From assembly GCA_019114465.1 (NCBI GenBank), contig DXFM01000027.1:79445-143444 (forward strand): a stretch of DNA of 64,000 nucleotides, in the 5' to 3' direction. The number at the start of each line of letters is the position of its first letter. Within the stretch, counting starts at the first letter, position 1. The translations under genes were made by a program, and so were the position numbers. Below are positions 1 through 64,000 of the stretch, piece by piece. Below the pieces are notes generated by a model. It saw only the letters and a program-made list of their open reading frames with translations. It searched no databases and was not told the origin of the DNA. Origin of the DNA: Candidatus Lachnoclostridium avicola. Its GTDB lineage: Bacteria > Bacillota > Clostridia > Lachnospirales > Lachnospiraceae.

Positions 1-699
1 ATCGTGCTCAACACCAACAACTACAATGCGGCAGAGCATGAGCAGACCATCGCTCAGGCAGTGGCAGCTTATCCCGATGCCCAGTGGCGTGTGGTGACCA
101 TCCATCAGGATATTTACGGCTCCGGCCTGGATCACTCCGATACCGACGGTATGATTCTGAGAACCCAGCTGACCCCCATCTTTGACAAGTATGACATTGA
201 CGTGGTGCTTCAGGGACATGATCACACCTACAGCCGTTCCAAAATGCTTTACGGCGATCAGCAGGAGCACAGCAGCTATGAGTTCCGTCTCAACGAGGCT
301 GGCGACGACTATGACTGGGACAACGCTTACAACAAGGAGACCGGCGAGAAGATCAGCCTGTATCCCGATGCCGGCGACGCTGCAGCAGTGGATGCGAAAA
401 ACCGCTTTGCCGAGGACAACAACTGCTACACCATTGAGTCCGCCGGTGAGATGACGGTGACCGATCCTCAGGGAACGCTTTACATGACCGCAAACTCTGC
501 TTCCGGTTCCAAGTACTATGAGCTTACCGCTGTTCAGCAGGACTACATTGCCAACAGAAGCCAGAACTGGCTGCCCAGCTATTCTGTGATCAATATGGAT
601 TCTGATGACTTCAGCATCACCACCTACCAGATTACAGACAGCGGTTCTGTGGAAACCATTGACAGCACCTTTACCATCCATAAAACGGCAGACAGATAA
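1..699 (+). CDS. Metallophosphoesterase (purple acid phosphatase-like), C-terminal part, truncated by window start
   Basis: ORF open at the left edge; VVLQGHDHTYSRSK is the GHxHxY metallophosphoesterase motif. Confidence 0.8.
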   Translation: MVLNTNNYNAAEHEQTIAQAVAAYPDAQWRVVTIHQDIYGSGLDHSDTDGMILRTQLTPIFDKYDIDVVLQGHDHTYSRSKMLYGDQQEHSSYEFRLNEAGDDYDWDNAYNKETGEKISLYPDAGDAAAVDAKNRFAEDNNCYTIESAGEMTVTDPQGTLYMTANSASGSKYYELTAVQQDYIANRSQNWLPSYSVINMDSDDFSITTYQITDSGSVETIDSTFTIHKTADR

Positions 700-712
700 C
701 AGTTGAGGTATT

Positions 713-1879
713 ATGGCAGAAAAGATTCACAGCCATATCGGCAAAATAATTATTGCAGCTCTTATTTTGGTCATCACTGCAGGCATGATCATCCGCCTGA
801 ATGGGGTGACCAGGACAGAGCTGGTAAACCGCACCGGTCAGACTTTTGAGACCGGTGTGGTTGTTGAGATTTTACAGGACAATCTTCAGAATGACGGCAC
901 CCGGGTGGGCCAGCAGACCGTGGTGGTCCACATGACCAGCGGGGAGAAACAGGGGGAGGATCTGGTGACCACCAGCAATTCCGGCTACCTGTTTGGAGCT
1001 CCCTGCGAGGTGGGAATGAAGGTTGTAGTGATGCAGAGCGTGTCGGGGGACACGGTGATCACCACGGTGTATTCCATTGACCGGAAAGAGGTGATCATCG
1101 GATTTGCAGCTCTTTATATTGCGGCTCTCTGTCTGGTGGGCGGAATGAAGGGACTGCGTGGAGCTCTGGGACTGATTTATACATTTGGGGCGATTATTTA
1201 CATCTATCTGCCCCTGGTCTATCTGGGATACTCCCCGTTTTGGGTGTCCGTGTTTATATGTGTGATCACCACCCTGGTGACCATGCTTCTCATCGGCGGT
1301 TTTGCCAGAAAGACCATCTGTGCTACCCTGGGAACCATGGCGGGGGTGATCATCGCGGGGGCGGCGGCCACTGTTTTTTCCAATATGACGGGTGTGACCG
1401 GATGGAACGTATCAGATATTGAAAGCCTGATGACTCTTCAGCAGGTCAACGGCATTCAGGTGGGCGGCCTGCTGTTCTCCGGTCTTCTCATCAGCGCTCT
1501 GGGAGCGGTGATGGATGTGGCCATGTCCATTTCCAGCTCCATGCAGGAGCTTCACGATCAAAATCCATCCATGAGCCGGCTGGAATTGATGCGGGCAGGT
1601 ATGCGCGTGGGCCGCGACATGATGGGAACCGATTCCAACACCCTGATCCTGGCGTTTGCAGGCGGCAGCCTGTCCATGCTGGTGTTGGATTACGCCTACG
1701 ATCTGCCCTATCTGCAGATCATCAATTCCAACAACATCGGAATCGCGGTCATGCAGGGACTTTCCGGCAGCTTCGGAATCGTTCTCAGCGTTCCCGCCAC
1801 TGTGGTAATGGCCGCTTACATCTACAAGATGGAAAAGAAGAAAAAATGCCTGGAGAGCATTGCGGACGATTCTGTATAA
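713..1879 (+). CDS. YibE/F family multi-pass membrane protein
   Basis: 388 aa with several TM segments; ...IIGFAALYIAALCLVGGMKGLRGALGLIYTF... and MGTDSNTLILAFAGGSL are YibE/F-like. Confidence 0.8.
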   Translation: MAEKIHSHIGKIIIAALILVITAGMIIRLNGVTRTELVNRTGQTFETGVVVEILQDNLQNDGTRVGQQTVVVHMTSGEKQGEDLVTTSNSGYLFGAPCEVGMKVVVMQSVSGDTVITTVYSIDRKEVIIGFAALYIAALCLVGGMKGLRGALGLIYTFGAIIYIYLPLVYLGYSPFWVSVFICVITTLVTMLLIGGFARKTICATLGTMAGVIIAGAAATVFSNMTGVTGWNVSDIESLMTLQQVNGIQVGGLLFSGLLISALGAVMDVAMSISSSMQELHDQNPSMSRLELMRAGMRVGRDMMGTDSNTLILAFAGGSLSMLVLDYAYDLPYLQIINSNNIGIAVMQGLSGSFGIVLSVPATVVMAAYIYKMEKKKKCLESIADDSV

Positions 1880-2043
1880 GTATTAGAAAATTTTTCATCC
1901 ATGAGTTATAATGCAGGTAACCACCAAGGTACCTGCATTTTGTGCGATACGCCCGGAAAACGGCCGCCATGCTTGCATGAGCGGACATTTGCCGGGCAAC
2001 GGACAGCGAACAGCTCTGCTGTGAGCTGCCCGTGGTATCGCGA

Positions 2044-2076
2044 ATCGGATAGGGAAAGGGACTTTCCCTATCCGAT
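2044..2076. repeat. Perfect 15-bp inverted repeat ATCGGATAGGGAAAG-gga-CTTTCCCTATCCGAT
   Basis: Arms 2044-2058 and 2062-2076, 3-nt loop. Confidence 0.9.
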
Positions 2077-2150
2077 CGTGAAAGCCCCGGGCGAAGGGCG
2101 TGCACATGCCCCGGCACCTTGGAAAACAACACATGAGGGGAGAGAAGACA

Positions 2151-3275
2151 ATGGCATATTTGGGAGAAGACATTAAAAAACTGGGCTTCGGCCTGATGCG
2201 GCTTCCGCAGAAGGAAGAGGGAGTCATTGATGTGGAGCAGGTGAAGGAGATGGTGGATCTGTTTCTGGACGCCGGCTTTACCTATTTTGACACGGCCTGG
2301 GCCTACGCCGGCAGCGAGGACGCCATCCGTCAGGCTCTGGTGGAGAGGTATCCCAGAGAGAAATTCCAGCTGGCCACAAAGAATGCAGCCTGGATCAAGT
2401 GCAGCACCAGAGAGGAGGCCATCGCTCAGTTTGACACTTCCCTGAAGCAGACAGGAGCTGGGTATTTTGATTTCTATCTTCTTCACAACCTGGGCGAGAG
2501 CCGCACGAAATATTTTGATGATTTTGATATGTGGAGCTGGGTACAGGAGAAGAAAAAAGAAGGCCTGATCCGCCATGTGGGATTTTCTTTCCACTCCACG
2601 CCGGAGGAGCTGGACGCAATTCTCACCGCCCATCCGGAGATGGAGTTTGTTCAGCTGCAGATCAACTACGCGGACTGGGAGAACCCGGCCGTTCAGTCCA
2701 GAGGCTGCTATGAGGTGGCCAGAAAGCACGGCAAGCCGGTGATTATTATGGAGCCGGTCAAGGGCGGTATGCTTGCAACCCCTCCGCAGCCGGTACTGGA
2801 CATTTTAAAGGGAGAGGAGCCGGAGGCATCTGCGGCGTCTTGGGCCATCCGCTTTGCTGCCAGCCTGGATGGAGTGATTACTGTGCTCTCCGGCATGAGC
2901 AATGTGGAGCAGATGAAGGACAATCTCTCCTTCATGAAGGATTTTAACGGTCTGTCAGAGAAGGAGCGGGAGACTCTGGATCAGGCCCAGAAGGCCCTGG
3001 CAAAGATTCCGCTGATCCCCTGCACCAACTGCAACTACTGCGCGAAGGTATGCCCGGAAAACATCGGTATTTCCGGTTCCTTTACGGCTATGAATTATCT
3101 GACCCTGTACGGAGATATGGGGGCGGCCAAACATCAGGAGAACTGGCTGGTAGGCGGACATGGAAAGAAACAGGCCAATCAGTGCATCAAGTGCGGAAGG
3201 TGTGAGAAAGCCTGCCCGCAGCACATCGCCATCCGCAGGGAACTGGAGAAAGTGAGCAGCGAGCTGCTGAGATAA
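2151..3275 (+). CDS. Aldo/keto reductase with C-terminal 4Fe-4S domain
   Basis: LGFGLMRLPQ N-terminus; CTNCNYCAKVCPENI and CIKCGRCEKACPQHI ferredoxin motifs; ATG at 2151 chosen over the upstream ORF start. Confidence 0.92.
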   Translation: MAYLGEDIKKLGFGLMRLPQKEEGVIDVEQVKEMVDLFLDAGFTYFDTAWAYAGSEDAIRQALVERYPREKFQLATKNAAWIKCSTREEAIAQFDTSLKQTGAGYFDFYLLHNLGESRTKYFDDFDMWSWVQEKKKEGLIRHVGFSFHSTPEELDAILTAHPEMEFVQLQINYADWENPAVQSRGCYEVARKHGKPVIIMEPVKGGMLATPPQPVLDILKGEEPEASAASWAIRFAASLDGVITVLSGMSNVEQMKDNLSFMKDFNGLSEKERETLDQAQKALAKIPLIPCTNCNYCAKVCPENIGISGSFTAMNYLTLYGDMGAAKHQENWLVGGHGKKQANQCIKCGRCEKACPQHIAIRRELEKVSSELLR

Positions 3276-3323
3276 CCCATCGTTTCCCCGCCGCGTCAGA
3301 ATCGAAAAAGGAGGAAATCAGAT

Positions 3324-4016
3324 ATGAGAGACATTCATGAGACCGATCCGGAATTTATGGAGCGGTTTGAACATTTTGCGTTTGATGAGGTAGTCAATGA
3401 ACCGGGACAGGAGCTGGAGCCGGAAACCAGATATCTGGCCATTCTGGCCACTCTTTTGGGATGCCAGGGGATTGACGAGTTTCGCACTGTGCTTCCCCGG
3501 GCCCTGGACGCGGGAATTTCCCCGGTGATGGCAAAGGAAGTGATCTACCAGGCGGTGGATTACCTGGGAATCGGCAGAGTCCGTCCTTTCCTGGACGCGG
3601 CCAATGAGATTCTGGAGGCCAGAGGCGTGAGCCTTCCCCTGGAAGGACAGGCCACAACCACCATGGAGAACCGCCTGGAGCGGGGAGCAGCCGCCCAGGT
3701 GGAGATTTTCGGCGACCGGATGAAGGACGCCTGGAAAAACGGCCATATTAACCGCTGGCTGGCGGCCAACTGTTTCGGGGACTATTACACCAGAACAGGG
3801 CTGGACTACAGACAGAGAGAGTTGATTACATTCTGCTTCCTGGCAGCCCAGGGCGGCTGCGAGCCCCAGCTCACCTCCCATGCAGCCGGCAATATGCGAA
3901 TCGGCAACGACAAAGAGTTCCTGATCCGGGTGGTGTCCCAATGCCTGCCCTACATCGGATATCCCAGGAGCTTAAACGCCATCAGCTGCGTCAATAAAGC
4001 GGCGGAAAACCAGTAA
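3324..4016 (+). CDS. Carboxymuconolactone decarboxylase family protein
   Basis: RYLAILATLLGCQGIDEFR and RQRELITFCFLAAQGGCEPQLTSHAAGN CMD-like motifs. Confidence 0.85.
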   Translation: MRDIHETDPEFMERFEHFAFDEVVNEPGQELEPETRYLAILATLLGCQGIDEFRTVLPRALDAGISPVMAKEVIYQAVDYLGIGRVRPFLDAANEILEARGVSLPLEGQATTTMENRLERGAAAQVEIFGDRMKDAWKNGHINRWLAANCFGDYYTRTGLDYRQRELITFCFLAAQGGCEPQLTSHAAGNMRIGNDKEFLIRVVSQCLPYIGYPRSLNAISCVNKAAENQ

Positions 4017-4035
4017 AATCATTTCTGTTTCCATT

Positions 4036-4095
4036 TACAGCCGGAAACGGACGGCATGCCCGGAGAGGGCGCGTCCGCTTCCGGCTGTTTTGGTA
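4036..4095 (+). terminator. Intrinsic terminator-like hairpin
   Basis: CAGCCGGAAACGGACG...CGTCCGCTTCCGGCTG followed by TTTT. Confidence 0.7.
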
Positions 4096-4196
4096 TTCCA
4101 TTTGAGAATACCATCATTTCTTTTAGCAATTTTATTTTCCCGCCTCCATGAAGGTATAATGAAATCAGAAAATAAAAGCAATGGGGGAATTTATTC

Positions 4197-6155
4197 ATGG
4201 GAAGATCACTGACACAGAAGATTATTGAGTCCCACTACGTCTCCGGCAGCATGGTTCCGGGGGAGGAAGTGTTTATCCGGGTGGATCAGACCCTGACTCA
4301 CGATATCAATGCGGTTATGACTTATCTGGCCTTTGAGGCCATCGGCTTGGACCGGGTGCGCACGGAATGCAGCGTGAGCTATCTGGATCACAACCTGCTG
4401 TATGTGGACAACAAGACGCCGGATGACCATATTTATCTCCAGTCCGCGGCGAAGCGGTTCGGAGTGTATGTATCCAGGCCCGGCAACGGCATCTGTCATA
4501 CTGTGCATGTGTCCAGGTTCGGCGCGCCGGGAAAGGTGAGCATGGGCGGAGACAGCCATACGCCCCACGGGGGAGCCATCGGAATGCTCTGTATCGGCGT
4601 GGGAGGCATGGATGTGGCTACAGCCATGACGGGAGTTCCCATGCGGTTAAAAATGCCGCGGGTGGTAAAGGTGAACCTGACGGGAGAGCTGAGACCCGGG
4701 TGCAACACCAAAGAGGTGATCCTGGAAATGCTCCGGAGAGTGAGCATCAAGGGAGGCCTGGGAAATGTGTATGAGTATGCAGGTCCTGCTGTGGAGAAGC
4801 TGAAGGTGCCCGCCAGAGCCACTATCGCCAACATGGGAGCGGAGATGGGGGCAACCACCTCGATTTTCCCGGCGGATGAGCAGGTGAGAAAATTTATGAA
4901 GGCCCAGGGAAGGAAGAAAGACTATGTGCAGCTGCTTCCTGATGATGACGCCCAGTATGATGAGGTCATTGACATTGACCTCAGCCGGCTGGAGCCGTTA
5001 ATTGCCTGTCCTCACCAGCCGGACCAGGTGATTCCGTTAAAAGAGGCGGAAAAAAAGAGGGTGCAGCAGGTGTTTATCGGAAGCTGCACCAATGCCAGCT
5101 ATTCTGACATCGCAAAGGCGGCGCTGGTATTCGAAGGGCATCATGTGAATGAAGATGTAAGCTGTACCTGTGCGGTAGCCTCCAAGCAGACTTACCGGGA
5201 GCTGATGCGGGACGGATACATTGATATGTTGCTGGCCGCGGGAGTGCGGATGCTGGAGATCGCCTGCGGCCCCTGCTGTGCCATCGGCCAGACTCCGGCG
5301 ACAGACGGAGTGGCGGTGCGTACTTCCAACCGGAATTTCAAGGGCCGGGCTGGGAATCCCACGGCAAAAATTTATCTGGTGAGCCCGGAGAGCGCCGCGG
5401 CCACGGCCATTATGGGGACCTTCGCCACTGCGGAGGACGTGATGGGCGAGGATGTGGTGAAATTAGCTCAGGTGAAAGAGCCGGAGGAGTATCTGGTGGA
5501 CGATTCCATGATTATCGAACCGCTGCCGGAGGAGGAAGCCAAAAAGGTGGAGATTGTCCGCGGCCCCAACATCAAGTTCCTGCCCATCCCGGAACCTCCC
5601 AGACAGCATCTGCAGGTTCCGGTGAGTTTAAAAGGCGGAGACAATATTTCCACCGACGATATCACGCCGGCCAGCGCGGAATTTTCCAGCATGAGGTCCA
5701 ACATTCCCCTCATGTCCCAGTACTGCTATTATCGCTATGACCCGGATTTTGCCGCCAGGGCAAAGGAGATGGGCAGCAGTATCATTGTGGCCGGTGAAAA
5801 TTACGGGCAGGGCTCTTCCAGAGAGCATGCGGCTATCAATCCCATGTATCTGGGTGTGAAGGCGGTGATCGCGAAGAGCATCGCCAGGATCCACAAGGGG
5901 AATCTGATCAATCACGGAATCATTCCCATGATTTTTGAGGATTGCCGGGACTACGACCGGATCGACCTATTAGATGAACTGGAAATTGACAATCTGCCGG
6001 ATCAGATCCGGACACGGACTGTCACAGTGAAAGATAAGACAAAGAATTTCACCTTTCAGGTGAAACTGGAGTTAAGCGGCAGTGAGATGGAAGTGGTGCT
6101 TGAAGGCGGTCAGCTTTCCCATTTGAAAAAACAGCTGGCCGGACAGGAGGAATGA
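4197..6155 (+). CDS. acnA: Aconitate hydratase
   Basis: 652 aa; GGDSHTPHGGA, FIGSCTNASYSDI, ACGPCCAIGQTP and GENYGQGSSREHAA aconitase motifs. Confidence 0.93.
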   Translation: MGRSLTQKIIESHYVSGSMVPGEEVFIRVDQTLTHDINAVMTYLAFEAIGLDRVRTECSVSYLDHNLLYVDNKTPDDHIYLQSAAKRFGVYVSRPGNGICHTVHVSRFGAPGKVSMGGDSHTPHGGAIGMLCIGVGGMDVATAMTGVPMRLKMPRVVKVNLTGELRPGCNTKEVILEMLRRVSIKGGLGNVYEYAGPAVEKLKVPARATIANMGAEMGATTSIFPADEQVRKFMKAQGRKKDYVQLLPDDDAQYDEVIDIDLSRLEPLIACPHQPDQVIPLKEAEKKRVQQVFIGSCTNASYSDIAKAALVFEGHHVNEDVSCTCAVASKQTYRELMRDGYIDMLLAAGVRMLEIACGPCCAIGQTPATDGVAVRTSNRNFKGRAGNPTAKIYLVSPESAAATAIMGTFATAEDVMGEDVVKLAQVKEPEEYLVDDSMIIEPLPEEEAKKVEIVRGPNIKFLPIPEPPRQHLQVPVSLKGGDNISTDDITPASAEFSSMRSNIPLMSQYCYYRYDPDFAARAKEMGSSIIVAGENYGQGSSREHAAINPMYLGVKAVIAKSIARIHKGNLINHGIIPMIFEDCRDYDRIDLLDELEIDNLPDQIRTRTVTVKDKTKNFTFQVKLELSGSEMEVVLEGGQLSHLKKQLAGQEE

Positions 6156-6158
6156 TCT

Positions 6159-6281
6159 ATGGAAGAAGAAATCCCGACTCTGATTCCCACAGCCGCCGGA
6201 CTGGCTTCCGGTGTGGAAGTGAGCGCTATGGAGCTTGTGATAGTGATGGCTTTTATCGGGGTATTTGGATGGATTCTGTAA
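6159..6281 (+). CDS. 40-aa putative single-TM microprotein: MEEEIPTLIPTAAGLASGVEVSAMELVIVMAFIGVFGWIL
   Basis: AGGAGG at 6146-6151; ATG 3 nt after the aconitase stop; hydrophobic C-terminal helix; not in the supplied ORF track. Confidence 0.6.
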   Translation: MEEEIPTLIPTAAGLASGVEVSAMELVIVMAFIGVFGWIL

Positions 6282-6319
6282 ACTTCCTTTCCTAAATAAA
6301 TGTACGGCTGTCAAGAGAC

Positions 6320-6350
6320 GGTCCGCGGAAATTTCTGCGGACTGTTTTTG
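6320..6350 (+). terminator. Intrinsic terminator after the aconitase operon
   Basis: GTCCGCGgaaatttctGCGGAC followed by tgttttt. Confidence 0.7.
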
Positions 6351-6479
6351 TTTTCATAGGAAACTTCGTTCCTATGAAAATAAAAACGCTCCGCGCAGGA
6401 TCGCACTGCGGCGGAGAGGAACATGGCGCTTAGAGCGCTCCGCCGCAGGCGGAGAATCCTGCGGTGCAGGATTCTTTTT
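6351..6479. repeat. Compound hairpin-rich intergenic element ending in a terminator-like stem
   Basis: TTTTCATAGGAA/TTCCTATGAAAA (6351-6362/6369-6380) and GAATCCTGC-ggt-GCAGGATTC-TTTTT (6454-6479). Confidence 0.7.
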
Positions 6480-6538
6480 CAAGTTCCCAGAAACTTTCAT
6501 TGAGGAGGAAAAACGTATATAATAGAAACATTAAGACC

Positions 6539-7453
6539 ATGGATTCAGACAAGGGGATGAAAATGATGAAAGATACGGATTGGGAAATTCTTTATGAACT
6601 GCACAGACATCCAAATCTGACGAAGGTGGCCAATCTGCTCTACCTTACTCAGCCGTCCCTGACCAAACGGCTGCGGGCTATGGAAAACGAGTTCAGCGTG
6701 AGAATCGTCAACCGGACATCCAAAGGCCTGGAATTTACGGCGGAGGGAGATTACCTGGCGGAGAGGGCAAAGCAGTATATGAAATTCATCCAGGAGACCA
6801 GAGAGGGGCTGCGCAGGTTTCAGAAAGAGGGGGAGGAGATCATCACCATCGGTTCCTCCTACACCTACAGCAAATATGCCCTGACGGATCTCATGCTGAA
6901 ATATAAGGGAAAAAATCCCAGGATGGAGTTTGAGGTGGTTACGGATCAGAGCAATGTGCTGTTTCGAAAGGTGCTGGACGGAAGTGTGGACGTGGGATTT
7001 ATCCAGGGAGATTATGAAGGACCGGTATGGCAGCTGTGTGTGGGAAAGAGCCAGGGCTACGCGGTTACAAAGGAGGCGGTCTCTCTGGATGACCTGCCTT
7101 CCATGACCCGGCTGAATTACAAGACCAATGACCGGACAAAGGAGCTGCTGTCTGCCTGGTGGGAAGATTATTACGGTACGGCAGAGCCGTCAGGAATGGT
7201 GGTGGGCTATGTGGATGTGGCTCTTCAGCTGGCGGAAAAGGGGCTGGGCTACACCTGCTGTTTCCTTCCGAAAGGGGCGGAAACCAGGAATAATCTGAAT
7301 CTGACGCCACTGGTCCGGCGGGACGGCAGCCCTGTGGTGCGCCGCACATGGTTTGTCTATTCCAAGGAGAAACGGCGGCCGCCTGCTCTGGAGCATTTCA
7401 TCCGGTATGTACAGGAGGAACTGGGAGAGAGAAAAGAACATTTAGAGAAATGA
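6539..7453 (+). CDS. LysR family transcriptional regulator
   Basis: N-terminal HTH: NLTKVANLLYLTQPSLTKRLRAMENEFSVRIVNRTSKGLEFTAEG; effector-domain C-terminus. Start 6539 or 6557. Confidence 0.9.
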   Translation: MDSDKGMKMMKDTDWEILYELHRHPNLTKVANLLYLTQPSLTKRLRAMENEFSVRIVNRTSKGLEFTAEGDYLAERAKQYMKFIQETREGLRRFQKEGEEIITIGSSYTYSKYALTDLMLKYKGKNPRMEFEVVTDQSNVLFRKVLDGSVDVGFIQGDYEGPVWQLCVGKSQGYAVTKEAVSLDDLPSMTRLNYKTNDRTKELLSAWWEDYYGTAEPSGMVVGYVDVALQLAEKGLGYTCCFLPKGAETRNNLNLTPLVRRDGSPVVRRTWFVYSKEKRRPPALEHFIRYVQEELGERKEHLEK

Positions 7454-7463
7454 GGAGGATATT

Positions 7464-7832
7464 ATGAGGATAAAAAAGATGAACCGTGATTTTTCTGTGT
7501 GCAGGGTGGCAGACTACACCCTTGTAAATTTAAATGCGGACTACTGTTTCATAGAAAAGACGGAGGAGGAGAATTCACTGGTCTGCATGACAGAAGATGT
7601 GCCGGCCAACACCACGGAGCGGGAGGACGGCTGGAAGGCTTTTCGCATAGAGGGAGTATTGGATTTTTCCCTGATCGGCATTCTGGCCGGGATTGCGGGA
7701 GTTCTGGCGGAACACGGAATTTCGATTTTTGCGGTGTCCACCTATAATACGGATTATGTTTTGATAAAAAGAGAAAGCTATGGAAAGGCACTGGAGATTC
7801 TGGGCGGCGCGGGGTATGAAATTGTGGAGTGA
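7464..7832 (+). CDS. ACT domain-containing protein
   Basis: RIEGVLDFSLIGILAGIAGVLAEHGISIFAVSTYNTDYVLIK ACT fold signature. Confidence 0.85.
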   Translation: MRIKKMNRDFSVCRVADYTLVNLNADYCFIEKTEEENSLVCMTEDVPANTTEREDGWKAFRIEGVLDFSLIGILAGIAGVLAEHGISIFAVSTYNTDYVLIKRESYGKALEILGGAGYEIVE

Positions 7833-7938
7833 GGGAGAAGAGCAAGAAAAGAATTTACTGTTAAATATTCGTGCAAAGTATTGCTTCCTTCGTGCAAATA
7901 GCATATGCTAAAAGTACCAGCAGAAAGGGGTTGATGAT

Positions 7939-8223
7939 ATGGCTGGAAATACCACAAACATCAGCATCCGCATGGACGCGGATTTGAAGGCACAGGCTGA
8001 CGCCTTGTTTGCGGAACTCGGCATGAATTTATCTACGGCGTTCAACATTTTCGTGCGCCAGTCGCTTCGTGAGGGCGGCATTCCCTTTGAAGTGAAGCTG
8101 GAACAGCCCAAGCCAAACAAAGAAACGATTGCTGCCATGCTGGAAGCGGAAAGAATTGCAAAAGACCCGTCTGTAAAGGGCTACAATGACCTCGACGAGT
8201 TGTTTGCCGACCTGAAAAAATGA
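7939..8223 (+). CDS. RelB/DinJ family antitoxin, apparently without a toxin partner
   Basis: TNISIRMDADLKAQADALFAELGMNLSTAFNIFVRQSLREGGIPFE typical RelB/DinJ. Confidence 0.88.
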   Translation: MAGNTTNISIRMDADLKAQADALFAELGMNLSTAFNIFVRQSLREGGIPFEVKLEQPKPNKETIAAMLEAERIAKDPSVKGYNDLDELFADLKK

Positions 8224-8306
8224 GGAAAACAGTACAGATTGGCTGGGATCCGGAGTTTATCGAAGGGGATATTTTCGGGATATGCAGATAAAGAATCAAG
8301 ATCACC

Positions 8307-8365
8307 ACGGAGAGAGTGGGAGTGGGCAATGTGACCTTTGAGCCGGGTTGCCGCAAAATGTACTA
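8307..8365 (+). pseudogene. Cupin gene fragment (scar)
   Basis: Encodes KITTERVGVGNVTFEPGCR, matching ...AERVGIGNVTFEPGCRNNWH of the cupin at 12134. Confidence 0.7.
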
Positions 8366-8535
8366 AGATTTTGAGTGTGTATAGTGTTGAAATAAATGAG
8401 AAGTTGGTTGAAGGAAGTTTGATCCAGATGCCGGCTTTTTTAATTATTTTAATTATTGTCTTTCTATATACAGCGCTGTAAAGTCGAATTACAATTGCAC
8501 GCAATATTTTTCTGAATATTACGAAAGGGAAAGAT

Positions 8536-10190
8536 ATGGACAATACAGATAAGATCATTCAGGAGCAGAAAGAGAGAATTATTGCATTAAATGAAGAAAT
8601 ACAACGACTTCAGGCACTCTTATCTGGAGCTGGCATTCCATATGAAAAGAAAACGCAAGAAAATGTGGCTGTTCAGTCAGATTTAGCTGTGAAAGATGCA
8701 GAAACCGAACAGGGAAAGCGTATTATTCCAGAGCCGATTACTCAGAAACATGCCCAGTACTTCTACTCCTTTTTCAAAGGTCGAAAAGATGTATACAGTA
8801 GAAGAGCTGGAAAGCCGAATCCCAAAACCGGAAAGACGGGATATTATGCTCAGTGCTGGAATTGTTGGAAACCGGGCATCTGTCCCAAATATGAAAATAA
8901 GAAAATGAAATGTTCGGACTGTCCTGAACAGCGTTATAAAGAACTTACTGGAAATGTGATTATGCAGCATTTACTTGGACTGCGGGAAGATTGCTCTGAT
9001 GTGATCGGATTATACCCGCTGCTGCCTGATGAGACCTGCAATTTCCTTGTATTTGATTTTGATAATCATGATGAAAATACAAGCGGGGAAGATTTTGCCG
9101 ACACAGAGAACTCTGGAGGGAGGAAGTAAATGCATTGCAAGAAATCTGCCATATTTATGGAGTGGATATTCTGACAGAGCGTTCCCGTTCCGGTAAGGGA
9201 GCACATATCTGGATGTTTTTCCAGGAACCTTAATGAAGCATATGCCGCAGTGCGCAGCAGTGATGTGAGAAACAGGCAGATCGTATCTGATGTAGAAGAA
9301 TGCCTGAAACAGGGCAGGACTCCACTTGTGCTGACAAAATTTAAAGATCATGCAGATACATTGCTTGCTATGCTTCAAGATAAGGCGGACCATGTATTTC
9401 TGCTCAAAGGAGGAAGAAGCATAAAAGAAAATGAACAGATCCGCGAGAGAATGAAAAGTGTTCCGGCAAATGAATCGATGATTCTTGTGGCAATCGGACA
9501 GTATATCGGCGAAGGGTTTAACTATCCAAGACTTGATACGATGATGCTGGCAACACCCATCGCATGGCAGGGGAACGTGGAACAGTATTCAGGAAGGATC
9601 CACAGGGATTATGAAGGAAAACAGGATGTGATCATATATGATTATGTGGATACGCATATCCGCGTCTTGAATAAAATGTATTATAAAAGATTGCGGGCGT
9701 ATAAGAAGATTGGTTATGAGATCATTATGAATACGACAGAGAAAAAGCAGGAAACAAATGCTATATTTGACAGTGATTCCTATATGTCTGTATTTGAGAG
9801 AGATTTAGTGGAAGCTAATGCTGAAATCGTGATCTCCAGTCCCGGTGTCGGTGCAAGAAGTATACGCAGGATGCTAAAAGGTCTGGGAGAACGCTATGAC
9901 GAGGGGGGGTAAAGATTACACTTTTGACTTTGCCGGCAGATGGTTACCCGAAAGAAAGGATTGAAAAGACAAAAGAACTGCTTACGGAACTGACGGAGGT
10001 GGGAGTAGCCGTGATGGAAAAGCCGGGAATACATGAGCATTTTGCTGTTATTGACAGGGAGATTGTCTGGTACGGCAGTGTGAATCTGCTGTCCAATGCT
10101 AAGGAAGAGGATAATCTGATGAGGGTGAAGAGTAAGGAAATTGCGCAGGAGCTGATGGAGAGTGGGTTTATGGATAAAGCTTTTGGTTAA
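8536..10190 (+). pseudogene. Decayed AEP-primase / SF2 helicase / PLD-like conflict-system gene (TOTE-like), frameshifted and internally deleted
   Basis: 8536-9129: YFYSFFKGRKDVYSRRAGKPNPKTGKTGYYAQCWNCW...DVIGLYPLLPDETCNFLVFDFDNH; other frame 9123-9231: EVNALQEICHIYGVDILTERSRSGKGAHIWMFFQEP; 9232-9912 helicase C-terminus with EGFNYPRLDTMMLATPIAWQGNVEQYSGRIHR; 9924-10190: HEHFAVIDREIVWYGSVNLLS, PLD-like. Confidence 0.8.
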
Positions 10191-10240
10191 TGCGACAACG
10201 TTACTGTTGATCCATAAGTATAATTGATTTAACGATAAAA

Positions 10241-10269
10241 TTGAAATTTAATTTTGATGATGTTATAAT
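10241..10269 (+). promoter_or_regulatory. Sigma-A-type promoter for the wHTH/nucleotidyltransferase pair
   Basis: TTGAAA (10241) - 17 nt - TATAAT (10264). Confidence 0.55.
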
Positions 10270-10300
10270 AATGAAAATAAGTTAAAATGGTGATGTTCGT

Positions 10301-11251
10301 ATGGAATATATTACAGAGATTTTAGGCATTTCAGTGATTCGCACAGAATGGCGGCAGCAAAGCAGGCTTCCTTTTTTCCTTAATGAAAAATATTATTTTG
10401 AACAGGTAAAACTCGGAAAAACAGTATGTCTGTTTTTACATCCACAGGAAGAATTGGATACTGTGAATTCACTAAAAAAGCATTTAAGACGTATTGGTGA
10501 AATCTGTGAATTACCAATGGTACTGGAAATGCCACGGCTTACCAGTCAGCGGCGAAAGACATTAATTGAGGCACGAATACCATTTGTTATACCTGGAAAA
10601 CAGCTATATCTTCCCTTTCTGGGGACAATGCTCACAGAAAAGTGCGACGCAGAGTTAACGGGAGTGATGTTGGATAAATTACAGCCATCCGCTCAGCAAC
10701 TGCTATTTGCTATGATACTTAGTGGGTGTGAGCCTATGTTACTATCACCTCTTTCCAAAAGGTTTGGGGTTACAGCTATGACGATAACTCGTGCAGCTGA
10801 TCAATTGTGCAGAACCAATTTGATAAAAAAAGTTGGAACCGGCATCGGAGCAAAGAAAATGCTTGTAACAGAATGTACACCCAAAGAACTGTATCAGGAG
10901 ATGCAGCCATATCTGATCCAACCGGTTCGAAAGACTGTATATATTTCTAAGGAGGAGGTGCAGCCGGAAATGTTTTCTGCAGGACTTTCAGCACTTTCCG
11001 ATATGAGTATGCTGAATCCGCCGACTATTCAAACTTGGGGTACACTGAAATTATCTTTAGAAAAAGATTCTTACACAAGCAGTCTATTGGATTCGGACAG
11101 ACAATGTGCCCTGCAGATTTGGAAATATGATCCCCGAAATATCAGCCAGACGGAGATGGTCGATGTCTTATCACTGGCATTGAGTCTGGCAGAGGATGAA
11201 GATGAACGTACCCGGCAATGTCTGGAAGAATTAACAGAAAGGATATGGTAA
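10301..11251 (+). CDS. Winged-helix protein upstream of an AbiEii-like nucleotidyltransferase (putative antitoxin/regulator)
   Basis: 316 aa; central LLSPLSKRFGVTAMTITRAADQLCRTNLIKKVGTG helix-turn-helix-like; 4 nt upstream of the NTase ORF. Confidence 0.65.
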   Translation: MEYITEILGISVIRTEWRQQSRLPFFLNEKYYFEQVKLGKTVCLFLHPQEELDTVNSLKKHLRRIGEICELPMVLEMPRLTSQRRKTLIEARIPFVIPGKQLYLPFLGTMLTEKCDAELTGVMLDKLQPSAQQLLFAMILSGCEPMLLSPLSKRFGVTAMTITRAADQLCRTNLIKKVGTGIGAKKMLVTECTPKELYQEMQPYLIQPVRKTVYISKEEVQPEMFSAGLSALSDMSMLNPPTIQTWGTLKLSLEKDSYTSSLLDSDRQCALQIWKYDPRNISQTEMVDVLSLALSLAEDEDERTRQCLEELTERIW

Positions 11252-11255
11252 GCAC

Positions 11256-12017
11256 ATGGTAACAGGATTAGAAAGTTTTCGGCGGTGGTTTGCGGAGTAT
11301 ACCGACCAGTATACAATTATTGGCGGAACCGCATGCGACCTTCTGATGAGCGAGGATGGTCTGGAGTTTCGGGCAACACGAGATATTGATATGGTTCTGA
11401 TCGTGGAAAGCCTGACTCCGGAATTTGGACGCAGATTTTGGGAGTATGTAAATGCGGCAGATTATGAACACAGGAATAAAAGCACAGGAGAACCGCAGTT
11501 TTACCGCTTTTCGAAGCCATCCAGCCAGGATTATCCCTATATGATTGAGTTATTCTCTGGGCGCGTCGATGCAATCGAACTTCCAGAAGATGCAGTCTTG
11601 ACACCTCTTCCATTGGATGATGAGATATCCAGTTTATCAGCCATTTTGATGGATTCTGACTATTATCAGTTCCTTCAGGAAGGAAAAGTCGTGCTGAATG
11701 ATATACCGATTCTAGATGCTGGCTATCTGATCCCCTTCAAAGCGAAAGCGTGGCTGGATCTGACAGAACGAAAGGAACAAGGAGAGCATGTTGACAGTAA
11801 AAATATCCGTAAACACAAAAACGATGTATTCCGTTTGAGTATTTTATTGACGCCTGACACCAAGGTGATACCACCATCTTCAATTCAAAGGGATTTAGAG
11901 ACATTCTTTTCAGCTATGGAGAAGGAAACGGTTGATCTGAAATCGTTTGGTATACGAAGCCAGGGGCTGAAAGAGATTATTCAGAAAATGAAATTGATTT
12001 ATGGGCTGATAAAATAA
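11256..12017 (+). CDS. AbiEii/AbiGii-type nucleotidyltransferase (putative toxin)
   Basis: IIGGTACDLL...FRATRDIDMVLIVE: GG...T.DID nucleotidyltransferase signature; ALIPFKAKAWLDL-type C-terminal segment. Confidence 0.75.
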   Translation: MVTGLESFRRWFAEYTDQYTIIGGTACDLLMSEDGLEFRATRDIDMVLIVESLTPEFGRRFWEYVNAADYEHRNKSTGEPQFYRFSKPSSQDYPYMIELFSGRVDAIELPEDAVLTPLPLDDEISSLSAILMDSDYYQFLQEGKVVLNDIPILDAGYLIPFKAKAWLDLTERKEQGEHVDSKNIRKHKNDVFRLSILLTPDTKVIPPSSIQRDLETFFSAMEKETVDLKSFGIRSQGLKEIIQKMKLIYGLIK

Positions 12018-12133
12018 TCATACTTCCCAGGCATACTCCACCATGCAAACTAAGCATTTGCCTATGGACTCCTCCAGTTATACAATAAATTCAGACAAAA
12101 AAGAAATTGCATTTCAAACAGGAGGCATTACAC

Positions 12134-12413
12134 ATGGATACAGAGAAAATGAAACAGGACTTAGGCGGCGGAAACGTATTTGAGGTCGGCGAGCCGAACA
12201 CAGCATTCGCCCAGTATTTCATCGGACAGAGCTATCTGAAGATGCTTACTGCAGAGAGAGTCGGAATAGGCAACGTGACTTTTGAGCCGGGATGCCGCAA
12301 CAACTGGCACATTCATCACAAGGGCGGCCAGATCCTGCTGGTGACCGGCGGAAGGAGCTTCCAATGAATGGCTGGAGGTAGTGGAGGACGAGGAGTACAG
12401 CAAACTGCCGTAG
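12134..12413 (+). pseudogene. Cupin domain protein with internal deletion/frameshift
   Basis: N-terminus ...NVTFEPGCRNNWHIHHKGGQILLVTGGR then stop; alternative frame reads GASNEWLEVVEDEEYSKLP*, the normal cupin C-terminus, with the middle missing. Confidence 0.75.
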
Positions 12414-12429
12414 GCACAGGGAGGAATGT

Positions 12430-13056
12430 ATGATCATTTATCGCAGCTTTGCGCCGGAGGACATTCCGGCGCTGGCGGAGATTGTGGGGGAGACCTGGAA
12501 TTTCCGCCGTATGTGCCGCAGAGGAGAAGATCCGGCCGTCATGGCTCTGGATTACCTGAAGGGCTGCCTGGCAGAGTCCACGGCGGCGTTTGTGGCGGAG
12601 GAAGATGGAAAAGCGGCGGGCCTGATCTCAGTCAGGGCGGAGAAGAAGACACTTCCCCGCCTGTTTTTGTCTGAGAAACGGGAGGAGGCGGACGGCGCGT
12701 CCCCATCTTCCGAAAGTTCCGGCGTCCGCCGGATGCGGGAGTATGAGGCCAGATGTCTGGGACTGAGACGGCAGGCGGAGGAGGCCGGCATGAAGTTTGA
12801 CGGGGAGCTGACTCTCTTTGCTGTGAGGCCAAAGATGCGGGGCCGGGGAGCAGGGCGGGAGCTGTACCGGAGAGCTCTGGATTACTTAAAGGAGGAAGGC
12901 TGCCGCCGTTTTTTTCTGTACACGGACAGCAGCTGCACCTACCAGTTTTACGATGCCAGAGGTCTGGCCTGCCTGGGACGGACGGCCATGCCTCCGGCGG
13001 ATGGCAGCAGCCGGGAATTTGTGATTTTTCTCTACGGAAATACAGATTTGTTGTAA
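12430..13056 (+). CDS. GNAT family N-acetyltransferase
   Basis: LTLFAVRPKMRGRGAGRELYRRALDYLKEEGCRRFFLYTDSSCTYQFYDARG acetyl-CoA-binding motif. Confidence 0.88.
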   Translation: MIIYRSFAPEDIPALAEIVGETWNFRRMCRRGEDPAVMALDYLKGCLAESTAAFVAEEDGKAAGLISVRAEKKTLPRLFLSEKREEADGASPSSESSGVRRMREYEARCLGLRRQAEEAGMKFDGELTLFAVRPKMRGRGAGRELYRRALDYLKEEGCRRFFLYTDSSCTYQFYDARGLACLGRTAMPPADGSSREFVIFLYGNTDLL

Positions 13057-13144
13057 TTCCAACAGAATCTCTTTTCCTTTTCTGTTATAGTAGGGCCATC
13101 GCAGGGAAGAAATCACCTGCCGCAGGAAAGGAGAATTCACAGAG

Positions 13145-14785
13145 ATGAAAGATTATCATATGTTTTGCAGACAGTGTCAGGAGACGGCAGGGTGCACCGG
13201 CTGCACCGTATCCGGAGTCTGCGGAAAGAAGCCGGCGACGGCAGCCCTTCAGGACGGGCTGATGTACTCCGTCACAGGGCTGGCGGAGCTTCTGACCATG
13301 GTGCGGGAGCAGGGACTTCCGGTGGAGGAGAGGCTCAATGATCTGGTGGCGGAGGACCTGTTTATCACCATCACCAATGCCAACTTTGACGATGATAGGA
13401 TCCGGCAGCAGATTTTGATGACCCAGAGAGAAAAGGCCGGGCTGACCGAATCCTGCCCGGAGCTGGCGGCCGCGGCGAAGGCGGAAGCCCTGTCCCCCGC
13501 AGCCCGGTGGACGGCGGAGGAAGTTGCCCATCCGGCCATGGGGCTTCTCACGGGAGAAGATGAGGACGTGCGCAGCCTGCGGGAGCTGATTGTCTACGGC
13601 TTAAAGGGAATGGCAGCCTACCGGAAGCACGCCGGAGCCCTGGGATACAGGGAGGAGAGCCTGGATGCCTTTTTGCAGAGGGCGCTGGCGGCCGCGGCCA
13701 AATCCCAGAGCGCGGAGGAGCTTACCGCCCTGGCTCTGGAGACGGGAAAGTACGGAGTGGAGGCCATGGCCCTTTTAGACCGGGCCAACACGGAGACCTA
13801 CGGAAATCCGGAGATCACAAAGGTGGACATCGGAGTGGGAAATCGTCCGGGTATCCTGGTTTCCGGCCACGACCTGCGGGATCTGGAACAGCTTCTGGAG
13901 CAGACGGAAGGGACTGGGGTGGATGTGTACACCCACTCGGAAATGCTTCCGGCCCACTATTATCCTGCCTTCAAAAAGTACACTCATTTCGCGGGAAATT
14001 ACGGGAACGCCTGGTGGAAGCAGAGGGAGGAGTTTGAGGCCTTCCACGGACCGGTGCTTCTCACCACCAACTGTCTGGTGCCGCCATTGGAAAGCTATAA
14101 GGACCGGGTTTATACCACCGGAGCAGCAGGTTTTCCCGGATGCCGCCACATTTCCGAAGGTCCGGACGGAAGAAAGGATTTTTCTGAGCTGATCCGGAAA
14201 GCTCAGGTGAGCGCTCCGCCGAAAGAGCTGGAGAGAGGAACCATCACCGGTGGATTTGCCCACAGCCAGGTGTTTGCCCTGGCAGATCAGGTGGTGGAGG
14301 CGGTGAAATCGGGAGCCATCCGGAAATTCGTGGTGATGGCCGGATGCGACGGAAGGAGCCGGTCCAGAGAGTATTACACAGAATTTGCGAAGGCGCTGCC
14401 GAAGGATACGGTGATTCTGACGGCGGGCTGCGCCAAATACCGTTATAACAAGCTGGATCTGGGAGATATCGGCGGCATTCCCAGAGTGCTGGACGCCGGC
14501 CAGTGCAACGATTCCTACTCCCTGGCCCTCATCGCCCTGAAATTAAAGGAGATTTTCGGGCTGGAGGATGTGAATGACCTGCCCATCGTCTACAACATCG
14601 CCTGGTACGAGCAGAAAGCGGTGATCGTCCTTCTGGCTCTCCTTTCTCTGGGGGTAAAGAACATCCACTTAGGCCCCACTCTGCCGGCATTCCTGTCCCC
14701 CAATGTGGCGAAGCTTCTGACGGAACAGTTCGGTATAGGAGGAATTACCACGGTGGACGAGGACTTGAAGCTGTTCTTCTCATGA
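13145..14785 (+). CDS. hcp: Hydroxylamine reductase (hybrid-cluster protein)
   Basis: [17 protein letters not shown]-terminal cysteine motif; [28 protein letters not shown]. Confidence 0.95.
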
Positions 14786-14793
14786 CGGCGGTC

Positions 14794-14822
14794 TTGCAAT
14801 TTACCGCAAATCGTAGTATACT
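14794..14822 (+). promoter_or_regulatory. Promoter upstream of the ydaO-like leader
   Basis: TTGCAA - 17 nt - TATACT. Confidence 0.6.
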
Positions 14823-14837
14823 GGAAGACAGCAGAAA

Positions 14838-14985
14838 TCAATACAGAACGTCGAGTGCCGGCACGCCGGCAGCGGGAGACCCAATTTTCAGGGGTGAATT
14901 CACAGATGTGATAGAGAACCTTCTTTCTCGAACCCGTCAGCTAATTCCGTAGACATGGAAGGATTCCGTATGAGCGAAATACGTT
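14838..14985 (+). ncRNA. ydaO/yuaA-like (cyclic di-AMP) riboswitch
   Basis: Ordered motifs: CCGGCAGCGGGAGACCCAATTTTCAGGGGTGAATTC ... CTCGAACCCGTCAGCTAATTCCGTAGACATGGAAGGA, followed by a terminator and an osmolyte ABC transporter. Confidence 0.8.
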
Positions 14986-15012
14986 TATTTGCCATGCTTA
15001 TTACAAATCTTT

Positions 15013-15048
15013 TACCGTCTGTTTGATACAGGCGGTTTTCTTTTTTCT
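15013..15048 (+). terminator. Riboswitch expression-platform terminator
   Basis: CCGTCTGTTTGATACAGGCGG followed by TTTTCTTTTTT. Confidence 0.7.
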
Positions 15049-15120
15049 GTATTGTACCGGCTTCGCGGGGCGGTTTTTTTCCAGATTCCGCGGATTTCGT
15101 ACAGGAGGTGTCTGACAGGT

Positions 15121-16248
15121 ATGATCCAATTCAAAAACGTATCAAAAGTATTTCATGGACAAACGATTATTGACGATATCAGCTTTGTGATTGAGGATGG
15201 GGAGTTCGTGGTCCTGCTGGGAGAGAGTGGCTGCGGAAAGACCACCACCTTAAAAATGATCAACAAGCTGATTTCCCCCAGTTCCGGCACGGTGGAAATC
15301 AACGGCCAGGACATTGGAGACGCAGATCCCATCGCCCTGCGGCGGAGAATGGGGTACGTGATCCAGCAGATCGGACTATTTCCCCATATGACCGTTAGGG
15401 AAAACATTGAGATCATCGCGAAAATGAACAACAAGGACAAGGGGCGGCTGGAGCAGAATGCCAGGCGGCTGATGGAGATGGTAAATCTGGATCCGGATCA
15501 GTTTCTGGACGCCTATCCTTCGGAAATGTCCGGCGGACAGCAGCAGAGAGCCGGAGTGGTTCGGGCATTTATGACAGATCCGGAGATTATTCTCATGGAT
15601 GAGCCGTTTTCCGCCCTGGATCCCATTACCAGGACCCAGATCCAGAACGCTCTCATTGACATGCAGACGGCTTTAAAACGGACCATCGTGTTTGTGACCC
15701 ACGACATGGATGAGGCCATCCGCCTGGCGGATCGGATCTGCATCATGGACAAGGGAAAAATCGTCCAGTTCGACACGCCGGAGAACATTCTGAAATATCC
15801 GGCCAACGATTTCGTCCGGAATTTCATCGGGCCGAAGCGGATCTGGACTTCCCCGGAGTTCATCCGCACCAGGGACATTATGATCTCCGACCCGGTGTGC
15901 TGCCATCCGAAGCTCCCGGCCTTCAAGTGTATTGAGCTCATGGGACGCAAGCGGGTGGACACCCTGATGGTGACCGATCAGTACAAGCGGATATACGGGG
16001 TACTGTTTGCCGAATCCCTCATCGGGATTCAGGATTTAAAGAAGCCGGCGGAGGAGCTGATGGATCAGCAGTTCACCTCTGTGCCGCCGGACAGCTCCAT
16101 TGTGGACCTGCTGACTCTGTTTGACGAAAAGCATCTGTCCACCCTTCCGGTGGTGGACAGTCAGGGAATCATCGAAGGCCTGATTACCAGGAGTACCCTG
16201 GTCAACACGCTGAGCAGACAGTTTATTCAGGAAAAGAAGGAGGCGTAG
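15121..16248 (+). CDS. Glycine betaine/carnitine/choline-type ABC transporter ATP-binding protein (OpuCA-like, two CBS domains)
   Basis: GESGCGKTT Walker A, SGGQQQRAGVVRA signature, LMDEPFSALD Walker B, C-terminal CBS repeats. Confidence 0.92.
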   Translation: MIQFKNVSKVFHGQTIIDDISFVIEDGEFVVLLGESGCGKTTTLKMINKLISPSSGTVEINGQDIGDADPIALRRRMGYVIQQIGLFPHMTVRENIEIIAKMNNKDKGRLEQNARRLMEMVNLDPDQFLDAYPSEMSGGQQQRAGVVRAFMTDPEIILMDEPFSALDPITRTQIQNALIDMQTALKRTIVFVTHDMDEAIRLADRICIMDKGKIVQFDTPENILKYPANDFVRNFIGPKRIWTSPEFIRTRDIMISDPVCCHPKLPAFKCIELMGRKRVDTLMVTDQYKRIYGVLFAESLIGIQDLKKPAEELMDQQFTSVPPDSSIVDLLTLFDEKHLSTLPVVDSQGIIEGLITRSTLVNTLSRQFIQEKKEA

Positions 16249-16251
16249 GGT

Positions 16252-17829
16252 ATGATCCGGGATTTAATCAATTATTTTATGACATCTGGGGACGAGGTAT
16301 TGGCCCTGCTCATGGAACATATTCAGCTGACCACCCTGGCTCTTCTGGCCGCCATTGCCATCGGAATTCCCCTGGGAATCCTGATTTCCTATATAAAGCC
16401 GGCCAGCAAGCCGGTTCTGGCCTTCGCCAACCTGGTGCAGGCCATTCCCAGCATGGCCCTTCTGGGACTGGCCATTCCTGTTCTGGGCATCGGGATGAAG
16501 CCGGCGGTGTTCCTGGTGGTGATCTATTCCCTTCTGCCCATCATCAAAAATACATATGCGGGCCTGATGAATATCAGCCCCCAGATGCTGGAGGCGGCGG
16601 AAGGCATCGGACTCACCAAGAGACAGATTCTTTTTAAGGTGCGGATTCCCATGGCCCTTCCGGTGATCATGACCGGCGTGCGGATCTCCGCCGTCTCCGC
16701 CGTGGGCCTGATGACTCTGGCGGCTTACGTGGGCGGAGGCGGTCTGGGAGATCTGGTGTTTTCCGGCATCCGCCTGGTGAACAATGTGAAAATTCTGGCC
16801 GGCGCCATTCCCGCCTGTATCCTGGCGCTTCTGGTGGACCGGATCTTTGCCGCCGTGGAAGTGCTGGTGACTCCCATCAGTCTCCTTCCCGGGAACAATA
16901 AGCAGGAGAAAAAGAAGCGAAAAGGCCGGGAGAAGCTGGTGGCCGGCGTCGCTGTGGTACTGGTGGCCGCCCTCATCGGAGTGACTCTGTTCCAGCCGGC
17001 GAAAAAGAGCGATCTGCGCATTGCCAGCATGGATTTTTCGGAAAATGAGATCCTGGCCTACATGCTCTCCGAGGCCATTGAGACGAAAACGGGACTCTCC
17101 GTGGACACCGTTCTGGATCTGGGCGGTTCCTCCGTGTGCGTCACCGCCATCAACAGCGGGGAGATCGACGGCTACATTGAATACACGGGAACCATATACG
17201 TGAGCATCCTGGACCAGCCGGCCATCTCAGACGTGGAGAAGGTGTATGAGGAGTCCAAAGCGGGCATGATGGAACTGTACGGGCTGGAGGTGTTGAATTC
17301 TCTCAATGTGAACAATACCTACACCCTGTCCACCACGAAGGAGATCGCGGAAAAGTACGGCTTAAAGACCATCAGCGATCTGAAAAAATGGAATGGCCAG
17401 CTGAGGGCCACCACCACCCTCACCTTCTTGAACCGGGAGGATGGACTTCCGGGAGTGAAATCCCTCTACGGTCTGGAATTTGCCGAGGAGACGGGAGTGG
17501 ACGGGGCACCCCGGTATACAGCCCTCATGAGCGGGGAGGGAGATCTGATCGACGCCTACTCCACCGACGGCCTGCTGAAAAAATTTGATCTTGTGGTGCT
17601 GGAGGACGACAAGGGAGCTTTCCCGCCCTACTACGCCGTTCCTGTATTCCGGAGTGAGGTGATGGAGCAGTATCCGGAGATCGCCGACGTTTCCCAGGCT
17701 CTGGGAGAGGTTCTGACCACTGACCGGATGGCGGAGCTCAATTATCTGGTGGACGAGGAAGATCAGGACCCCAGGGATGTGGCCCACAACTTCCTGGCGG
17801 AATACGCGCCGGAGCTGGCGGCACAGTAG
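16252..17829 (+). CDS. Fused osmolyte ABC permease/substrate-binding protein
   Basis: Permease N-half, then ...LRIASMDFSENEILAYMLSEAIETKTGLSVDTVLDLGGSSVCVTAINSGEIDGYIEYTGT periplasmic-binding-protein half. Confidence 0.92.
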   Translation: MIRDLINYFMTSGDEVLALLMEHIQLTTLALLAAIAIGIPLGILISYIKPASKPVLAFANLVQAIPSMALLGLAIPVLGIGMKPAVFLVVIYSLLPIIKNTYAGLMNISPQMLEAAEGIGLTKRQILFKVRIPMALPVIMTGVRISAVSAVGLMTLAAYVGGGGLGDLVFSGIRLVNNVKILAGAIPACILALLVDRIFAAVEVLVTPISLLPGNNKQEKKKRKGREKLVAGVAVVLVAALIGVTLFQPAKKSDLRIASMDFSENEILAYMLSEAIETKTGLSVDTVLDLGGSSVCVTAINSGEIDGYIEYTGTIYVSILDQPAISDVEKVYEESKAGMMELYGLEVLNSLNVNNTYTLSTTKEIAEKYGLKTISDLKKWNGQLRATTTLTFLNREDGLPGVKSLYGLEFAEETGVDGAPRYTALMSGEGDLIDAYSTDGLLKKFDLVVLEDDKGAFPPYYAVPVFRSEVMEQYPEIADVSQALGEVLTTDRMAELNYLVDEEDQDPRDVAHNFLAEYAPELAAQ

Positions 17830-17913
17830 AATTGCAGCGGAAAAAACGGGGAGTTATCATTGACTAACCTCCTGAAAAGTCCTATTCTGAAAAGAAACGA
17901 GGAGGGATGCCCG

Positions 17914-18126
17914 ATGAAATCATTGTCAGAGGCAAAGGCAGGAGAGCGGTGTGAGATCAAATGGATGTTCGGTATCCCCGAGATTCTGGACTTTATGAGA
18001 GAGCGGGGCGTGGACGTGGGAAGCACCGTGAGCGTGATTCAGAACCGGGCGGGCAGCCTGATCATCGGCGCAGGCAGCCGGCGGATCGCCGTCAGCGGAG
18101 AGGTTGCGGCCAGGATCAAGGTGTGA
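17914..18126 (+). CDS. FeoA-domain small protein
   Basis: 70 aa MKSLSEAKAGERCEIKWMFG...GVDVGSTVSVIQNRAGSLIIGAGSRRIAVSGEVAARIKV, FeoA/SH3-like. Confidence 0.75.
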   Translation: MKSLSEAKAGERCEIKWMFGIPEILDFMRERGVDVGSTVSVIQNRAGSLIIGAGSRRIAVSGEVAARIKV

Positions 18127-18134
18127 GGAAATAC

Positions 18135-18163
18135 TTGACAAACCACCCCAAACTCTATATGAT
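18135..18163 (+). promoter_or_regulatory. Promoter for the T-box/NUDIX/valS transcription unit
   Basis: TTGACA - 17 nt - TATGAT. Confidence 0.65.
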
Positions 18164-18169
18164 AGGAAA

Positions 18170-18460
18170 GAAAAGAAACAGGCTGTGAAGAAGAGGAGTA
18201 CGCCCGTATGACCCTGCAGAGAGGAACGCCCGATGGCTGGGAGGCGTCCGGGAAGGAAAGGCGGAAGGTGGCTTCGGAGCCGGGCGGTGAAAGAACCTGC
18301 CGGAAGGGGTGCCCCGGAAGGAGGTTTTAGGTAGCCGTACCCGACTGGTCCCCGTTACCGGGCCAAAGAGATTGCCGTCCCATGGAGACGGTGAAAAAAG
18401 GTGGTACCGCGGTTTATTCGCCCTTTGCGCATAATAAGATGTGCAGAGGGCGTTTTTTTG
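18170..18460 (+). ncRNA. T-box leader (probable tRNA-Val sensing)
   Basis: T-box core AGGTGGTACCGCGG (18399-18412), terminator CGCCCTTTGCGC...GCAGAGGGCGTTTTTTT; valS downstream. Tentative specifier GUG in GGAAG-GTG-GCTTCGGAG. Confidence 0.88.
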
Positions 18461-18472
18461 AAAGGAGATCAT

Positions 18473-19021
18473 ATGCTGTATAAGTTCTGCCCGGAGTGCG
18501 GGAAAAAACTGAGAATGCGGAAAATGTGGGATGAGGGAGAGGTACCCTTCTGCGATTCCTGCGACATCGCCTGGTATGAGCATCCATCCCCCTGCATTAT
18601 CACCCTGGTGATCAATGAATTTGAGGAGGCGGCTCTTCTGCGCCAGGATTACATTATGGAAGACAACTACGTGCTGGTGGCCGGATACATCAAGCCGGGA
18701 GAGACGGCGGAGGAGACCGCCTTCCGGGAGGTGGAGGAGGAGATCGGCGTCAAGATGGACACCATTTCCAGAGTCCGCACCTTCGCGCTGAAGGAAAAAG
18801 AGCTTCTCATGCTGGGTTTTGTGGGATTTGCCAAAAAGACGGATCTGAAGCTTTCCACGGAGGTGGATTCCGCCCTGTGGGTTCCGGTGGATCAGGCCAT
18901 GGAGAAATTAAAGGGAAGCGAGATCGCCTACCGGATCCTGGAAGCCTATCTGGCAGATCCGGAAGGGATCAGAAGGAGCGCTCATGGAGAAAAAGAATTC
19001 CTGCCGGAAGCAGATGAGTAA
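18473..19021 (+). CDS. NUDIX hydrolase with N-terminal zinc ribbon
   Basis: CPECGKK...CDSCD ribbon; GYIKPGETAEETAFREVEEEIGV Nudix box. Confidence 0.9.
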   Translation: MLYKFCPECGKKLRMRKMWDEGEVPFCDSCDIAWYEHPSPCIITLVINEFEEAALLRQDYIMEDNYVLVAGYIKPGETAEETAFREVEEEIGVKMDTISRVRTFALKEKELLMLGFVGFAKKTDLKLSTEVDSALWVPVDQAMEKLKGSEIAYRILEAYLADPEGIRRSAHGEKEFLPEADE

Positions 19022-19187
19022 CTGTGAGACCTGTGAAAACTACGTCTTCGACGAGGAATTTGAGTACTATGTCTGTGAGGCCAGCCTGGACGAGGATGAG
19101 ATGGCCCGGTTTCTGGGCAGCCAGAAATTTGAGTGCCCCTACTACCGGCTGAACGACGAGTACCGTATTGTGAGAAAGCAGATGTAG
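18984..19187 (+). CDS. Small Cys-containing protein (DUF6472-like)
   Basis: 67 aa; [33 protein letters not shown]...CPYY; overlaps the NUDIX 3' end. Confidence 0.65.
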
Positions 19188-19260
19188 GCAGGGAGGGTCG
19201 CCCCGGCGGCATACCAAAATAGAGAGGAATCAAAATAGAGAGGATAAAAAGGAGATCGCT

Positions 19261-21912
19261 ATGAAAGAACTGGAGAAAACTTATTCCCCTGGTGAAATTG
19301 AGAGCCGCATTTATCAGAAGTGGCTGGACAAAAAGTATTTCCACGCAGACGCGGAGGAGGGAAAGAGAAAAGGTAAGAAACCGTTTACCATCGTGATGCC
19401 GCCGCCAAACGTAACAGGCCAGCTGCACATGGGCCACGCCTTAGACAACACCATGCAGGATATTCTGATCCGCTATAAGAGAATGCAGGGGTACGAGGCT
19501 CTCTGGCAGCCGGGAACGGACCACGCGGCCATCGCCACGGAGGTGAAGGTGACCAACAAGCTGAAAGAGGAAGGCATCGACAAGCACGATCTGGGCCGGG
19601 AAGGATTTTTAAAGGAAGCCTGGAAGTGGAAGGAAGAGTACGAGAGCCGCATCATCAGCCAGATGTACAAGATGGGCGTTTCCGCCGACTGGGACCGGAT
19701 GCGTTTTACCATGGACGAGGGCTGTTCCAAAGCGGTGAAGGAAGTATTTATCCGCCTTTATAAAAAGGGATACATCTATAAGGGTTCCAGGATCATCAAC
19801 TGGTGCCCGGTGTGTCAGACCTCCATCTCCGACGCGGAGGTAGTTCATGAGGAGCAGAACGGCTTCTTCTGGCATATCAACTATCCCATCGTGGGAGAAG
19901 AGGGACGTTACGTGGAGATCGCCACCACCCGTCCGGAGACCATGCTGGGAGATACGGCGGTGGCGGTAAACCCCGACGACGAGCGGTATAAAGACCTGAT
20001 CGGAAAAATGCTAAAGCTGCCTCTGACGGACCGGGAGATCCCGGTGATCGCCGACGAGTACGTGGACAAGGAGTTCGGAACGGGCTGCGTGAAGATCACC
20101 CCCGCCCATGACCCCAACGACTTTGAGGTGGGACGGCGCCACAACCTGCCGGAGATCTGCATGATGAACGACGATGCCACCATCAGCATTCCGGGAAAAT
20201 ATTTCGGCATGGACCGCTACGAGGCGAGAAAAGCCATGGTGGAGGATCTGAAGGAGCAGGGTCTTCTGGTGAAGGTGGTTCCCCACGCCCACAACGTGGG
20301 AACCCACGATCGGTGCAAGACCACGGTGGAGCCCATGGTGAAGCAGCAGTGGTTTGTAAAGATGGAGGAGATGGCAAAGCCGGCCATCGAGGCCTTAAAG
20401 ACGGGAGATCTGAAATTTGTGCCGGAAAACTTCGGAAAGACCTATCTCCACTGGCTGGAAGGCATCAAGGACTGGTGTATCTCCAGACAGCTGTGGTGGG
20501 GTCACCGGATCCCGGCCTACTACTGTGATGAGTGCGGGGAGATGACCGTTTCCAGAGAGATGCCGGAGAAGTGCCCGAAGTGCGGCTGCACACATCTGAC
20601 CCAGGACGAGGACACTCTGGACACCTGGTTCTCCTCCGCTCTGTGGCCCTTCTCCACTCTGGGCTGGCCGGACAAGACGCCGGAGATGGAGTATTTCTAT
20701 CCCACCGACGTGCTGGTGACCGGATACGATATCATCTTCTTCTGGGTGGTGAGAATGGTATTCTCCGCCCTGGAGCAGACGGGCACGGTACCCTTCCACA
20801 CGGTGCTGATCCACGGACTGGTGAGAGATTCCCAGGGACGGAAGATGAGCAAATCCCTGGGCAACGGAATCGATCCGCTGGAAGTGGTAGACAAGTACGG
20901 GGCAGACGCCCTGCGCATGACCCTGATGACGGGAAATGCTCCCGGCAACGACATGCGCTTCTACTGGGAGAGAGTGGAGGCCAGCCGCAACTTTGCCAAC
21001 AAGGTGTGGAACGCCAGCCGGTTTATCATGATGAACATTGAGAAGGCTTCCGATGAAAAGGTGGAGCTGTCCGACCTGACTATGGCGGATCGGTGGATCC
21101 TGTCAAAGGTGAACCGCCTGGCGAAGGAAGTCACGGAAAACATGGACAAGTACGAGCTGGGAATCGCCCTCCAGAAGGTGTACGACTTTATCTGGGAGGA
21201 GTTCTGCGACTGGTACATCGAGATGGTGAAGCCCAGACTGTGGGGAGAGGGAGATTCCACCACGGCGGCGGCCATCTGGACCCTGAAGACGGTGCTGATC
21301 CAGTCCTTAAAGCTGCTGCACCCCTTTATGCCCTTCATCACCGAGGAGATCTTCTGCAACCTGCAGGATGAGGAAGAGTCCATTATGATTTCCTCCTGGC
21401 CGGAGTACCGGGCAGACTGGGATTTCGCCGCCGACGAGAAGGACGTGGAGATCATCAAGGAGGCGGTGCGTGCCATCCGCGGCGTGAGAACCTCCATGAA
21501 CGTGCCCCCCAGCAAGAAGGCGAAGGTGTATGTGGTTTCTGAAAATGAGGATCTGCTGGCCGTGTTTGAGCGCAGCCGGGTATTCTTTGCCACATTGGGC
21601 TACGCCAGCGAGGTCTTCCTACAGAAGGATAAGACCGGCATTGGAGAGGACGCTGTGTCCGCAGTGATCCCCCAGGCCAATATCTATCTGCCCTTTGCGG
21701 AGCTGGTGGACATTGAGAAGGAGATCGAGCGTCTGAAGGCGGAGGAGAAGCGTCTCACCGGCGAGCTGGCCAGAGTCAACGGCATGCTGAACAACGAGAA
21801 ATTTATGAGCCGCGCTCCCGAGGCGAAGGTGGCCGAGGAGCGGGCGAAGCTGGAGAAGTACACCCACATGATGGATCAGGTGAAGGAGCGGCTGAGCCAG
21901 CTGGAAAAGTAA
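19261..21912 (+). CDS. valS: Valyl-tRNA synthetase
   Basis: [15 protein letters not shown] (HIGH), [14 protein letters not shown] (KMSKS), C-terminal coiled coil; 883 aa. Confidence 0.97.
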
Positions 21913-22128
21913 AGTAAAATAGAAAGAAATTTTACTTTATAGAATTTTTATAGTTTTCACTTATATTTTATATAATCATCGCTGGATTGCATTGAGAAAA
22001 AAATAACTATATAATAAAGGAGTAAACGCAAAGCGAAAGATAATCTGCACAATCCAGGCGGCCGAATTTCATGAATGGACAGGGCGAATTGTCTTCTTTG
22101 TATTAAGCTTTATAATGGAGGACTGTTT

Positions 22129-23412
22129 ATGTCTATACAACTGATTATTACCTTGTGCATTCTGGTATTCCTGGTAGTGATGCTGCTTACCAACAAGCTG
22201 CCCTACGGTGTATCTGCAATGATCTGCTGCGTGCTGTTCGTACTGTTCGGCATCCTGGATCTGCAGACCGCGTTCTCCGGTCTTTCCAGCAGCACGACCC
22301 TGATGATCGCCCCCATGATCGTGGTGGCAAGCGCTCTGGGCAAGACCAGCCTGATCGGACGTATCCGTAAGCTTATGGACCGCCTTCAGGGCAAGAGCGG
22401 ATTCCTGCTGGTTCTGGGAATCTGCGGCATTACCATTATTCTTTCCCAGTTAATGGGACAGATCGCATGTATTTCCGTTATGCTTCTGTTCTTACAGACG
22501 CTGGATGACAAGAGCGAGTATTCTCCCGCCCGTATGCTGTTCCTGGTAGCGACTGTTAACTGTATCGCCACCTCTAAGATCCCGATTGGTATGGGCGCTA
22601 CCATGCCCGGTACCATCAATTCCTATTATCAGGGACTTGTGGGACCGGAAGATCTTCTGGGCATTACGGACTTCTTTAAGGCCGGCATCCTGCCCCTGAT
22701 CGTGGGAACTATCTACTGTGTATTCATGTACCGCCTGATCCCCAACGGATCCATCGACAGCGGCGACGTGAAGGAAGTCAAGGACGCAGCTCCCATCTCC
22801 AAGAAGGATGAGATCTTCATTTTCGGCGTATTCATCGCTATTATGGCTGGCTTCATGTTTACCAACCAGCTGGGCAGCGACATCACCAATGTAATTCCGG
22901 CAGCAGGCCTTCTGGTTCTGATCGTGTGCAAGGTTCTGACCATTCCGGAAGTGATGAAGTCCTTAACCAGCGATATGGTATGGATGGTTGCAGGTATGAG
23001 CGTTGTCTCCACCGCCCTTTCCGTTACGGGAGCCGGCGAGCTGATCGGTGAGACTGTACTTAAGATCCTGGGCGGAAATCCCAGCGGACTGTTTGTCTCC
23101 ATCGTGTTCTGCGTAGCATGCACCCTGATGACCAACTTCATGTCCAACATGGGAACCATGGCTCTCATGAGCCCCATCGCCGCTTCCACGGCTCTGGCCG
23201 GCGGTATGAACGTAAAAGCAGTTGTTCTGACCTGCTGCGTATCCGCATGGTTCGCAGTAGTGATGCCCACCGGATGTTCCGGCGCCATGATGGCTTTCGG
23301 TATCGGCCACCACAACGCCTTCAAGCTGATGAAGTTTACCCTTCCGCTGATACTGCTGCTGATGATCGCCCTGATCATTGGAATCAACATATTCTTCCCG
23401 ATTTACGGTTAA
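22129..23412 (+). CDS. SLC13-like / DASS-type permease
   Basis: Multi-TM, 427 aa from ATG 22129; ...LMTNFMSNMGTMALMSPIAASTALAGGMNVKAVVLTCCVSAWFAVVMPTGCSGAMMAFGIGH. Confidence 0.8.
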   Translation: MSIQLIITLCILVFLVVMLLTNKLPYGVSAMICCVLFVLFGILDLQTAFSGLSSSTTLMIAPMIVVASALGKTSLIGRIRKLMDRLQGKSGFLLVLGICGITIILSQLMGQIACISVMLLFLQTLDDKSEYSPARMLFLVATVNCIATSKIPIGMGATMPGTINSYYQGLVGPEDLLGITDFFKAGILPLIVGTIYCVFMYRLIPNGSIDSGDVKEVKDAAPISKKDEIFIFGVFIAIMAGFMFTNQLGSDITNVIPAAGLLVLIVCKVLTIPEVMKSLTSDMVWMVAGMSVVSTALSVTGAGELIGETVLKILGGNPSGLFVSIVFCVACTLMTNFMSNMGTMALMSPIAASTALAGGMNVKAVVLTCCVSAWFAVVMPTGCSGAMMAFGIGHHNAFKLMKFTLPLILLLMIALIIGINIFFPIYG

Positions 23413-23421
23413 GGAAAAATT

Positions 23422-23456
23422 ACACCGCCGCCCAGCTTTTCGGCGGCGGTGTTTTT
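23422..23456 (+). terminator. Intrinsic terminator
   Basis: ACCGCCGCCcagcttttCGGCGGCGGTGTTTTTT. Confidence 0.85.
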
Positions 23457-23578
23457 TCACTTCAAAGGAAACTGCAAACCGGACGGGCCCGGCGGAAGAG
23501 CTGGGGACGGGCCGGGGTGATCCCGGCGGATAGGGAAGTTTCCCTTCAGTAAATTAATAGAAAGGAACTGGAAAATAA

Positions 23579-24505
23579 ATGAAAAAAGTAATTAATCCTG
23601 GTTTTGCAAAAAAGACCATCAATCTGATCGACAACATTGTTTACTCTCATCAGAAAGACTTAAACGGCAACCCTATGGAGCTGAAGATGAGCATCATGCT
23701 GCAGAATGGCAACAGCGAGATGCGTCTGGCTGCGGGAGAGGACGATCCGAAGGAGGATCACAGCCCGAAGCCGGCCCTGCTGTGGATTCCCGGCGGCGGC
23801 TGGAGAGGCGCGGACAAAAACCTGATGCTGGGCGAGATGAGCGAATTTGCCAGAGCCGGGTACGTGGTTGCGTCCATGTATTACCGCAGCAGCGCTGAGG
23901 GACACTGGCCGGATCAGCTCATCGATGTGAAGACGGCCATCCGTTTCCTGAGAGCCAACGCGGAGAAATACGAGATCAATCCCGACAAGGTCGCCGTGTT
24001 CGGACGTTCCGCCGGCGGCCATCTGGCAGCGTTCGCGGCCATGAATACAGAGGACGGCTGTGAGGGAACGGAGTGGAAGGCGTTCTCCGACAAAGTGCAG
24101 GCCTGCTGCAACATGTTCGGACCCACAGACATTGTGGCCAACATGGAAGTGGAGGAGAAGAAGTTTGCTGATCCCAACTTCCGCTGGCATTCCGTGGAGG
24201 AGACCCATGGCGGCGCTCTTCTGGGCGGAGATCCGGCGACCATGAAGGAGCGGGCAAAGGCGGCCAGCCCGGTGAATTTTGTAAATCCCGATATGTGCCC
24301 CATGCAGATCCTTCACGGCAACAGCGATCCCATCGTTCCCATTGAGGCAAGCAGCGACATTCTGTACCAGAAGATCTGTGACGCAGGTCTTGAGGACAGA
24401 ACGGAGTACTATGTGGTGGAGCATGCCGGCCACGGCACCAGAGAGTTCTTCCAGGACTCTGTAAAAGAGCTGATGATTGCTTTCTTTGATAAATATTTAA
24501 AATAA
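23579..24505 (+). CDS. Alpha/beta hydrolase (acetylesterase/lipase type)
   Basis: LLWIPGGGWRGADKN (HGGGW-like), VFGRSAGGHLAAF (GxSxG), LHGNSDPIVP, HAGHG. Confidence 0.88.
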   Translation: MKKVINPGFAKKTINLIDNIVYSHQKDLNGNPMELKMSIMLQNGNSEMRLAAGEDDPKEDHSPKPALLWIPGGGWRGADKNLMLGEMSEFARAGYVVASMYYRSSAEGHWPDQLIDVKTAIRFLRANAEKYEINPDKVAVFGRSAGGHLAAFAAMNTEDGCEGTEWKAFSDKVQACCNMFGPTDIVANMEVEEKKFADPNFRWHSVEETHGGALLGGDPATMKERAKAASPVNFVNPDMCPMQILHGNSDPIVPIEASSDILYQKICDAGLEDRTEYYVVEHAGHGTREFFQDSVKELMIAFFDKYLK

Positions 24506-24715
24506 TACGGCTTTCTTAAGAGGAAGCGCTGCAGAATCTCCCAGATCACAAGGATTTCAGAGAGGAAGCGGCGCTTCCTTTTTTTGTGCCCTTAAGCTGG
24601 GCGGCCGCCTGCCAGGCCTCCCCGGGCGATTGCTTTCCGGACGGCGCGGGAAGGGATTCTCTGACAATGAAAATGTATAAAAATGCGAACACAGGAATTT
24701 TTATGTAAAAAGTAG

Positions 24716-24744
24716 TTGAATATTTATGAATGAAGTTGTATAAT
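24716..24744 (+). promoter_or_regulatory. argG-operon promoter overlapping ARG-box-like sequence
   Basis: TTGAAT - 17 nt - TATAAT; GAATATTTATGAATG lies across the spacer. Confidence 0.55.
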
Positions 24745-24825
24745 CATTCAAAACAAAAAGAAAACAGCAGGAAAGATTGAAAGATCTGACGCATATTTAT
24801 GAAAAAAGACAGGAGGAATTGAATG

Positions 24826-26076
24826 ATGGAAAAGAAATATGGAAAAGTTGTGCTGGCGTATTCGGGAGGTCTGGATACCTCCGTGCTCATTCCCTGGTTA
24901 AAGGAGCACTACGGCTGCGAGGTGATCGCGGTCTCCGGCGATGTGGGCCAGGGAACGGAGCTGGACGGCCTGGAGGAGAAGGCCATCAAGACGGGAGCGT
25001 CAAAGCTCTACATTGTGGATCTGAAAAAGGAGTTTGTGGACGACTACATCATCCCCACCATGCAGGCAGGGGCTTCCTACGAGAAATATCTGCTGGGAAC
25101 CTCTTTCGCCCGCCCCATCATCGCCAAGAAGATCGTGGAGATCGCCAAAAAGGAAGGGGCGGACGCCATCTGCCATGGCTGCACGGGCAAGGGAAATGAT
25201 CAGGTCCGTTTTGAGCTGGCCATCAAGGCCTTCGCTCCGGACATGGACGTGATCGCTCCCTGGCGCTTCTGGGAGCTGAACAGCCGGGAGAAGGAGATTG
25301 AGTACGCGGAGAAGCACAACATCCCCTTAAAGATCAGCAAGGAGACCAACTATTCCAAGGACAAAAACCTGTGGCACCTCTCCCACGAGGGGCTGGATCT
25401 GGAGAACCCGTCCAACGAGGCCCCCATCAACCGCCCGGGATTTCTGGAGCTGGGGGTTTCCCCGGAAAATGCTCCGGACACCCCCGCCTATGTGAAGATC
25501 CATTTTGAGAAGGGCGTTCCCACCGCAGTGGACGGGGAGGAGATGGACTCCGTGGCCCTGATCGAGAAGCTGAATGCCCTGGGCGGAGCCAACGGCATCG
25601 GCATCCTGGATCTGGTGGAGAACCGTCTGGTGGGAATGAAGAGCCGGGGCGTCTACGAGACCCCCGGAGGAACCATCCTTTATGCGGCCCACGAGAAGCT
25701 GGAGGAGATCACTCTGGACCGTGACACCCAGCACTACAAGCAGCAGATGGCCTTAAGATTCGGAGAACTGGTGTACAACGGCCAGTGGTACACGCCTCTG
25801 CGCAAGGCCATGAGCGCTTTTGTAGCTGTCACCCAGGAGACGGTGACCGGGGACGTGATTTTAAAACTGTACAAGGGAAATATCATTCCCGTTTCCGTGA
25901 CCTCCCCCTACACCCTCTATTCTGAGGATATCGCCACATTCGGCGAGGACCACTCCTACAATCAGGCGGATTCCGCAGGATTTATCAACTTGTTCGGACT
26001 GCCCATCAAGGTGCGGGCCATGAATGACGCGGCGCTGGAAAAGAAGACGGGCAAGGGATTCCCGTCTGTGGAATAA
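24826..26076 (+). CDS. argG: Argininosuccinate synthase
   Basis: [36 protein letters not shown]. Confidence 0.97.
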
Positions 26077-26101
26077 TCATTGGAACAGGGAGGAGACAGT
26101 T

Positions 26102-27502
26102 ATGGCGAAAATGTGGGCGGGACGGTTCAAAAAGGAGACGGACCGGCTGGTAAATGAGTTTAACGCCTCAGTGTCTGTGGACAGCCGTCTGTACCGGGAG
26201 GATATTGAAGGATCCATGGCCCACGCGGCCATGCTGGCCAGACAGGGGATCATCTCCGAAGAGGACGGGGAGGCGATCCAGGCGGGGCTGAAGAGCATTT
26301 TAAAGGACATGGAGGAGGGAAAGATCACCCTGAGCCCGGAACTTTACGAGGACATTCACATGGCCAACGAGCAGCTGCTCACGGAGCGGATCGGGGACGC
26401 GGGAAAACGGCTCCACACCGCCCGGTCCAGGAACGATCAGGTGGCCCTGGATATGAGGCTGTACGTGAGAAAAGAGATCGGGGAGATTATCAGCCTGGTG
26501 CTCCAGTTTATGGAGGTGCTGTGCGACCAGGCGGCGGACCACCTGGAGACGGTGATGCCGGGTTACACCCACCTGCAGAGAGCCCAGCCCATCACCTTTG
26601 CCCATCACCTGATGGCCTACGCCAATATGTTCAAGCGGGATGTGAGACGGCTGGAGGACTGCCTGGAGGGGATGGATGAGATGCCCCTGGGATGCGGCGC
26701 CCTGGCCGGCACCACCTACCCCATCGACCGGGAATTTGTGGCCAAAGAGCTGGGATTTTCCGCTGTGACGGACAATTCTCTGGACGGGGTGTCTGACCGG
26801 GACTACTGCATGGAGCTGTGCTCCTGTCTTTCCATCCTCATGGTGCACCTGTCCAGGCTGTCGGAGGAAGTGGTGCTCTGGTGCTCCTGGGAGTTTAAAT
26901 TCGCGGAGCTGGACGACGCATTTTCCACCGGCTCCTCCATCATGCCCCAGAAGAAAAATCCGGACGTGTGCGAGCTGATCCGGGGAAAGACGGGGCGGGT
27001 CTTCGGAGACCTTCAGACCCTTCTGGTGATGATGAAGGGCCTGCCCCTGGCCTACAACAAGGATATGCAGGAGGACAAGGAGGCGGTGTTTGACGCCATC
27101 GATACTGTGAAAATCTGCCTGAAGGTGTTCGCCCCCATGTTCGCCACCATGACGGTGATTCCGGAAAATATGAGGGCGGCGGCGAAGAAGGGGTTTTTAA
27201 ACGCCACCGACTGCGCTGATTATCTGACGAAAAAGGGAGTGCCTTTCCGGGACGCCTACAAGGCTTCGGGAACCCTGGTGGCCATCTGTATCGAGAAGGG
27301 CGAGACCCTGGATACCCTTCCCCTGGAGGTCTACCGGCAGGTGTGCCCGGTGTTTGAGGAAGACGTCTACAGGGCAGTGGATTTAAATGCCTGCGTGAGG
27401 GAGAGAAAGAGTCTGGGAGGCCCCGCCCCGGAGGAGGTGGCCCGCCAGCTGGAAAAGATCCGGGGATTTTTAAAAGAGAAGGAAGGGAAGGTGTTCTCAT
27501 AA
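26102..27502 (+). CDS. argH: Argininosuccinate lyase
   Basis: MWAGRFKKETD; GSSIMPQKKNPDVCELIRGKTGRVFG. Confidence 0.97.
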   Translation: MAKMWAGRFKKETDRLVNEFNASVSVDSRLYREDIEGSMAHAAMLARQGIISEEDGEAIQAGLKSILKDMEEGKITLSPELYEDIHMANEQLLTERIGDAGKRLHTARSRNDQVALDMRLYVRKEIGEIISLVLQFMEVLCDQAADHLETVMPGYTHLQRAQPITFAHHLMAYANMFKRDVRRLEDCLEGMDEMPLGCGALAGTTYPIDREFVAKELGFSAVTDNSLDGVSDRDYCMELCSCLSILMVHLSRLSEEVVLWCSWEFKFAELDDAFSTGSSIMPQKKNPDVCELIRGKTGRVFGDLQTLLVMMKGLPLAYNKDMQEDKEAVFDAIDTVKICLKVFAPMFATMTVIPENMRAAAKKGFLNATDCADYLTKKGVPFRDAYKASGTLVAICIEKGETLDTLPLEVYRQVCPVFEEDVYRAVDLNACVRERKSLGGPAPEEVARQLEKIRGFLKEKEGKVFS

Positions 27503-28437
27503 TGGGAAAGCCCAAAATATATATAGACGGAAAAGAAGGAACCACCGGCCTGCAGATCTATGACCGCCTGGAAAAGCGGGCGGATCTGGACCTCCTTCTC
27601 ATCGACGAGGAGAAGAGAAAGGACCCGGAGGAGAGAAAGAAGTATTTAAACGGGGCGGATCTGGTGTTTCTGTGCCTGCCGGACGTAGCTGCCAGGGAGG
27701 CGGTCTCCATGGTGGAAAATCCCGGCGTCCGCATCATCGACGCCTCCACCGCCCACCGGACGGCTCCCGGCTGGATCTACGGATTTCCCGAGCTGTCAGG
27801 AAAACAGCGGGAGGCAGTAAAGCAGGCGGGGCGGGTGGCCAATCCGGGCTGCCACGCCACCGGCTTTATCGCCGCCGTGTATCCTCTGACGGCTATGGGG
27901 ATTCTGGAGGAGGGGGCGGCTCTCACCTGTTTTTCCCTCACCGGCTACTCCGGGGGCGGGAAGAAGATGATCGCCGAATACGAGGATCCGGCCAGGGACG
28001 TGAGGCTGGATTCTCCCAGGATCTACGGCCTGAATTTAAAGCACAAGCACCTTCCGGAGATGAAGGCGGTGTGCGGTCTGAAGACGGATCCCATTTTCTG
28101 TCCGGTGGTGTCGGACTATTATAAGGGAATGGCAACTACCACAGCTCTGTTTTCCTGCCAGACGGGAGGACTTGGAGCGGAGCAGGTGAGGGAGAAGCTG
28201 GCCGCCTGGTACGAGGGGCAGAAGCTGGTGACAGTGGCCCCCTTTGGAGCGGGAGGCCCCATGCTTGCGGGAAACGAGATGGCTGGGAAGGATTCCCTGG
28301 TCCTCTATGTGAACGGGAGAGAGGATCAGATCATCATCACCGCCCTGTTTGACAACCTGGGAAAAGGAGCTTCCGGGGCGGCGGTCCAGAATATGAACCT
28401 GATGCTGGGCTTTGAGGAGACGGCGGGGGTGGAGTGA
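27502..28437 (+). CDS. argC: N-acetyl-gamma-glutamyl-phosphate reductase
   Basis: KIYIDGKEGTTGLQIYDRL; NPGCHATGF; 1-nt overlap with argH. Confidence 0.95.
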   Translation: MGKPKIYIDGKEGTTGLQIYDRLEKRADLDLLLIDEEKRKDPEERKKYLNGADLVFLCLPDVAAREAVSMVENPGVRIIDASTAHRTAPGWIYGFPELSGKQREAVKQAGRVANPGCHATGFIAAVYPLTAMGILEEGAALTCFSLTGYSGGGKKMIAEYEDPARDVRLDSPRIYGLNLKHKHLPEMKAVCGLKTDPIFCPVVSDYYKGMATTTALFSCQTGGLGAEQVREKLAAWYEGQKLVTVAPFGAGGPMLAGNEMAGKDSLVLYVNGREDQIIITALFDNLGKGASGAAVQNMNLMLGFEETAGVE

Positions 28438-28463
28438 CGGACCCGCGGATAAGGAGGAAGGAA

Positions 28464-29678
28464 ATGATTCATGAGACAGAGGGCGGCGTGTGCGCCGCCA
28501 GAGGATTTCAGGCGGGGGCTGTCCGCTGCGGAATCAAGGCATCCTCTGAGAAGGATGATACGGCGGTGATCTGGTCGGAGGTTCCCTGCGCCGCGGCGGC
28601 GGTGTACACCAGAAACCGGGTGCAGGCGGCTCCCATCCAGGTGACGAAAGCCCATCTGGCGGACGGCCGGGCCCAGGCGGTGATTATCAACTCGGGAAAC
28701 GCCAACGCCTGCGCCCCCGACGGTCCGGAGAACGCCAAGCGGGAGGGAAAGGCCTGCGCCTCCCTTCTGGGTATAGATGAAAATGACGTGATCGTCTGCT
28801 CCACAGGGGTGATCGGCCAGCGGCTGAACATTGAAGCTCTGGAGGAAAACCTCCCGAAGCTGACTCTGTCCCCGGAGGGGAGCGGTCTGGCGGCAGCGGC
28901 CATCATGACCACGGATACGGTGCCGAAGACCATGGCGGTGGAATTTACCGCCGGCGGCAGGCTCTGCCGTCTGGGCGGCATCTGCAAGGGCTCCGGCATG
29001 ATCCACCCCAACATGGGCACCATGCTCTGCGCCCTGACCACCGACTGCGCCGTAAGCTCCTCCGTGCTCCAGGAGGCGCTGCGGAAGAAGACGGCTGTCT
29101 CCTTCAACCGGGTGTCGGTGGACGGAGACACCTCCACCAACGATACCTGCTGCATCCTGGCCAACGGCATGGCGGGAAATGAGGAGATCACCTCCATGGA
29201 AGGGGCGGATTACGAAGCCTTTGCCGAGGCCCTGGAGACCGTCTGCGTGGCCCTGGCCAAAAGGATCGCGGCCGACGGAGAGGGAGCGGGACGGCTGGTG
29301 ACCTGCACCGTGTCCGGGGCGGCGGACGAGGAGAAGGCAGAGCGCCTGGCCAAGGCGGTGTGTTCTTCCTCCCTGGTGAAGGCGGCCATGTTCGGTGCCG
29401 ACGCCAACTGGGGAAGAATCCTCTGCGCCATGGGATATTCGGGAGCGGAGTTTGATCCGGAGCAGGTGGATGTGTCCTTTTCCTCCCAGGCAGGAGAGCT
29501 CTGCGTCTGCCGGGACGGCCGGGCAGTGGATTTTGATGAGGAACAGGCGAAGGAAATCCTGTCCCAGCCGGAGGTGACCATCCTCATTTCCCTGATGGAG
29601 GGAGAGGCGTCCGTCACCGCCTGGGGCTGCGACCTCACCTATGAGTATGTGCGGATCAACGGGGATTACCGGACCTGA
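28464..29678 (+). CDS. argJ: Bifunctional glutamate N-acetyltransferase/amino-acid acetyltransferase
   Basis: GNANACAPDG; MIHPNMGTMLCALTTDCAVS autoprocessing region. Confidence 0.96.
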   Translation: MIHETEGGVCAARGFQAGAVRCGIKASSEKDDTAVIWSEVPCAAAAVYTRNRVQAAPIQVTKAHLADGRAQAVIINSGNANACAPDGPENAKREGKACASLLGIDENDVIVCSTGVIGQRLNIEALEENLPKLTLSPEGSGLAAAAIMTTDTVPKTMAVEFTAGGRLCRLGGICKGSGMIHPNMGTMLCALTTDCAVSSSVLQEALRKKTAVSFNRVSVDGDTSTNDTCCILANGMAGNEEITSMEGADYEAFAEALETVCVALAKRIAADGEGAGRLVTCTVSGAADEEKAERLAKAVCSSSLVKAAMFGADANWGRILCAMGYSGAEFDPEQVDVSFSSQAGELCVCRDGRAVDFDEEQAKEILSQPEVTILISLMEGEASVTAWGCDLTYEYVRINGDYRT

Positions 29679-29696
29679 AAGGAGAGAGGATAGAAG

Positions 29697-30575
29697 ATGA
29701 GGGACACGACGATGATGCATCCGGAGGACCGGGCCGCCGTGCTGGTGGAGGCCCTTCCCTATATTCAGGACTACTACGGTCAGACCGTGGTGGTCAAGTA
29801 CGGCGGCAACGCCATGATCAACGAGGAGTTAAAAGAGGCCGTGATCCGGGACATGGTACTGCTGTCCCTGGTGGGCGTGCGGGTGGTAGTGGTCCACGGC
29901 GGGGGCCCGGAGATTTCCGGGATGTTAAAGAAAATCGGAAAAGAATCCCGCTTTGTGAAGGGACTGCGCTACACCGACCGGGAGACCATGGACATTGTGC
30001 AGATGGTCCTCTGCGGCAAGGTGAACAAGGATCTGGTAACTCTGCTCGCCAGGGCAGGAGGAAGAGGCATGGGCCTGGGAGGTATGGACGGCGGCCTGTT
30101 CTCAGCAAAACAGCTGACCGATGAGGACGGAACGGATTACGGCTATGTGGGGGAGATCACGGAGGTGAATCCCGCCCCGGTGACCGATCTGCTGGACGCG
30201 GGCTACATACCGGTGGTCTCCTCCGTGGCGGGAGGCGCCGACGGGGAGACGGCCTACAACATCAATGCGGACACGGCGGCGGCGAAGCTGGCCATCGCCC
30301 TGAAGGCCAAGAAGCTGATCCTGCTCACAGACGTACGGGGGCTTTTGAGGGATCCGAAGGATGAGGAAACTCTGATCCGCAGCCTGAAGGTGTCGGAGGT
30401 GCCGGCACTGGTGAAGGCGGGGGTGATCTCCGGCGGCATGATCCCGAAGGTGGAGTGCTGCGTGGAGGCGGTGAGAAACGGTGTGGAGCGGGCCAACATC
30501 CAGGACGGCCGGGTGAAGCACTCGGTGCTCATGGAGCTTTTGTCCGACGACGGCGTGGGCACCATGATCCACTGA
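29697..30575 (+). CDS. argB: Acetylglutamate kinase
   Basis: VVVKYGGNAM; VVVHGGGPEISGML; SGGMIPKVECC. Confidence 0.96.
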   Translation: MRDTTMMHPEDRAAVLVEALPYIQDYYGQTVVVKYGGNAMINEELKEAVIRDMVLLSLVGVRVVVVHGGGPEISGMLKKIGKESRFVKGLRYTDRETMDIVQMVLCGKVNKDLVTLLARAGGRGMGLGGMDGGLFSAKQLTDEDGTDYGYVGEITEVNPAPVTDLLDAGYIPVVSSVAGGADGETAYNINADTAAAKLAIALKAKKLILLTDVRGLLRDPKDEETLIRSLKVSEVPALVKAGVISGGMIPKVECCVEAVRNGVERANIQDGRVKHSVLMELLSDDGVGTMIH

Positions 30576-30659
30576 GATTCATCGGGAAGATCTTCGCCTC
30601 TCGGGGCGGGGCGGCAGAATTCCGGGTCTGGCGCCCGGAGAAGGGAGAAATCAGAAAAT

Positions 30660-31853
30660 ATGACATATAAAGAGCTGAAACAGGAAGAAGAATGCTATGT
30701 AATGCCCACCTACGGCCGGTATCCCGTGGCCCTGGACCGGGGAAAGGGAGCCAGACTGTGGGATGTGGAGGGAAAGGAGTACATCGACATGGCCTCCGGC
30801 ATCGGCGTCAACTGCCTGGGATACGGAGATAAAGACCTGGTAAAGGCCATATCAGAGCAGGCGGGCCGCCTGATGCACGTCTCCAACCTCTACACCACGG
30901 CGCCCATGGTCCAGACGGCGAAGACCCTGGTGATTTTCTCCGGCCTGGAAGGGGGAAAGGTATTTTTTGCCAATTCCGGGGCGGAGGCCAACGAGGGAGC
31001 CATCAAGCTGGCCAGAAAATACAGCTTTGACAAATACGGGGAGGGGAGAAGTAAGATTATCACCCTGAAAAATTCCTTCCACGGCCGCACGGTGACCACT
31101 CTAAAGGCCACGGGCCAGGATAAATTCCACCAGTACTTTTTCCCGTTCACAGAAGGCTTTGACTACGCCGAAGCGGGAGATCTGGAGGATCTGAAGAAGA
31201 AGGCGGGAAAAGACGTCTGCGCCGTGATGATCGAGCTGATCCAGGGAGAAGGCGGCGTTCTGCCTCTGGATCAGACCTACGTCCAGGAGGTGGAGAAGCT
31301 GTGCCGGGAGAAGGACCTGCTGCTGATCGTGGATGAAGTGCAGACGGGAATCGGAAGGACCGGCAGCCTGTTCTGCTTCCAGCAGTACGGGATCCGTCCC
31401 GACGTGGTCACCATGGCGAAGGGACTGGGAGGAGGCCTGCCCATCGGGGCGGTGCTGGCGGCGGGAAACTGCAGCACCGTTTTAGGGCCGGGAACCCACG
31501 CCTCCACCTTCGGCGGATCCCCCACAGTCTGCGCCGCCGCCAACGCCGTGCTGGCGAAGGTCAATAATCCTGTATTTCTGGAAAAGGTGCGCAGCAAGGG
31601 AGAATACATCCGCCAGAATCTTCAGGCTATGAAAACGCCGGCCATCAAGGGTGTCCGCGGCATGGGACTGATGATCGGAATTGAGGTGGAGGCGGGAAAG
31701 CAGGGAGAGTACGTGAACCGCATGCTGGAAAAGGGCGTGCTGGCTCTCACCGCCGGCTCCAGCGCCGTCCGTCTGCTGCCGCCCCTCACCATCACCATCG
31801 AGGAGATCGACGAAGCCCTGAAGGTGATGAAAGACGTGTTCGGGGCAGCATAA
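30660..31853 (+). CDS. argD: Acetylornithine aminotransferase
   Basis: FFANSGAEANEGAIKLARKY; LLIVDEVQTGIGRTG; TMAKGLGGGLPIGA. Confidence 0.95.
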   Translation: MTYKELKQEEECYVMPTYGRYPVALDRGKGARLWDVEGKEYIDMASGIGVNCLGYGDKDLVKAISEQAGRLMHVSNLYTTAPMVQTAKTLVIFSGLEGGKVFFANSGAEANEGAIKLARKYSFDKYGEGRSKIITLKNSFHGRTVTTLKATGQDKFHQYFFPFTEGFDYAEAGDLEDLKKKAGKDVCAVMIELIQGEGGVLPLDQTYVQEVEKLCREKDLLLIVDEVQTGIGRTGSLFCFQQYGIRPDVVTMAKGLGGGLPIGAVLAAGNCSTVLGPGTHASTFGGSPTVCAAANAVLAKVNNPVFLEKVRSKGEYIRQNLQAMKTPAIKGVRGMGLMIGIEVEAGKQGEYVNRMLEKGVLALTAGSSAVRLLPPLTITIEEIDEALKVMKDVFGAA

Positions 31854-31889
31854 GCCCGCGGGAGAATTTTAAAGAAAAGAGGTAAAACC

Positions 31890-32804
31890 ATGAAGCATCT
31901 TCTGAAAATGTCTGATCTGTCCAAAGAGGAGATCATTTCCATTCTGGATCTGGCAGACCAGTTAAAATATGAGCAGAAAAACCACATTCCCCACCCGCTG
32001 CTGGCGGGAAAATCCCTGGGCATGATCTTCCAGAAATCCTCCACCAGAACCAGGGTGTCCTTTGAGGTGGGTATGTACCAGCTGGGAGGCCAGGCCCTGT
32101 TTCTCTCCTCCAACGACCTGCAGATCGGCAGGGGAGAGCCGGTGCAGGACACGGCCAGGGTGCTGTCCCGCTATCTGGACGGCATTATGATCCGCACTTT
32201 CGCCCAGAAAGAGGTGGAGGACCTGGCGGCCTACGGCTCCATCCCGGTGATCAACGGCCTGACGGACTACGCCCACCCCTGTCAGGTGCTGGCGGATCTG
32301 ATGACCATACGGGAAAAATACGCCGCCCTGGAGGGCATTAAGCTCTGTTACATCGGGGATGGCAACAACATGGCCAATTCCCTTATTGTGGGCGGCCTGA
32401 AAATGGGAATGAAGGTGGCGGTGGCAGCTCCTGAGGGATACCATCCCGACCCGGCCGTGCTGGATTTTGCCGCCGGCAATCCCGATTTCCTCCTGACCGG
32501 GGATCCTGCCCTGGCGGCGGCGGACGCGGACGTGGTCTACACCGACACCTGGGCCTCCATGGGTCAGGAGAAAGAGAAGGCGGAGCGTCTGAAAGCTTTC
32601 GCCGGCTATCAGGTGAATGAGGAGCTTTTAAAGAACGCAAAGCCCGGCGCCATGGTGCAGCACTGCCTGCCGGCCTACCGGGAGCAGGAGATCACGGAGG
32701 ACGTGTTTGAGGTTCACGCGGATGAATTGTTTGAAGAAGCAGAAAACCGCCTCCATGTGCAGAAGGCGGTTCTGGTAAAACTGATGGGGGAGGAGCAGCG
32801 CTGA
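31890..32804 (+). CDS. argF: Ornithine carbamoyltransferase
   Basis: FQKSSTRTRVSFEVGM; HPCQVLADLMT; HCLPAYREQEIT. Confidence 0.96.
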   Translation: MKHLLKMSDLSKEEIISILDLADQLKYEQKNHIPHPLLAGKSLGMIFQKSSTRTRVSFEVGMYQLGGQALFLSSNDLQIGRGEPVQDTARVLSRYLDGIMIRTFAQKEVEDLAAYGSIPVINGLTDYAHPCQVLADLMTIREKYAALEGIKLCYIGDGNNMANSLIVGGLKMGMKVAVAAPEGYHPDPAVLDFAAGNPDFLLTGDPALAAADADVVYTDTWASMGQEKEKAERLKAFAGYQVNEELLKNAKPGAMVQHCLPAYREQEITEDVFEVHADELFEEAENRLHVQKAVLVKLMGEEQR

Positions 32805-32827
32805 CGGGTCTGCCGGTTCCGGGGAGG

Positions 32828-34159
32828 TTATTCCTCCGCCGGGGCCGGCTTTAATTTTACGACAGCCTCCTCCACCTGGTGATCCTCGATGAGATTGATC
32901 TGGATGGTCATCTTCGGATGCTCCGCCAGAATGTTCTGGGGACCGTCCTCCGGCACCGTCCCCAGCAGGTTGAAGACCAGGCCGGTGAAGGTGTCGCAGT
33001 CCTCGTCGTCCAAGGACAGGCCGGTGGCGTCCTCAAAATCCCGGAGAGACACATTGCCGTGGACGGCGAAGACTCCGTCCTCCAGCTTTTCCACGGTGGG
33101 ATCCGGCTCGGAGGCAGTCTCCCCGGAGGATGTCAGGCTGCCCACCAGCTCCTCCACCAGGTCGTGGAGGGTGACGATGCCGGCGATGCCGCCGTACTCG
33201 TCCAGGACAATGGCCATGGAATTGTGGCTCTGCCTCATGTTGCGGAACAGCACGTCGGCCTTTAAGGTCTCCGGCACAAAGTAGGCGGGCTGTACGGCGT
33301 GGGCCAGGACGTTCTCCCGGCTCTTATCCTTCAGGCGGAAGTAATCCTTCGCGTTGAAGACGCCCACAATGTGGTCCGCAGAGCCCTCGCAAACCGGGTA
33401 CAGAGTGTGGCGGCTGTCGTGGATGGTGGCATCCCACTCATCCATGGAGTCCTCCATCCAGAGAAACAGCACGTCGGTCCGGTGGGTGCCGATCTCCCCG
33501 GCGGTCAGATCGTCAAATTCAAATACGTTCTGGATAAATTCCTTCTCCTCCCGGTCGATGGCCCCGTTCTCACTTCCCGCGTCCACCATCAGCCGGATCT
33601 CCTCCTCGCTCACCTGATCGTCTGCCTCGTTGGGGTCGATGCCTATGAGCCGGAGCACCGTGTTGGTGGAGAAGGACAGGAACCACACGATGGGGGCAAA
33701 CAGGGTGGAGATAAAACTGATCAGTCCGGAAATCCCCAGAGCCAGCTGCTCAGACTTCTTCATGGCGATCCGCTTGGGCACCAGCTCTCCGAAAATCAGG
33801 GTGAAGTAGGAGAGGATGAAGGTGATCAGCACCACGGCGATGGTGTTTAAGGTGCTGGCGGGGATGGGGACGCCCAGGCCGGACAGCCATTCCACCAGAC
33901 TGTCGGAAAAGTTGTCGGCGGCGAAGGCACTGCCCAGAAATCCGGACAGGGTGATGGCCACCTGGATGGTGGCCAGGAACTTGGCCGGGCGGCTGGTGAG
34001 CTTGCTCAGCCGTTTGGCTTTTTTGTTGCCCTGGGAAGCCATTTTGGCCAGCTTCGCGTCGTTGATGGAGAGGACCGCGATCTCAGCGCTGGCAAAGACA
34101 GCGTTCAGCGCGATCAAAACAACCTGTATCAGCAATAGAAATCCAACAGAATCTTTCAA
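32828..34159 (-). CDS. CorC/CNNM (HlyC/CorC, DUF21 + CBS) membrane protein
   Basis: DUF21 N-terminus AEIAVLSINDAKLAKMASQGNKKAKRLSKL...; CBS pair; MAIVLDEYGGIAGIVTLHDLVEELVG. Confidence 0.93.
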   Translation of the reverse strand: MKDSVGFLLLIQVVLIALNAVFASAEIAVLSINDAKLAKMASQGNKKAKRLSKLTSRPAKFLATIQVAITLSGFLGSAFAADNFSDSLVEWLSGLGVPIPASTLNTIAVVLITFILSYFTLIFGELVPKRIAMKKSEQLALGISGLISFISTLFAPIVWFLSFSTNTVLRLIGIDPNEADDQVSEEEIRLMVDAGSENGAIDREEKEFIQNVFEFDDLTAGEIGTHRTDVLFLWMEDSMDEWDATIHDSRHTLYPVCEGSADHIVGVFNAKDYFRLKDKSRENVLAHAVQPAYFVPETLKADVLFRNMRQSHNSMAIVLDEYGGIAGIVTLHDLVEELVGSLTSSGETASEPDPTVEKLEDGVFAVHGNVSLRDFEDATGLSLDDEDCDTFTGLVFNLLGTVPEDGPQNILAEHPKMTIQINLIEDHQVEEAVVKLKPAPAEE

Positions 34160-34225
34160 TGTTATACAACCTCTTTCTTAATATTCATAGTATTGGTCTT
34201 TTTCGGTAAATGTGTGCGGCAGACT

Positions 34226-34287
34226 AAAAAAGCATAAGACGAAACCCGTGTGCCGGATCAGAGCCCACAGGTTATGTCTTATGCTTT
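34226..34287 (-). terminator. Intrinsic terminator in the CorC/CNNM leader
   Basis: Minus strand AAAGCATAAGAC (34287-34276) ... GTCTTATGCTTT (34240-34229), U-run to 34226; perfect 12-bp outer stem. Confidence 0.85.
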
Positions 34288-34352
34288 GTATTTAAAAAAA
34301 CGAACATGTTTTTATCTCGTTCAGGGTCTGCGTCGCTGTCTACGGCGTCCAT
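34272..34352 (-). CDS. Acidic/proline leader peptide MDAVDSDADPERDKNMFVFLNTKHKT
   Basis: AGGAGG at 34370-34365, 12-nt spacer, 26 codons; stop lies inside the terminator hairpin; within the promoter-to-corC leader. Confidence 0.65.
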   Translation of the reverse strand: MDAVDSDADPERDKNMFVFLNTKHKT

Positions 34353-34393
34353 TATGTATACTGGCCTCCTTGAAATATTGTAATATGAGAAGA

Positions 34394-34422
34394 ATTATAG
34401 GCAGAAACAGGAGTTTTGTCAA
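34394..34422 (-). promoter_or_regulatory. Consensus sigma-A promoter for the CorC/CNNM leader
   Basis: Minus strand TTGACA (34422-34417) - 17 nt - TATAAT (34399-34394). Confidence 0.85.
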
Positions 34423-34459
34423 CTGGCAAAAAAGGTTTGTGTAAATTTAATAAAAAATA

Positions 34460-34487
34460 TTGACAACCCCAAAAAAAACTGTATAAT
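34460..34487 (+). promoter_or_regulatory. Promoter of the PatB-type lyase gene
   Basis: TTGACA - 16 nt - TATAAT. Confidence 0.8.
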
Positions 34488-34547
34488 TAAGTTATATGAT
34501 AGTTAAGCAACTTAATTAACAAAAATTTTAGAAAGGGGATCTGAAAA

Positions 34548-35759
34548 ATGAAGTACGATTTCACAAGTATTATGGACCGGAGAGGGAAGGACGCCATTGC
34601 TGTGGACGGCCTTGGAAAGAATCCCGGATTTGCTCCGGAGCCTCCGAAGGAAGGCTATGACATCATTCCCATGTGGGTGGCGGATATGAACTTCCCCACA
34701 GTGCCCACCATTCCCGAGGCGATTATCGAGAGAGCGAAGCATCCGGCATATGGATATTTCTCCGCAACTGACGAGTACTACAATTCCATCATCAAATGGC
34801 ATGAGACGAGAAACGGCGTGACCGGCCTGACCAAAGAGTGCATCGGCTATGAGAACGGCGTTCTGGGCGGCGTCATCAGTGCGCTGAACGTATTCTGCTC
34901 CAAAGGCGACAAGGTTCTCCTTCACACCCCCACCTATATCGGATTTACCAACTGCATGACCAACAACGGCTACGACATGGTGCTCAGCCCCTTAAAGAAG
35001 GATGAGAACGGCGTATGGCGCATGGACTTCGAGGATATGGAAGAGAAGTTAAAGACCCAGAACATCCACGCGGCAGTGTTCTGCTCTCCCCACAACCCCT
35101 GCGGCCGTGTATGGGAGAAGTGGGAGATCGAGAAGGCCATGGAGCTCTATAAGAAATACGACGTGTTCGTAGTTTCTGACGAGATCTGGTCCGACATTAT
35201 CTTAAACGGCCACAAGCACATCCCCACCCAGTCTGTGAGCGAGGATGCCCGCATGCGCACCGTGGCAGTGTACGCTCCCAGCAAGACCTTCAACCTGGCC
35301 GGACTGGTGGGAAGCTACCATATTATTTACAACAAGTGGATCCGTGACAGGGTACTGAAAGAGTCCTCTCTGCCCCACTACAACGACATGAACGTGCTGA
35401 GCATGCACGCCCTCATCGGCGCCTACAAGCCGGAAGGCTATGAGTGGGTGGATGAGCTGCTTCAGGTTCTCAGCGAGAACGTAAACTACGCCTGCGATTA
35501 TATCAAGGAGCATTTTGACGGAGTGGAAGTTTCCAAGCCTGAGGGAACCTACATGCTGTTCTTAGACTGCACCAAGTGGTGCGAGAAGCACGGCAAGACC
35601 ATCGCCGACGTGGAGAAGGCCGGCTGGGACGTGGGTGTTGCATGGCAGGACGGCCGGATGTTCCACGGTCCGTGCTCCATCCGTATGAACCTGGCCCTTC
35701 CTCTTTCCAGAGTGAAGGAAGCTTTCGAGCGCCTGAGCAAGTACGTATTCTGCGACTGA
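34548..35759 (+). CDS. PatB/MalY family PLP-dependent C-S lyase/aminotransferase
   Basis: MWVADMNFPTVPTI; FCSPHNPCGRVW; YAPSKTFNLAGL (PLP lysine). Confidence 0.93.
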   Translation: MKYDFTSIMDRRGKDAIAVDGLGKNPGFAPEPPKEGYDIIPMWVADMNFPTVPTIPEAIIERAKHPAYGYFSATDEYYNSIIKWHETRNGVTGLTKECIGYENGVLGGVISALNVFCSKGDKVLLHTPTYIGFTNCMTNNGYDMVLSPLKKDENGVWRMDFEDMEEKLKTQNIHAAVFCSPHNPCGRVWEKWEIEKAMELYKKYDVFVVSDEIWSDIILNGHKHIPTQSVSEDARMRTVAVYAPSKTFNLAGLVGSYHIIYNKWIRDRVLKESSLPHYNDMNVLSMHALIGAYKPEGYEWVDELLQVLSENVNYACDYIKEHFDGVEVSKPEGTYMLFLDCTKWCEKHGKTIADVEKAGWDVGVAWQDGRMFHGPCSIRMNLALPLSRVKEAFERLSKYVFCD

Positions 35760-35797
35760 CAGAATCAAAAAAATAAAAAGGAACGGAGGAATCTGCA

Positions 35798-36343
35798 GTG
35801 AAATTTCAGACAGGAGAGAAACTGGACAATTTTATGTTTGACACTCCCTTTGAACCGGGGCTGGAGTTAAAGGAAACGGCGGAACGGGTGAGCGGCCGGA
35901 CGGCGCTCCTGTTTCTGAGATACTATGGCTGCACCCTCTGCCAGCTGGACATTCACCGTCTGGCAGCCGGATACGGGGAGATCAGGGATGCGGGAGGCCA
36001 GGTACTGGTGGTCCTCCAGTCCAGGCCCCAGACCATCGCCGGACAGGTGAAGCCGGATGATCTGCCCTTTGACATCATCTGCGATCCGGAAGGAAAGCTC
36101 TACGAGACCTATGAGATCAACCCGGCGCCCAGTATGGAAGCCATGGTGGACGCTCCCACCATGGAGAAGATCAAGGCCGCTCAGGCGGAGGGCTTCCAGC
36201 ACGGAGAGTACGAAGGAAATGAGCTGCAGCTCCCGGCGGTGGTGGTTGTGGACAGAGATCTGACTGTGACCTACGCCCACTACGGGACCACCGCAGGCGA
36301 CGTGCCGGATGTGAAAGAGCTGGCGCGCCTGCTGACGGAATAA
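35798..36343 (+). CDS. Peroxiredoxin-like/redoxin-domain protein
   Basis: TALLFLRYYGCTLCQLDIHRLA; FDIICDPEGKLYETYEI; AHYGTTAGDVPD. Confidence 0.82.
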   Translation: MKFQTGEKLDNFMFDTPFEPGLELKETAERVSGRTALLFLRYYGCTLCQLDIHRLAAGYGEIRDAGGQVLVVLQSRPQTIAGQVKPDDLPFDIICDPEGKLYETYEINPAPSMEAMVDAPTMEKIKAAQAEGFQHGEYEGNELQLPAVVVVDRDLTVTYAHYGTTAGDVPDVKELARLLTE

Positions 36344-36515
36344 CCGAAATAAGATCCAACGACGAGGACGGAACGAACGGACAGAGGAATGTCCGGGCGT
36401 TCCGCCCTTGTTTTTTCACGGGTTTCGTCGATTTTTCCCGGAATTATTTTGTTGCATATCTGATATTTTCTATTATAATAGATGGGGTAGAAAGATGCCA
36501 AAGAGGAGATCTGCA

Positions 36516-37841
36516 ATGGAAGATGCGAGAGAATACCTGTCAGAGATACCGGCGTTTGCCAGGGAAAAGCACAGTCTTTCCCAGGCGGAATCATTTTTCC
36601 GGGAGCTGGGCTGTCCGTTTCCGGGCCGGGTGATCCACGTGGCGGGAACCAACGGAAAGGGATCTGTCTGCGCCTTCCTCTCATCCATTCTCCGGGCATC
36701 CGGATTTCATGTGGGAACATTTACTTCTCCCCATCTGAGGGACATCCGGGAGCGGATCTGTCTGGACGGGGAGCTGATTGGAGAAAAGGCATTTCAGCAA
36801 AGCTTTAAGAAGGTGTATCAGGTCTGGAAAAAGATGGAGAAGGAGGGGATAACCCACCCCACCTTTTTCGAGTACCTGTTTTATATGGCGGCAGCCTGGT
36901 TTTATCAGGTGAAGCCGGATGTGGTGATCCTGGAGACGGGGATGGGAGGCCGGAGAGATGTGACCAATATCTGCCGGCCGGACATCACTGTGATCACCTC
37001 CATCAGTCTGGATCACATGGCATATCTGGGGAATACGGTGGAAGAGATCGCCGGAGAGAAGGCGGGGATCATCAAAAAGGGAGTCCCCCTGGTATTTGAC
37101 GGAAATGACAGCCGGGCAGCCGGAGTGATCCGGGAGGCGGCAGAGGCCGTCAAAGCTCCCTGGTGGGATGTGAGGGAGGAGAATCTCTCTGTTGCCTGGG
37201 AAGGAATCTTTCCCAGGGTGGCCTACCCCTTTGAGGATGGCCGGGCGGAGGCGGTTCTCCCCTTCCCCGCCGGTTATCAGGTGTGGAACGGAGCTCTGGC
37301 GGTGAAGGCGGCGGAGATTTTAAAGGGATTAGAAGAAGCTTCCCCCGCGGGAACGGAGCCGGGCCATGAGATCACAGCCGCTGAGGTGGCGGAGGGACTT
37401 TCATCGGCCCGCCACGGAGGCCGCATGGAGGAGGTGCTGCCGGGATTTTATCTGGACGGCGCCCACAACCGGGACGGGATCCGCGCCTTCGGCCAGGCGG
37501 CCGCCAGAATCGGGAGAGAGCGGGGAAGGAAGATCCATCTGCTGTTCTCCGCCGTGTCCGACAAGGAGTACGGCGCCATGGCCGCGGAGCTGGCGGAGGA
37601 TCTGAAGCCGGAGGATATCACGGTGGCCAGAATGGAGAGCGAACGGGGCCTGTCCCTGGAGGCCATGGAGAAGGCTTTTTTCAGAGCCGGCTGCCTGGTG
37701 TACGGGTACGGCTCTGTGAGGGAGGCCCTTCGCGCCGCTCTGGAGAGAAAGGGAGAGGACCTGCTGTTTGCTGCCGGCTCCCTCTATTTTGTGGGAGAGC
37801 TGAAGGAATGCCTCAAGGAGGAAGAACATGATAAATTTTGA
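36516..37841 (+). CDS. folC: Folylpolyglutamate synthase/dihydrofolate synthase
   Basis: HVAGTNGKGSVCAFLSSIL; ETGMGGRRDVTNI; FYLDGAHNRDGIRAF. Confidence 0.93.
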   Translation: MEDAREYLSEIPAFAREKHSLSQAESFFRELGCPFPGRVIHVAGTNGKGSVCAFLSSILRASGFHVGTFTSPHLRDIRERICLDGELIGEKAFQQSFKKVYQVWKKMEKEGITHPTFFEYLFYMAAAWFYQVKPDVVILETGMGGRRDVTNICRPDITVITSISLDHMAYLGNTVEEIAGEKAGIIKKGVPLVFDGNDSRAAGVIREAAEAVKAPWWDVREENLSVAWEGIFPRVAYPFEDGRAEAVLPFPAGYQVWNGALAVKAAEILKGLEEASPAGTEPGHEITAAEVAEGLSSARHGGRMEEVLPGFYLDGAHNRDGIRAFGQAAARIGRERGRKIHLLFSAVSDKEYGAMAAELAEDLKPEDITVARMESERGLSLEAMEKAFFRAGCLVYGYGSVREALRAALERKGEDLLFAAGSLYFVGELKECLKEEEHDKF

Positions 37842-37965
37842 CGAAGAGATCAAGCGTTTTAAACCCAGCCTGGACGTGGAGGAGGTGGAGGACGCCATTG
37901 TGAAGAGCGACCTGACGGATATGACGGACCTGATGATGGAATTGATCAGAGAACAGCAGAGATAG
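37828..37965 (+). CDS. 45-aa conserved-looking acidic protein MINFDEEIKRFKPSLDVEEVEDAIVKSDLTDMTDLMMELIREQQR
   Basis: AGGAGG-like SD (aaggaggaagaacATG); 14-nt overlap with folC; 9 nt before the TPR gene. Confidence 0.6.
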   Translation: MINFDEEIKRFKPSLDVEEVEDAIVKSDLTDMTDLMMELIREQQR

Positions 37966-37974
37966 GCGGTACCT

Positions 37975-39279
37975 ATGGATTATGTGAAGAGAAACCACCA
38001 GATTGCCAACAGTTATTACAATCTGGGACTGGAGAAGGCACAGATCCGGGACCTGTCGGGAGCGGCGGAGTGCCTGAAAAAGAGCCTTCATTTCAACAAA
38101 TACCAGACAGACGCCAGAAATCTTCTGGGTCTGATCTACTATGAGATGGGAGAGGTGGCGGACGCCATCGTCCAGTGGGTCATCAGCTTAAACCTTCAGC
38201 CGGAGGACAACCGCTGCGACTATTATCTGGACGAGATCCAGAGAAAGCCGGGAAGGCTGGAGATGGCCAGCCAGACGGTAAAAAAATACAATCAGGCTCT
38301 GTGGTACGCCCAGACGGAGGCCTACGACCTGGCTATCCTTCAGCTGGCGGCCGCGGTGGAGGAAAACGACCACTATGTGAAGGCCCAGCTGCTGCTGGCC
38401 CTGCTCTACATTTCCCAGGAGAACTACACCAGGGCCGGAAAGGCCCTGCGGCGGGTGCTCCAGATCGACCGGAGCAATCAGAAGGCCCTGTGGTACATGT
38501 CTATTGTGAAGGAGAAAACGGGGCGGGCGGAGGTGGAGCGCCAGCGGATGGACAACGCCTTCTCCCACACTAAACTGGAGGATGACAACATCATTCTGCC
38601 GCCCACCTACAAGGAGAGCACCGGCGGCCAGGTGGTGTTAAACATTCTCATCGGCGTGGTGCTGGGGGTGGCGGCCTTCATGACCCTGGTGATGCCGTCC
38701 ATCGAGGAGCGGCTCAACAGCGAGCACAATCAGGAGATCATCAGCTACAGCGAGCAGTTAAGCCAGAGCAATATCCGCATCGATCAGCTGGAGGCCCAGC
38801 TGGCCCAGGCGGAGGGAGACAGGGACAGCGCCGAGGCGTCCCTGAATTCGGTGGTGAGCGACAGCGGCGGAACTATCAGCCAGTACGCGTCCCTGGCCCG
38901 GATCCTCCAGGCCTACCGGGACGATGATTTCCGGACGGCGGCCCAGATCTACGCCGGATTGAATACATCCCTGATCACAGATCCCAACCTGCAGCCCATT
39001 CTGGAGGAAATCCAGGGGGATATGGCGGACCGGGGCTGGCAGGTTCTGGATGAGCTGGGAGACGCGGCGGTGGGCTCCGGGGATTACGCCGGAGCAGTTA
39101 CCTACTACGACGCCAGCCTGCGCCTCAACGGGGATAATCCCGGGGTGATGTACGACAAGGCGGCAGCCCTTCAGGCCCAGGGCCAGGAGGAAGCGGCGGA
39201 CGACCTGTTTGATCAGATTATAGAGAATTATCCGGACACGGACTACGCTGCCATGTCCAGGGAACAGAGAGGATACTGA
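37975..39279 (+). CDS. Membrane-anchored TPR-repeat protein
   Basis: N-terminal TPR motifs, single TM (VVLNILIGVVLGVAAFMTLVM), C-terminal TPRs. Confidence 0.88.
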   Translation: MDYVKRNHQIANSYYNLGLEKAQIRDLSGAAECLKKSLHFNKYQTDARNLLGLIYYEMGEVADAIVQWVISLNLQPEDNRCDYYLDEIQRKPGRLEMASQTVKKYNQALWYAQTEAYDLAILQLAAAVEENDHYVKAQLLLALLYISQENYTRAGKALRRVLQIDRSNQKALWYMSIVKEKTGRAEVERQRMDNAFSHTKLEDDNIILPPTYKESTGGQVVLNILIGVVLGVAAFMTLVMPSIEERLNSEHNQEIISYSEQLSQSNIRIDQLEAQLAQAEGDRDSAEASLNSVVSDSGGTISQYASLARILQAYRDDDFRTAAQIYAGLNTSLITDPNLQPILEEIQGDMADRGWQVLDELGDAAVGSGDYAGAVTYYDASLRLNGDNPGVMYDKAAALQAQGQEEAADDLFDQIIENYPDTDYAAMSREQRGY

Positions 39280-39444
39280 CGCCGGAACCGGGCGGAGGAA
39301 CGCTGCCGCCCGGGCGGCCGGACAGAAAAAATTTCACACAGAGATACAGAAGAGACATGAACCGGAGACGGGGCATGTCTCTTTGCGTTATGGGCCCGCC
39401 TGGGAGGCGGGAAGGCTAGGAAAACGGGAAAGGAGCTGTGTGTT

Positions 39445-39786
39445 ATGTCCAATGATACATTTACCTATGAGGCCAGGGGGCAGATTCTGATCATCCATCT
39501 CCCAAAGGAGCTGGATCACCACAACTGCCGGAATCTGCGGTATGAGACCGATCTGCTGCTGGCGGAAAACTACATCAACAAGGTGATCTTTGATTTCTCC
39601 AAAACGGAATTTATGGATTCCTCCGGCATCGGGGTGCTGCTGAACCGGTATAAGCAGATGGCGGGCAGCGGGGGAAAAGTGGCCATCTGCGGGGCGGGAG
39701 CCCAGGTAAAGAGGATTCTGTCCATGGGCGGCGTCTGCCGCCTGATCAAAAATTTTGATACGAAAGAGGCCGCGATCGCGGACTAG
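39445..39786 (+). CDS. spoIIAA: Anti-sigma F factor antagonist
   Basis: STAS domain; FSKTEFMDSSGIGVLLNRYKQ. Confidence 0.95.
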   Translation: MSNDTFTYEARGQILIIHLPKELDHHNCRNLRYETDLLLAENYINKVIFDFSKTEFMDSSGIGVLLNRYKQMAGSGGKVAICGAGAQVKRILSMGGVCRLIKNFDTKEAAIAD

Positions 39787-39800
39787 GAAGGAGGAGCCAG

Positions 39801-40232
39801 GTGGAACAGGGCAGGAGAGAGGAAATGAGGCTGGAGATGGACAGCCTGTCGGAGAATGAGGAGTTTGCCCGGGTGGTGGTGGCGGTGTTTCTCAGCCGAT
39901 TAAATCCCACCCTGGAGGAGATCGACGACGTGAAGACGGCGGTCTCCGAAGCAGTGACCAACGCGGTGATCCACGGCTACGGGGGAGGCGTGGGAAAGAT
40001 CCGGATCCTGGCGGCCGCGGAGGACAGGGAGTTTACGGTGGAGATCAGCGACCGGGGAGCCGGAATCGCCGATGTGAAAAAGGCCATGGAGCCCATGTTC
40101 ACCACAGATCCGTCGGGAGAGCGGTCCGGCATGGGATTTTCCTTTATGGAGGCGTTTATGGACCAGGTGGAGGTGATCTCCGCCCCCGGACAGGGCACAA
40201 AGGTGATCATGAAGAAGCGGATCGGAGCGTGA
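39801..40232 (+). CDS. spoIIAB: Anti-sigma F factor (serine kinase)
   Basis: AVSEAVTNAVIHGY; GHKL ATPase; GTG start at 39801 (alternative ATG 39825). Confidence 0.95.
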   Translation: MEQGRREEMRLEMDSLSENEEFARVVVAVFLSRLNPTLEEIDDVKTAVSEAVTNAVIHGYGGGVGKIRILAAAEDREFTVEISDRGAGIADVKKAMEPMFTTDPSGERSGMGFSFMEAFMDQVEVISAPGQGTKVIMKKRIGA

Positions 40233-40236
40233 CCCT

Positions 40237-40950
40237 ATGGATGAGACCATGAGATTGATTCAAATGGCTCACGAGGGAGATAAAGCGGCCAGAGATCAGC
40301 TGGTTGAAGACAACGTCGGCCTGGTCTGGAGCATTGTCCGCCGGTTTGCCGGCAGAGGACATGAGCTGGAGGATCTGTTTCAGATCGGAAGCATCGGACT
40401 GCTGAAGGCCATCGACAAATTTGATTTATCCTATGACGTCCGGTTTTCCACCTACGCGGTGCCCATGATCACCGGGGAGATCAAGCGGTTTCTCCGGGAC
40501 GACGGGCTGATTAAGGTGAGCCGGTCGGTGAAGGAGCTGGGAATGAAGGTGGGGGCGGCCAGGGAGAGCCTGTCCGGATCCCTGGGAAGGGAGCCGACCA
40601 TTGAGGAGATCGCCGGGGAACTGAAGGTGAGCCGGGAGGAAGTGGCGGCGTCCCTGGAAGCGGGGGCGGAGGTGGAATCTCTGTACCGGCCTTTTGGAAA
40701 AAACGACGGGCAGGAGCTGTGCCTGATGGACCGGCTGGAGGAGAAGGAGGACGCGGAGGAGACTCTGTTAAACCGCATGGTGCTGCGGGAACTGATCTCG
40801 GAGCTGGGGCCGAAGGAGCGGGAGATCATTATCCGCCGGTATTTCTGCAACCAGACCCAGAGCGTCATCGCGGCGGATCTGGACATTTCCCAGGTCCAGG
40901 TGTCCCGGCTGGAGAAAAAGATCCTGAGGCAGATGAGGGAAAAACTGTAA
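40237..40950 (+). CDS. sigF: RNA polymerase sporulation sigma factor F
   Basis: DLFQIGSIGLLKAIDKFDLSYDVRFSTYAVPMITGEIKRFLRDDG; position after spoIIAB. Confidence 0.95.
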   Translation: MDETMRLIQMAHEGDKAARDQLVEDNVGLVWSIVRRFAGRGHELEDLFQIGSIGLLKAIDKFDLSYDVRFSTYAVPMITGEIKRFLRDDGLIKVSRSVKELGMKVGAARESLSGSLGREPTIEEIAGELKVSREEVAASLEAGAEVESLYRPFGKNDGQELCLMDRLEEKEDAEETLLNRMVLRELISELGPKEREIIIRRYFCNQTQSVIAADLDISQVQVSRLEKKILRQMREKL

Positions 40951-41012
40951 AAAATCTGAAGTATAAAGCGGCAATCCCAATCCATACTACTCATAGAAAG
41001 GATGTGAGGTGT

Positions 41013-41168
41013 ATGGAAACCTGGAGACAGAAGGCTGGGATCGCCGCTTTATTCGCGTGTCTGCTTCTGACGGCGGCGGCTCTGTGCTACTGCCTGTTCG
41101 GCTTCTCCGCGGGAAGCGGGGAGATGGAGGGAACTTTTGTGGAAGCGGCGGAGGTGATGAGGGCTTGA
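41013..41168 (+). CDS. 51-aa membrane/exported small protein preceding spoVAA
   Basis: METWRQKAGIAALFACLLLTAAALCYCLFGFSAGSGEMEGTFVEAAEVMRA; SD-like GGATGTGAGG; stop overlaps the TTG start of spoVAA. Confidence 0.55.
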   Translation: METWRQKAGIAALFACLLLTAAALCYCLFGFSAGSGEMEGTFVEAAEVMRA

Positions 41169-41794
41169 AGGAGACGGAGGTGTATTTAAACGTCCGGGAG
41201 ATCTCGGAGGTCCATGAGAAAAAAGTGCAGCTGAAGGATGTGGCCCAGCTGTGGTGCAGCGATCCGGCAGCCGTGGCCCGCTTAAACGCCCTGACCATCA
41301 AGACCATCCGGAAGGACCGGGATTTCCGGTATGTGGAGAGCGTTCTGGATCTGCTGCCCCTGATTCGGAACGCCGTTCCCTCCGCCCAGGTCACCATCGT
41401 GGGGCAGGTGAACTACATCATTGATTATCATAGGCCGAAGAAAGAAAACTATGCCTGGGAATGGCTGAAAACAGGCTTCGTGTGCCTGGTCTGCTTTTTC
41501 GGGGCGGCCTTTGCCATTATGACCTTCAACAACGACGTGGACGTGACAAAGGTGTTTCAGGAGATCTACTACGTGGTGACCGGCCGGGAGTCTGACGGCT
41601 TCACCATCCTGGAGCTGTCCTATTCCCTGGGGCTGGCGGCGGGCATCATCGGCTTTTTCAATCATTTTTCCAAGTGGAAGATCAACACGGATCCCACTCC
41701 CCTGGAGGTGGAGATGCGGCTGTACGAGGACAACATCAGCAAGACGCTGATCCAGAACGCGGACAGGAAGGAGTCAGGGATCGATGTCACTTGA
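41165..41794 (+). CDS. spoVAA: Stage V sporulation protein AA
   Basis: TTG start inferred; LKETEVYLNVREISEVHEKKVQLKDVAQLWC; operon position. Confidence 0.88.
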   Translation: MKETEVYLNVREISEVHEKKVQLKDVAQLWCSDPAAVARLNALTIKTIRKDRDFRYVESVLDLLPLIRNAVPSAQVTIVGQVNYIIDYHRPKKENYAWEWLKTGFVCLVCFFGAAFAIMTFNNDVDVTKVFQEIYYVVTGRESDGFTILELSYSLGLAAGIIGFFNHFSKWKINTDPTPLEVEMRLYEDNISKTLIQNADRKESGIDVT

Positions 41795-42221
41795 GAACCT
41801 GTTTCTGGCTTTCGCCGGCTTTTCCGCCGGGGGAGTGATCGCGGCGGGGGTGTTCGCCTTTCTGGCCATCATCGGCGTATTCCCCAGGCTGATCGGGAAG
41901 ACGGGGACGAAGCGCCGGGTCTTCCTCTACGAGACGGTGCTGGTGACGGGAGGGATCCTGGGAAATATCAGCGACCTTCTGGAGATCCCCCTGGGACTGG
42001 GAATCGGAGCCGTCAGCCAGATCCTTCTGGGGCTGTTCGGCCTGTCGGTGGGGATCTTTGTGGGCTGCCTGGTCATGTCCCTGGCGGAGACCCTAAAGGC
42101 CCTCCCCACCATCAGCCGCCGGATCCGGCTGGCCGTGGGACTCCAGTATGTGATCCTGGCCATCGCCCTGGGAAAGCTGGCCGGGTCCCTGGTCTATTTT
42201 GTAAAACGATTCGGCGGATAG
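41784..42221 (+). CDS. spoVAB: Stage V sporulation protein AB
   Basis: Multi-TM; operon context between AA and AC. Confidence 0.9.
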   Translation: MSLENLFLAFAGFSAGGVIAAGVFAFLAIIGVFPRLIGKTGTKRRVFLYETVLVTGGILGNISDLLEIPLGLGIGAVSQILLGLFGLSVGIFVGCLVMSLAETLKALPTISRRIRLAVGLQYVILAIALGKLAGSLVYFVKRFGG

Positions 42222-42240
42222 GGCCGGGAAAGGAGAGACA

Positions 42241-42696
42241 ATGGAAGTCAATAAGAAGCTCTACGAGAGCTATGTAAAGGAGATTACCCCGGTCCACAGC
42301 AAGGGAATCAACATGCTGTGGGCGTTTCTGGTGGGCGGGCTGATCTGCGTTCTGGGACAGGCGGTGATCAATGCGCTGACTGCGGCGGGGATGGAGAAGG
42401 AAGCGGCCATGGCCTGGGCCCAGCTCTTTCTCATCGGCCTGAGCATTCTGCTCACCGGCCTGAACATCTTTCCGAAGATCACCAAATTTGCCGGGGCCGG
42501 CACTCTGGTCCCCATCACCGGCTTTGCCAATTCCGTGGTGGCTCCCATGCTGGAGTACAAGGTGGAGGGACAGGTGTTCGGCATCGGGGTGAAGGCCTTC
42601 ACCATCTCCGGACCGGTGATCCTGTACGGAATTTTGAGCACCTGGATTCTGGGAATCCTGGCCTACGTGCTGGGCCTGTGGAATCTGGGATGGTAG
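42241..42696 (+). CDS. spoVAC: Stage V sporulation protein AC
   Basis: GINMLWAFLVGGLICVLGQ...GAGTLVPITGFANSVVAPMLEYKVEG. Confidence 0.93.
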   Translation: MEVNKKLYESYVKEITPVHSKGINMLWAFLVGGLICVLGQAVINALTAAGMEKEAAMAWAQLFLIGLSILLTGLNIFPKITKFAGAGTLVPITGFANSVVAPMLEYKVEGQVFGIGVKAFTISGPVILYGILSTWILGILAYVLGLWNLGW

Positions 42697-42714
42697 GAAA
42701 GGGGGAGAAGAAAA

Positions 42715-43806
42715 ATGAGACGAGGAAGAGCCAGCCTGGAGTTTGAGCGCCCGCCGGTGATCGAGTCCTCCGCCTCCGTGGTGGGGCAGAAGGAGGGGGA
42801 AGGTCCCCTGGGAAAAGCCTTTGACCGTGTGGAACGGGATCCCATGCTGGGAAAAAAGACCTGGGAGGAGGCAGAGAGCGCCATGCAGGAGGAGGCCTGC
42901 CGCCTGGCCCTGGAGAAGGGAGGCATCCGGCCGGAGGAGGTCCGGTACTTATTTGCGGGAGATCTGCTGGGACAGCTCATCGCCACCTCCTTCGGGGTGG
43001 CGGATCTGGAAATTCCCCTGTTCGGCCTCTACGGGGCCTGCTCCACCATCGGGGAGGCCCTGAGCTTAAGCGCCATGACTGTGGCGGCAGGCTACGGGGA
43101 GCGGGTGCTGGCGGTGGCGTCCAGCCACTTTGCCACGGCGGAGAAGCAGTTCCGCTTTCCCCTGGCCTATGGAAACCAGCGCCCCTATTCCGCCACCTGG
43201 ACGGTGACCGGCAGCGGAGCCTTTGCGGTGTCGGATCGGGAGACCTTTCTGGAAAAGAGACGGGAGACCCGGAAGATGGGAGCGGACCGGTCTGCGGCGG
43301 AGGAAGGCCTGGCGGTGATCACCGGGGTCACCGTGGGCAAGATCGCCGACATCGGGGCGAAGGATTCCATGAATATGGGAGCCGCCATGGCTCCGGCGGC
43401 CTACAGCACCATTTCCAGAAACTTTATGGATTTTCAGGTGGATGAGAGCCACTATGACCGGATCATCACGGGAGATCTGGGAGAGGTGGGGCGGACGGTG
43501 CTGCTGGATTTTATGGCGGCGGGGGGCCATGACCTGTCAAAGGTCCATATGGACTGCGGCATGGAGATCTACGACAGCAGCTCCCAGGACACCCACGCCG
43601 GGGGAAGCGGCTGCGGCTGCTCGGCGGTGACTCTGTCCGCCTGTATTCTGGAAAAGGTGCGGTCGGGAGAGTGGAAGCGGGTGCTCTTTGTGCCCACCGG
43701 CGCCCTGCTCTCCCCGGTCAGCTTTAACGAGGGACAGTCGATTCCGGGAATCGCCCACGGCGTGGTCATTGAGCATCGGAGCGGGAAAGAAAGCCAGGAG
43801 GGATGA
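42715..43806 (+). CDS. spoVAD: Stage V sporulation protein AD
   Basis: Thiolase-like fold; SVVGQKEGEGPLGKAFD; SSQDTHAGGSGCGCSAV. Confidence 0.95.
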   Translation: MRRGRASLEFERPPVIESSASVVGQKEGEGPLGKAFDRVERDPMLGKKTWEEAESAMQEEACRLALEKGGIRPEEVRYLFAGDLLGQLIATSFGVADLEIPLFGLYGACSTIGEALSLSAMTVAAGYGERVLAVASSHFATAEKQFRFPLAYGNQRPYSATWTVTGSGAFAVSDRETFLEKRRETRKMGADRSAAEEGLAVITGVTVGKIADIGAKDSMNMGAAMAPAAYSTISRNFMDFQVDESHYDRIITGDLGEVGRTVLLDFMAAGGHDLSKVHMDCGMEIYDSSSQDTHAGGSGCGCSAVTLSACILEKVRSGEWKRVLFVPTGALLSPVSFNEGQSIPGIAHGVVIEHRSGKESQEG

Positions 43807-43809
43807 GAG

Positions 43810-44166
43810 ATGGATTATGTGAAAGCGTTTGTGACAGGAGGGCTGATCTGCCTGGTGGTGCAGGCGGTTATGGACAACACGAAGCTGATGCCCGGCCGGA
43901 TCATGGTGGGCCTGGTGGTGACCGGCGGGATTCTGGGATTTTTGGGGATCTATGAGCCCTTCGCCCAGTGGGCCGGCGCCGGGGCCAGCGTTCCCCTTCT
44001 GGGATTTGGAAATTCTCTCTGGAAGGGTGTGAAGGAGGGAATGGCGGAGGAAGGTCTCCTGGGCCTGTTCAAGGGCGGATTCACCGCTACGGCGGGGGGA
44101 ATCTGCGGGGCCCTGGTGTTCGCCTATCTGGCCGCCCTTATCTTCAAGCCGAAGATGAAAGACTGA
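43810..44166 (+). CDS. spoVAE: Stage V sporulation protein AE
   Basis: AFVTGGLICLVVQAVMDNTKLMPGRIMVGLVVTGGILG. Confidence 0.93.
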   Translation: MDYVKAFVTGGLICLVVQAVMDNTKLMPGRIMVGLVVTGGILGFLGIYEPFAQWAGAGASVPLLGFGNSLWKGVKEGMAEEGLLGLFKGGFTATAGGICGALVFAYLAALIFKPKMKD

Positions 44167-44168
44167 CA

Positions 44169-44222
44169 TGGAAAAAGCCGCCGGCGGGAAATTCAGGATT
44201 TCCCGCCCGACGGCTTTTTCTG
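44169..44222. terminator. Bidirectional terminator between convergent spoVAE and PNPOx-like genes
   Basis: GAAAAAGCCG(c)CGGCGGGAAATtcaggATTTCCCGCCcgACGGCTTTTTC. Confidence 0.8.
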
Positions 44223-44705
44223 TTTTACCAGCTCGATGGCCTCTTTCCCCGTCATGTGCTCCGGCGTGATCTCCACGATGCACACACGGTTTAACTGTCC
44301 GCTGATCTCCTCCTCCCGTCCGCTCTGTCCGGGGGAATACTTGTCCGCCAGAAGCTCCAGGGCCGCCCGCTTTTCCCCTGCGTCCTCCAGAATCCTGGCC
44401 CGGCCGAAGAGGATGACGCTGCGGAAAAAGGTGGTGAATTTTTCCGGGTGGATTTCGTCCTGGTCAATGACGCAGAAGGATACCCGGTCATCGGCGGAGA
44501 TGGCGTCCAGCTTGTGGCCGGAGCCGGCGCAGTGGAAATAGAGCCTGCCCTCCGCATATACATAACTCAAGGGGACGGCGTAGGGATATCCCCCGTCTCC
44601 TGTGACGGCCAGAACTCCCGCGGTGGCCGTCTTCAAAATCTTCTCACAGTCTGCCTGGGATAAAGCCTGGCGGCTGCGTCTCATTTCCCGAAATGTCATA
44701 ATCAT
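44193..44705 (-). CDS. Pyridoxamine 5'-phosphate oxidase-like flavoprotein (NimA-type)
   Basis: GYPYAVPLSYVYAEGRLYFHCAGSGHKLDAI. Confidence 0.85.
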   Translation of the reverse strand: MIMTFREMRRSRQALSQADCEKILKTATAGVLAVTGDGGYPYAVPLSYVYAEGRLYFHCAGSGHKLDAISADDRVSFCVIDQDEIHPEKFTTFFRSVILFGRARILEDAGEKRAALELLADKYSPGQSGREEEISGQLNRVCIVEITPEHMTGKEAIELVKQKKPSGGKS

Positions 44706-44783
44706 GATCCTCCCTGATGTGAAATCTCATGGGGTGTGAACTCTTATGGGTCCCGCGCCGGCGTCAGCCGGCGGCCCCGCGGC

Positions 44784-47471
44784 TCAGCCTGGAGGCGGAG
44801 CCGCGCTGATCACGTCGTCCTCATATTCGTTCACAGCGGCTGTGCCCGAGGACGGGGGCTGGAAGGTGGCCGGGGAATCGGTGCTCGATCCCGATCCCGG
44901 GGCCTGGATGCCGCCGGAAATGTTGGGGCTTATGATCACGCTGGAACTGCTGTGCATGGTGCAGTAGTCTGGCAGGGCGTACAGGGAATCGTCGGTCACC
45001 GTGGTCTCCCCGGCGGGAATGGTCATAAACACGCCGGTGGTCCGGTTGGGACAGTACTCGGTGGCCAGCATGCCGGAATCGGAGCAGACCGTAGCCCTGG
45101 TGTGGTGGTCGCACACCTCTGTGGGAACGGTGCCCTTCGCGAAATATTCGGTGTAGACCGCATTGCCCCTGGGGTCCGCGGAGCAGACGCCGGGAATGGC
45201 CAGCTTGCCGGACTTGCGGCAGATTTCCGCCGTCTCCACGCTGTCCGGAACGGTAAATCCCGGATCGGACAGACCCTCGTGGACTCTGGTCATGATCTTT
45301 CTCCAGATGTCCTTGTGGAAGCTGGTGCCTCCGTTGCCGGCAGTGAGCTGCTGGTTGTTGTCGCAGCCGCCCCAGACGCCGGCGGTGTAGTAGGGGGTGA
45401 AGCCCACGAACCACACGTCCACGTTGTTGGTGGTGGTACCGCTCTTTCCAGCGGCGGACATGCCGGAGAGGGCCGCCCGGGTGCTGGTGGAGTTGACGCT
45501 GATCTGGGGACCGGAAAAATGCCGGTTGGCCTCCAGAGAGTCGGACATGGCGTCAGTGAGCAGGAAGGCGGTGGAGTCCTTTAAAACCCGCTTCGTCTCC
45601 GGCTGATTGTCAATGAGCACCCGTCCGTTGTGGTCCAGAATCTTCGTAAAGAAGATGGGCTTGGTGTACACTCCGCCGTTGGCGATGGCGGAGAAGGCGG
45701 CGGTCAGCTCCAGGTTGGAGACGCCGTTGGTCAGTCCGCCCAGGGCCGCTGCCGCGGTCACGTCGGAGTCCACCAGGCTGGAGATGCCCAGATTCTTCGC
45801 GTACTCGATGCCCAGCTGGGGGGTCACGGTCTCCATCAGGCACCGGACCGCCACAATGTTCATGGAGTAGATGATGCCTTCCCGGATATTGGAGTAGCCC
45901 AGGAATCCGGAGGAATACCAGTTCCGGAAGGTCTTTTCCCCCACGGTGTAGGGGGCGTCGTAGTAGACGGTGCCCAGGGTGGCGCCGCAGGTGTCGATGG
46001 CCGGCGCGAAGCAGGTGATCACCTTAAATACAGATCCCGGCTGGCGCACCACGTCGCTGGCCCGGTTTAAGGTACGGCTGGCGGTCTTTTCCCCGCGCCC
46101 TCCGCTGATGGCCTTCACCTCCCCGGTGTACTGGTCCATGAGCACGAAGGACACCTGGGGCTGGAGCACCATGGTCAGGGTCTCGCCGATGACCTCGTCC
46201 CCCTCCTTGAGCTGCCATGCCCGGTACTGCTCCACGTCGTTCTGGGCGGCCTCCTGGCTCTCGTAGAGGCCGGTGTAGGAGTCGTTCAGCACGTTGTTGT
46301 GCCAGTTTTCCAGATTGTGCTCGGAAAAATGCTCCGTAGTGCCGTCCGAGTGGGTGACGGAGAGACGGTATTCCACCGAATACTTGGCCGCGGTATAGTT
46401 GTCCGGGTTGTTTACCTCCTCATCCACAATGGCCTGGATCTCCGGATCCTGGGTGGTGTAGATCTGCAGGCCGCCGCTGTAGAGCAGGTTGGAGGCCTGG
46501 CTTTCCGTGTATCCCAGCTGATTCATCAGGGCGTCCATGACCTGGTCAATGAGCTCGTCGGTGAAATAGCTGTAGGGAGTGCTGTTCTCCTTGGTGAGAA
46601 GGTCCACGTCCTGGATGCGGTCGTAGACGTCGTCCGCCAGGGCTTCCTCCTGCTGGGCAGGAGTGATGTAGCCCTGATCCACCATGTTCTGGAGAATGAT
46701 CCTCCGCCGGGCCTCATTGGCCTCCCGGCCGGAGATGGGGTTTAGGCGGGAGGGATTCTGAGTGATTCCTGCCAGAACGGTGCACTCGGACAGGGTCAGA
46801 TCGGACACGTCCTTGTTGAAATACCGCTTTGCCGCCACCTTTACCCCCAGGGTGTTGTTGCCCAGGTTGATGGTGTTCAGGTAGTTGGTGATGATCAGTT
46901 CCTTGCTCATGCTCTTGTCCAGCTGGAGAGCCAGATACTGTTCCTGGATCTTCCGCTCGATGCGGTCGCCCCAGTTGTCCTCGTTGCCGCCGCCCAGCAC
47001 GTTGTTCTTGATCAGCTGCTGGGTGATGGTGCTGGCGCCTCCGCTGTACTCCCCGGTGACAATGCCCCACACCGCTCTGGCGATGGAGCGCAGGTCGATG
47101 CCGTTGTGCTGCCAGAAGCGGGCGTCCTCGATGGCCACAAAGGCGTTGATCAGGTCCTTGGGGAGCTCGTCGTAGGTGGCTTCCTCCCGGTTGGATCCGG
47201 TCTGGACCAGGGTGTCCGTCAGATTTCCGGCGCTGTCATAGACGGTGGTGGCATAGCCTGCGGGCACAATGCTCTCCAGATCCAGTTCAGGAGCCTGTTC
47301 GATGATGCCGTTGATCATGCCGAAGGCCATGCCGGCGCCTGTGACGCCTAAAAATAGGAACAGCACGAAGAGCAGCTTGACGAAAGAAAAACTCAGCTTG
47401 GAGAAGTACTTCTTCTTCCTGGACTGAAGGAGTTTCAGCTTTTGTTCTGTTCCGGTTTTTCCGTAGTTCAT
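44784..47471 (-). CDS. Class A penicillin-binding protein (PBP1A family)
   Basis: Transglycosylase EDARFWQHNGIDLRSIARA; transpeptidase SVFKVITCFAPA, GKSGTTTNNVDVWFVGFTP. Confidence 0.95.
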   Translation of the reverse strand: MNYGKTGTEQKLKLLQSRKKKYFSKLSFSFVKLLFVLFLFLGVTGAGMAFGMINGIIEQAPELDLESIVPAGYATTVYDSAGNLTDTLVQTGSNREEATYDELPKDLINAFVAIEDARFWQHNGIDLRSIARAVWGIVTGEYSGGASTITQQLIKNNVLGGGNEDNWGDRIERKIQEQYLALQLDKSMSKELIITNYLNTINLGNNTLGVKVAAKRYFNKDVSDLTLSECTVLAGITQNPSRLNPISGREANEARRRIILQNMVDQGYITPAQQEEALADDVYDRIQDVDLLTKENSTPYSYFTDELIDQVMDALMNQLGYTESQASNLLYSGGLQIYTTQDPEIQAIVDEEVNNPDNYTAAKYSVEYRLSVTHSDGTTEHFSEHNLENWHNNVLNDSYTGLYESQEAAQNDVEQYRAWQLKEGDEVIGETLTMVLQPQVSFVLMDQYTGEVKAISGGRGEKTASRTLNRASDVVRQPGSVFKVITCFAPAIDTCGATLGTVYYDAPYTVGEKTFRNWYSSGFLGYSNIREGIIYSMNIVAVRCLMETVTPQLGIEYAKNLGISSLVDSDVTAAAALGGLTNGVSNLELTAAFSAIANGGVYTKPIFFTKILDHNGRVLIDNQPETKRVLKDSTAFLLTDAMSDSLEANRHFSGPQISVNSTSTRAALSGMSAAGKSGTTTNNVDVWFVGFTPYYTAGVWGGCDNNQQLTAGNGGTSFHKDIWRKIMTRVHEGLSDPGFTVPDSVETAEICRKSGKLAIPGVCSADPRGNAVYTEYFAKGTVPTEVCDHHTRATVCSDSGMLATEYCPNRTTGVFMTIPAGETTVTDDSLYALPDYCTMHSSSSVIISPNISGGIQAPGSGSSTDSPATFQPPSSGTAAVNEYEDDVISAAPPPG

Positions 47472-47654
47472 ATAACCTCCTTTCCGGGATTTCCCAGTCG
47501 GTATCTACATAGTATACCAAATATCATAGAGGAATTCAACTTTTCCCATATTTTATGACAAAAGTGGGGGACAGGTGGGAAAAAACGGCCGGAGCTTGTG
47601 TTTTCTCCCATTTTTCGCTATAATTGGGTCAGCATAAGCGGAGGAGGTTTCCCT

Positions 47655-48305
47655 ATGATTCCAGAGTACAAGATCCTCTATGAGGGAGGAAGCGGAGAGA
47701 TTACAGAGAAAAAATCCAGGTTCATCGCCACCCTGCGGCCGGTGGAGTCGGAGGAGGAGGCCCTGGCCTTTATTGAGGAGATGAGAAAAAAGTACTGGGA
47801 CGCCACCCACAACTGCTCAGCCTTTGTGATCGGGGAGCGGGGAGAACTGTGCCGGTGCAGCGACGACGGGGAGCCCAGCCAGACAGCCGGCCGGCCCATG
47901 CTGGACGTGCTTCTGGGAGAGGAGATCCGCAACGTGTGCGCGGTGGTCACCAGATATTTCGGCGGCACCCTACTGGGAACCGGCGGTCTGGTGAGAGCCT
48001 ACTCCGGGGCGGTGAAAGCTGGCCTGGAAAACTGCCAGGTGGTGACGAAGCGGCTGGCGAAGGAGCTTGTGGTGGGGACGGACTACAGCGGCGTGGGGAA
48101 GATCCAGTACCTGGCGGCTCAGAACGGCATCACCACCCTGGACAGCCAGTACGGGGCGGACGTGACTTTTTCCTTCCTGGTGCCGGTGGATGAGGCGGAC
48201 CATTTTTCCGCCCTGCTCACAGAGGGTACCAACGGCCGCTGTTCCATTGAGGTGAAGCGGGAGCTGTACTACGGCCTATTAAATAAGGAAATCCTTCTGT
48301 TTTAG
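47655..48305 (+). CDS. YigZ/IMPACT family protein
   Basis: EITEKKSRFIATLRPV; CSDDGEPSQTAGRPMLDVL; VVTRYFGGTLLGTGGLVRAY. Confidence 0.92.
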   Translation: MIPEYKILYEGGSGEITEKKSRFIATLRPVESEEEALAFIEEMRKKYWDATHNCSAFVIGERGELCRCSDDGEPSQTAGRPMLDVLLGEEIRNVCAVVTRYFGGTLLGTGGLVRAYSGAVKAGLENCQVVTKRLAKELVVGTDYSGVGKIQYLAAQNGITTLDSQYGADVTFSFLVPVDEADHFSALLTEGTNGRCSIEVKRELYYGLLNKEILLF

Positions 48306-48355
48306 GCGGAAAGAGGCACATTTCCCTCCGGAGGGACGGTTTTTCGCCAAACCCC

Positions 48356-48384
48356 TTGCAATCTGGCCGGTATGGTGCTATACT
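48356..48384 (+). promoter_or_regulatory. Probable typA promoter
   Basis: TTGCAA - 17 nt - TATACT. Confidence 0.6.
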
Positions 48385-48415
48385 TACCAATCGGTAAGAA
48401 AATGAAACGAGACAG

Positions 48416-48451
48416 ACTAAGGACCGCCGGGTGCGGATCCTTAGTTTTTTT
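48416..48451 (+). terminator. Leader terminator/attenuator 20 nt upstream of typA
   Basis: ACTAAGGACCGC-cgggt-GCGG(a)TCCTTAGT followed by seven T's. Confidence 0.8.
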
Positions 48452-48471
48452 GAGAGGAAGAAGAACAAGGT

Positions 48472-50310
48472 ATGAGAATCAAGAGAGAAGACGTGAGGAA
48501 TATTGCGATCATCGCCCATGTGGATCACGGCAAGACCACCCTTGTGGACTGCCTGCTCCGTCAGAGCGGCGTGTTCCGCGCCAACCAGGAAGTGGTGGAG
48601 CGGGTGATGGATTCCAACGAGATTGAGAGAGAGAGAGGCATTACCATTCTCTCCAAAAACACGGCGGTGGAATACAAGGGAACGAAGATCAACATCGTGG
48701 ACACCCCCGGACACGCGGATTTCGGCGGCGAGGTGGAGCGGGTGCTCAAGATGGTAAACGGCGTGATCCTGGTGGTGGACGCCTATGAGGGTCCCATGCC
48801 TCAGACCAAGTTCGTGCTGCGCAAGGCTCTGGAGCTGGATCTGCCGGTAATCGTCTGCTTGAATAAGATCGACCGCCCGGAGGCCCGCCCCGAGGAAGTG
48901 GTGGACGAGGTTCTGGAGCTGTTTATGGATCTGGACGCTTCCGAGGAGCAGCTGGACTGCCCCTTCCTCTACGCGTCGGCAAAGGGCGGCTTCGCGAAGA
49001 AAAATCTGGACGACCCGGATGTGGATATGTCTCCCCTCTTTGAGACCATCATCGACTATATCCCCGCCCCCGAGGGAGATCCGGACGCCCACACCCAGGT
49101 GCTGATCAGCACCATCGACTACAACGAGTACGTGGGCCGTATCGGCATCGGCAAGGTGGAGAACGGTTCCATCCGGGTGAACCAGGAGTGCGTGCTGGTA
49201 AACCACCACGATCCGGACAAGTTCAAAAAGATCAAGATCGGCAAGCTCTACGAGTTTGACGGCTTAAACCGTGTGGAAGTGCCCCAGGCAGAGTTTGGCT
49301 CCATCGTGGCCATCTCCGGCATCGCGGACATTCACATCGGCGATACGGTCTGCTCCCCGGAGAATCCGGAGGCTATTCCCTTCCAGAAGATCTCCGAGCC
49401 CACCATTTCCATGGACTTTATGGTCAATGACAGCCCTCTGGCGGGCCAGGAAGGAAAATACATCACCTCCCGCCATTTGAGAGACCGGCTGTTCCGGGAG
49501 CTGAACACCGACGTCAGCCTCCGGGTGGAGGAGAAGAGCCCGGACTGCTTTAAGGTGTCTGGAAGAGGAGAGCTGCACCTGTCCGTGCTCATCGAGAATA
49601 TGCGCCGGGAGGGATATGAGTTCGCCGTCAGCAAGGCGGAGGTGCTCTACAAGTACAACGAGAGAAATCAGAAGCTGGAGCCCATGGAGCTGGCTTACGT
49701 GGACGTGCCGGATGAGTTTACCGGCATTGTGATCCAGAAGCTCACCAGCAGAAAGGGAGAGCTTCAGGGCATGAGCCCGTCCTCCGGCGGCTACACCCGT
49801 CTGGAATTTTCCATCCCCTCCAGAGGCCTGATCGGCTACCGGGGAGAGTTCATGACGGACACGAAGGGCAACGGCATTTTGAACACCAGCTTTGAGGGCT
49901 ACGGCCCCTACAAGGGCGATCTGTCCTACCGTCCCACCGGCTCCCTGATCGCCTACGAGGCGGGCGAGTCCATTACCTACGGACTGTTCAACGCCCAGGA
50001 GAGAGGAACCCTGTTTATCGGACCGGGAGTGAAAGTGTACTCCGGCATGGTCATCGGTTCCTGCCCGAAGGCGGAGGATATTGAATTAAACGTGTGTAAG
50101 ACGAAGAAACTGACCAACACCCGTTCCTCCAGCGCCGACGAGGCTCTGAAGCTGACGCCGCCGAAGGAGATGAGTCTGGAGCAGTGTCTGGACTTCATCG
50201 ACACGGACGAGCTTCTGGAAGTGACCCCCAAGAGCCTGCGGATCCGCAAGAAGATTCTGGATCCCACCATGCGCAAGCGGGCGATGATGAACCGGAAGTC
50301 CCAGCAGTAA
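48472..50310 (+). CDS. typA: Ribosome-associated translational GTPase TypA/BipA
   Basis: [34 protein letters not shown]-terminal BipA domain. Confidence 0.97.
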
Positions 50311-50384
50311 GGACCAGGTCCAAAAGACCGGTCCCTGCCAGGGAAAAGATTGGCTTTGACAGAGCAGGGGATTCCGTGCTATAG

Positions 50385-50732
50385 TACTGAATAAAGAGAA
50401 ATAAAAAAACCGATGAAGGAGGAGAGTACCTCTGTATCCGAAAGCACAGAGAGCGGCCCGGGAGCTGAGAGGGCGGCGTGACGGAACAGGGAGAATGGGC
50501 TCCTGAGGGCGAACCGAAATCCCGGAAGAGAGGCCAGGGGATCCACTGATCCCGGCGGCATTTCCGGAGAGTAGGGGAGACGCAGACTACAGTCCGGCGT
50601 TACAGGGACTGCGCGCCAAGTACCGGCGCGGCTTGAGAGCGTCTGAACAGGCGAAATCAGGTGGCACCGCAGGGAATGAGACCCTCTGTCCTGATATGAA
50701 TTTGCGTATCGGGACAGAGGGCTTTTTATTTA
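50385..50732 (+). ncRNA. T-box leader (tRNA-Trp)
   Basis: Specifier context GAA-TGG-GCTCCTGAG; T-box AGGTGGCACCGC (50659-50670); terminator CCCTCTGTCC...GGGACAGAGGGCTTTTTATTT. Confidence 0.9.
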
Positions 50733-50874
50733 CTGTGAAAGCCCGGCAGGCTGGATTGGGAATACAGATGGGATCGCATGAGCGCGCAGCGCGGAGCGAT
50801 CCTGAGGCTTTCATGGCTCGCGGTGTCCCCGTCAGCGGACGCGGCCTTTGATCAATTACAGGAGGAACAAAGAA

Positions 50875-51966
50875 ATGGGAAAAATAATTTTGACGGGAGA
50901 CCGCCCCACCGGCCGTCTCCATGTGGGCCACTATGTGGGCTCTCTGAGAAGAAGAGTGGAGCTGCAGAACTCCGGGGAGTACGAGAAGATCTTTATCATG
51001 ATCGCCGACGCCCAGGCGCTGACGGATAACATTGAGAATCCGGAGAAGGTGCGCCAGAACATTCTGGAGGTGGCTCTGGACTACTTGTCCTGCGGACTGG
51101 ATCCGTCCAAAACCACGATTCTCATCCAGTCCCAGATCCCGGAGCTTTACGAGCTCACCGCCTACTACATGGATCTGGTGACCGTGTCCCGGCTGCAGAG
51201 AAACCCCACAGTGAAGAGCGAGATCCAGATGAGAAACTTCGAGGCCAGCATTCCCGTGGGCTTCTTCACCTACCCCATCAGCCAGGCGGCGGATATCACC
51301 GCCTTCAAGGCCACCACGGTTCCCGTGGGCGTGGACCAGCTGCCCATGATCGAGCAGACGAAGGAGATCGTCCACAAATTCAATTCCGTGTACGCGGAGG
51401 TGCTGGTGGATCCCGACGCCCTGCTGCCGGAGAACCAGGCCTGCATGCGTCTTCCCGGCATCGACGGAAAGGCGAAGATGAGCAAGTCCCTGGGCAACTG
51501 CATCTATCTGTCCGACACGCCGGATGAGGTGAGAAAGAAGATCATGAGCATGTACACCGATCCCACCCACATCCAGGTGAGCGACCCGGGACACATCGAG
51601 GGAAATACGGTGTTCACCTATCTGGACGCCTTCTGCCGTCCCGAGCATTTTGAGCGGTATCTGCCGGATTACGCCAACTTAGACGAGCTGAAAGCCCACT
51701 ACCAGAGAGGCGGCCTGGGAGACGTGAAGGTAAAACGGTTCCTGAACAGCGTGCTGGAGGAAACTCTGGAGCCGATCCGCGCCAGAAGAAGAGAATTCGA
51801 GAAGGACATCCCCGAGGTATATCAGATCTTAAAGAGGGGAAGCGAGGCTGCCGAGGAGGTGGCTGCCCAGACCCTGTCTGAGGTGAAGGACGCCATGAAG
51901 ATCAACTACTTCAGCGATGAGGAGCTGATCCGGTCCCAGTCTGAGAAGTACAGCAGAAGCGAGTAA
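50875..51966 (+). CDS. trpS: Tryptophanyl-tRNA synthetase
   Basis: [31 protein letters not shown]. Confidence 0.96.
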
Positions 51967-52044
51967 ACGGAACCGGCGGATGGTTCCCGGAAACCGGGCG
52001 CAGGTCTCCTGGCCTGTGCCGGACGAAGAAATATGAGGTGGAAG

Positions 52045-52359
52045 ATGAGCGAAAAGAAGGAAAAGAAATGCTGCGGCTGCGGCAGGCATAAACACCGCAG
52101 CGAGGAAGAAGAGAAGGCTCTCCTTAACCGGCTGAACCGCATCGAGGGCCAGATCCGCGGAATCAAAAATATGGTGGAGGACGAGCGCTACTGTATTGAT
52201 ATCCTGAATCAGGTATCCGCCGTCCAGGCAGCCCTCAACAGCTTCAACCGGATCCTGCTGACCGACCACATCCACACCTGCGTGGTGGAGCGGGTGGAAA
52301 AAGGAGATACGGAAGTGATCGACGAGCTGTGCCGGGCAATCCAGAAGCTGATGAAATAG
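52045..52359 (+). CDS. CsoR/FrmR-family metal-sensing repressor
   Basis: LLNRLNRIEGQIRGIKNMVEDERYCIDILNQVSAVQAAL...DHIHTCV. Confidence 0.92.
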   Translation: MSEKKEKKCCGCGRHKHRSEEEEKALLNRLNRIEGQIRGIKNMVEDERYCIDILNQVSAVQAALNSFNRILLTDHIHTCVVERVEKGDTEVIDELCRAIQKLMK

Positions 52360-52498
52360 GAAGAGATGGCCTGGGCGGAGTTTTCCGCCCCGGCTTCGCC
52401 TATAATTGTGTATAATTGTGCGAATTTTTTCTTCAACAAAAAATATTACAAAAAAGAGTTGACTTTTTCCCCTGTTTGTTATATACTACCAGAGGTAT

Positions 52499-52572
52499 CG
52501 AGGCGTGGCTCAGCTTGGTAGAGCGCTGCGTTCGGGACGCAGAGGTCGCAAGTTCAAATCTTGTCGCCTCGA
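52499..52572 (+). tRNA. tRNA-Pro (CGG)
   Basis: Cloverleaf: acceptor CGAGGCG/CGCCTCG, anticodon loop TTCGGGA, T-loop TTCAAAT. Confidence 0.95.
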
Positions 52573-52579
52573 TGATACC

Positions 52580-52651
52580 GGCCTATTGGTCAAGCGGTCA
52601 AGACGCCGCCCTCTCACGGCGGAAACCCGGGTTCGATTCCCGGATAGGTCA
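52580..52651 (+). tRNA. tRNA-Glu (CTC)
   Basis: Anticodon loop CTCTCAC in CCGCC/GGCGG stem; T-loop GTTCGATTC. Confidence 0.95.
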
Positions 52652-52690
52652 TGAAATGCTTTGGAAGGTTCCAAGGCATTTTTTAAGCAG

Positions 52691-52763
52691 GCTACTGTGG
52701 CTCAGTTGGTAGAGCAGCTGATTCGTAATCAGCAGGTCAGGGGTTCGAGTCCCCTCAGTAGCT
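52691..52763 (+). tRNA. tRNA-Thr (CGT)
   Basis: Acceptor GCTACTG/CAGTAGC; anticodon loop TTCGTAA. Confidence 0.95.
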
Positions 52764-52794
52764 TTTTTGATGGCGGTAAGCTGTCAAAAATTGT

Positions 52795-52868
52795 CGAGGC
52801 GTGGCTCAGCTTGGTAGAGCGCTGCGTTCGGGACGCAGAGGTCGCAAGTTCAAATCTTGTCGCCTCGA
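52795..52868 (+). tRNA. tRNA-Pro (CGG), identical second copy
   Basis: Same sequence as 52499-52572. Confidence 0.95.
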
Positions 52869-52874
52869 TGATCC

Positions 52875-52946
52875 GGCCTATTGGTCAAGCGGTCAAGACG
52901 CCGCCCTCTCACGGCGGAAACCCGGGTTCGATTCCCGGATAGGTCA
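52875..52946 (+). tRNA. tRNA-Glu (CTC), identical second copy
   Basis: Same sequence as 52580-52651. Confidence 0.95.
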
Positions 52947-52961
52947 TATTATAGTGAGGGA

Positions 52962-52996
52962 AAGGCACTGTCTGGTGAGGACAGTGCCTTTTTTGC
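52962..52996 (+). terminator. Terminator of the tRNA cluster
   Basis: AAAGGCACTGTC-tggtga-GGACAGTGCCTTTTTT. Confidence 0.85.
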
Positions 52997-53055
52997 GTCT
53001 GGAAATCAAACTGAAGACTGTGGATCAGATGTTAACAGAAATATCATTCGTAAGC

Positions 53056-54567
53056 TTAATATTGCTGTGCCAGATAAGGCTCGTTGTATAGAATATTATG
53101 AATGTTTTGAGGAATGCCAAAACCAATTTGATTGGTTCTCTCTGCTTCGGGAATATGCAGATTATGAGGATAGGAGGCTGAATGAATTATTAATCCTTTT
53201 ATTAACAGAGGATCAAATTTTTCGTCGAGCTCTTGGAAGAGGCCTGTAGCCAAAGATGCAACTCTGGGAGTCGAAAAGCTTGTGCTCACATTTTCAATAG
53301 TTGTTCCATTGGTGAAAAATGATTTAACCCCAGATATTACCAATTTTCCGTGGTCATCTATTCCTGCATTCCCGCCATAGTGTGTTACTTCTGGTTTTAT
53401 GATAAATTCCGGGCCGGGACCAACTCTTGTAAATGGGGATGGATTATCGATGTCAGCAAAATCAAAGGTTCTTTTTTTATGTGCCATCGAGCCAACTACT
53501 AAGGAGAGAACTGAGTCAGCCCCTTCGTGGATACGGCCTTTTGAAAGATGCATTGTGAAGTTTTTGCAATTACCAGCGGATTTGCAAATTAAAATGTTAT
53601 ATTGTTCTTGCAGTGCATCTAAAGCTACTGCAAAATCAGAAAATTTACTGTTATTGACTTCTCGAGTAATGCTAACAGAAAGGTTCCAAACTTTTATTTT
53701 TTCGTGATTTGCCTTAATTGCTTCCTGGATATTTGCAATTAAATCATCTTCATCCAAGAACTCCTTCGCAGGATCGGGGAAGATAGTCGCATCAAACAGT
53801 TTTAGCCCATTGTGGCCAATCCACTCCTTTTCCTCTAAAATATCTCCATAAAGTGCTGCTCCTGCTACAAAAGTGCCATGTGTTGACGAAATAACATTTT
53901 CCGGATAGACAGTCCATCGTTTGCCATCTATCCAAGGCTGAAGCTGGGGAATGCTGGCAATGCCATTATCAAGAATCCCTAAAGTCTCATACCGTCGTCC
54001 GTTTACAGGGTATATCGGAGAAACATCACTATTGTGATCTATAAAATCCAAAGATAATGTATACTGCGGCATGGGCTCAATAGAAAAAATCATCTCAAAA
54101 GAGGGGTCATTTGTTAGAGTATCAATTGTTATCTTTGGTAACTGCTTAATTTTATAGACAGGGACTTGACTTGTATAGAGAGTTTTTTGATAGGAAATAC
54201 CATTTTTAGTTAGACATTTTTCAAACAGTCTTTGCATTGCAATATTTGTTTCATAATTCTGAAAGTCAATTAACTTGATTTTATATGCCTTATCTTCTTT
54301 GTCCCATTGGACGATGGGGTCAAATGGTTTGAATGTTGCATCTTCACACATTTTTGCAACAAAAACGAATGGAATAGGAGATGATACCCGCTGCTCATAT
54401 ATGGAAGAAAATGAATGAAATGCATCCAACAATTGGGCAGAGCGGTCGATCAAGTCCTGACCAGTAAGTAACCACCTGGGAGGTTCCCGGTTGCGATTTC
54501 CCTCAACACGGAGTTCATCAATTTCCCGCGGTGCAAAGAATTTGATCGGTAGTCTTTCGTTATCCAT
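53056..54567 (-). CDS. S8 subtilisin-like serine protease (IetS-like)
   Basis: D: LGILDNGIA; H: STHGTFVAGAALYGD; N: CKSAGNCKNF; S: STSFSTPRVASLATGL. Confidence 0.88.
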   Translation of the reverse strand: MDNERLPIKFFAPREIDELRVEGNRNREPPRWLLTGQDLIDRSAQLLDAFHSFSSIYEQRVSSPIPFVFVAKMCEDATFKPFDPIVQWDKEDKAYKIKLIDFQNYETNIAMQRLFEKCLTKNGISYQKTLYTSQVPVYKIKQLPKITIDTLTNDPSFEMIFSIEPMPQYTLSLDFIDHNSDVSPIYPVNGRRYETLGILDNGIASIPQLQPWIDGKRWTVYPENVISSTHGTFVAGAALYGDILEEKEWIGHNGLKLFDATIFPDPAKEFLDEDDLIANIQEAIKANHEKIKVWNLSVSITREVNNSKFSDFAVALDALQEQYNILICKSAGNCKNFTMHLSKGRIHEGADSVLSLVVGSMAHKKRTFDFADIDNPSPFTRVGPGPEFIIKPEVTHYGGNAGIDDHGKLVISGVKSFFTNGTTIENVSTSFSTPRVASLATGLFQELDEKFDPLLIKGLIIHSASYPHNLHIPEAERTNQIGFGIPQNIHNILYNEPYLAQQY

Positions 54568-54570
54568 ATC

Positions 54571-55686
54571 TTATAACTCCTTTCGCTCTAATGATTTAGA
54601 AATGGATTGAATTTTGCGAAGTGGAATCCCAAGGCTTTCGTTTGCTTCTTTATGGGTAACCCCATGATTAAGTAAAAATGCAATAAAATCGTTTTCACAT
54701 TCTACGGCATGTTTCTCATAGAGATAGATTGATTTTAAAACGTCGCAGTTGGTTAAAATTTCGCGGCCAGACAGAACAACAGTTTTCAATGCATTGAGGA
54801 TAATAGTTCTTATATCAGAATAGCTGAGCCCAACAAATGCACTAATGATTCGTTCAAGTTTTTTTTCGCTAGAAATAAAATCGGTAGATTTATTAGCAAG
54901 AAGGATATTCAAATAGTGTGCTATTTCATCTTTTTGAGGCTTTTCCAAAGCTACTATGGTTGAAAATCTCCTCCAAATAGCAGGATCTAGTAGTTCGTGG
55001 TGGTTAGTTGCGGCAATTAAAATGCTGTCGCTATTGAAACCGTCAATATTTTGAAGCAGGCTATTTACCACTCGTTTAAGTTCCCCAAGTTCATTTTTGT
55101 CATCACGCAGTTTTGCAATTACGTCAAACTCATCTAAGAACAAAATACATTCTCTTTTAGATGCATAATCAAAGATTTTTCTTATATTTTTAGCGGTGCT
55201 CCCCAACAGAGATGAAATTAAACCATCTAATCGTGCGGTTACCAGGGGAAGTCCCGTAATACTGGAAATATACTGCGCAACGGTTGTTTTTCCGCATCCC
55301 GGAGGACCGTAAAGAAGTAAGGTGTTTGAAATGTCTAATCCAGATTGAAGCAGTAAATCTCTATGCGTATAGCTGTCAATAAAGTTATGGATGGAGGCAC
55401 GGGAATACTGATCCAACACAACAAAATCGGGACTAACTTGCGGCATTGTAATCTCGACAATATCCATCCTGCTTTCGGAATCAACAGGTTTTGTCGAGAA
55501 GCTATCTAAGGAAGTCAAAGTGCCTCTTCTTTTGTTAAGTGTTGTGCGTATTTTTTTTGCTAGTGAAATTTCTCCCTGCTGCTCTAAATTATTAGCCAAG
55601 ACTTCGGCATAGTTAATTACTTTTTCCTTATCATTAACTAGGCCGCCCTCAATAATCTTTACAATTTCCGTATACATGATGACCAC
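54571..55686 (-). CDS. AAA ATPase (IetA-like partner of the subtilase)
   Basis: LLYGPPGCGKTTVAQYI Walker A; CILFLDEFDVIA Walker B; 3 nt upstream of the protease. Confidence 0.9.
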   Translation of the reverse strand: MVIMYTEIVKIIEGGLVNDKEKVINYAEVLANNLEQQGEISLAKKIRTTLNKRRGTLTSLDSFSTKPVDSESRMDIVEITMPQVSPDFVVLDQYSRASIHNFIDSYTHRDLLLQSGLDISNTLLLYGPPGCGKTTVAQYISSITGLPLVTARLDGLISSLLGSTAKNIRKIFDYASKRECILFLDEFDVIAKLRDDKNELGELKRVVNSLLQNIDGFNSDSILIAATNHHELLDPAIWRRFSTIVALEKPQKDEIAHYLNILLANKSTDFISSEKKLERIISAFVGLSYSDIRTIILNALKTVVLSGREILTNCDVLKSIYLYEKHAVECENDFIAFLLNHGVTHKEANESLGIPLRKIQSISKSLERKEL

Positions 55687-55704
55687 CTCGCGTATTTGTG
55701 GTAA

Positions 55705-55733
55705 AGAATATCACATTGTGTTATTAAAGTCAA
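55705..55733 (-). promoter_or_regulatory. Promoter for the AAA/subtilase pair
   Basis: Minus strand TTGACT - 17 nt - TATTCT. Confidence 0.5.
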
Positions 55734-55923
55734 TAATTTTGTTTTCAAAATTAAAAATATGTTATTATAACTCAATATTTTGTTGTTGATTTGCTAAAAC
55801 CAAAATGAAGTCAAACTTTGAATTGCTAAAATTTCAGAAAATTCCCCTATATGACAGATATTTCATTTATGATGGACTCATACAAAAGAGAAATACTATC
55901 AGTGAAAAAGGAGGCAGTCATCA

Positions 55924-56526
55924 ATGAAATCAACGATGTACGGATATGTGAGAGTATCTTCCAAGGATCAGTGCGAGGATCGGCAGATTCTGGCACTGCG
56001 GGAATTTCAGGTCCCGGAGAGGAATATTTTCATGGACAAACTGAGCGGAAAGGACTTTAACCGCCCCCAATATCGGAGAATGATCCGGAGGATAAGAGAG
56101 GGGGACGTGCTGGTGATCAAGTCCATAGACCGGCTGGGTCGAAATTACGAGGAGATTCTGGAGCAGTGGCGGATGATCACCAAGGAGAAGAAAGCGGATG
56201 TGGTGGTCCTGGATATGCCATTGCTGGACACGAGAAAGTCCGGAAAAAACCTGATGGGAGTGTTTGTGGCAGATCTGGTGCTTCAGATCCTGTCCTATGT
56301 GGCCCAGACGGAGCGGGAGAACATCCGGCAGAGACAGAAAGAGGGCATCGCCGCGGCCAGACAGAGAGGCGTGAAATTCGGACGGCCGAGGAAACGGATT
56401 CCGGAAGAATTTGCGCCTTTAAAGGACGCCTGGATGGGAAAACAGCTCTCCTCCAGAGAGGCTGCCAGGCAGCTGGGAGTGTCCCAGGATACCTTCTTGA
56501 GATGGGCAAAAGAACCAATTTCTTAA
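55924..56526 (+). CDS. Serine recombinase (resolvase/invertase family)
   Basis: YGYVRVSSKDQCEDRQ (catalytic Ser), IKSIDRLGRNYEEI, C-terminal HTH SSREAARQLGVSQDTFLRW. Confidence 0.93.
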   Translation: MKSTMYGYVRVSSKDQCEDRQILALREFQVPERNIFMDKLSGKDFNRPQYRRMIRRIREGDVLVIKSIDRLGRNYEEILEQWRMITKEKKADVVVLDMPLLDTRKSGKNLMGVFVADLVLQILSYVAQTERENIRQRQKEGIAAARQRGVKFGRPRKRIPEEFAPLKDAWMGKQLSSREAARQLGVSQDTFLRWAKEPIS

Positions 56527-56556
56527 GATTGCCTTAAAAAAAATACAAGGAAAAAC

Positions 56557-56740
56557 GTAGACTTTTTCCCGCAAAAGAGATATAATACAGTGCAAATTGA
56601 AGGGGACTTTAAAGCAGAATAAATATTAGACAACTTACATAACAACTCATCATTATATTACTAATCGTAACACAAATCCCAATATTGTCTAACAACTACA
56701 ACTGAACGGAAAAGTCTACCTTTGAAAGGAAAAGTCTACC
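56557..56740. repeat. Inverted/direct repeat set around a promoter: GTAGACTTTTTCC / GGAAAAGTCTACC x2
   Basis: 56557-56569 (GTAGACTTTTTCC), 56708-56720 and 56728-56740 (GGAAAAGTCTACC, 20-nt period, inverted relative to the first). Confidence 0.8.
56558..56586 (+). promoter_or_regulatory. Putative EPS-operon promoter with its -35 inside the left repeat
   Basis: TAGACT - 17 nt - TATAAT. Confidence 0.55.
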
Positions 56741-56788
56741 TTATCATTCACTGCCAAAAACGAGATTACAGACGGAGCTGAGGACGGT

Positions 56789-57523
56789 ATGATTTCTGGA
56801 ATAATTGATGTCCATGCCCATATTCTTCCGGGGGTGGACGATGGGGCGAAAACTATGGATGAAACCCGAAGGATGCTGCAGCTGGCCTACGACCAGGGAG
56901 TCCGGGGAATCATCGCCACTCCCCACTATCTTTTCGGGGCGGATTCCCAGTCTGCGGAAGAGCTTCGAGAGGTGCTGGCCCAGGTGCAGAGAGAGGCCTG
57001 GTCCATTGATCCGGAGTTTCAGATCTACTGCGGCAACGAAGTTCTGTATTTCGACGGCATGGCTGAAGATCTGAAAGAGGGGAAGATCCTGACACTGGGA
57101 GACAGCCGGTACGTCCTGACGGAGTTTTATGATAATGTTTCTTTTCATGAGATCTATCAGGGAGTGCGGAAGGTGGCCATGGCCGGATACCGGATGGTGA
57201 TCGCCCATGTGGAGAGATATTTCTGTCTGCGGGAGGCGGGAAAGCTGGACAGCCTGATTCAGGCGGGGGCAGTGATTCAGATGAATTATAAAAGCCTGGA
57301 AGGAGGAATGTTCTCCTCAGACAGCCGCTGGTGCCGCAGGCAGGTGCTGGAAGGCCGGGTTCACCTGCTGGGAACAGATATGCACAACACCGGATCCCGG
57401 GCGCCGGAGATTCTGCAGGCAGTAAAATGGCTGCACAGGAAGAAGGGGGAGGCCGAGGCTTCCGCCATTCTCAGAGATAACGCCGAGACCATTCTGGCGG
57501 ATAAAATACTAGAACTGGAGTAG
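56789..57523 (+). CDS. CpsB/CapC (YwqE)-type PHP-family tyrosine phosphatase
   Basis: IDVHAHILPGVDDGAKTMDETRRML; GTDMHNTGSRAP. Confidence 0.92.
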   Translation: MISGIIDVHAHILPGVDDGAKTMDETRRMLQLAYDQGVRGIIATPHYLFGADSQSAEELREVLAQVQREAWSIDPEFQIYCGNEVLYFDGMAEDLKEGKILTLGDSRYVLTEFYDNVSFHEIYQGVRKVAMAGYRMVIAHVERYFCLREAGKLDSLIQAGAVIQMNYKSLEGGMFSSDSRWCRRQVLEGRVHLLGTDMHNTGSRAPEILQAVKWLHRKKGEAEASAILRDNAETILADKILELE

Positions 57524-57528
57524 AAAAC

Positions 57529-58326
57529 ATGGAAAAGCAGTACGATGACGAAGAAATTGAAATTGACTTGAGAGCCATTTTGCTGGAATGGAGAAAGCGG
57601 TGGTGGATGATCGCGGCTGCCCTTGTGGCGGGAGCGCTGGCGGCCGGACTTTTCAGCCGGGTGATCCTGTCTCCGGTGTATGAGAGCACGTCCATGATGT
57701 ACGTGCTGTCCAAGGAGACCACTCTTTCCTCCCTGGCGGACCTTCAGATGGGGACTCAGCTGACCCAGGATTATAAAGTGCTGGTGACCAGCCGCCCGGT
57801 GCTGGAGGAAGTGATCTCAGAGCTGGGGCTGGACATGGACTATGAGGATCTGCAGGCTGCGGTATCCATTAACAATCCGTCGGATACACGAATCCTGACG
57901 ATCACCGTGAGCAATTCCGATCCGGTGATGGCAAAGACCATCGTGGATGAGATCGCCCAGACCGCCTCCGGGTACATCGGCTCCATTATGGAGATGGTTC
58001 CCCCGAAGATCGTGGAGGAAGGCCAGGTGCCGGAGTACCAGAGTTCTCCCAGCGTAAAGCGGAACGCGGCCTTAGGCGGTATAGCCGGAGCAGTTCTGGT
58101 GTGCGGCGTACTCACTCTGCTGGTGATCTTAAACGATACGATCCGGACAGAGGAGGATGTGGAACGGTATCTGGGTCTGACCACTCTGGCCCTTGTGCCG
58201 GAGCGGGGAAAGAGCCGGAAGGGAGAGGGCAGAAAGCAGAGATCCGGCGATGCCCCGGCGGGAGAGAGAAAAAAAGGCGCGTCCCGCAGTGAGACAAATA
58301 CAAGAGGAAAGAGGAGCAGGCAATGA
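57529..58326 (+). CDS. Wzz/YveK-type chain-length determinant
   Basis: N- and C-terminal TM segments; SPVYESTSMMYVLSKE. Confidence 0.9.
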   Translation: MEKQYDDEEIEIDLRAILLEWRKRWWMIAAALVAGALAAGLFSRVILSPVYESTSMMYVLSKETTLSSLADLQMGTQLTQDYKVLVTSRPVLEEVISELGLDMDYEDLQAAVSINNPSDTRILTITVSNSDPVMAKTIVDEIAQTASGYIGSIMEMVPPKIVEEGQVPEYQSSPSVKRNAALGGIAGAVLVCGVLTLLVILNDTIRTEEDVERYLGLTTLALVPERGKSRKGEGRKQRSGDAPAGERKKGASRSETNTRGKRSRQ

Positions 58327-58997
58327 GAAAGGTACAGCTGACCATGCCGGAGAGCGATCAGAGGTTTGATGAGGCGATGAAGACCCTTCGGACCAATATC
58401 CAGTTCTCCGGAGCAGATATCCGGACCATCATGATGACCAGTACGGAGCCAAACGAGGGAAAGAGCGAAATCACATTTCACACAGCTCTGTCCTTTGCCA
58501 ATACGGGAAAGAAAGTTCTGCTCATCGATGCCGATATTCATAAAAGTGTTCTGACCACCCGCTATCATCTGGACCAGGAGGTGGACGGCCTGTCCCAGTA
58601 TCTGACAGGTCAGAAGCGGGCGGAGGAAGTAATTTACAGTACAAATGTGGAAAATTTCGATATCCTGTTTTCCGGGCCTTACGCCCCGAACCCGGCGGAG
58701 CTCTTTGAGAGCAGCCTGATGAGAGAGCTTCTGGAAGAAGCGGCAAAGCACTACGATTATGTGCTGGTGGACACCCCTCCTGTGGGTTCCCTGATTGAGG
58801 GAGCGATCATCGCCCAGTATTGCGACGGCGCGATTCTGGTGATCAAGAGCGGCGCCATCAGCTACAAGCGGGTGCAGCGGGTAAAGAGGCAGGTGGAAAA
58901 GAGCGGCTGCCGAATGCTGGGGGCAGTGCTCAACATGGTAAATACGTCAAAAGGCAGTTACTATAATTCCTATTACTACGGCGATTACGATTACTAA
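58323..58997 (+). CDS. CpsD/CapB-family tyrosine kinase
   Basis: EAMKTLRTNIQFS; EPNEGKSEITFHTALSFANTGKKVLLIDADI; Tyr-rich tail YYNSYYYGDYDY. Confidence 0.93.
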   Translation: MRKVQLTMPESDQRFDEAMKTLRTNIQFSGADIRTIMMTSTEPNEGKSEITFHTALSFANTGKKVLLIDADIHKSVLTTRYHLDQEVDGLSQYLTGQKRAEEVIYSTNVENFDILFSGPYAPNPAELFESSLMRELLEEAAKHYDYVLVDTPPVGSLIEGAIIAQYCDGAILVIKSGAISYKRVQRVKRQVEKSGCRMLGAVLNMVNTSKGSYYNSYYYGDYDY

Positions 58998-59068
58998 AAG
59001 TTCTGTAAAGCCGGAGGAGATAGTGGTGCTGATTGAAATATAACTAATACAAGGAGGAAACAAAGAGG

Positions 59069-60055
59069 ATGAAAAAGAGTAAGAAAAAAATCCTGACAGG
59101 CGTTCTTGCAGCGGCTCTGGTAATGGGCAGCGCAATGCCGGCTCTGGCCGCAGAAGGCTGGAGACAGAACGATACCGGCTGGTGGTATGAGTATGACGAC
59201 GGAAGCTACGTAGTCAACGCATGGAAGTTTATCAACAACCAGTGGTATTTCTTTGACCAGAACGGCTACATGAGCCGCGGCTGGGTAATGGACAATGGTA
59301 CCTGGTATTTCTGCGATGCCAATGGAGCAATGCAGAGCGGATGGGTGAGAGTAGACGGAGTAAACTACTACTTAAATCCCGTTTCCGACGGTACCAAGGG
59401 AGCTATGAAAGTGGGAGAAGTGACCATTGACGGTCAGGTATACCACTTTGCAGAGAGCGGAGCCTGCCAGGACAGTGTGGCAACTCCTACCGCTCAGTTC
59501 TACGCTAATGGCCAGTGGGTAGTGACCAGCACGCCGGGCGGCGGAAGCAGCGGCGGTGGCGGCGGCAGCAGCTCCGGCGGTGGCGGCGGCAGCTCTTTAC
59601 CGACCACATCTACTGACGGAAGAGAAGTCAATCAGGCTGTAAAAGATCAGGTAGCTGCTGTGGAAAGCGAGATCACAGGAGAAGGCTCCGTGATCACAAG
59701 CATCAATACCACGACCTCCACTGCTCTGGAGACCCAGAAAGTGATGGTTAATGTGGATAAGGATCTGGCAGCAGACAAGACCATTGCAGATACGGACGCT
59801 GAGGCAGCCGTTGCCAGCGTGATGGAGACTCTCATCGACAATAAGAATGTGGTTACCATTGAGTATCCGGCAAGAGACATGACCTTTAATATGGCAGATG
59901 GCGGAGCGGATACGGCAAAAAAAGCTCTTTCCGCAGCATTTGACCGCATCAGCGGCGAGCAGATGAGCTATCTGGAGGGTAAGACCTACACTGCTGTTGT
60001 CACCATGGCAGACGGCGGAGAGGTAACTTACACTGTAAGCTTTAGTTTTCAGTAA
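59069..60055 (+). CDS. Exported protein with choline/cell-wall-binding-type repeats, Gly/Ser linker and an uncharacterised C-terminal domain
   Basis: Signal peptide; GWWYEYDDGSYVVNAWKFINNQWYFFDQNGYMSRGWV...; GGGSSGGGGGSSSGGGGGSS linker. Confidence 0.85.
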   Translation: MKKSKKKILTGVLAAALVMGSAMPALAAEGWRQNDTGWWYEYDDGSYVVNAWKFINNQWYFFDQNGYMSRGWVMDNGTWYFCDANGAMQSGWVRVDGVNYYLNPVSDGTKGAMKVGEVTIDGQVYHFAESGACQDSVATPTAQFYANGQWVVTSTPGGGSSGGGGGSSSGGGGGSSLPTTSTDGREVNQAVKDQVAAVESEITGEGSVITSINTTTSTALETQKVMVNVDKDLAADKTIADTDAEAAVASVMETLIDNKNVVTIEYPARDMTFNMADGGADTAKKALSAAFDRISGEQMSYLEGKTYTAVVTMADGGEVTYTVSFSFQ

Positions 60056-60075
60056 AAAAGGCAGGAGACAGATCC

Positions 60076-60726
60076 TTGAAGATACAGTACAGGCTGATTC
60101 TGGCCGGGATGCTGCTTCTGATGCCGGCGCAGACCCTGACGGTCTACGCCGGTTCCCTGAATGGGAATGAACAGGAGCTGCTGGGAGTGATCAGCGGAAC
60201 AGAAACTTACAACGGTCAGACATATCGGGTGAAAGAAGAGTATATCGCCCAGGCCCGGGCCTATTTTCTGCAGGATGATGTGGACATCACCGACGAGCAG
60301 AAGCAGGAAGCCCTTCAGACCATGTATGGGAGCATTGCCCAGGGAGTGGCAGAGGGTTATCTGGAACCAGTGGGAGGAAGCGGAACCGCCTATGAGGGAG
60401 GAAGCGGTTCCGGTTCTGCCCAGAACGGTGGAGAAGAGGCGGAGAAAGGCGGGGCAGAGGGAGAAAACGGAACTGCGGAGTCCGAGGAGACAGAACCTGA
60501 GACCACCCTGGCGCCGGTGATACTGGCGCTGGAACAGATCCAGGAGACAGAACCGAAGGATTCCATCCGGGATTTCCCCCTGGAAGAGATTCGAGTGGAT
60601 TATCCGTCCGGACTTCTGGCTGCGGCGGAGACGGCTGCCGGCGTGTGCCTCGCCGTCACTGCCGGTGTGGCCGCCCGTCTGGGACTGTTTCACCATCATC
60701 ATTCGAAGAAGGGGAGACGGAGATGA
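60076..60726 (+). CDS. Exported protein with acidic/Gly linker and C-terminal TM
   Basis: TTG start; signal peptide, GGSGSGSAQNGGEEAEKGGAEGENGTAESEETEPETT linker, C-terminal TM and basic tail. Confidence 0.75.
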   Translation: MKIQYRLILAGMLLLMPAQTLTVYAGSLNGNEQELLGVISGTETYNGQTYRVKEEYIAQARAYFLQDDVDITDEQKQEALQTMYGSIAQGVAEGYLEPVGGSGTAYEGGSGSGSAQNGGEEAEKGGAEGENGTAESEETEPETTLAPVILALEQIQETEPKDSIRDFPLEEIRVDYPSGLLAAAETAAGVCLAVTAGVAARLGLFHHHHSKKGRRR

Positions 60727-61523
60727 CGGGAAAGAGAAAACAGCGAAAGATCTGTGACTGGATTTTGGCGGCGGTGATTGCAGCCGCTGTCTGGGGACTG
60801 ATGGTGACCGGGCTGTTCAGTATGGGGATTTACCGTACAGAACGGCTGAATGAATGGATCTCTGAGAGCGGTTATCTGGAAGAACGATATACGGCTTTTG
60901 AGCAGAAAGTGAGAGAGACGCTGGCGGAAGCCGGCCTTCCGGAAGATCTGCTGAAAGGGGAAGAATTTCACGACCGTTTTCTGACGGATCTGAAGAAACA
61001 GATTCTGGGAAATGCTTCCCAGACGCCGGAGACATGGTTTGGAAGTCTGGCGGAAGAACGGATCGGGGAGTATCTCCTGGATCTGAACGTATATACCACA
61101 GAGCTGTCTGACGAAGGGGTGTTTGCTCTTGCGAATAATCTCCAGAGTATCGAAAGAGTCTATACGGAGATTCCGGAAATAGGGACATGGAGAGAATGGC
61201 AGACTGATGTGCTGAAGAACGGCAGGTCCCTGGCGCTGGCGTCAGGAATTATTCTGCTGGCAGCCCTGGCAGTGGCTGTGGGGATTCAGCACCGAAAATC
61301 GCGGGTTCTGGACATTGGAGGAGTGGGCGGACTATCTGGATCCATCCTCCTGGCGGCATCTGCGGCTGTCTTTCTGGTCCTGAGAGGTCCCTCAGACAGC
61401 GAGATAGCGGATATTTTTTGGAAGGAAACAGTGAAATTGGCGGCGTCTATGAGCGCAGCAGGTGCGGGAGTGTCTGTGTGCCTGTGGATGACCGGCAGGC
61501 TTTGCCGAAGGGTAAAGAGATAG
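60723..61523 (+). CDS. Membrane protein of unknown function in the EPS locus
   Basis: ATGA overlap with the upstream gene; N-terminal TM, extracytoplasmic domain, C-terminal TMs. Confidence 0.75.
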   Translation: MTGKRKQRKICDWILAAVIAAAVWGLMVTGLFSMGIYRTERLNEWISESGYLEERYTAFEQKVRETLAEAGLPEDLLKGEEFHDRFLTDLKKQILGNASQTPETWFGSLAEERIGEYLLDLNVYTTELSDEGVFALANNLQSIERVYTEIPEIGTWREWQTDVLKNGRSLALASGIILLAALAVAVGIQHRKSRVLDIGGVGGLSGSILLAASAAVFLVLRGPSDSEIADIFWKETVKLAASMSAAGAGVSVCLWMTGRLCRRVKR

Positions 61524-61549
61524 ATTAGTTACAAAAGGGATCAGGGAAT

Positions 61550-61840
61550 ATGAAAAAGAAAGTACGTAAGTGGTTGGTAATTGCAGCGGTATTGGCTATG
61601 GTCTTTGCCGGGGCGGAGATCGGAAGAAGTGTTCAGGCAAATGTGAGCGAGCCGGTGAGCGCAAATGTGATCGCCGGCATCGGAGGCCATCAGGATGGGG
61701 TCTTCCACCTGGATATAGTGGTGTGGGAGCTGCTGATGATTGGGGGAGGATACCTGATCTGGGCGGCTGTGTCCTGGGAGGACAGGAAAAAACAGAATTA
61801 CCGGAAAGCGGAGAAAAACGGATATGTTACTCAGGAATAG
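61550..61840 (+). CDS. Small two-TM membrane protein
   Basis: 96 aa; operon position; overlaps the next CDS by 17 nt. Confidence 0.7.
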   Translation: MKKKVRKWLVIAAVLAMVFAGAEIGRSVQANVSEPVSANVIAGIGGHQDGVFHLDIVVWELLMIGGGYLIWAAVSWEDRKKQNYRKAEKNGYVTQE

Positions 61841-63260
61841 AAATTTTTACGTGTTTGCAGATCTTGGGGCAGTTATCCTTTCCTTCTTTCTGACAGCGCT
61901 GGCCCGTTACGCATCCTTCACAGGCTCCCGGCTGGCGTTTGGAAATCTTTCCGGCTGCGGCCTGCTGGTGTCCGCTTACGTTCTGGTAATCCTGTTTTAC
62001 CAGCCGAAAAGGAAAATCGGAGAGCGGGGAAGATGGAATGAATTGCAGAACGTCATGCTGATCAATCTGTTCATGGCGATGGCGGTATCCATGGCGTTGT
62101 ACCTGGGAGATCCCAGCATGGCGTTTCCCCGTTCTTTTTACGCACTTTTTTTCCTGTTTGACTGCCTGATCATGTATCTGGAACGGCTGTACATCCGCAG
62201 CGGACTGCGGGCTTACTATGACAATCGGGAGAACCGGAAAAAGGTGCTGGTGTGCGCCAACGGATCCAATGTGAGGAAGGTCATCCGGAAGCTGAAACAA
62301 TCCGGCCTTTATGACCGGGAAATCGTGGGAGTGGCAGTGTTCGGGCCAACCACAGGACCCCAGGATCCGGTGGAAATCGGCATGTACGAGATTCATCAGG
62401 GAGAAAAAGGACCGGAGCCGGCCCACAGCGCTCAGACGCTGGAAGAGTACGCGAAGAAAAATGCAGTGGATGAAGCTCTCCTCAGCCTGCCGGATTACGA
62501 TAAAAATCGTTTGGAAGAGCTGATCCATTATTTTGAGACCATGGGAATCAATGTCCATGTGACCATCAATACCTTTGGTCTGACAGAGAAGGAAAAGCTG
62601 GTGGAAAACTTTGGAGTGTACCACGTGCTGACCTATGCGCCGCGGGTATTTGACCCTACGGAGCTGATCGCAAAGCGGGCCATGGACATTCTGGGCGCTA
62701 TTGTGGGGCTGATCCTCACCGGCCTTTTAAGCATCGTGGTGGTGCCCCTTATCTATCTGGAGTCTCCGGGGCCGGTGATTTTTAAGCAGACGCGGATCGG
62801 CTTAAACGGCAGACGGTTCCGGATTTACAAATTCCGGTCCATGTATATGGACGCGGAGGAGCGGAAAAAAGAACTGATGGCTAAAAACGAGATGAACGGC
62901 CTGATGTTCAAGATGAAAGATGACCCGAGAATCACCAAAATCGGCAAGTTTATCCGAAAAACCAGCATTGACGAATTCCCCCAGTTCTTAAACGTGCTGA
63001 AAGGCGAGATGAGCCTGGTGGGCACCCGCCCGCCGACAGAGGATGAATTCCTGCAGTACGAAGAGCGTCACAAACGCCGCCTGAGCCTGAAACCGGGCAT
63101 CACCGGCCTGTGGCAGGTGAGCGGCCGCAGCGACATCCAGGACTTTGAGGATGTGGTGAAGCTGGATTGCGAGTACATCGACAACTGGTCCCTGGGCCTG
63201 GATATTAAGATCCTGATCCAGACGGTGCTGGTGGTGCTGGGGAAGAGGGGCGCGGAGTAG
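61824..63260 (+). CDS. Undecaprenyl-phosphate sugar phosphotransferase (polyprenyl glycosylphosphotransferase)
   Basis: KRAMDILGAIVGLILTGLLS; RFRIYKFRSMYMDAEERK; KTSIDEFPQFLNVLKGEMSLVGTRPPTEDEF; KPGITGLWQVSGRSD. Confidence 0.94.
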   Translation: MLLRNRNFYVFADLGAVILSFFLTALARYASFTGSRLAFGNLSGCGLLVSAYVLVILFYQPKRKIGERGRWNELQNVMLINLFMAMAVSMALYLGDPSMAFPRSFYALFFLFDCLIMYLERLYIRSGLRAYYDNRENRKKVLVCANGSNVRKVIRKLKQSGLYDREIVGVAVFGPTTGPQDPVEIGMYEIHQGEKGPEPAHSAQTLEEYAKKNAVDEALLSLPDYDKNRLEELIHYFETMGINVHVTINTFGLTEKEKLVENFGVYHVLTYAPRVFDPTELIAKRAMDILGAIVGLILTGLLSIVVVPLIYLESPGPVIFKQTRIGLNGRRFRIYKFRSMYMDAEERKKELMAKNEMNGLMFKMKDDPRITKIGKFIRKTSIDEFPQFLNVLKGEMSLVGTRPPTEDEFLQYEERHKRRLSLKPGITGLWQVSGRSDIQDFEDVVKLDCEYIDNWSLGLDIKILIQTVLVVLGKRGAE

Positions 63261-63397
63261 AGAGTCTAAAATGCTGTATGGTAATGTCTGCCCTAAATTT
63301 TTAGTGGCTTAGAAATGGGCTATTATGACCGCTTCCTACATCAAAAGTGGCTGAATTAGGTGTTTTTGTGTAGAAGCGTTTGTATAGTGATTTCTTC

Positions 63398-63545
63398 ATT
63401 ATAAAGCGAAAGTCGGATGGAACAGGCAGGGTGGCTACCTATTATAAAGCGAAAGTGGGGAGTTTGGCTTGGCTTGAGAAACATGAAATTATTCATTTTG
63501 GATAGATGGATGTGAATAATGATGAGGTCATTATAAAGCAAAAGT
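63398..63545 (+). repeat. Three copies of ATTATAAAGCGAAAGT
   Basis: 63398-63413, 63441-63456 (identical), 63530-63545 (one mismatch). Confidence 0.85.
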
Positions 63546-64000
63546 CATGACATGAAGAATGACGTCCACACCGCTGAAAGCCGGATAAATCAAGGATTTT
63601 CGAGAAATGTCTGTTACATGGTGACCGGACTGCCCAAATGATATTAGCTGGATAAAAATTGTCGTTTTCAGATTGCTATGTATAAAGTGTGTTTACTCAA
63701 ATGGGATTATTGAAGGCAATAAAGTATTCAATGTTTGAGGTGTCTGACCTAAATGGAATAGTTGTTGGTTATGAACCTGAAATGAACATTTCAGGGGCTG
63801 ATTTAACAAGATTTTGTACTGCGTTAATCGGGGCAGACATGACCTGAAAAAACTAAATGGATTGCTTTAGCTGATAGGGCACTGTGGAGATCATGAAGAT
63901 GTTATGAATACTCGAATGTATTTTCCACAGTGATTTCGATCATAGAAAATATTCCGGTGCTGCCGGATGGAAAGAGGAAACACGTTATGGATAAGAAGTA

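Follow-up and report, generated by a model that had tools for sequence, protein, structure and literature searches.

Among described systems, the MgtL leader of mgtA in Escherichia coli and Salmonella comes closest to the element reported here. It is a short open reading frame (ORF) led by a Shine-Dalgarno (SD) sequence, with an acidic/proline motif at residues 2-5 and a Mg2+ transport gene downstream of it (PMC11282234). In E. coli, ribosomes drop off at this motif (EPDP) at low Mg2+; acidic motifs are effective only within approximately the first 30 residues, and the drop-off is counteracted by EttA (PMC11282234). The stability of the ribosome on the motif serves as the Mg2+ sensor, the terminator is Rho-dependent and gated by an RNA rearrangement, and the importer is on at low Mg2+. 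Within the CorC family, an N-terminal destabilizing sequence has been proposed to raise Salmonella CorC at high Mg2+, and even for Salmonella the regulation of mgpA and corC is described as unclear (PMC12421838). In Firmicutes, the M-box (ykoK, RF00380) places Mg2+ transport genes under Mg2+ control by transcription termination; it is a structured aptamer without an ORF and represses importers. The M-box explains import, and excess-Mg2+ sensing and the control of efflux are an open question in Firmicutes. In pyrBI, the leader ORF extends into an intrinsic terminator, whose hairpin is blocked by a ribosome near the polymerase, and UTP is sensed by polymerase pausing.

Here we describe a leader upstream of a CNNM/CorC-family gene in a 64,000-nucleotide stretch of Candidatus Lachnoclostridium avicola DNA (hereafter the window). 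Like MgtL, it is a short SD-led ORF of the 5' leader whose first 30 residues include an acidic/proline motif; here too, ribosome stability on the motif is proposed as the sensor. It departs from MgtL in having an intrinsic terminator that overlaps the ORF, exporter-type targets and a predicted sign opposite to that of MgtL; we do not claim homology. Assignment to the mgtL element proper was rejected, the terminator being intrinsic and the targets being CNNM proteins, a P2-type ATPase and others rather than the mgtA importer. With the N-terminal IRD sequence of E. coli/Salmonella CorC (YbeX) and the YoaL leader of mgpA (yoaE), the element shares a proposed higher CorC-family expression at high Mg2+ (PMC12421838). 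The enterobacterial systems differ in that the destabilizing sequence lies within the protein, or the leader is coupled by translation, and they are confined to enterobacteria, without terminator attenuation and without a regulon. As in pyrBI-type attenuators, the ORF is open up to or through the terminator, but the predicted variable is ribosome survival on acidic codons, not UTP.

No M-box was found in the window or in its own genome (assembly 86% complete). The window and 18 related loci contained no Rfam family at gathering score (Rfam 15), and a search at the site with E up to 10 returned chance matches only. The open literature, which leaves out most subscription journals and preprints, yielded no paper on a leader of this kind in Clostridia. 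The ncRNA survey of the Breaker laboratory lists uORF candidates without mention of CorC, CBS or hemolysin genes (PMC8632094). Judged against the open literature and Rfam 15 only, the leader class is undescribed.

The leader locus in the window

The initial annotation had listed a promoter, an SD sequence, a short ORF, a terminator overlapping it and a CorC/CNNM gene on the minus strand, and each of these was found where it had been placed (Table 1). The SD spacing, remarked upon then as longer than ideal, is real, and is 12-13 nt in the same-genus relatives L004, L005, L007 and L009. Transcription would start at ~34387, with the RNA 5' end thus just 5' of the leader SD.

Table 1. Coordinates of the leader locus and of neighboring features in the window
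Feature	Position	Strand	Basis
Promoter TTGACA-17-TATAAT, sigma-70-type	34394..34422	-	12/12 consensus matches
Leader Shine-Dalgarno AGGAGG	34365..34370	-	12 nt before ATG at 34352
Leader ORF, 26 aa, MDAVDSDADPERDKNMFVFLNTKHKT	34272..34352	-	sequence and peptide-level conservation
Acidic/proline segment (putative destabilizing), codons 2-11 = DAVDSDADPE	34320..34349	-	sequence and position profile, 93 distinct leaders
Intrinsic terminator hairpin	34229..34287	-	-31.3 kcal/mol, z = -7.5; family covariation
Outer 12-bp 5' arm of the hairpin, AAAGCAUAAGAC	34276..34287	-	built from last leader codons AAG CAU AAG AC
Terminator U-run (U6)	34226..34231	-	sequence
CNNM/CorC-family membrane protein gene, 443 aa, TTG start	32828..34159	-	domains
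Second perfect TTGACA-TATAAT promoter, divergent	34460..34487	+	
MalY/PatB-like aminotransferase gene	34548..35759	+	
c-di-AMP (ydaO) riboswitch	14839..14966	+	78.8 bits
Five clustered tRNA genes, followed by a terminator-like hairpin	52499..52996	+	

The stability of the hairpin was matched by none of 200 shuffles, and its inner stem lies 3' of the leader stop codon. Refolding without the first 15 nt, a deletion that mimics the region occupied by a terminating ribosome and removes the outer 5' arm, left an inner stem of -13.3 kcal/mol apart from the U-run. A pairing between GCAGAC in the leader and GUCUGC past the U-run, seen in the full-leader fold, was dismissed as incidental since it is missing in L004.

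The protein encoded downstream contains a CNNM transmembrane domain (PF01595, 5.9e-52), a CBS pair (PF00571) and a CorC_HlyC domain (PF03471), and its nearest solved relative is 7m1u/7m1t of the CNNM/CorB family (E 1.5e-55). The best NCBIfam match is PaeA, a polyamine exporter of the same superfamily, at 215 bits and thus far below the cut-off of 500. Mg2+ efflux is the function of the CNNM relatives MpfA, TpCorC and archaeal CorB (PMC12421838, PMC8844918); in S. aureus and B. subtilis, MpfA-type proteins pump Mg2+ out of the cell (PMC8844918). By analogy, we consider the window protein a putative Mg2+ exporter-type gene product. A CNNM paralogue in the same genome (L002) has no leader-type hairpin and, as judged by eye, no such leader upstream.

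The divergent promoter lies ~40 nt from the leader promoter and drives the aminotransferase gene. Elsewhere in the window, the ydaO riboswitch stands immediately 5' of an OpuC-like glycine-betaine/choline ABC operon (from 14989), a case of osmolyte control in the same genome. The tRNA cluster is followed by a terminator-like hairpin with a weak score (19.9 bits) under the leader-hairpin model described below.

Recurrence and conservation of the leader

CNNM orthologues were gathered from relatives and from 80 named contigs, and ~108 CorC loci were read. At ~65 of these we identified a short SD-led ORF that begins with acidic and small residues and extends to a terminator hairpin. Their common design consists of an SD sequence, an ATG (sometimes GTG or TTG), an ORF of 14 to ~60 aa with an acidic start, and a hairpin with a U-run. 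Examples of the peptides are MDAGDSDADPERDKN (L004), MDDCDSDTNPEHNN (L009), MDDSSDGDTAAEHRD (L013), METDPDGSPSLSQ (L071), MEPDPDGSPVFVY (L061), MSDEESDSTGDHN (L078) and MDGAPDGSNPDNY (L116), and the starts found among relatives include MEPDPDGSP (L061) and METDPDGSP (L071). Named carriers include Emergencia timonensis, Anaerotignum propionicum, Mordavella massiliensis, Ruminococcus flavefaciens and Oribacterium; uncultured carriers fall in Blautia, Butyricicoccus, Gemmiger and Christensenella. Under one fixed rule, an acidic SD-led short ORF was present upstream of 32 of 78 CorC loci versus 18 of 447 other genes on the same contigs (Fisher p = 1.5e-17, a value that ignores relatedness among the loci). 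The acidic leader thus occurs at CorC genes more often than by chance and is not a local accident.

At the CNNM gene of two close relatives of the same genus (L008 and L010) the leader is missing, which counts against the attenuator model set out below; in these genomes a second CNNM gene bears the leader instead (L125, L123). Many leaders (L013, L017, L082, L115 and others) have the SD form AAGGANGTGA with the start codon 10-13 nt further on, and GAC is favored over GAT at leader starts (in the same four and others). In L159, leader and hairpin are intact and the CNNM gene behind them is reduced to 78 codons, by pseudogene formation or assembly error.

Among 93 distinct N-termini, Asp or Glu is found at residues 2-8 in 86, 65, 29, 44, 42, 31, and 35% of the cases and declines to 3-10% beyond residue 11, a profile that partly reflects the selection of leaders by acidity. 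Hydrophobic residues (at most 5%) and Lys/Arg (at most 3%) are scarce at residues 2-8, a feature that was no selection criterion, and residues 15-21 are 37-56% hydrophobic. The C-terminus is variable. Asp is the commonest residue and is swapped freely with Glu, Ser, Pro, Asn and Gly. Codons 2-10, compared in 35 disjoint pairs of related leaders, gave a pS of 0.37 and a pN of 0.16, that is, a pN/pS of 0.42 in frame compared with 1.09 and 0.98 in the other frames. The differences by codon position numbered 53, 49, and 84 for codons 2-10 versus 104, 100, and 121 for codons 13-18. As judged from these codon statistics, codons 2-10 are under purifying selection in the ORF frame only, and it is the peptide that is selected, rather than the nucleotide sequence.

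The 13-bp helix of the hairpin, aligned over 39 hairpins (alignment A2), has 94.2% of its cells paired and 12 of the 13 pairs changed on both sides. Its covariation score was 0.649 versus 0.370 +/- 0.018 in shuffled alignments (0/500), with slid controls at 0.12-0.22. A second, model-found hairpin set, which was fitted to the covariance model and includes some reverse-strand rows, was 95.9% paired with 10 of 13 pairs changed on both sides. The two conservation checks called for by the initial annotation thus came out in its favor: covariation of the hairpin is strong, and the contrary pattern, a hairpin that is kept beside an ORF that is not, was looked for and not seen, the acidic N-terminus being conserved as a peptide.

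Genes behind the element

The hairpin alone was turned into a covariance model (R1), with which we scanned 98 relatives first and 397 genomes of the family next. The model located ~59 distinct places. At ~43 of these, among them all matches better than E = 2.5e-4, an acidic leader ORF stands where one is expected; the remaining 16 resemble ordinary terminators. Most leader-positive places precede CNNM genes, either of the same clade as in the window (21) or of a second clade, 'SAYFSATETAFSSLNR', that is ~29% identical (8, plus two found by pattern). The others are followed by P-type ATPases nearest to Ca2+ P2A models, below cut-off (5), UppP (2; L132 and L158), YtvI-like permeases (2; L126 and L141, with a further one in L045 that is divergent to its CNNM gene), KtrB-KtrA (1; L172), an ABC transporter (1) and a GNAT-membrane protein (1), and two of the loci are truncated. 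None of the Mg2+ importers MgtE, CorA and P3B ATPase was found among the genes behind leader-positive places. Leaders at these other genes are of the same type, as in MDDADSDAARSYSNI (ATPase, L131), MDDADSDAAPEYKNK (UppP, L132), MEDADSDADRNSRKA (second CNNM clade, CNNM-B, L123) and MDSSEDNDGICDI (KtrB, L172). A pattern for the leader N-terminus matched 52 times in the 397 genomes versus ~9 for the reversed control; the 30 matches that were read are mostly chance ones inside coding sequence, and those followed by the leader-type hairpin precede CNNM or ATPase genes.

Based on this gene set, the element is predicted to control a regulon and not a single gene, as it also precedes other cation-transport genes and some envelope genes. 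A set that joins efflux-type proteins to a K+ importer is more in keeping with cation excess than with Mg2+ starvation. In B. subtilis, K+ influx is coupled to Mg2+ egress in an inverse K+/Mg2+ relation (PMC8844918), and the KtrAB K+ uptake system of L172 would, by analogy, agree with such a coupling.

L045 carries two back-to-back leaders (~1999-2046, minus strand; 2372-2422, plus strand), one for the CNNM gene and one for the divergent YtvI-like gene. In L174, the hairpin alone precedes a YtvI-like gene followed by DUF368. The element, or the hairpin alone in L174, is thus seen in front of undecaprenyl-phosphate related genes and YtvI-like permeases, where a link of cation excess to lipid-carrier recycling is conceivable.

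Predicted sign of the proposed switch and alternative readings

The distance from start codon to hairpin has a median of 69 nt (IQR 62-76), and 90 of 91 leaders have their stop codon at the hairpin or beyond it. Among 57 CorC-locus leaders, chosen by length and acidity only, a stop more than 10 nt before the hairpin occurs in none in frame 0, compared with 31 and 46 in frames 1 and 2; 46 stop within -10 to +35 of the hairpin start and the remainder run through the hairpin. With frame 0 open as far as the hairpin, every ribosome that makes it past the acidic codons would arrive there. In a search for antiterminators (n=91), the duplex between leader and 5' arm had a mean z of +0.12, with 6 of 91 below -1.64, and no conserved pairing beyond that of shuffles was found. 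A trp-like antiterminator is therefore absent, as the leader pairs with the 5' arm no more than shuffled leaders do. The trp-type attenuator was rejected as a class, with no antiterminator involving the 5' arm and no codons for one amino acid that matches the target pathway. With no conserved antiterminator and a stop at or past the hairpin, a completed leader should block termination and an early abort should permit it. This is the polarity that the initial annotation had proposed (full translation giving readthrough, abort giving termination), and it is supported by the anatomy and by the lack of a conserved competing structure. Occlusion by the ribosome would be the simplest mechanism; its geometry was computed, and its kinetics we infer.

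We regard it as fairly probable that the element is an attenuator in which a self-destabilizing nascent peptide serves as the Mg2+/cation sensor of an exporter-type CNNM gene. Transcription would begin ~35 nt 5' of a strong leader ORF whose first ten codons specify Asp, Glu, Pro, Ser, Ala and Gly, without hydrophobic or basic residues. A ribosome that passes the acidic codons would reach the 5' arm of the terminator close behind RNA polymerase, so that no hairpin forms and the CNNM gene is transcribed. Poorly stabilized ribosomes, at low Mg2+ or low total ribosome-stabilizing cation, would drop off in the acidic stretch, the hairpin would form and transcription would terminate. Exporter output would thereby rise with intracellular Mg2+ or cation, and one type of cassette would serve a small clostridial regulon of cation transporters. 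Drop-off at the acidic codons, its dependence on Mg2+ and the direction of the response are predictions, and Mg2+ is the presumed signal by analogy with MgtL-type ribosome destabilization. Given the literature on MgtL, CorC and MpfA, exporter expression that rises with well-stabilized ribosomes is the expected sign. Tight coupling between ribosome and polymerase is not assured in Firmicutes, and this counts against the attenuator model.

The signal may also be the total ribosome-stabilizing cation (Mg2+ and polyamines) or a translation factor. More broadly, the same attenuator could respond to polyamines, K+, an ABC-F factor (EttA-like), EF-P or a general translation slow-down, a reading that we consider unlikely, though of appreciable weight. 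Drop-off at acidic motifs is eased by EttA, which regulates mgtA via MgtL (PMC11282234), ABC-F homologues are encoded in the same genome (best 434 bits, below the EttA cut-off of 806.75), and the nearest named family of the window CNNM protein is a polyamine exporter. The UppP, YtvI-like, ABC transporter and GNAT-membrane targets lack an obvious link to Mg2+; they count against Mg2+ as the signal, and the first three speak for another one. However, ~34 of the 41 R1 matches with a leader and an identifiable target precede a CNNM or cation ATPase gene, which points to cation homeostasis. An inverted polarity, in which ribosome abort increases expression through Rho or an unseen RNA structure, has its precedent in enterobacterial MgtL (PMC11282234); it is very improbable here, given an intrinsic terminator that the ORF enters and the lack of any conserved competing structure, and its sign would be maladaptive with exporter targets.

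That the ORF lies fortuitously over a plain terminator could be argued from the similar leaderless hairpins at gene ends (16 of 59 model matches), but this is excluded by the in-frame codon conservation, the fixed distance from start to hairpin and the frame-specific openness; a functional acidic micro-protein is hard to reconcile with the variable C-terminus, which argues against a stable product. Together these two readings retain a very slight probability. With Asp as the commonest leader residue, a classical amino-acid attenuator that senses tRNA-Asp charging comes to mind, and we give it hardly any credence: Asp is exchanged freely for the five other residues named above, the alternative antiterminator that a stalled ribosome would require was not found, and none of the targets belongs to Asp metabolism.

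Returning to the cation-sensing attenuator, the same arrangement in front of ion transporters in dozens of gut Clostridia suggests that ribosome stability is used as a sensor of cation level. On balance we lean, by a little, towards an undescribed class of attenuators, widespread in Clostridia, in which an acidic leader and a conserved hairpin act with a sign opposite to that of MgtL. Its regulon (two CNNM families, a P2-type ATPase, KtrAB, UppP and YtvI) would be switched on when cations over-stabilize ribosomes, and the ribosome would act as the sensor of cation excess. The element is short, portable and testable, and the first four named carriers above are cultured. If the model is true, enterobacteria and Clostridia have independently put ribosome survival on acidic codons to regulatory use, the two signs being opposite and the clostridial version serving a multi-gene regulon. 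The leader would then also be a guide to unknown transporters, and the genes behind it would be candidate cation-homeostasis genes.
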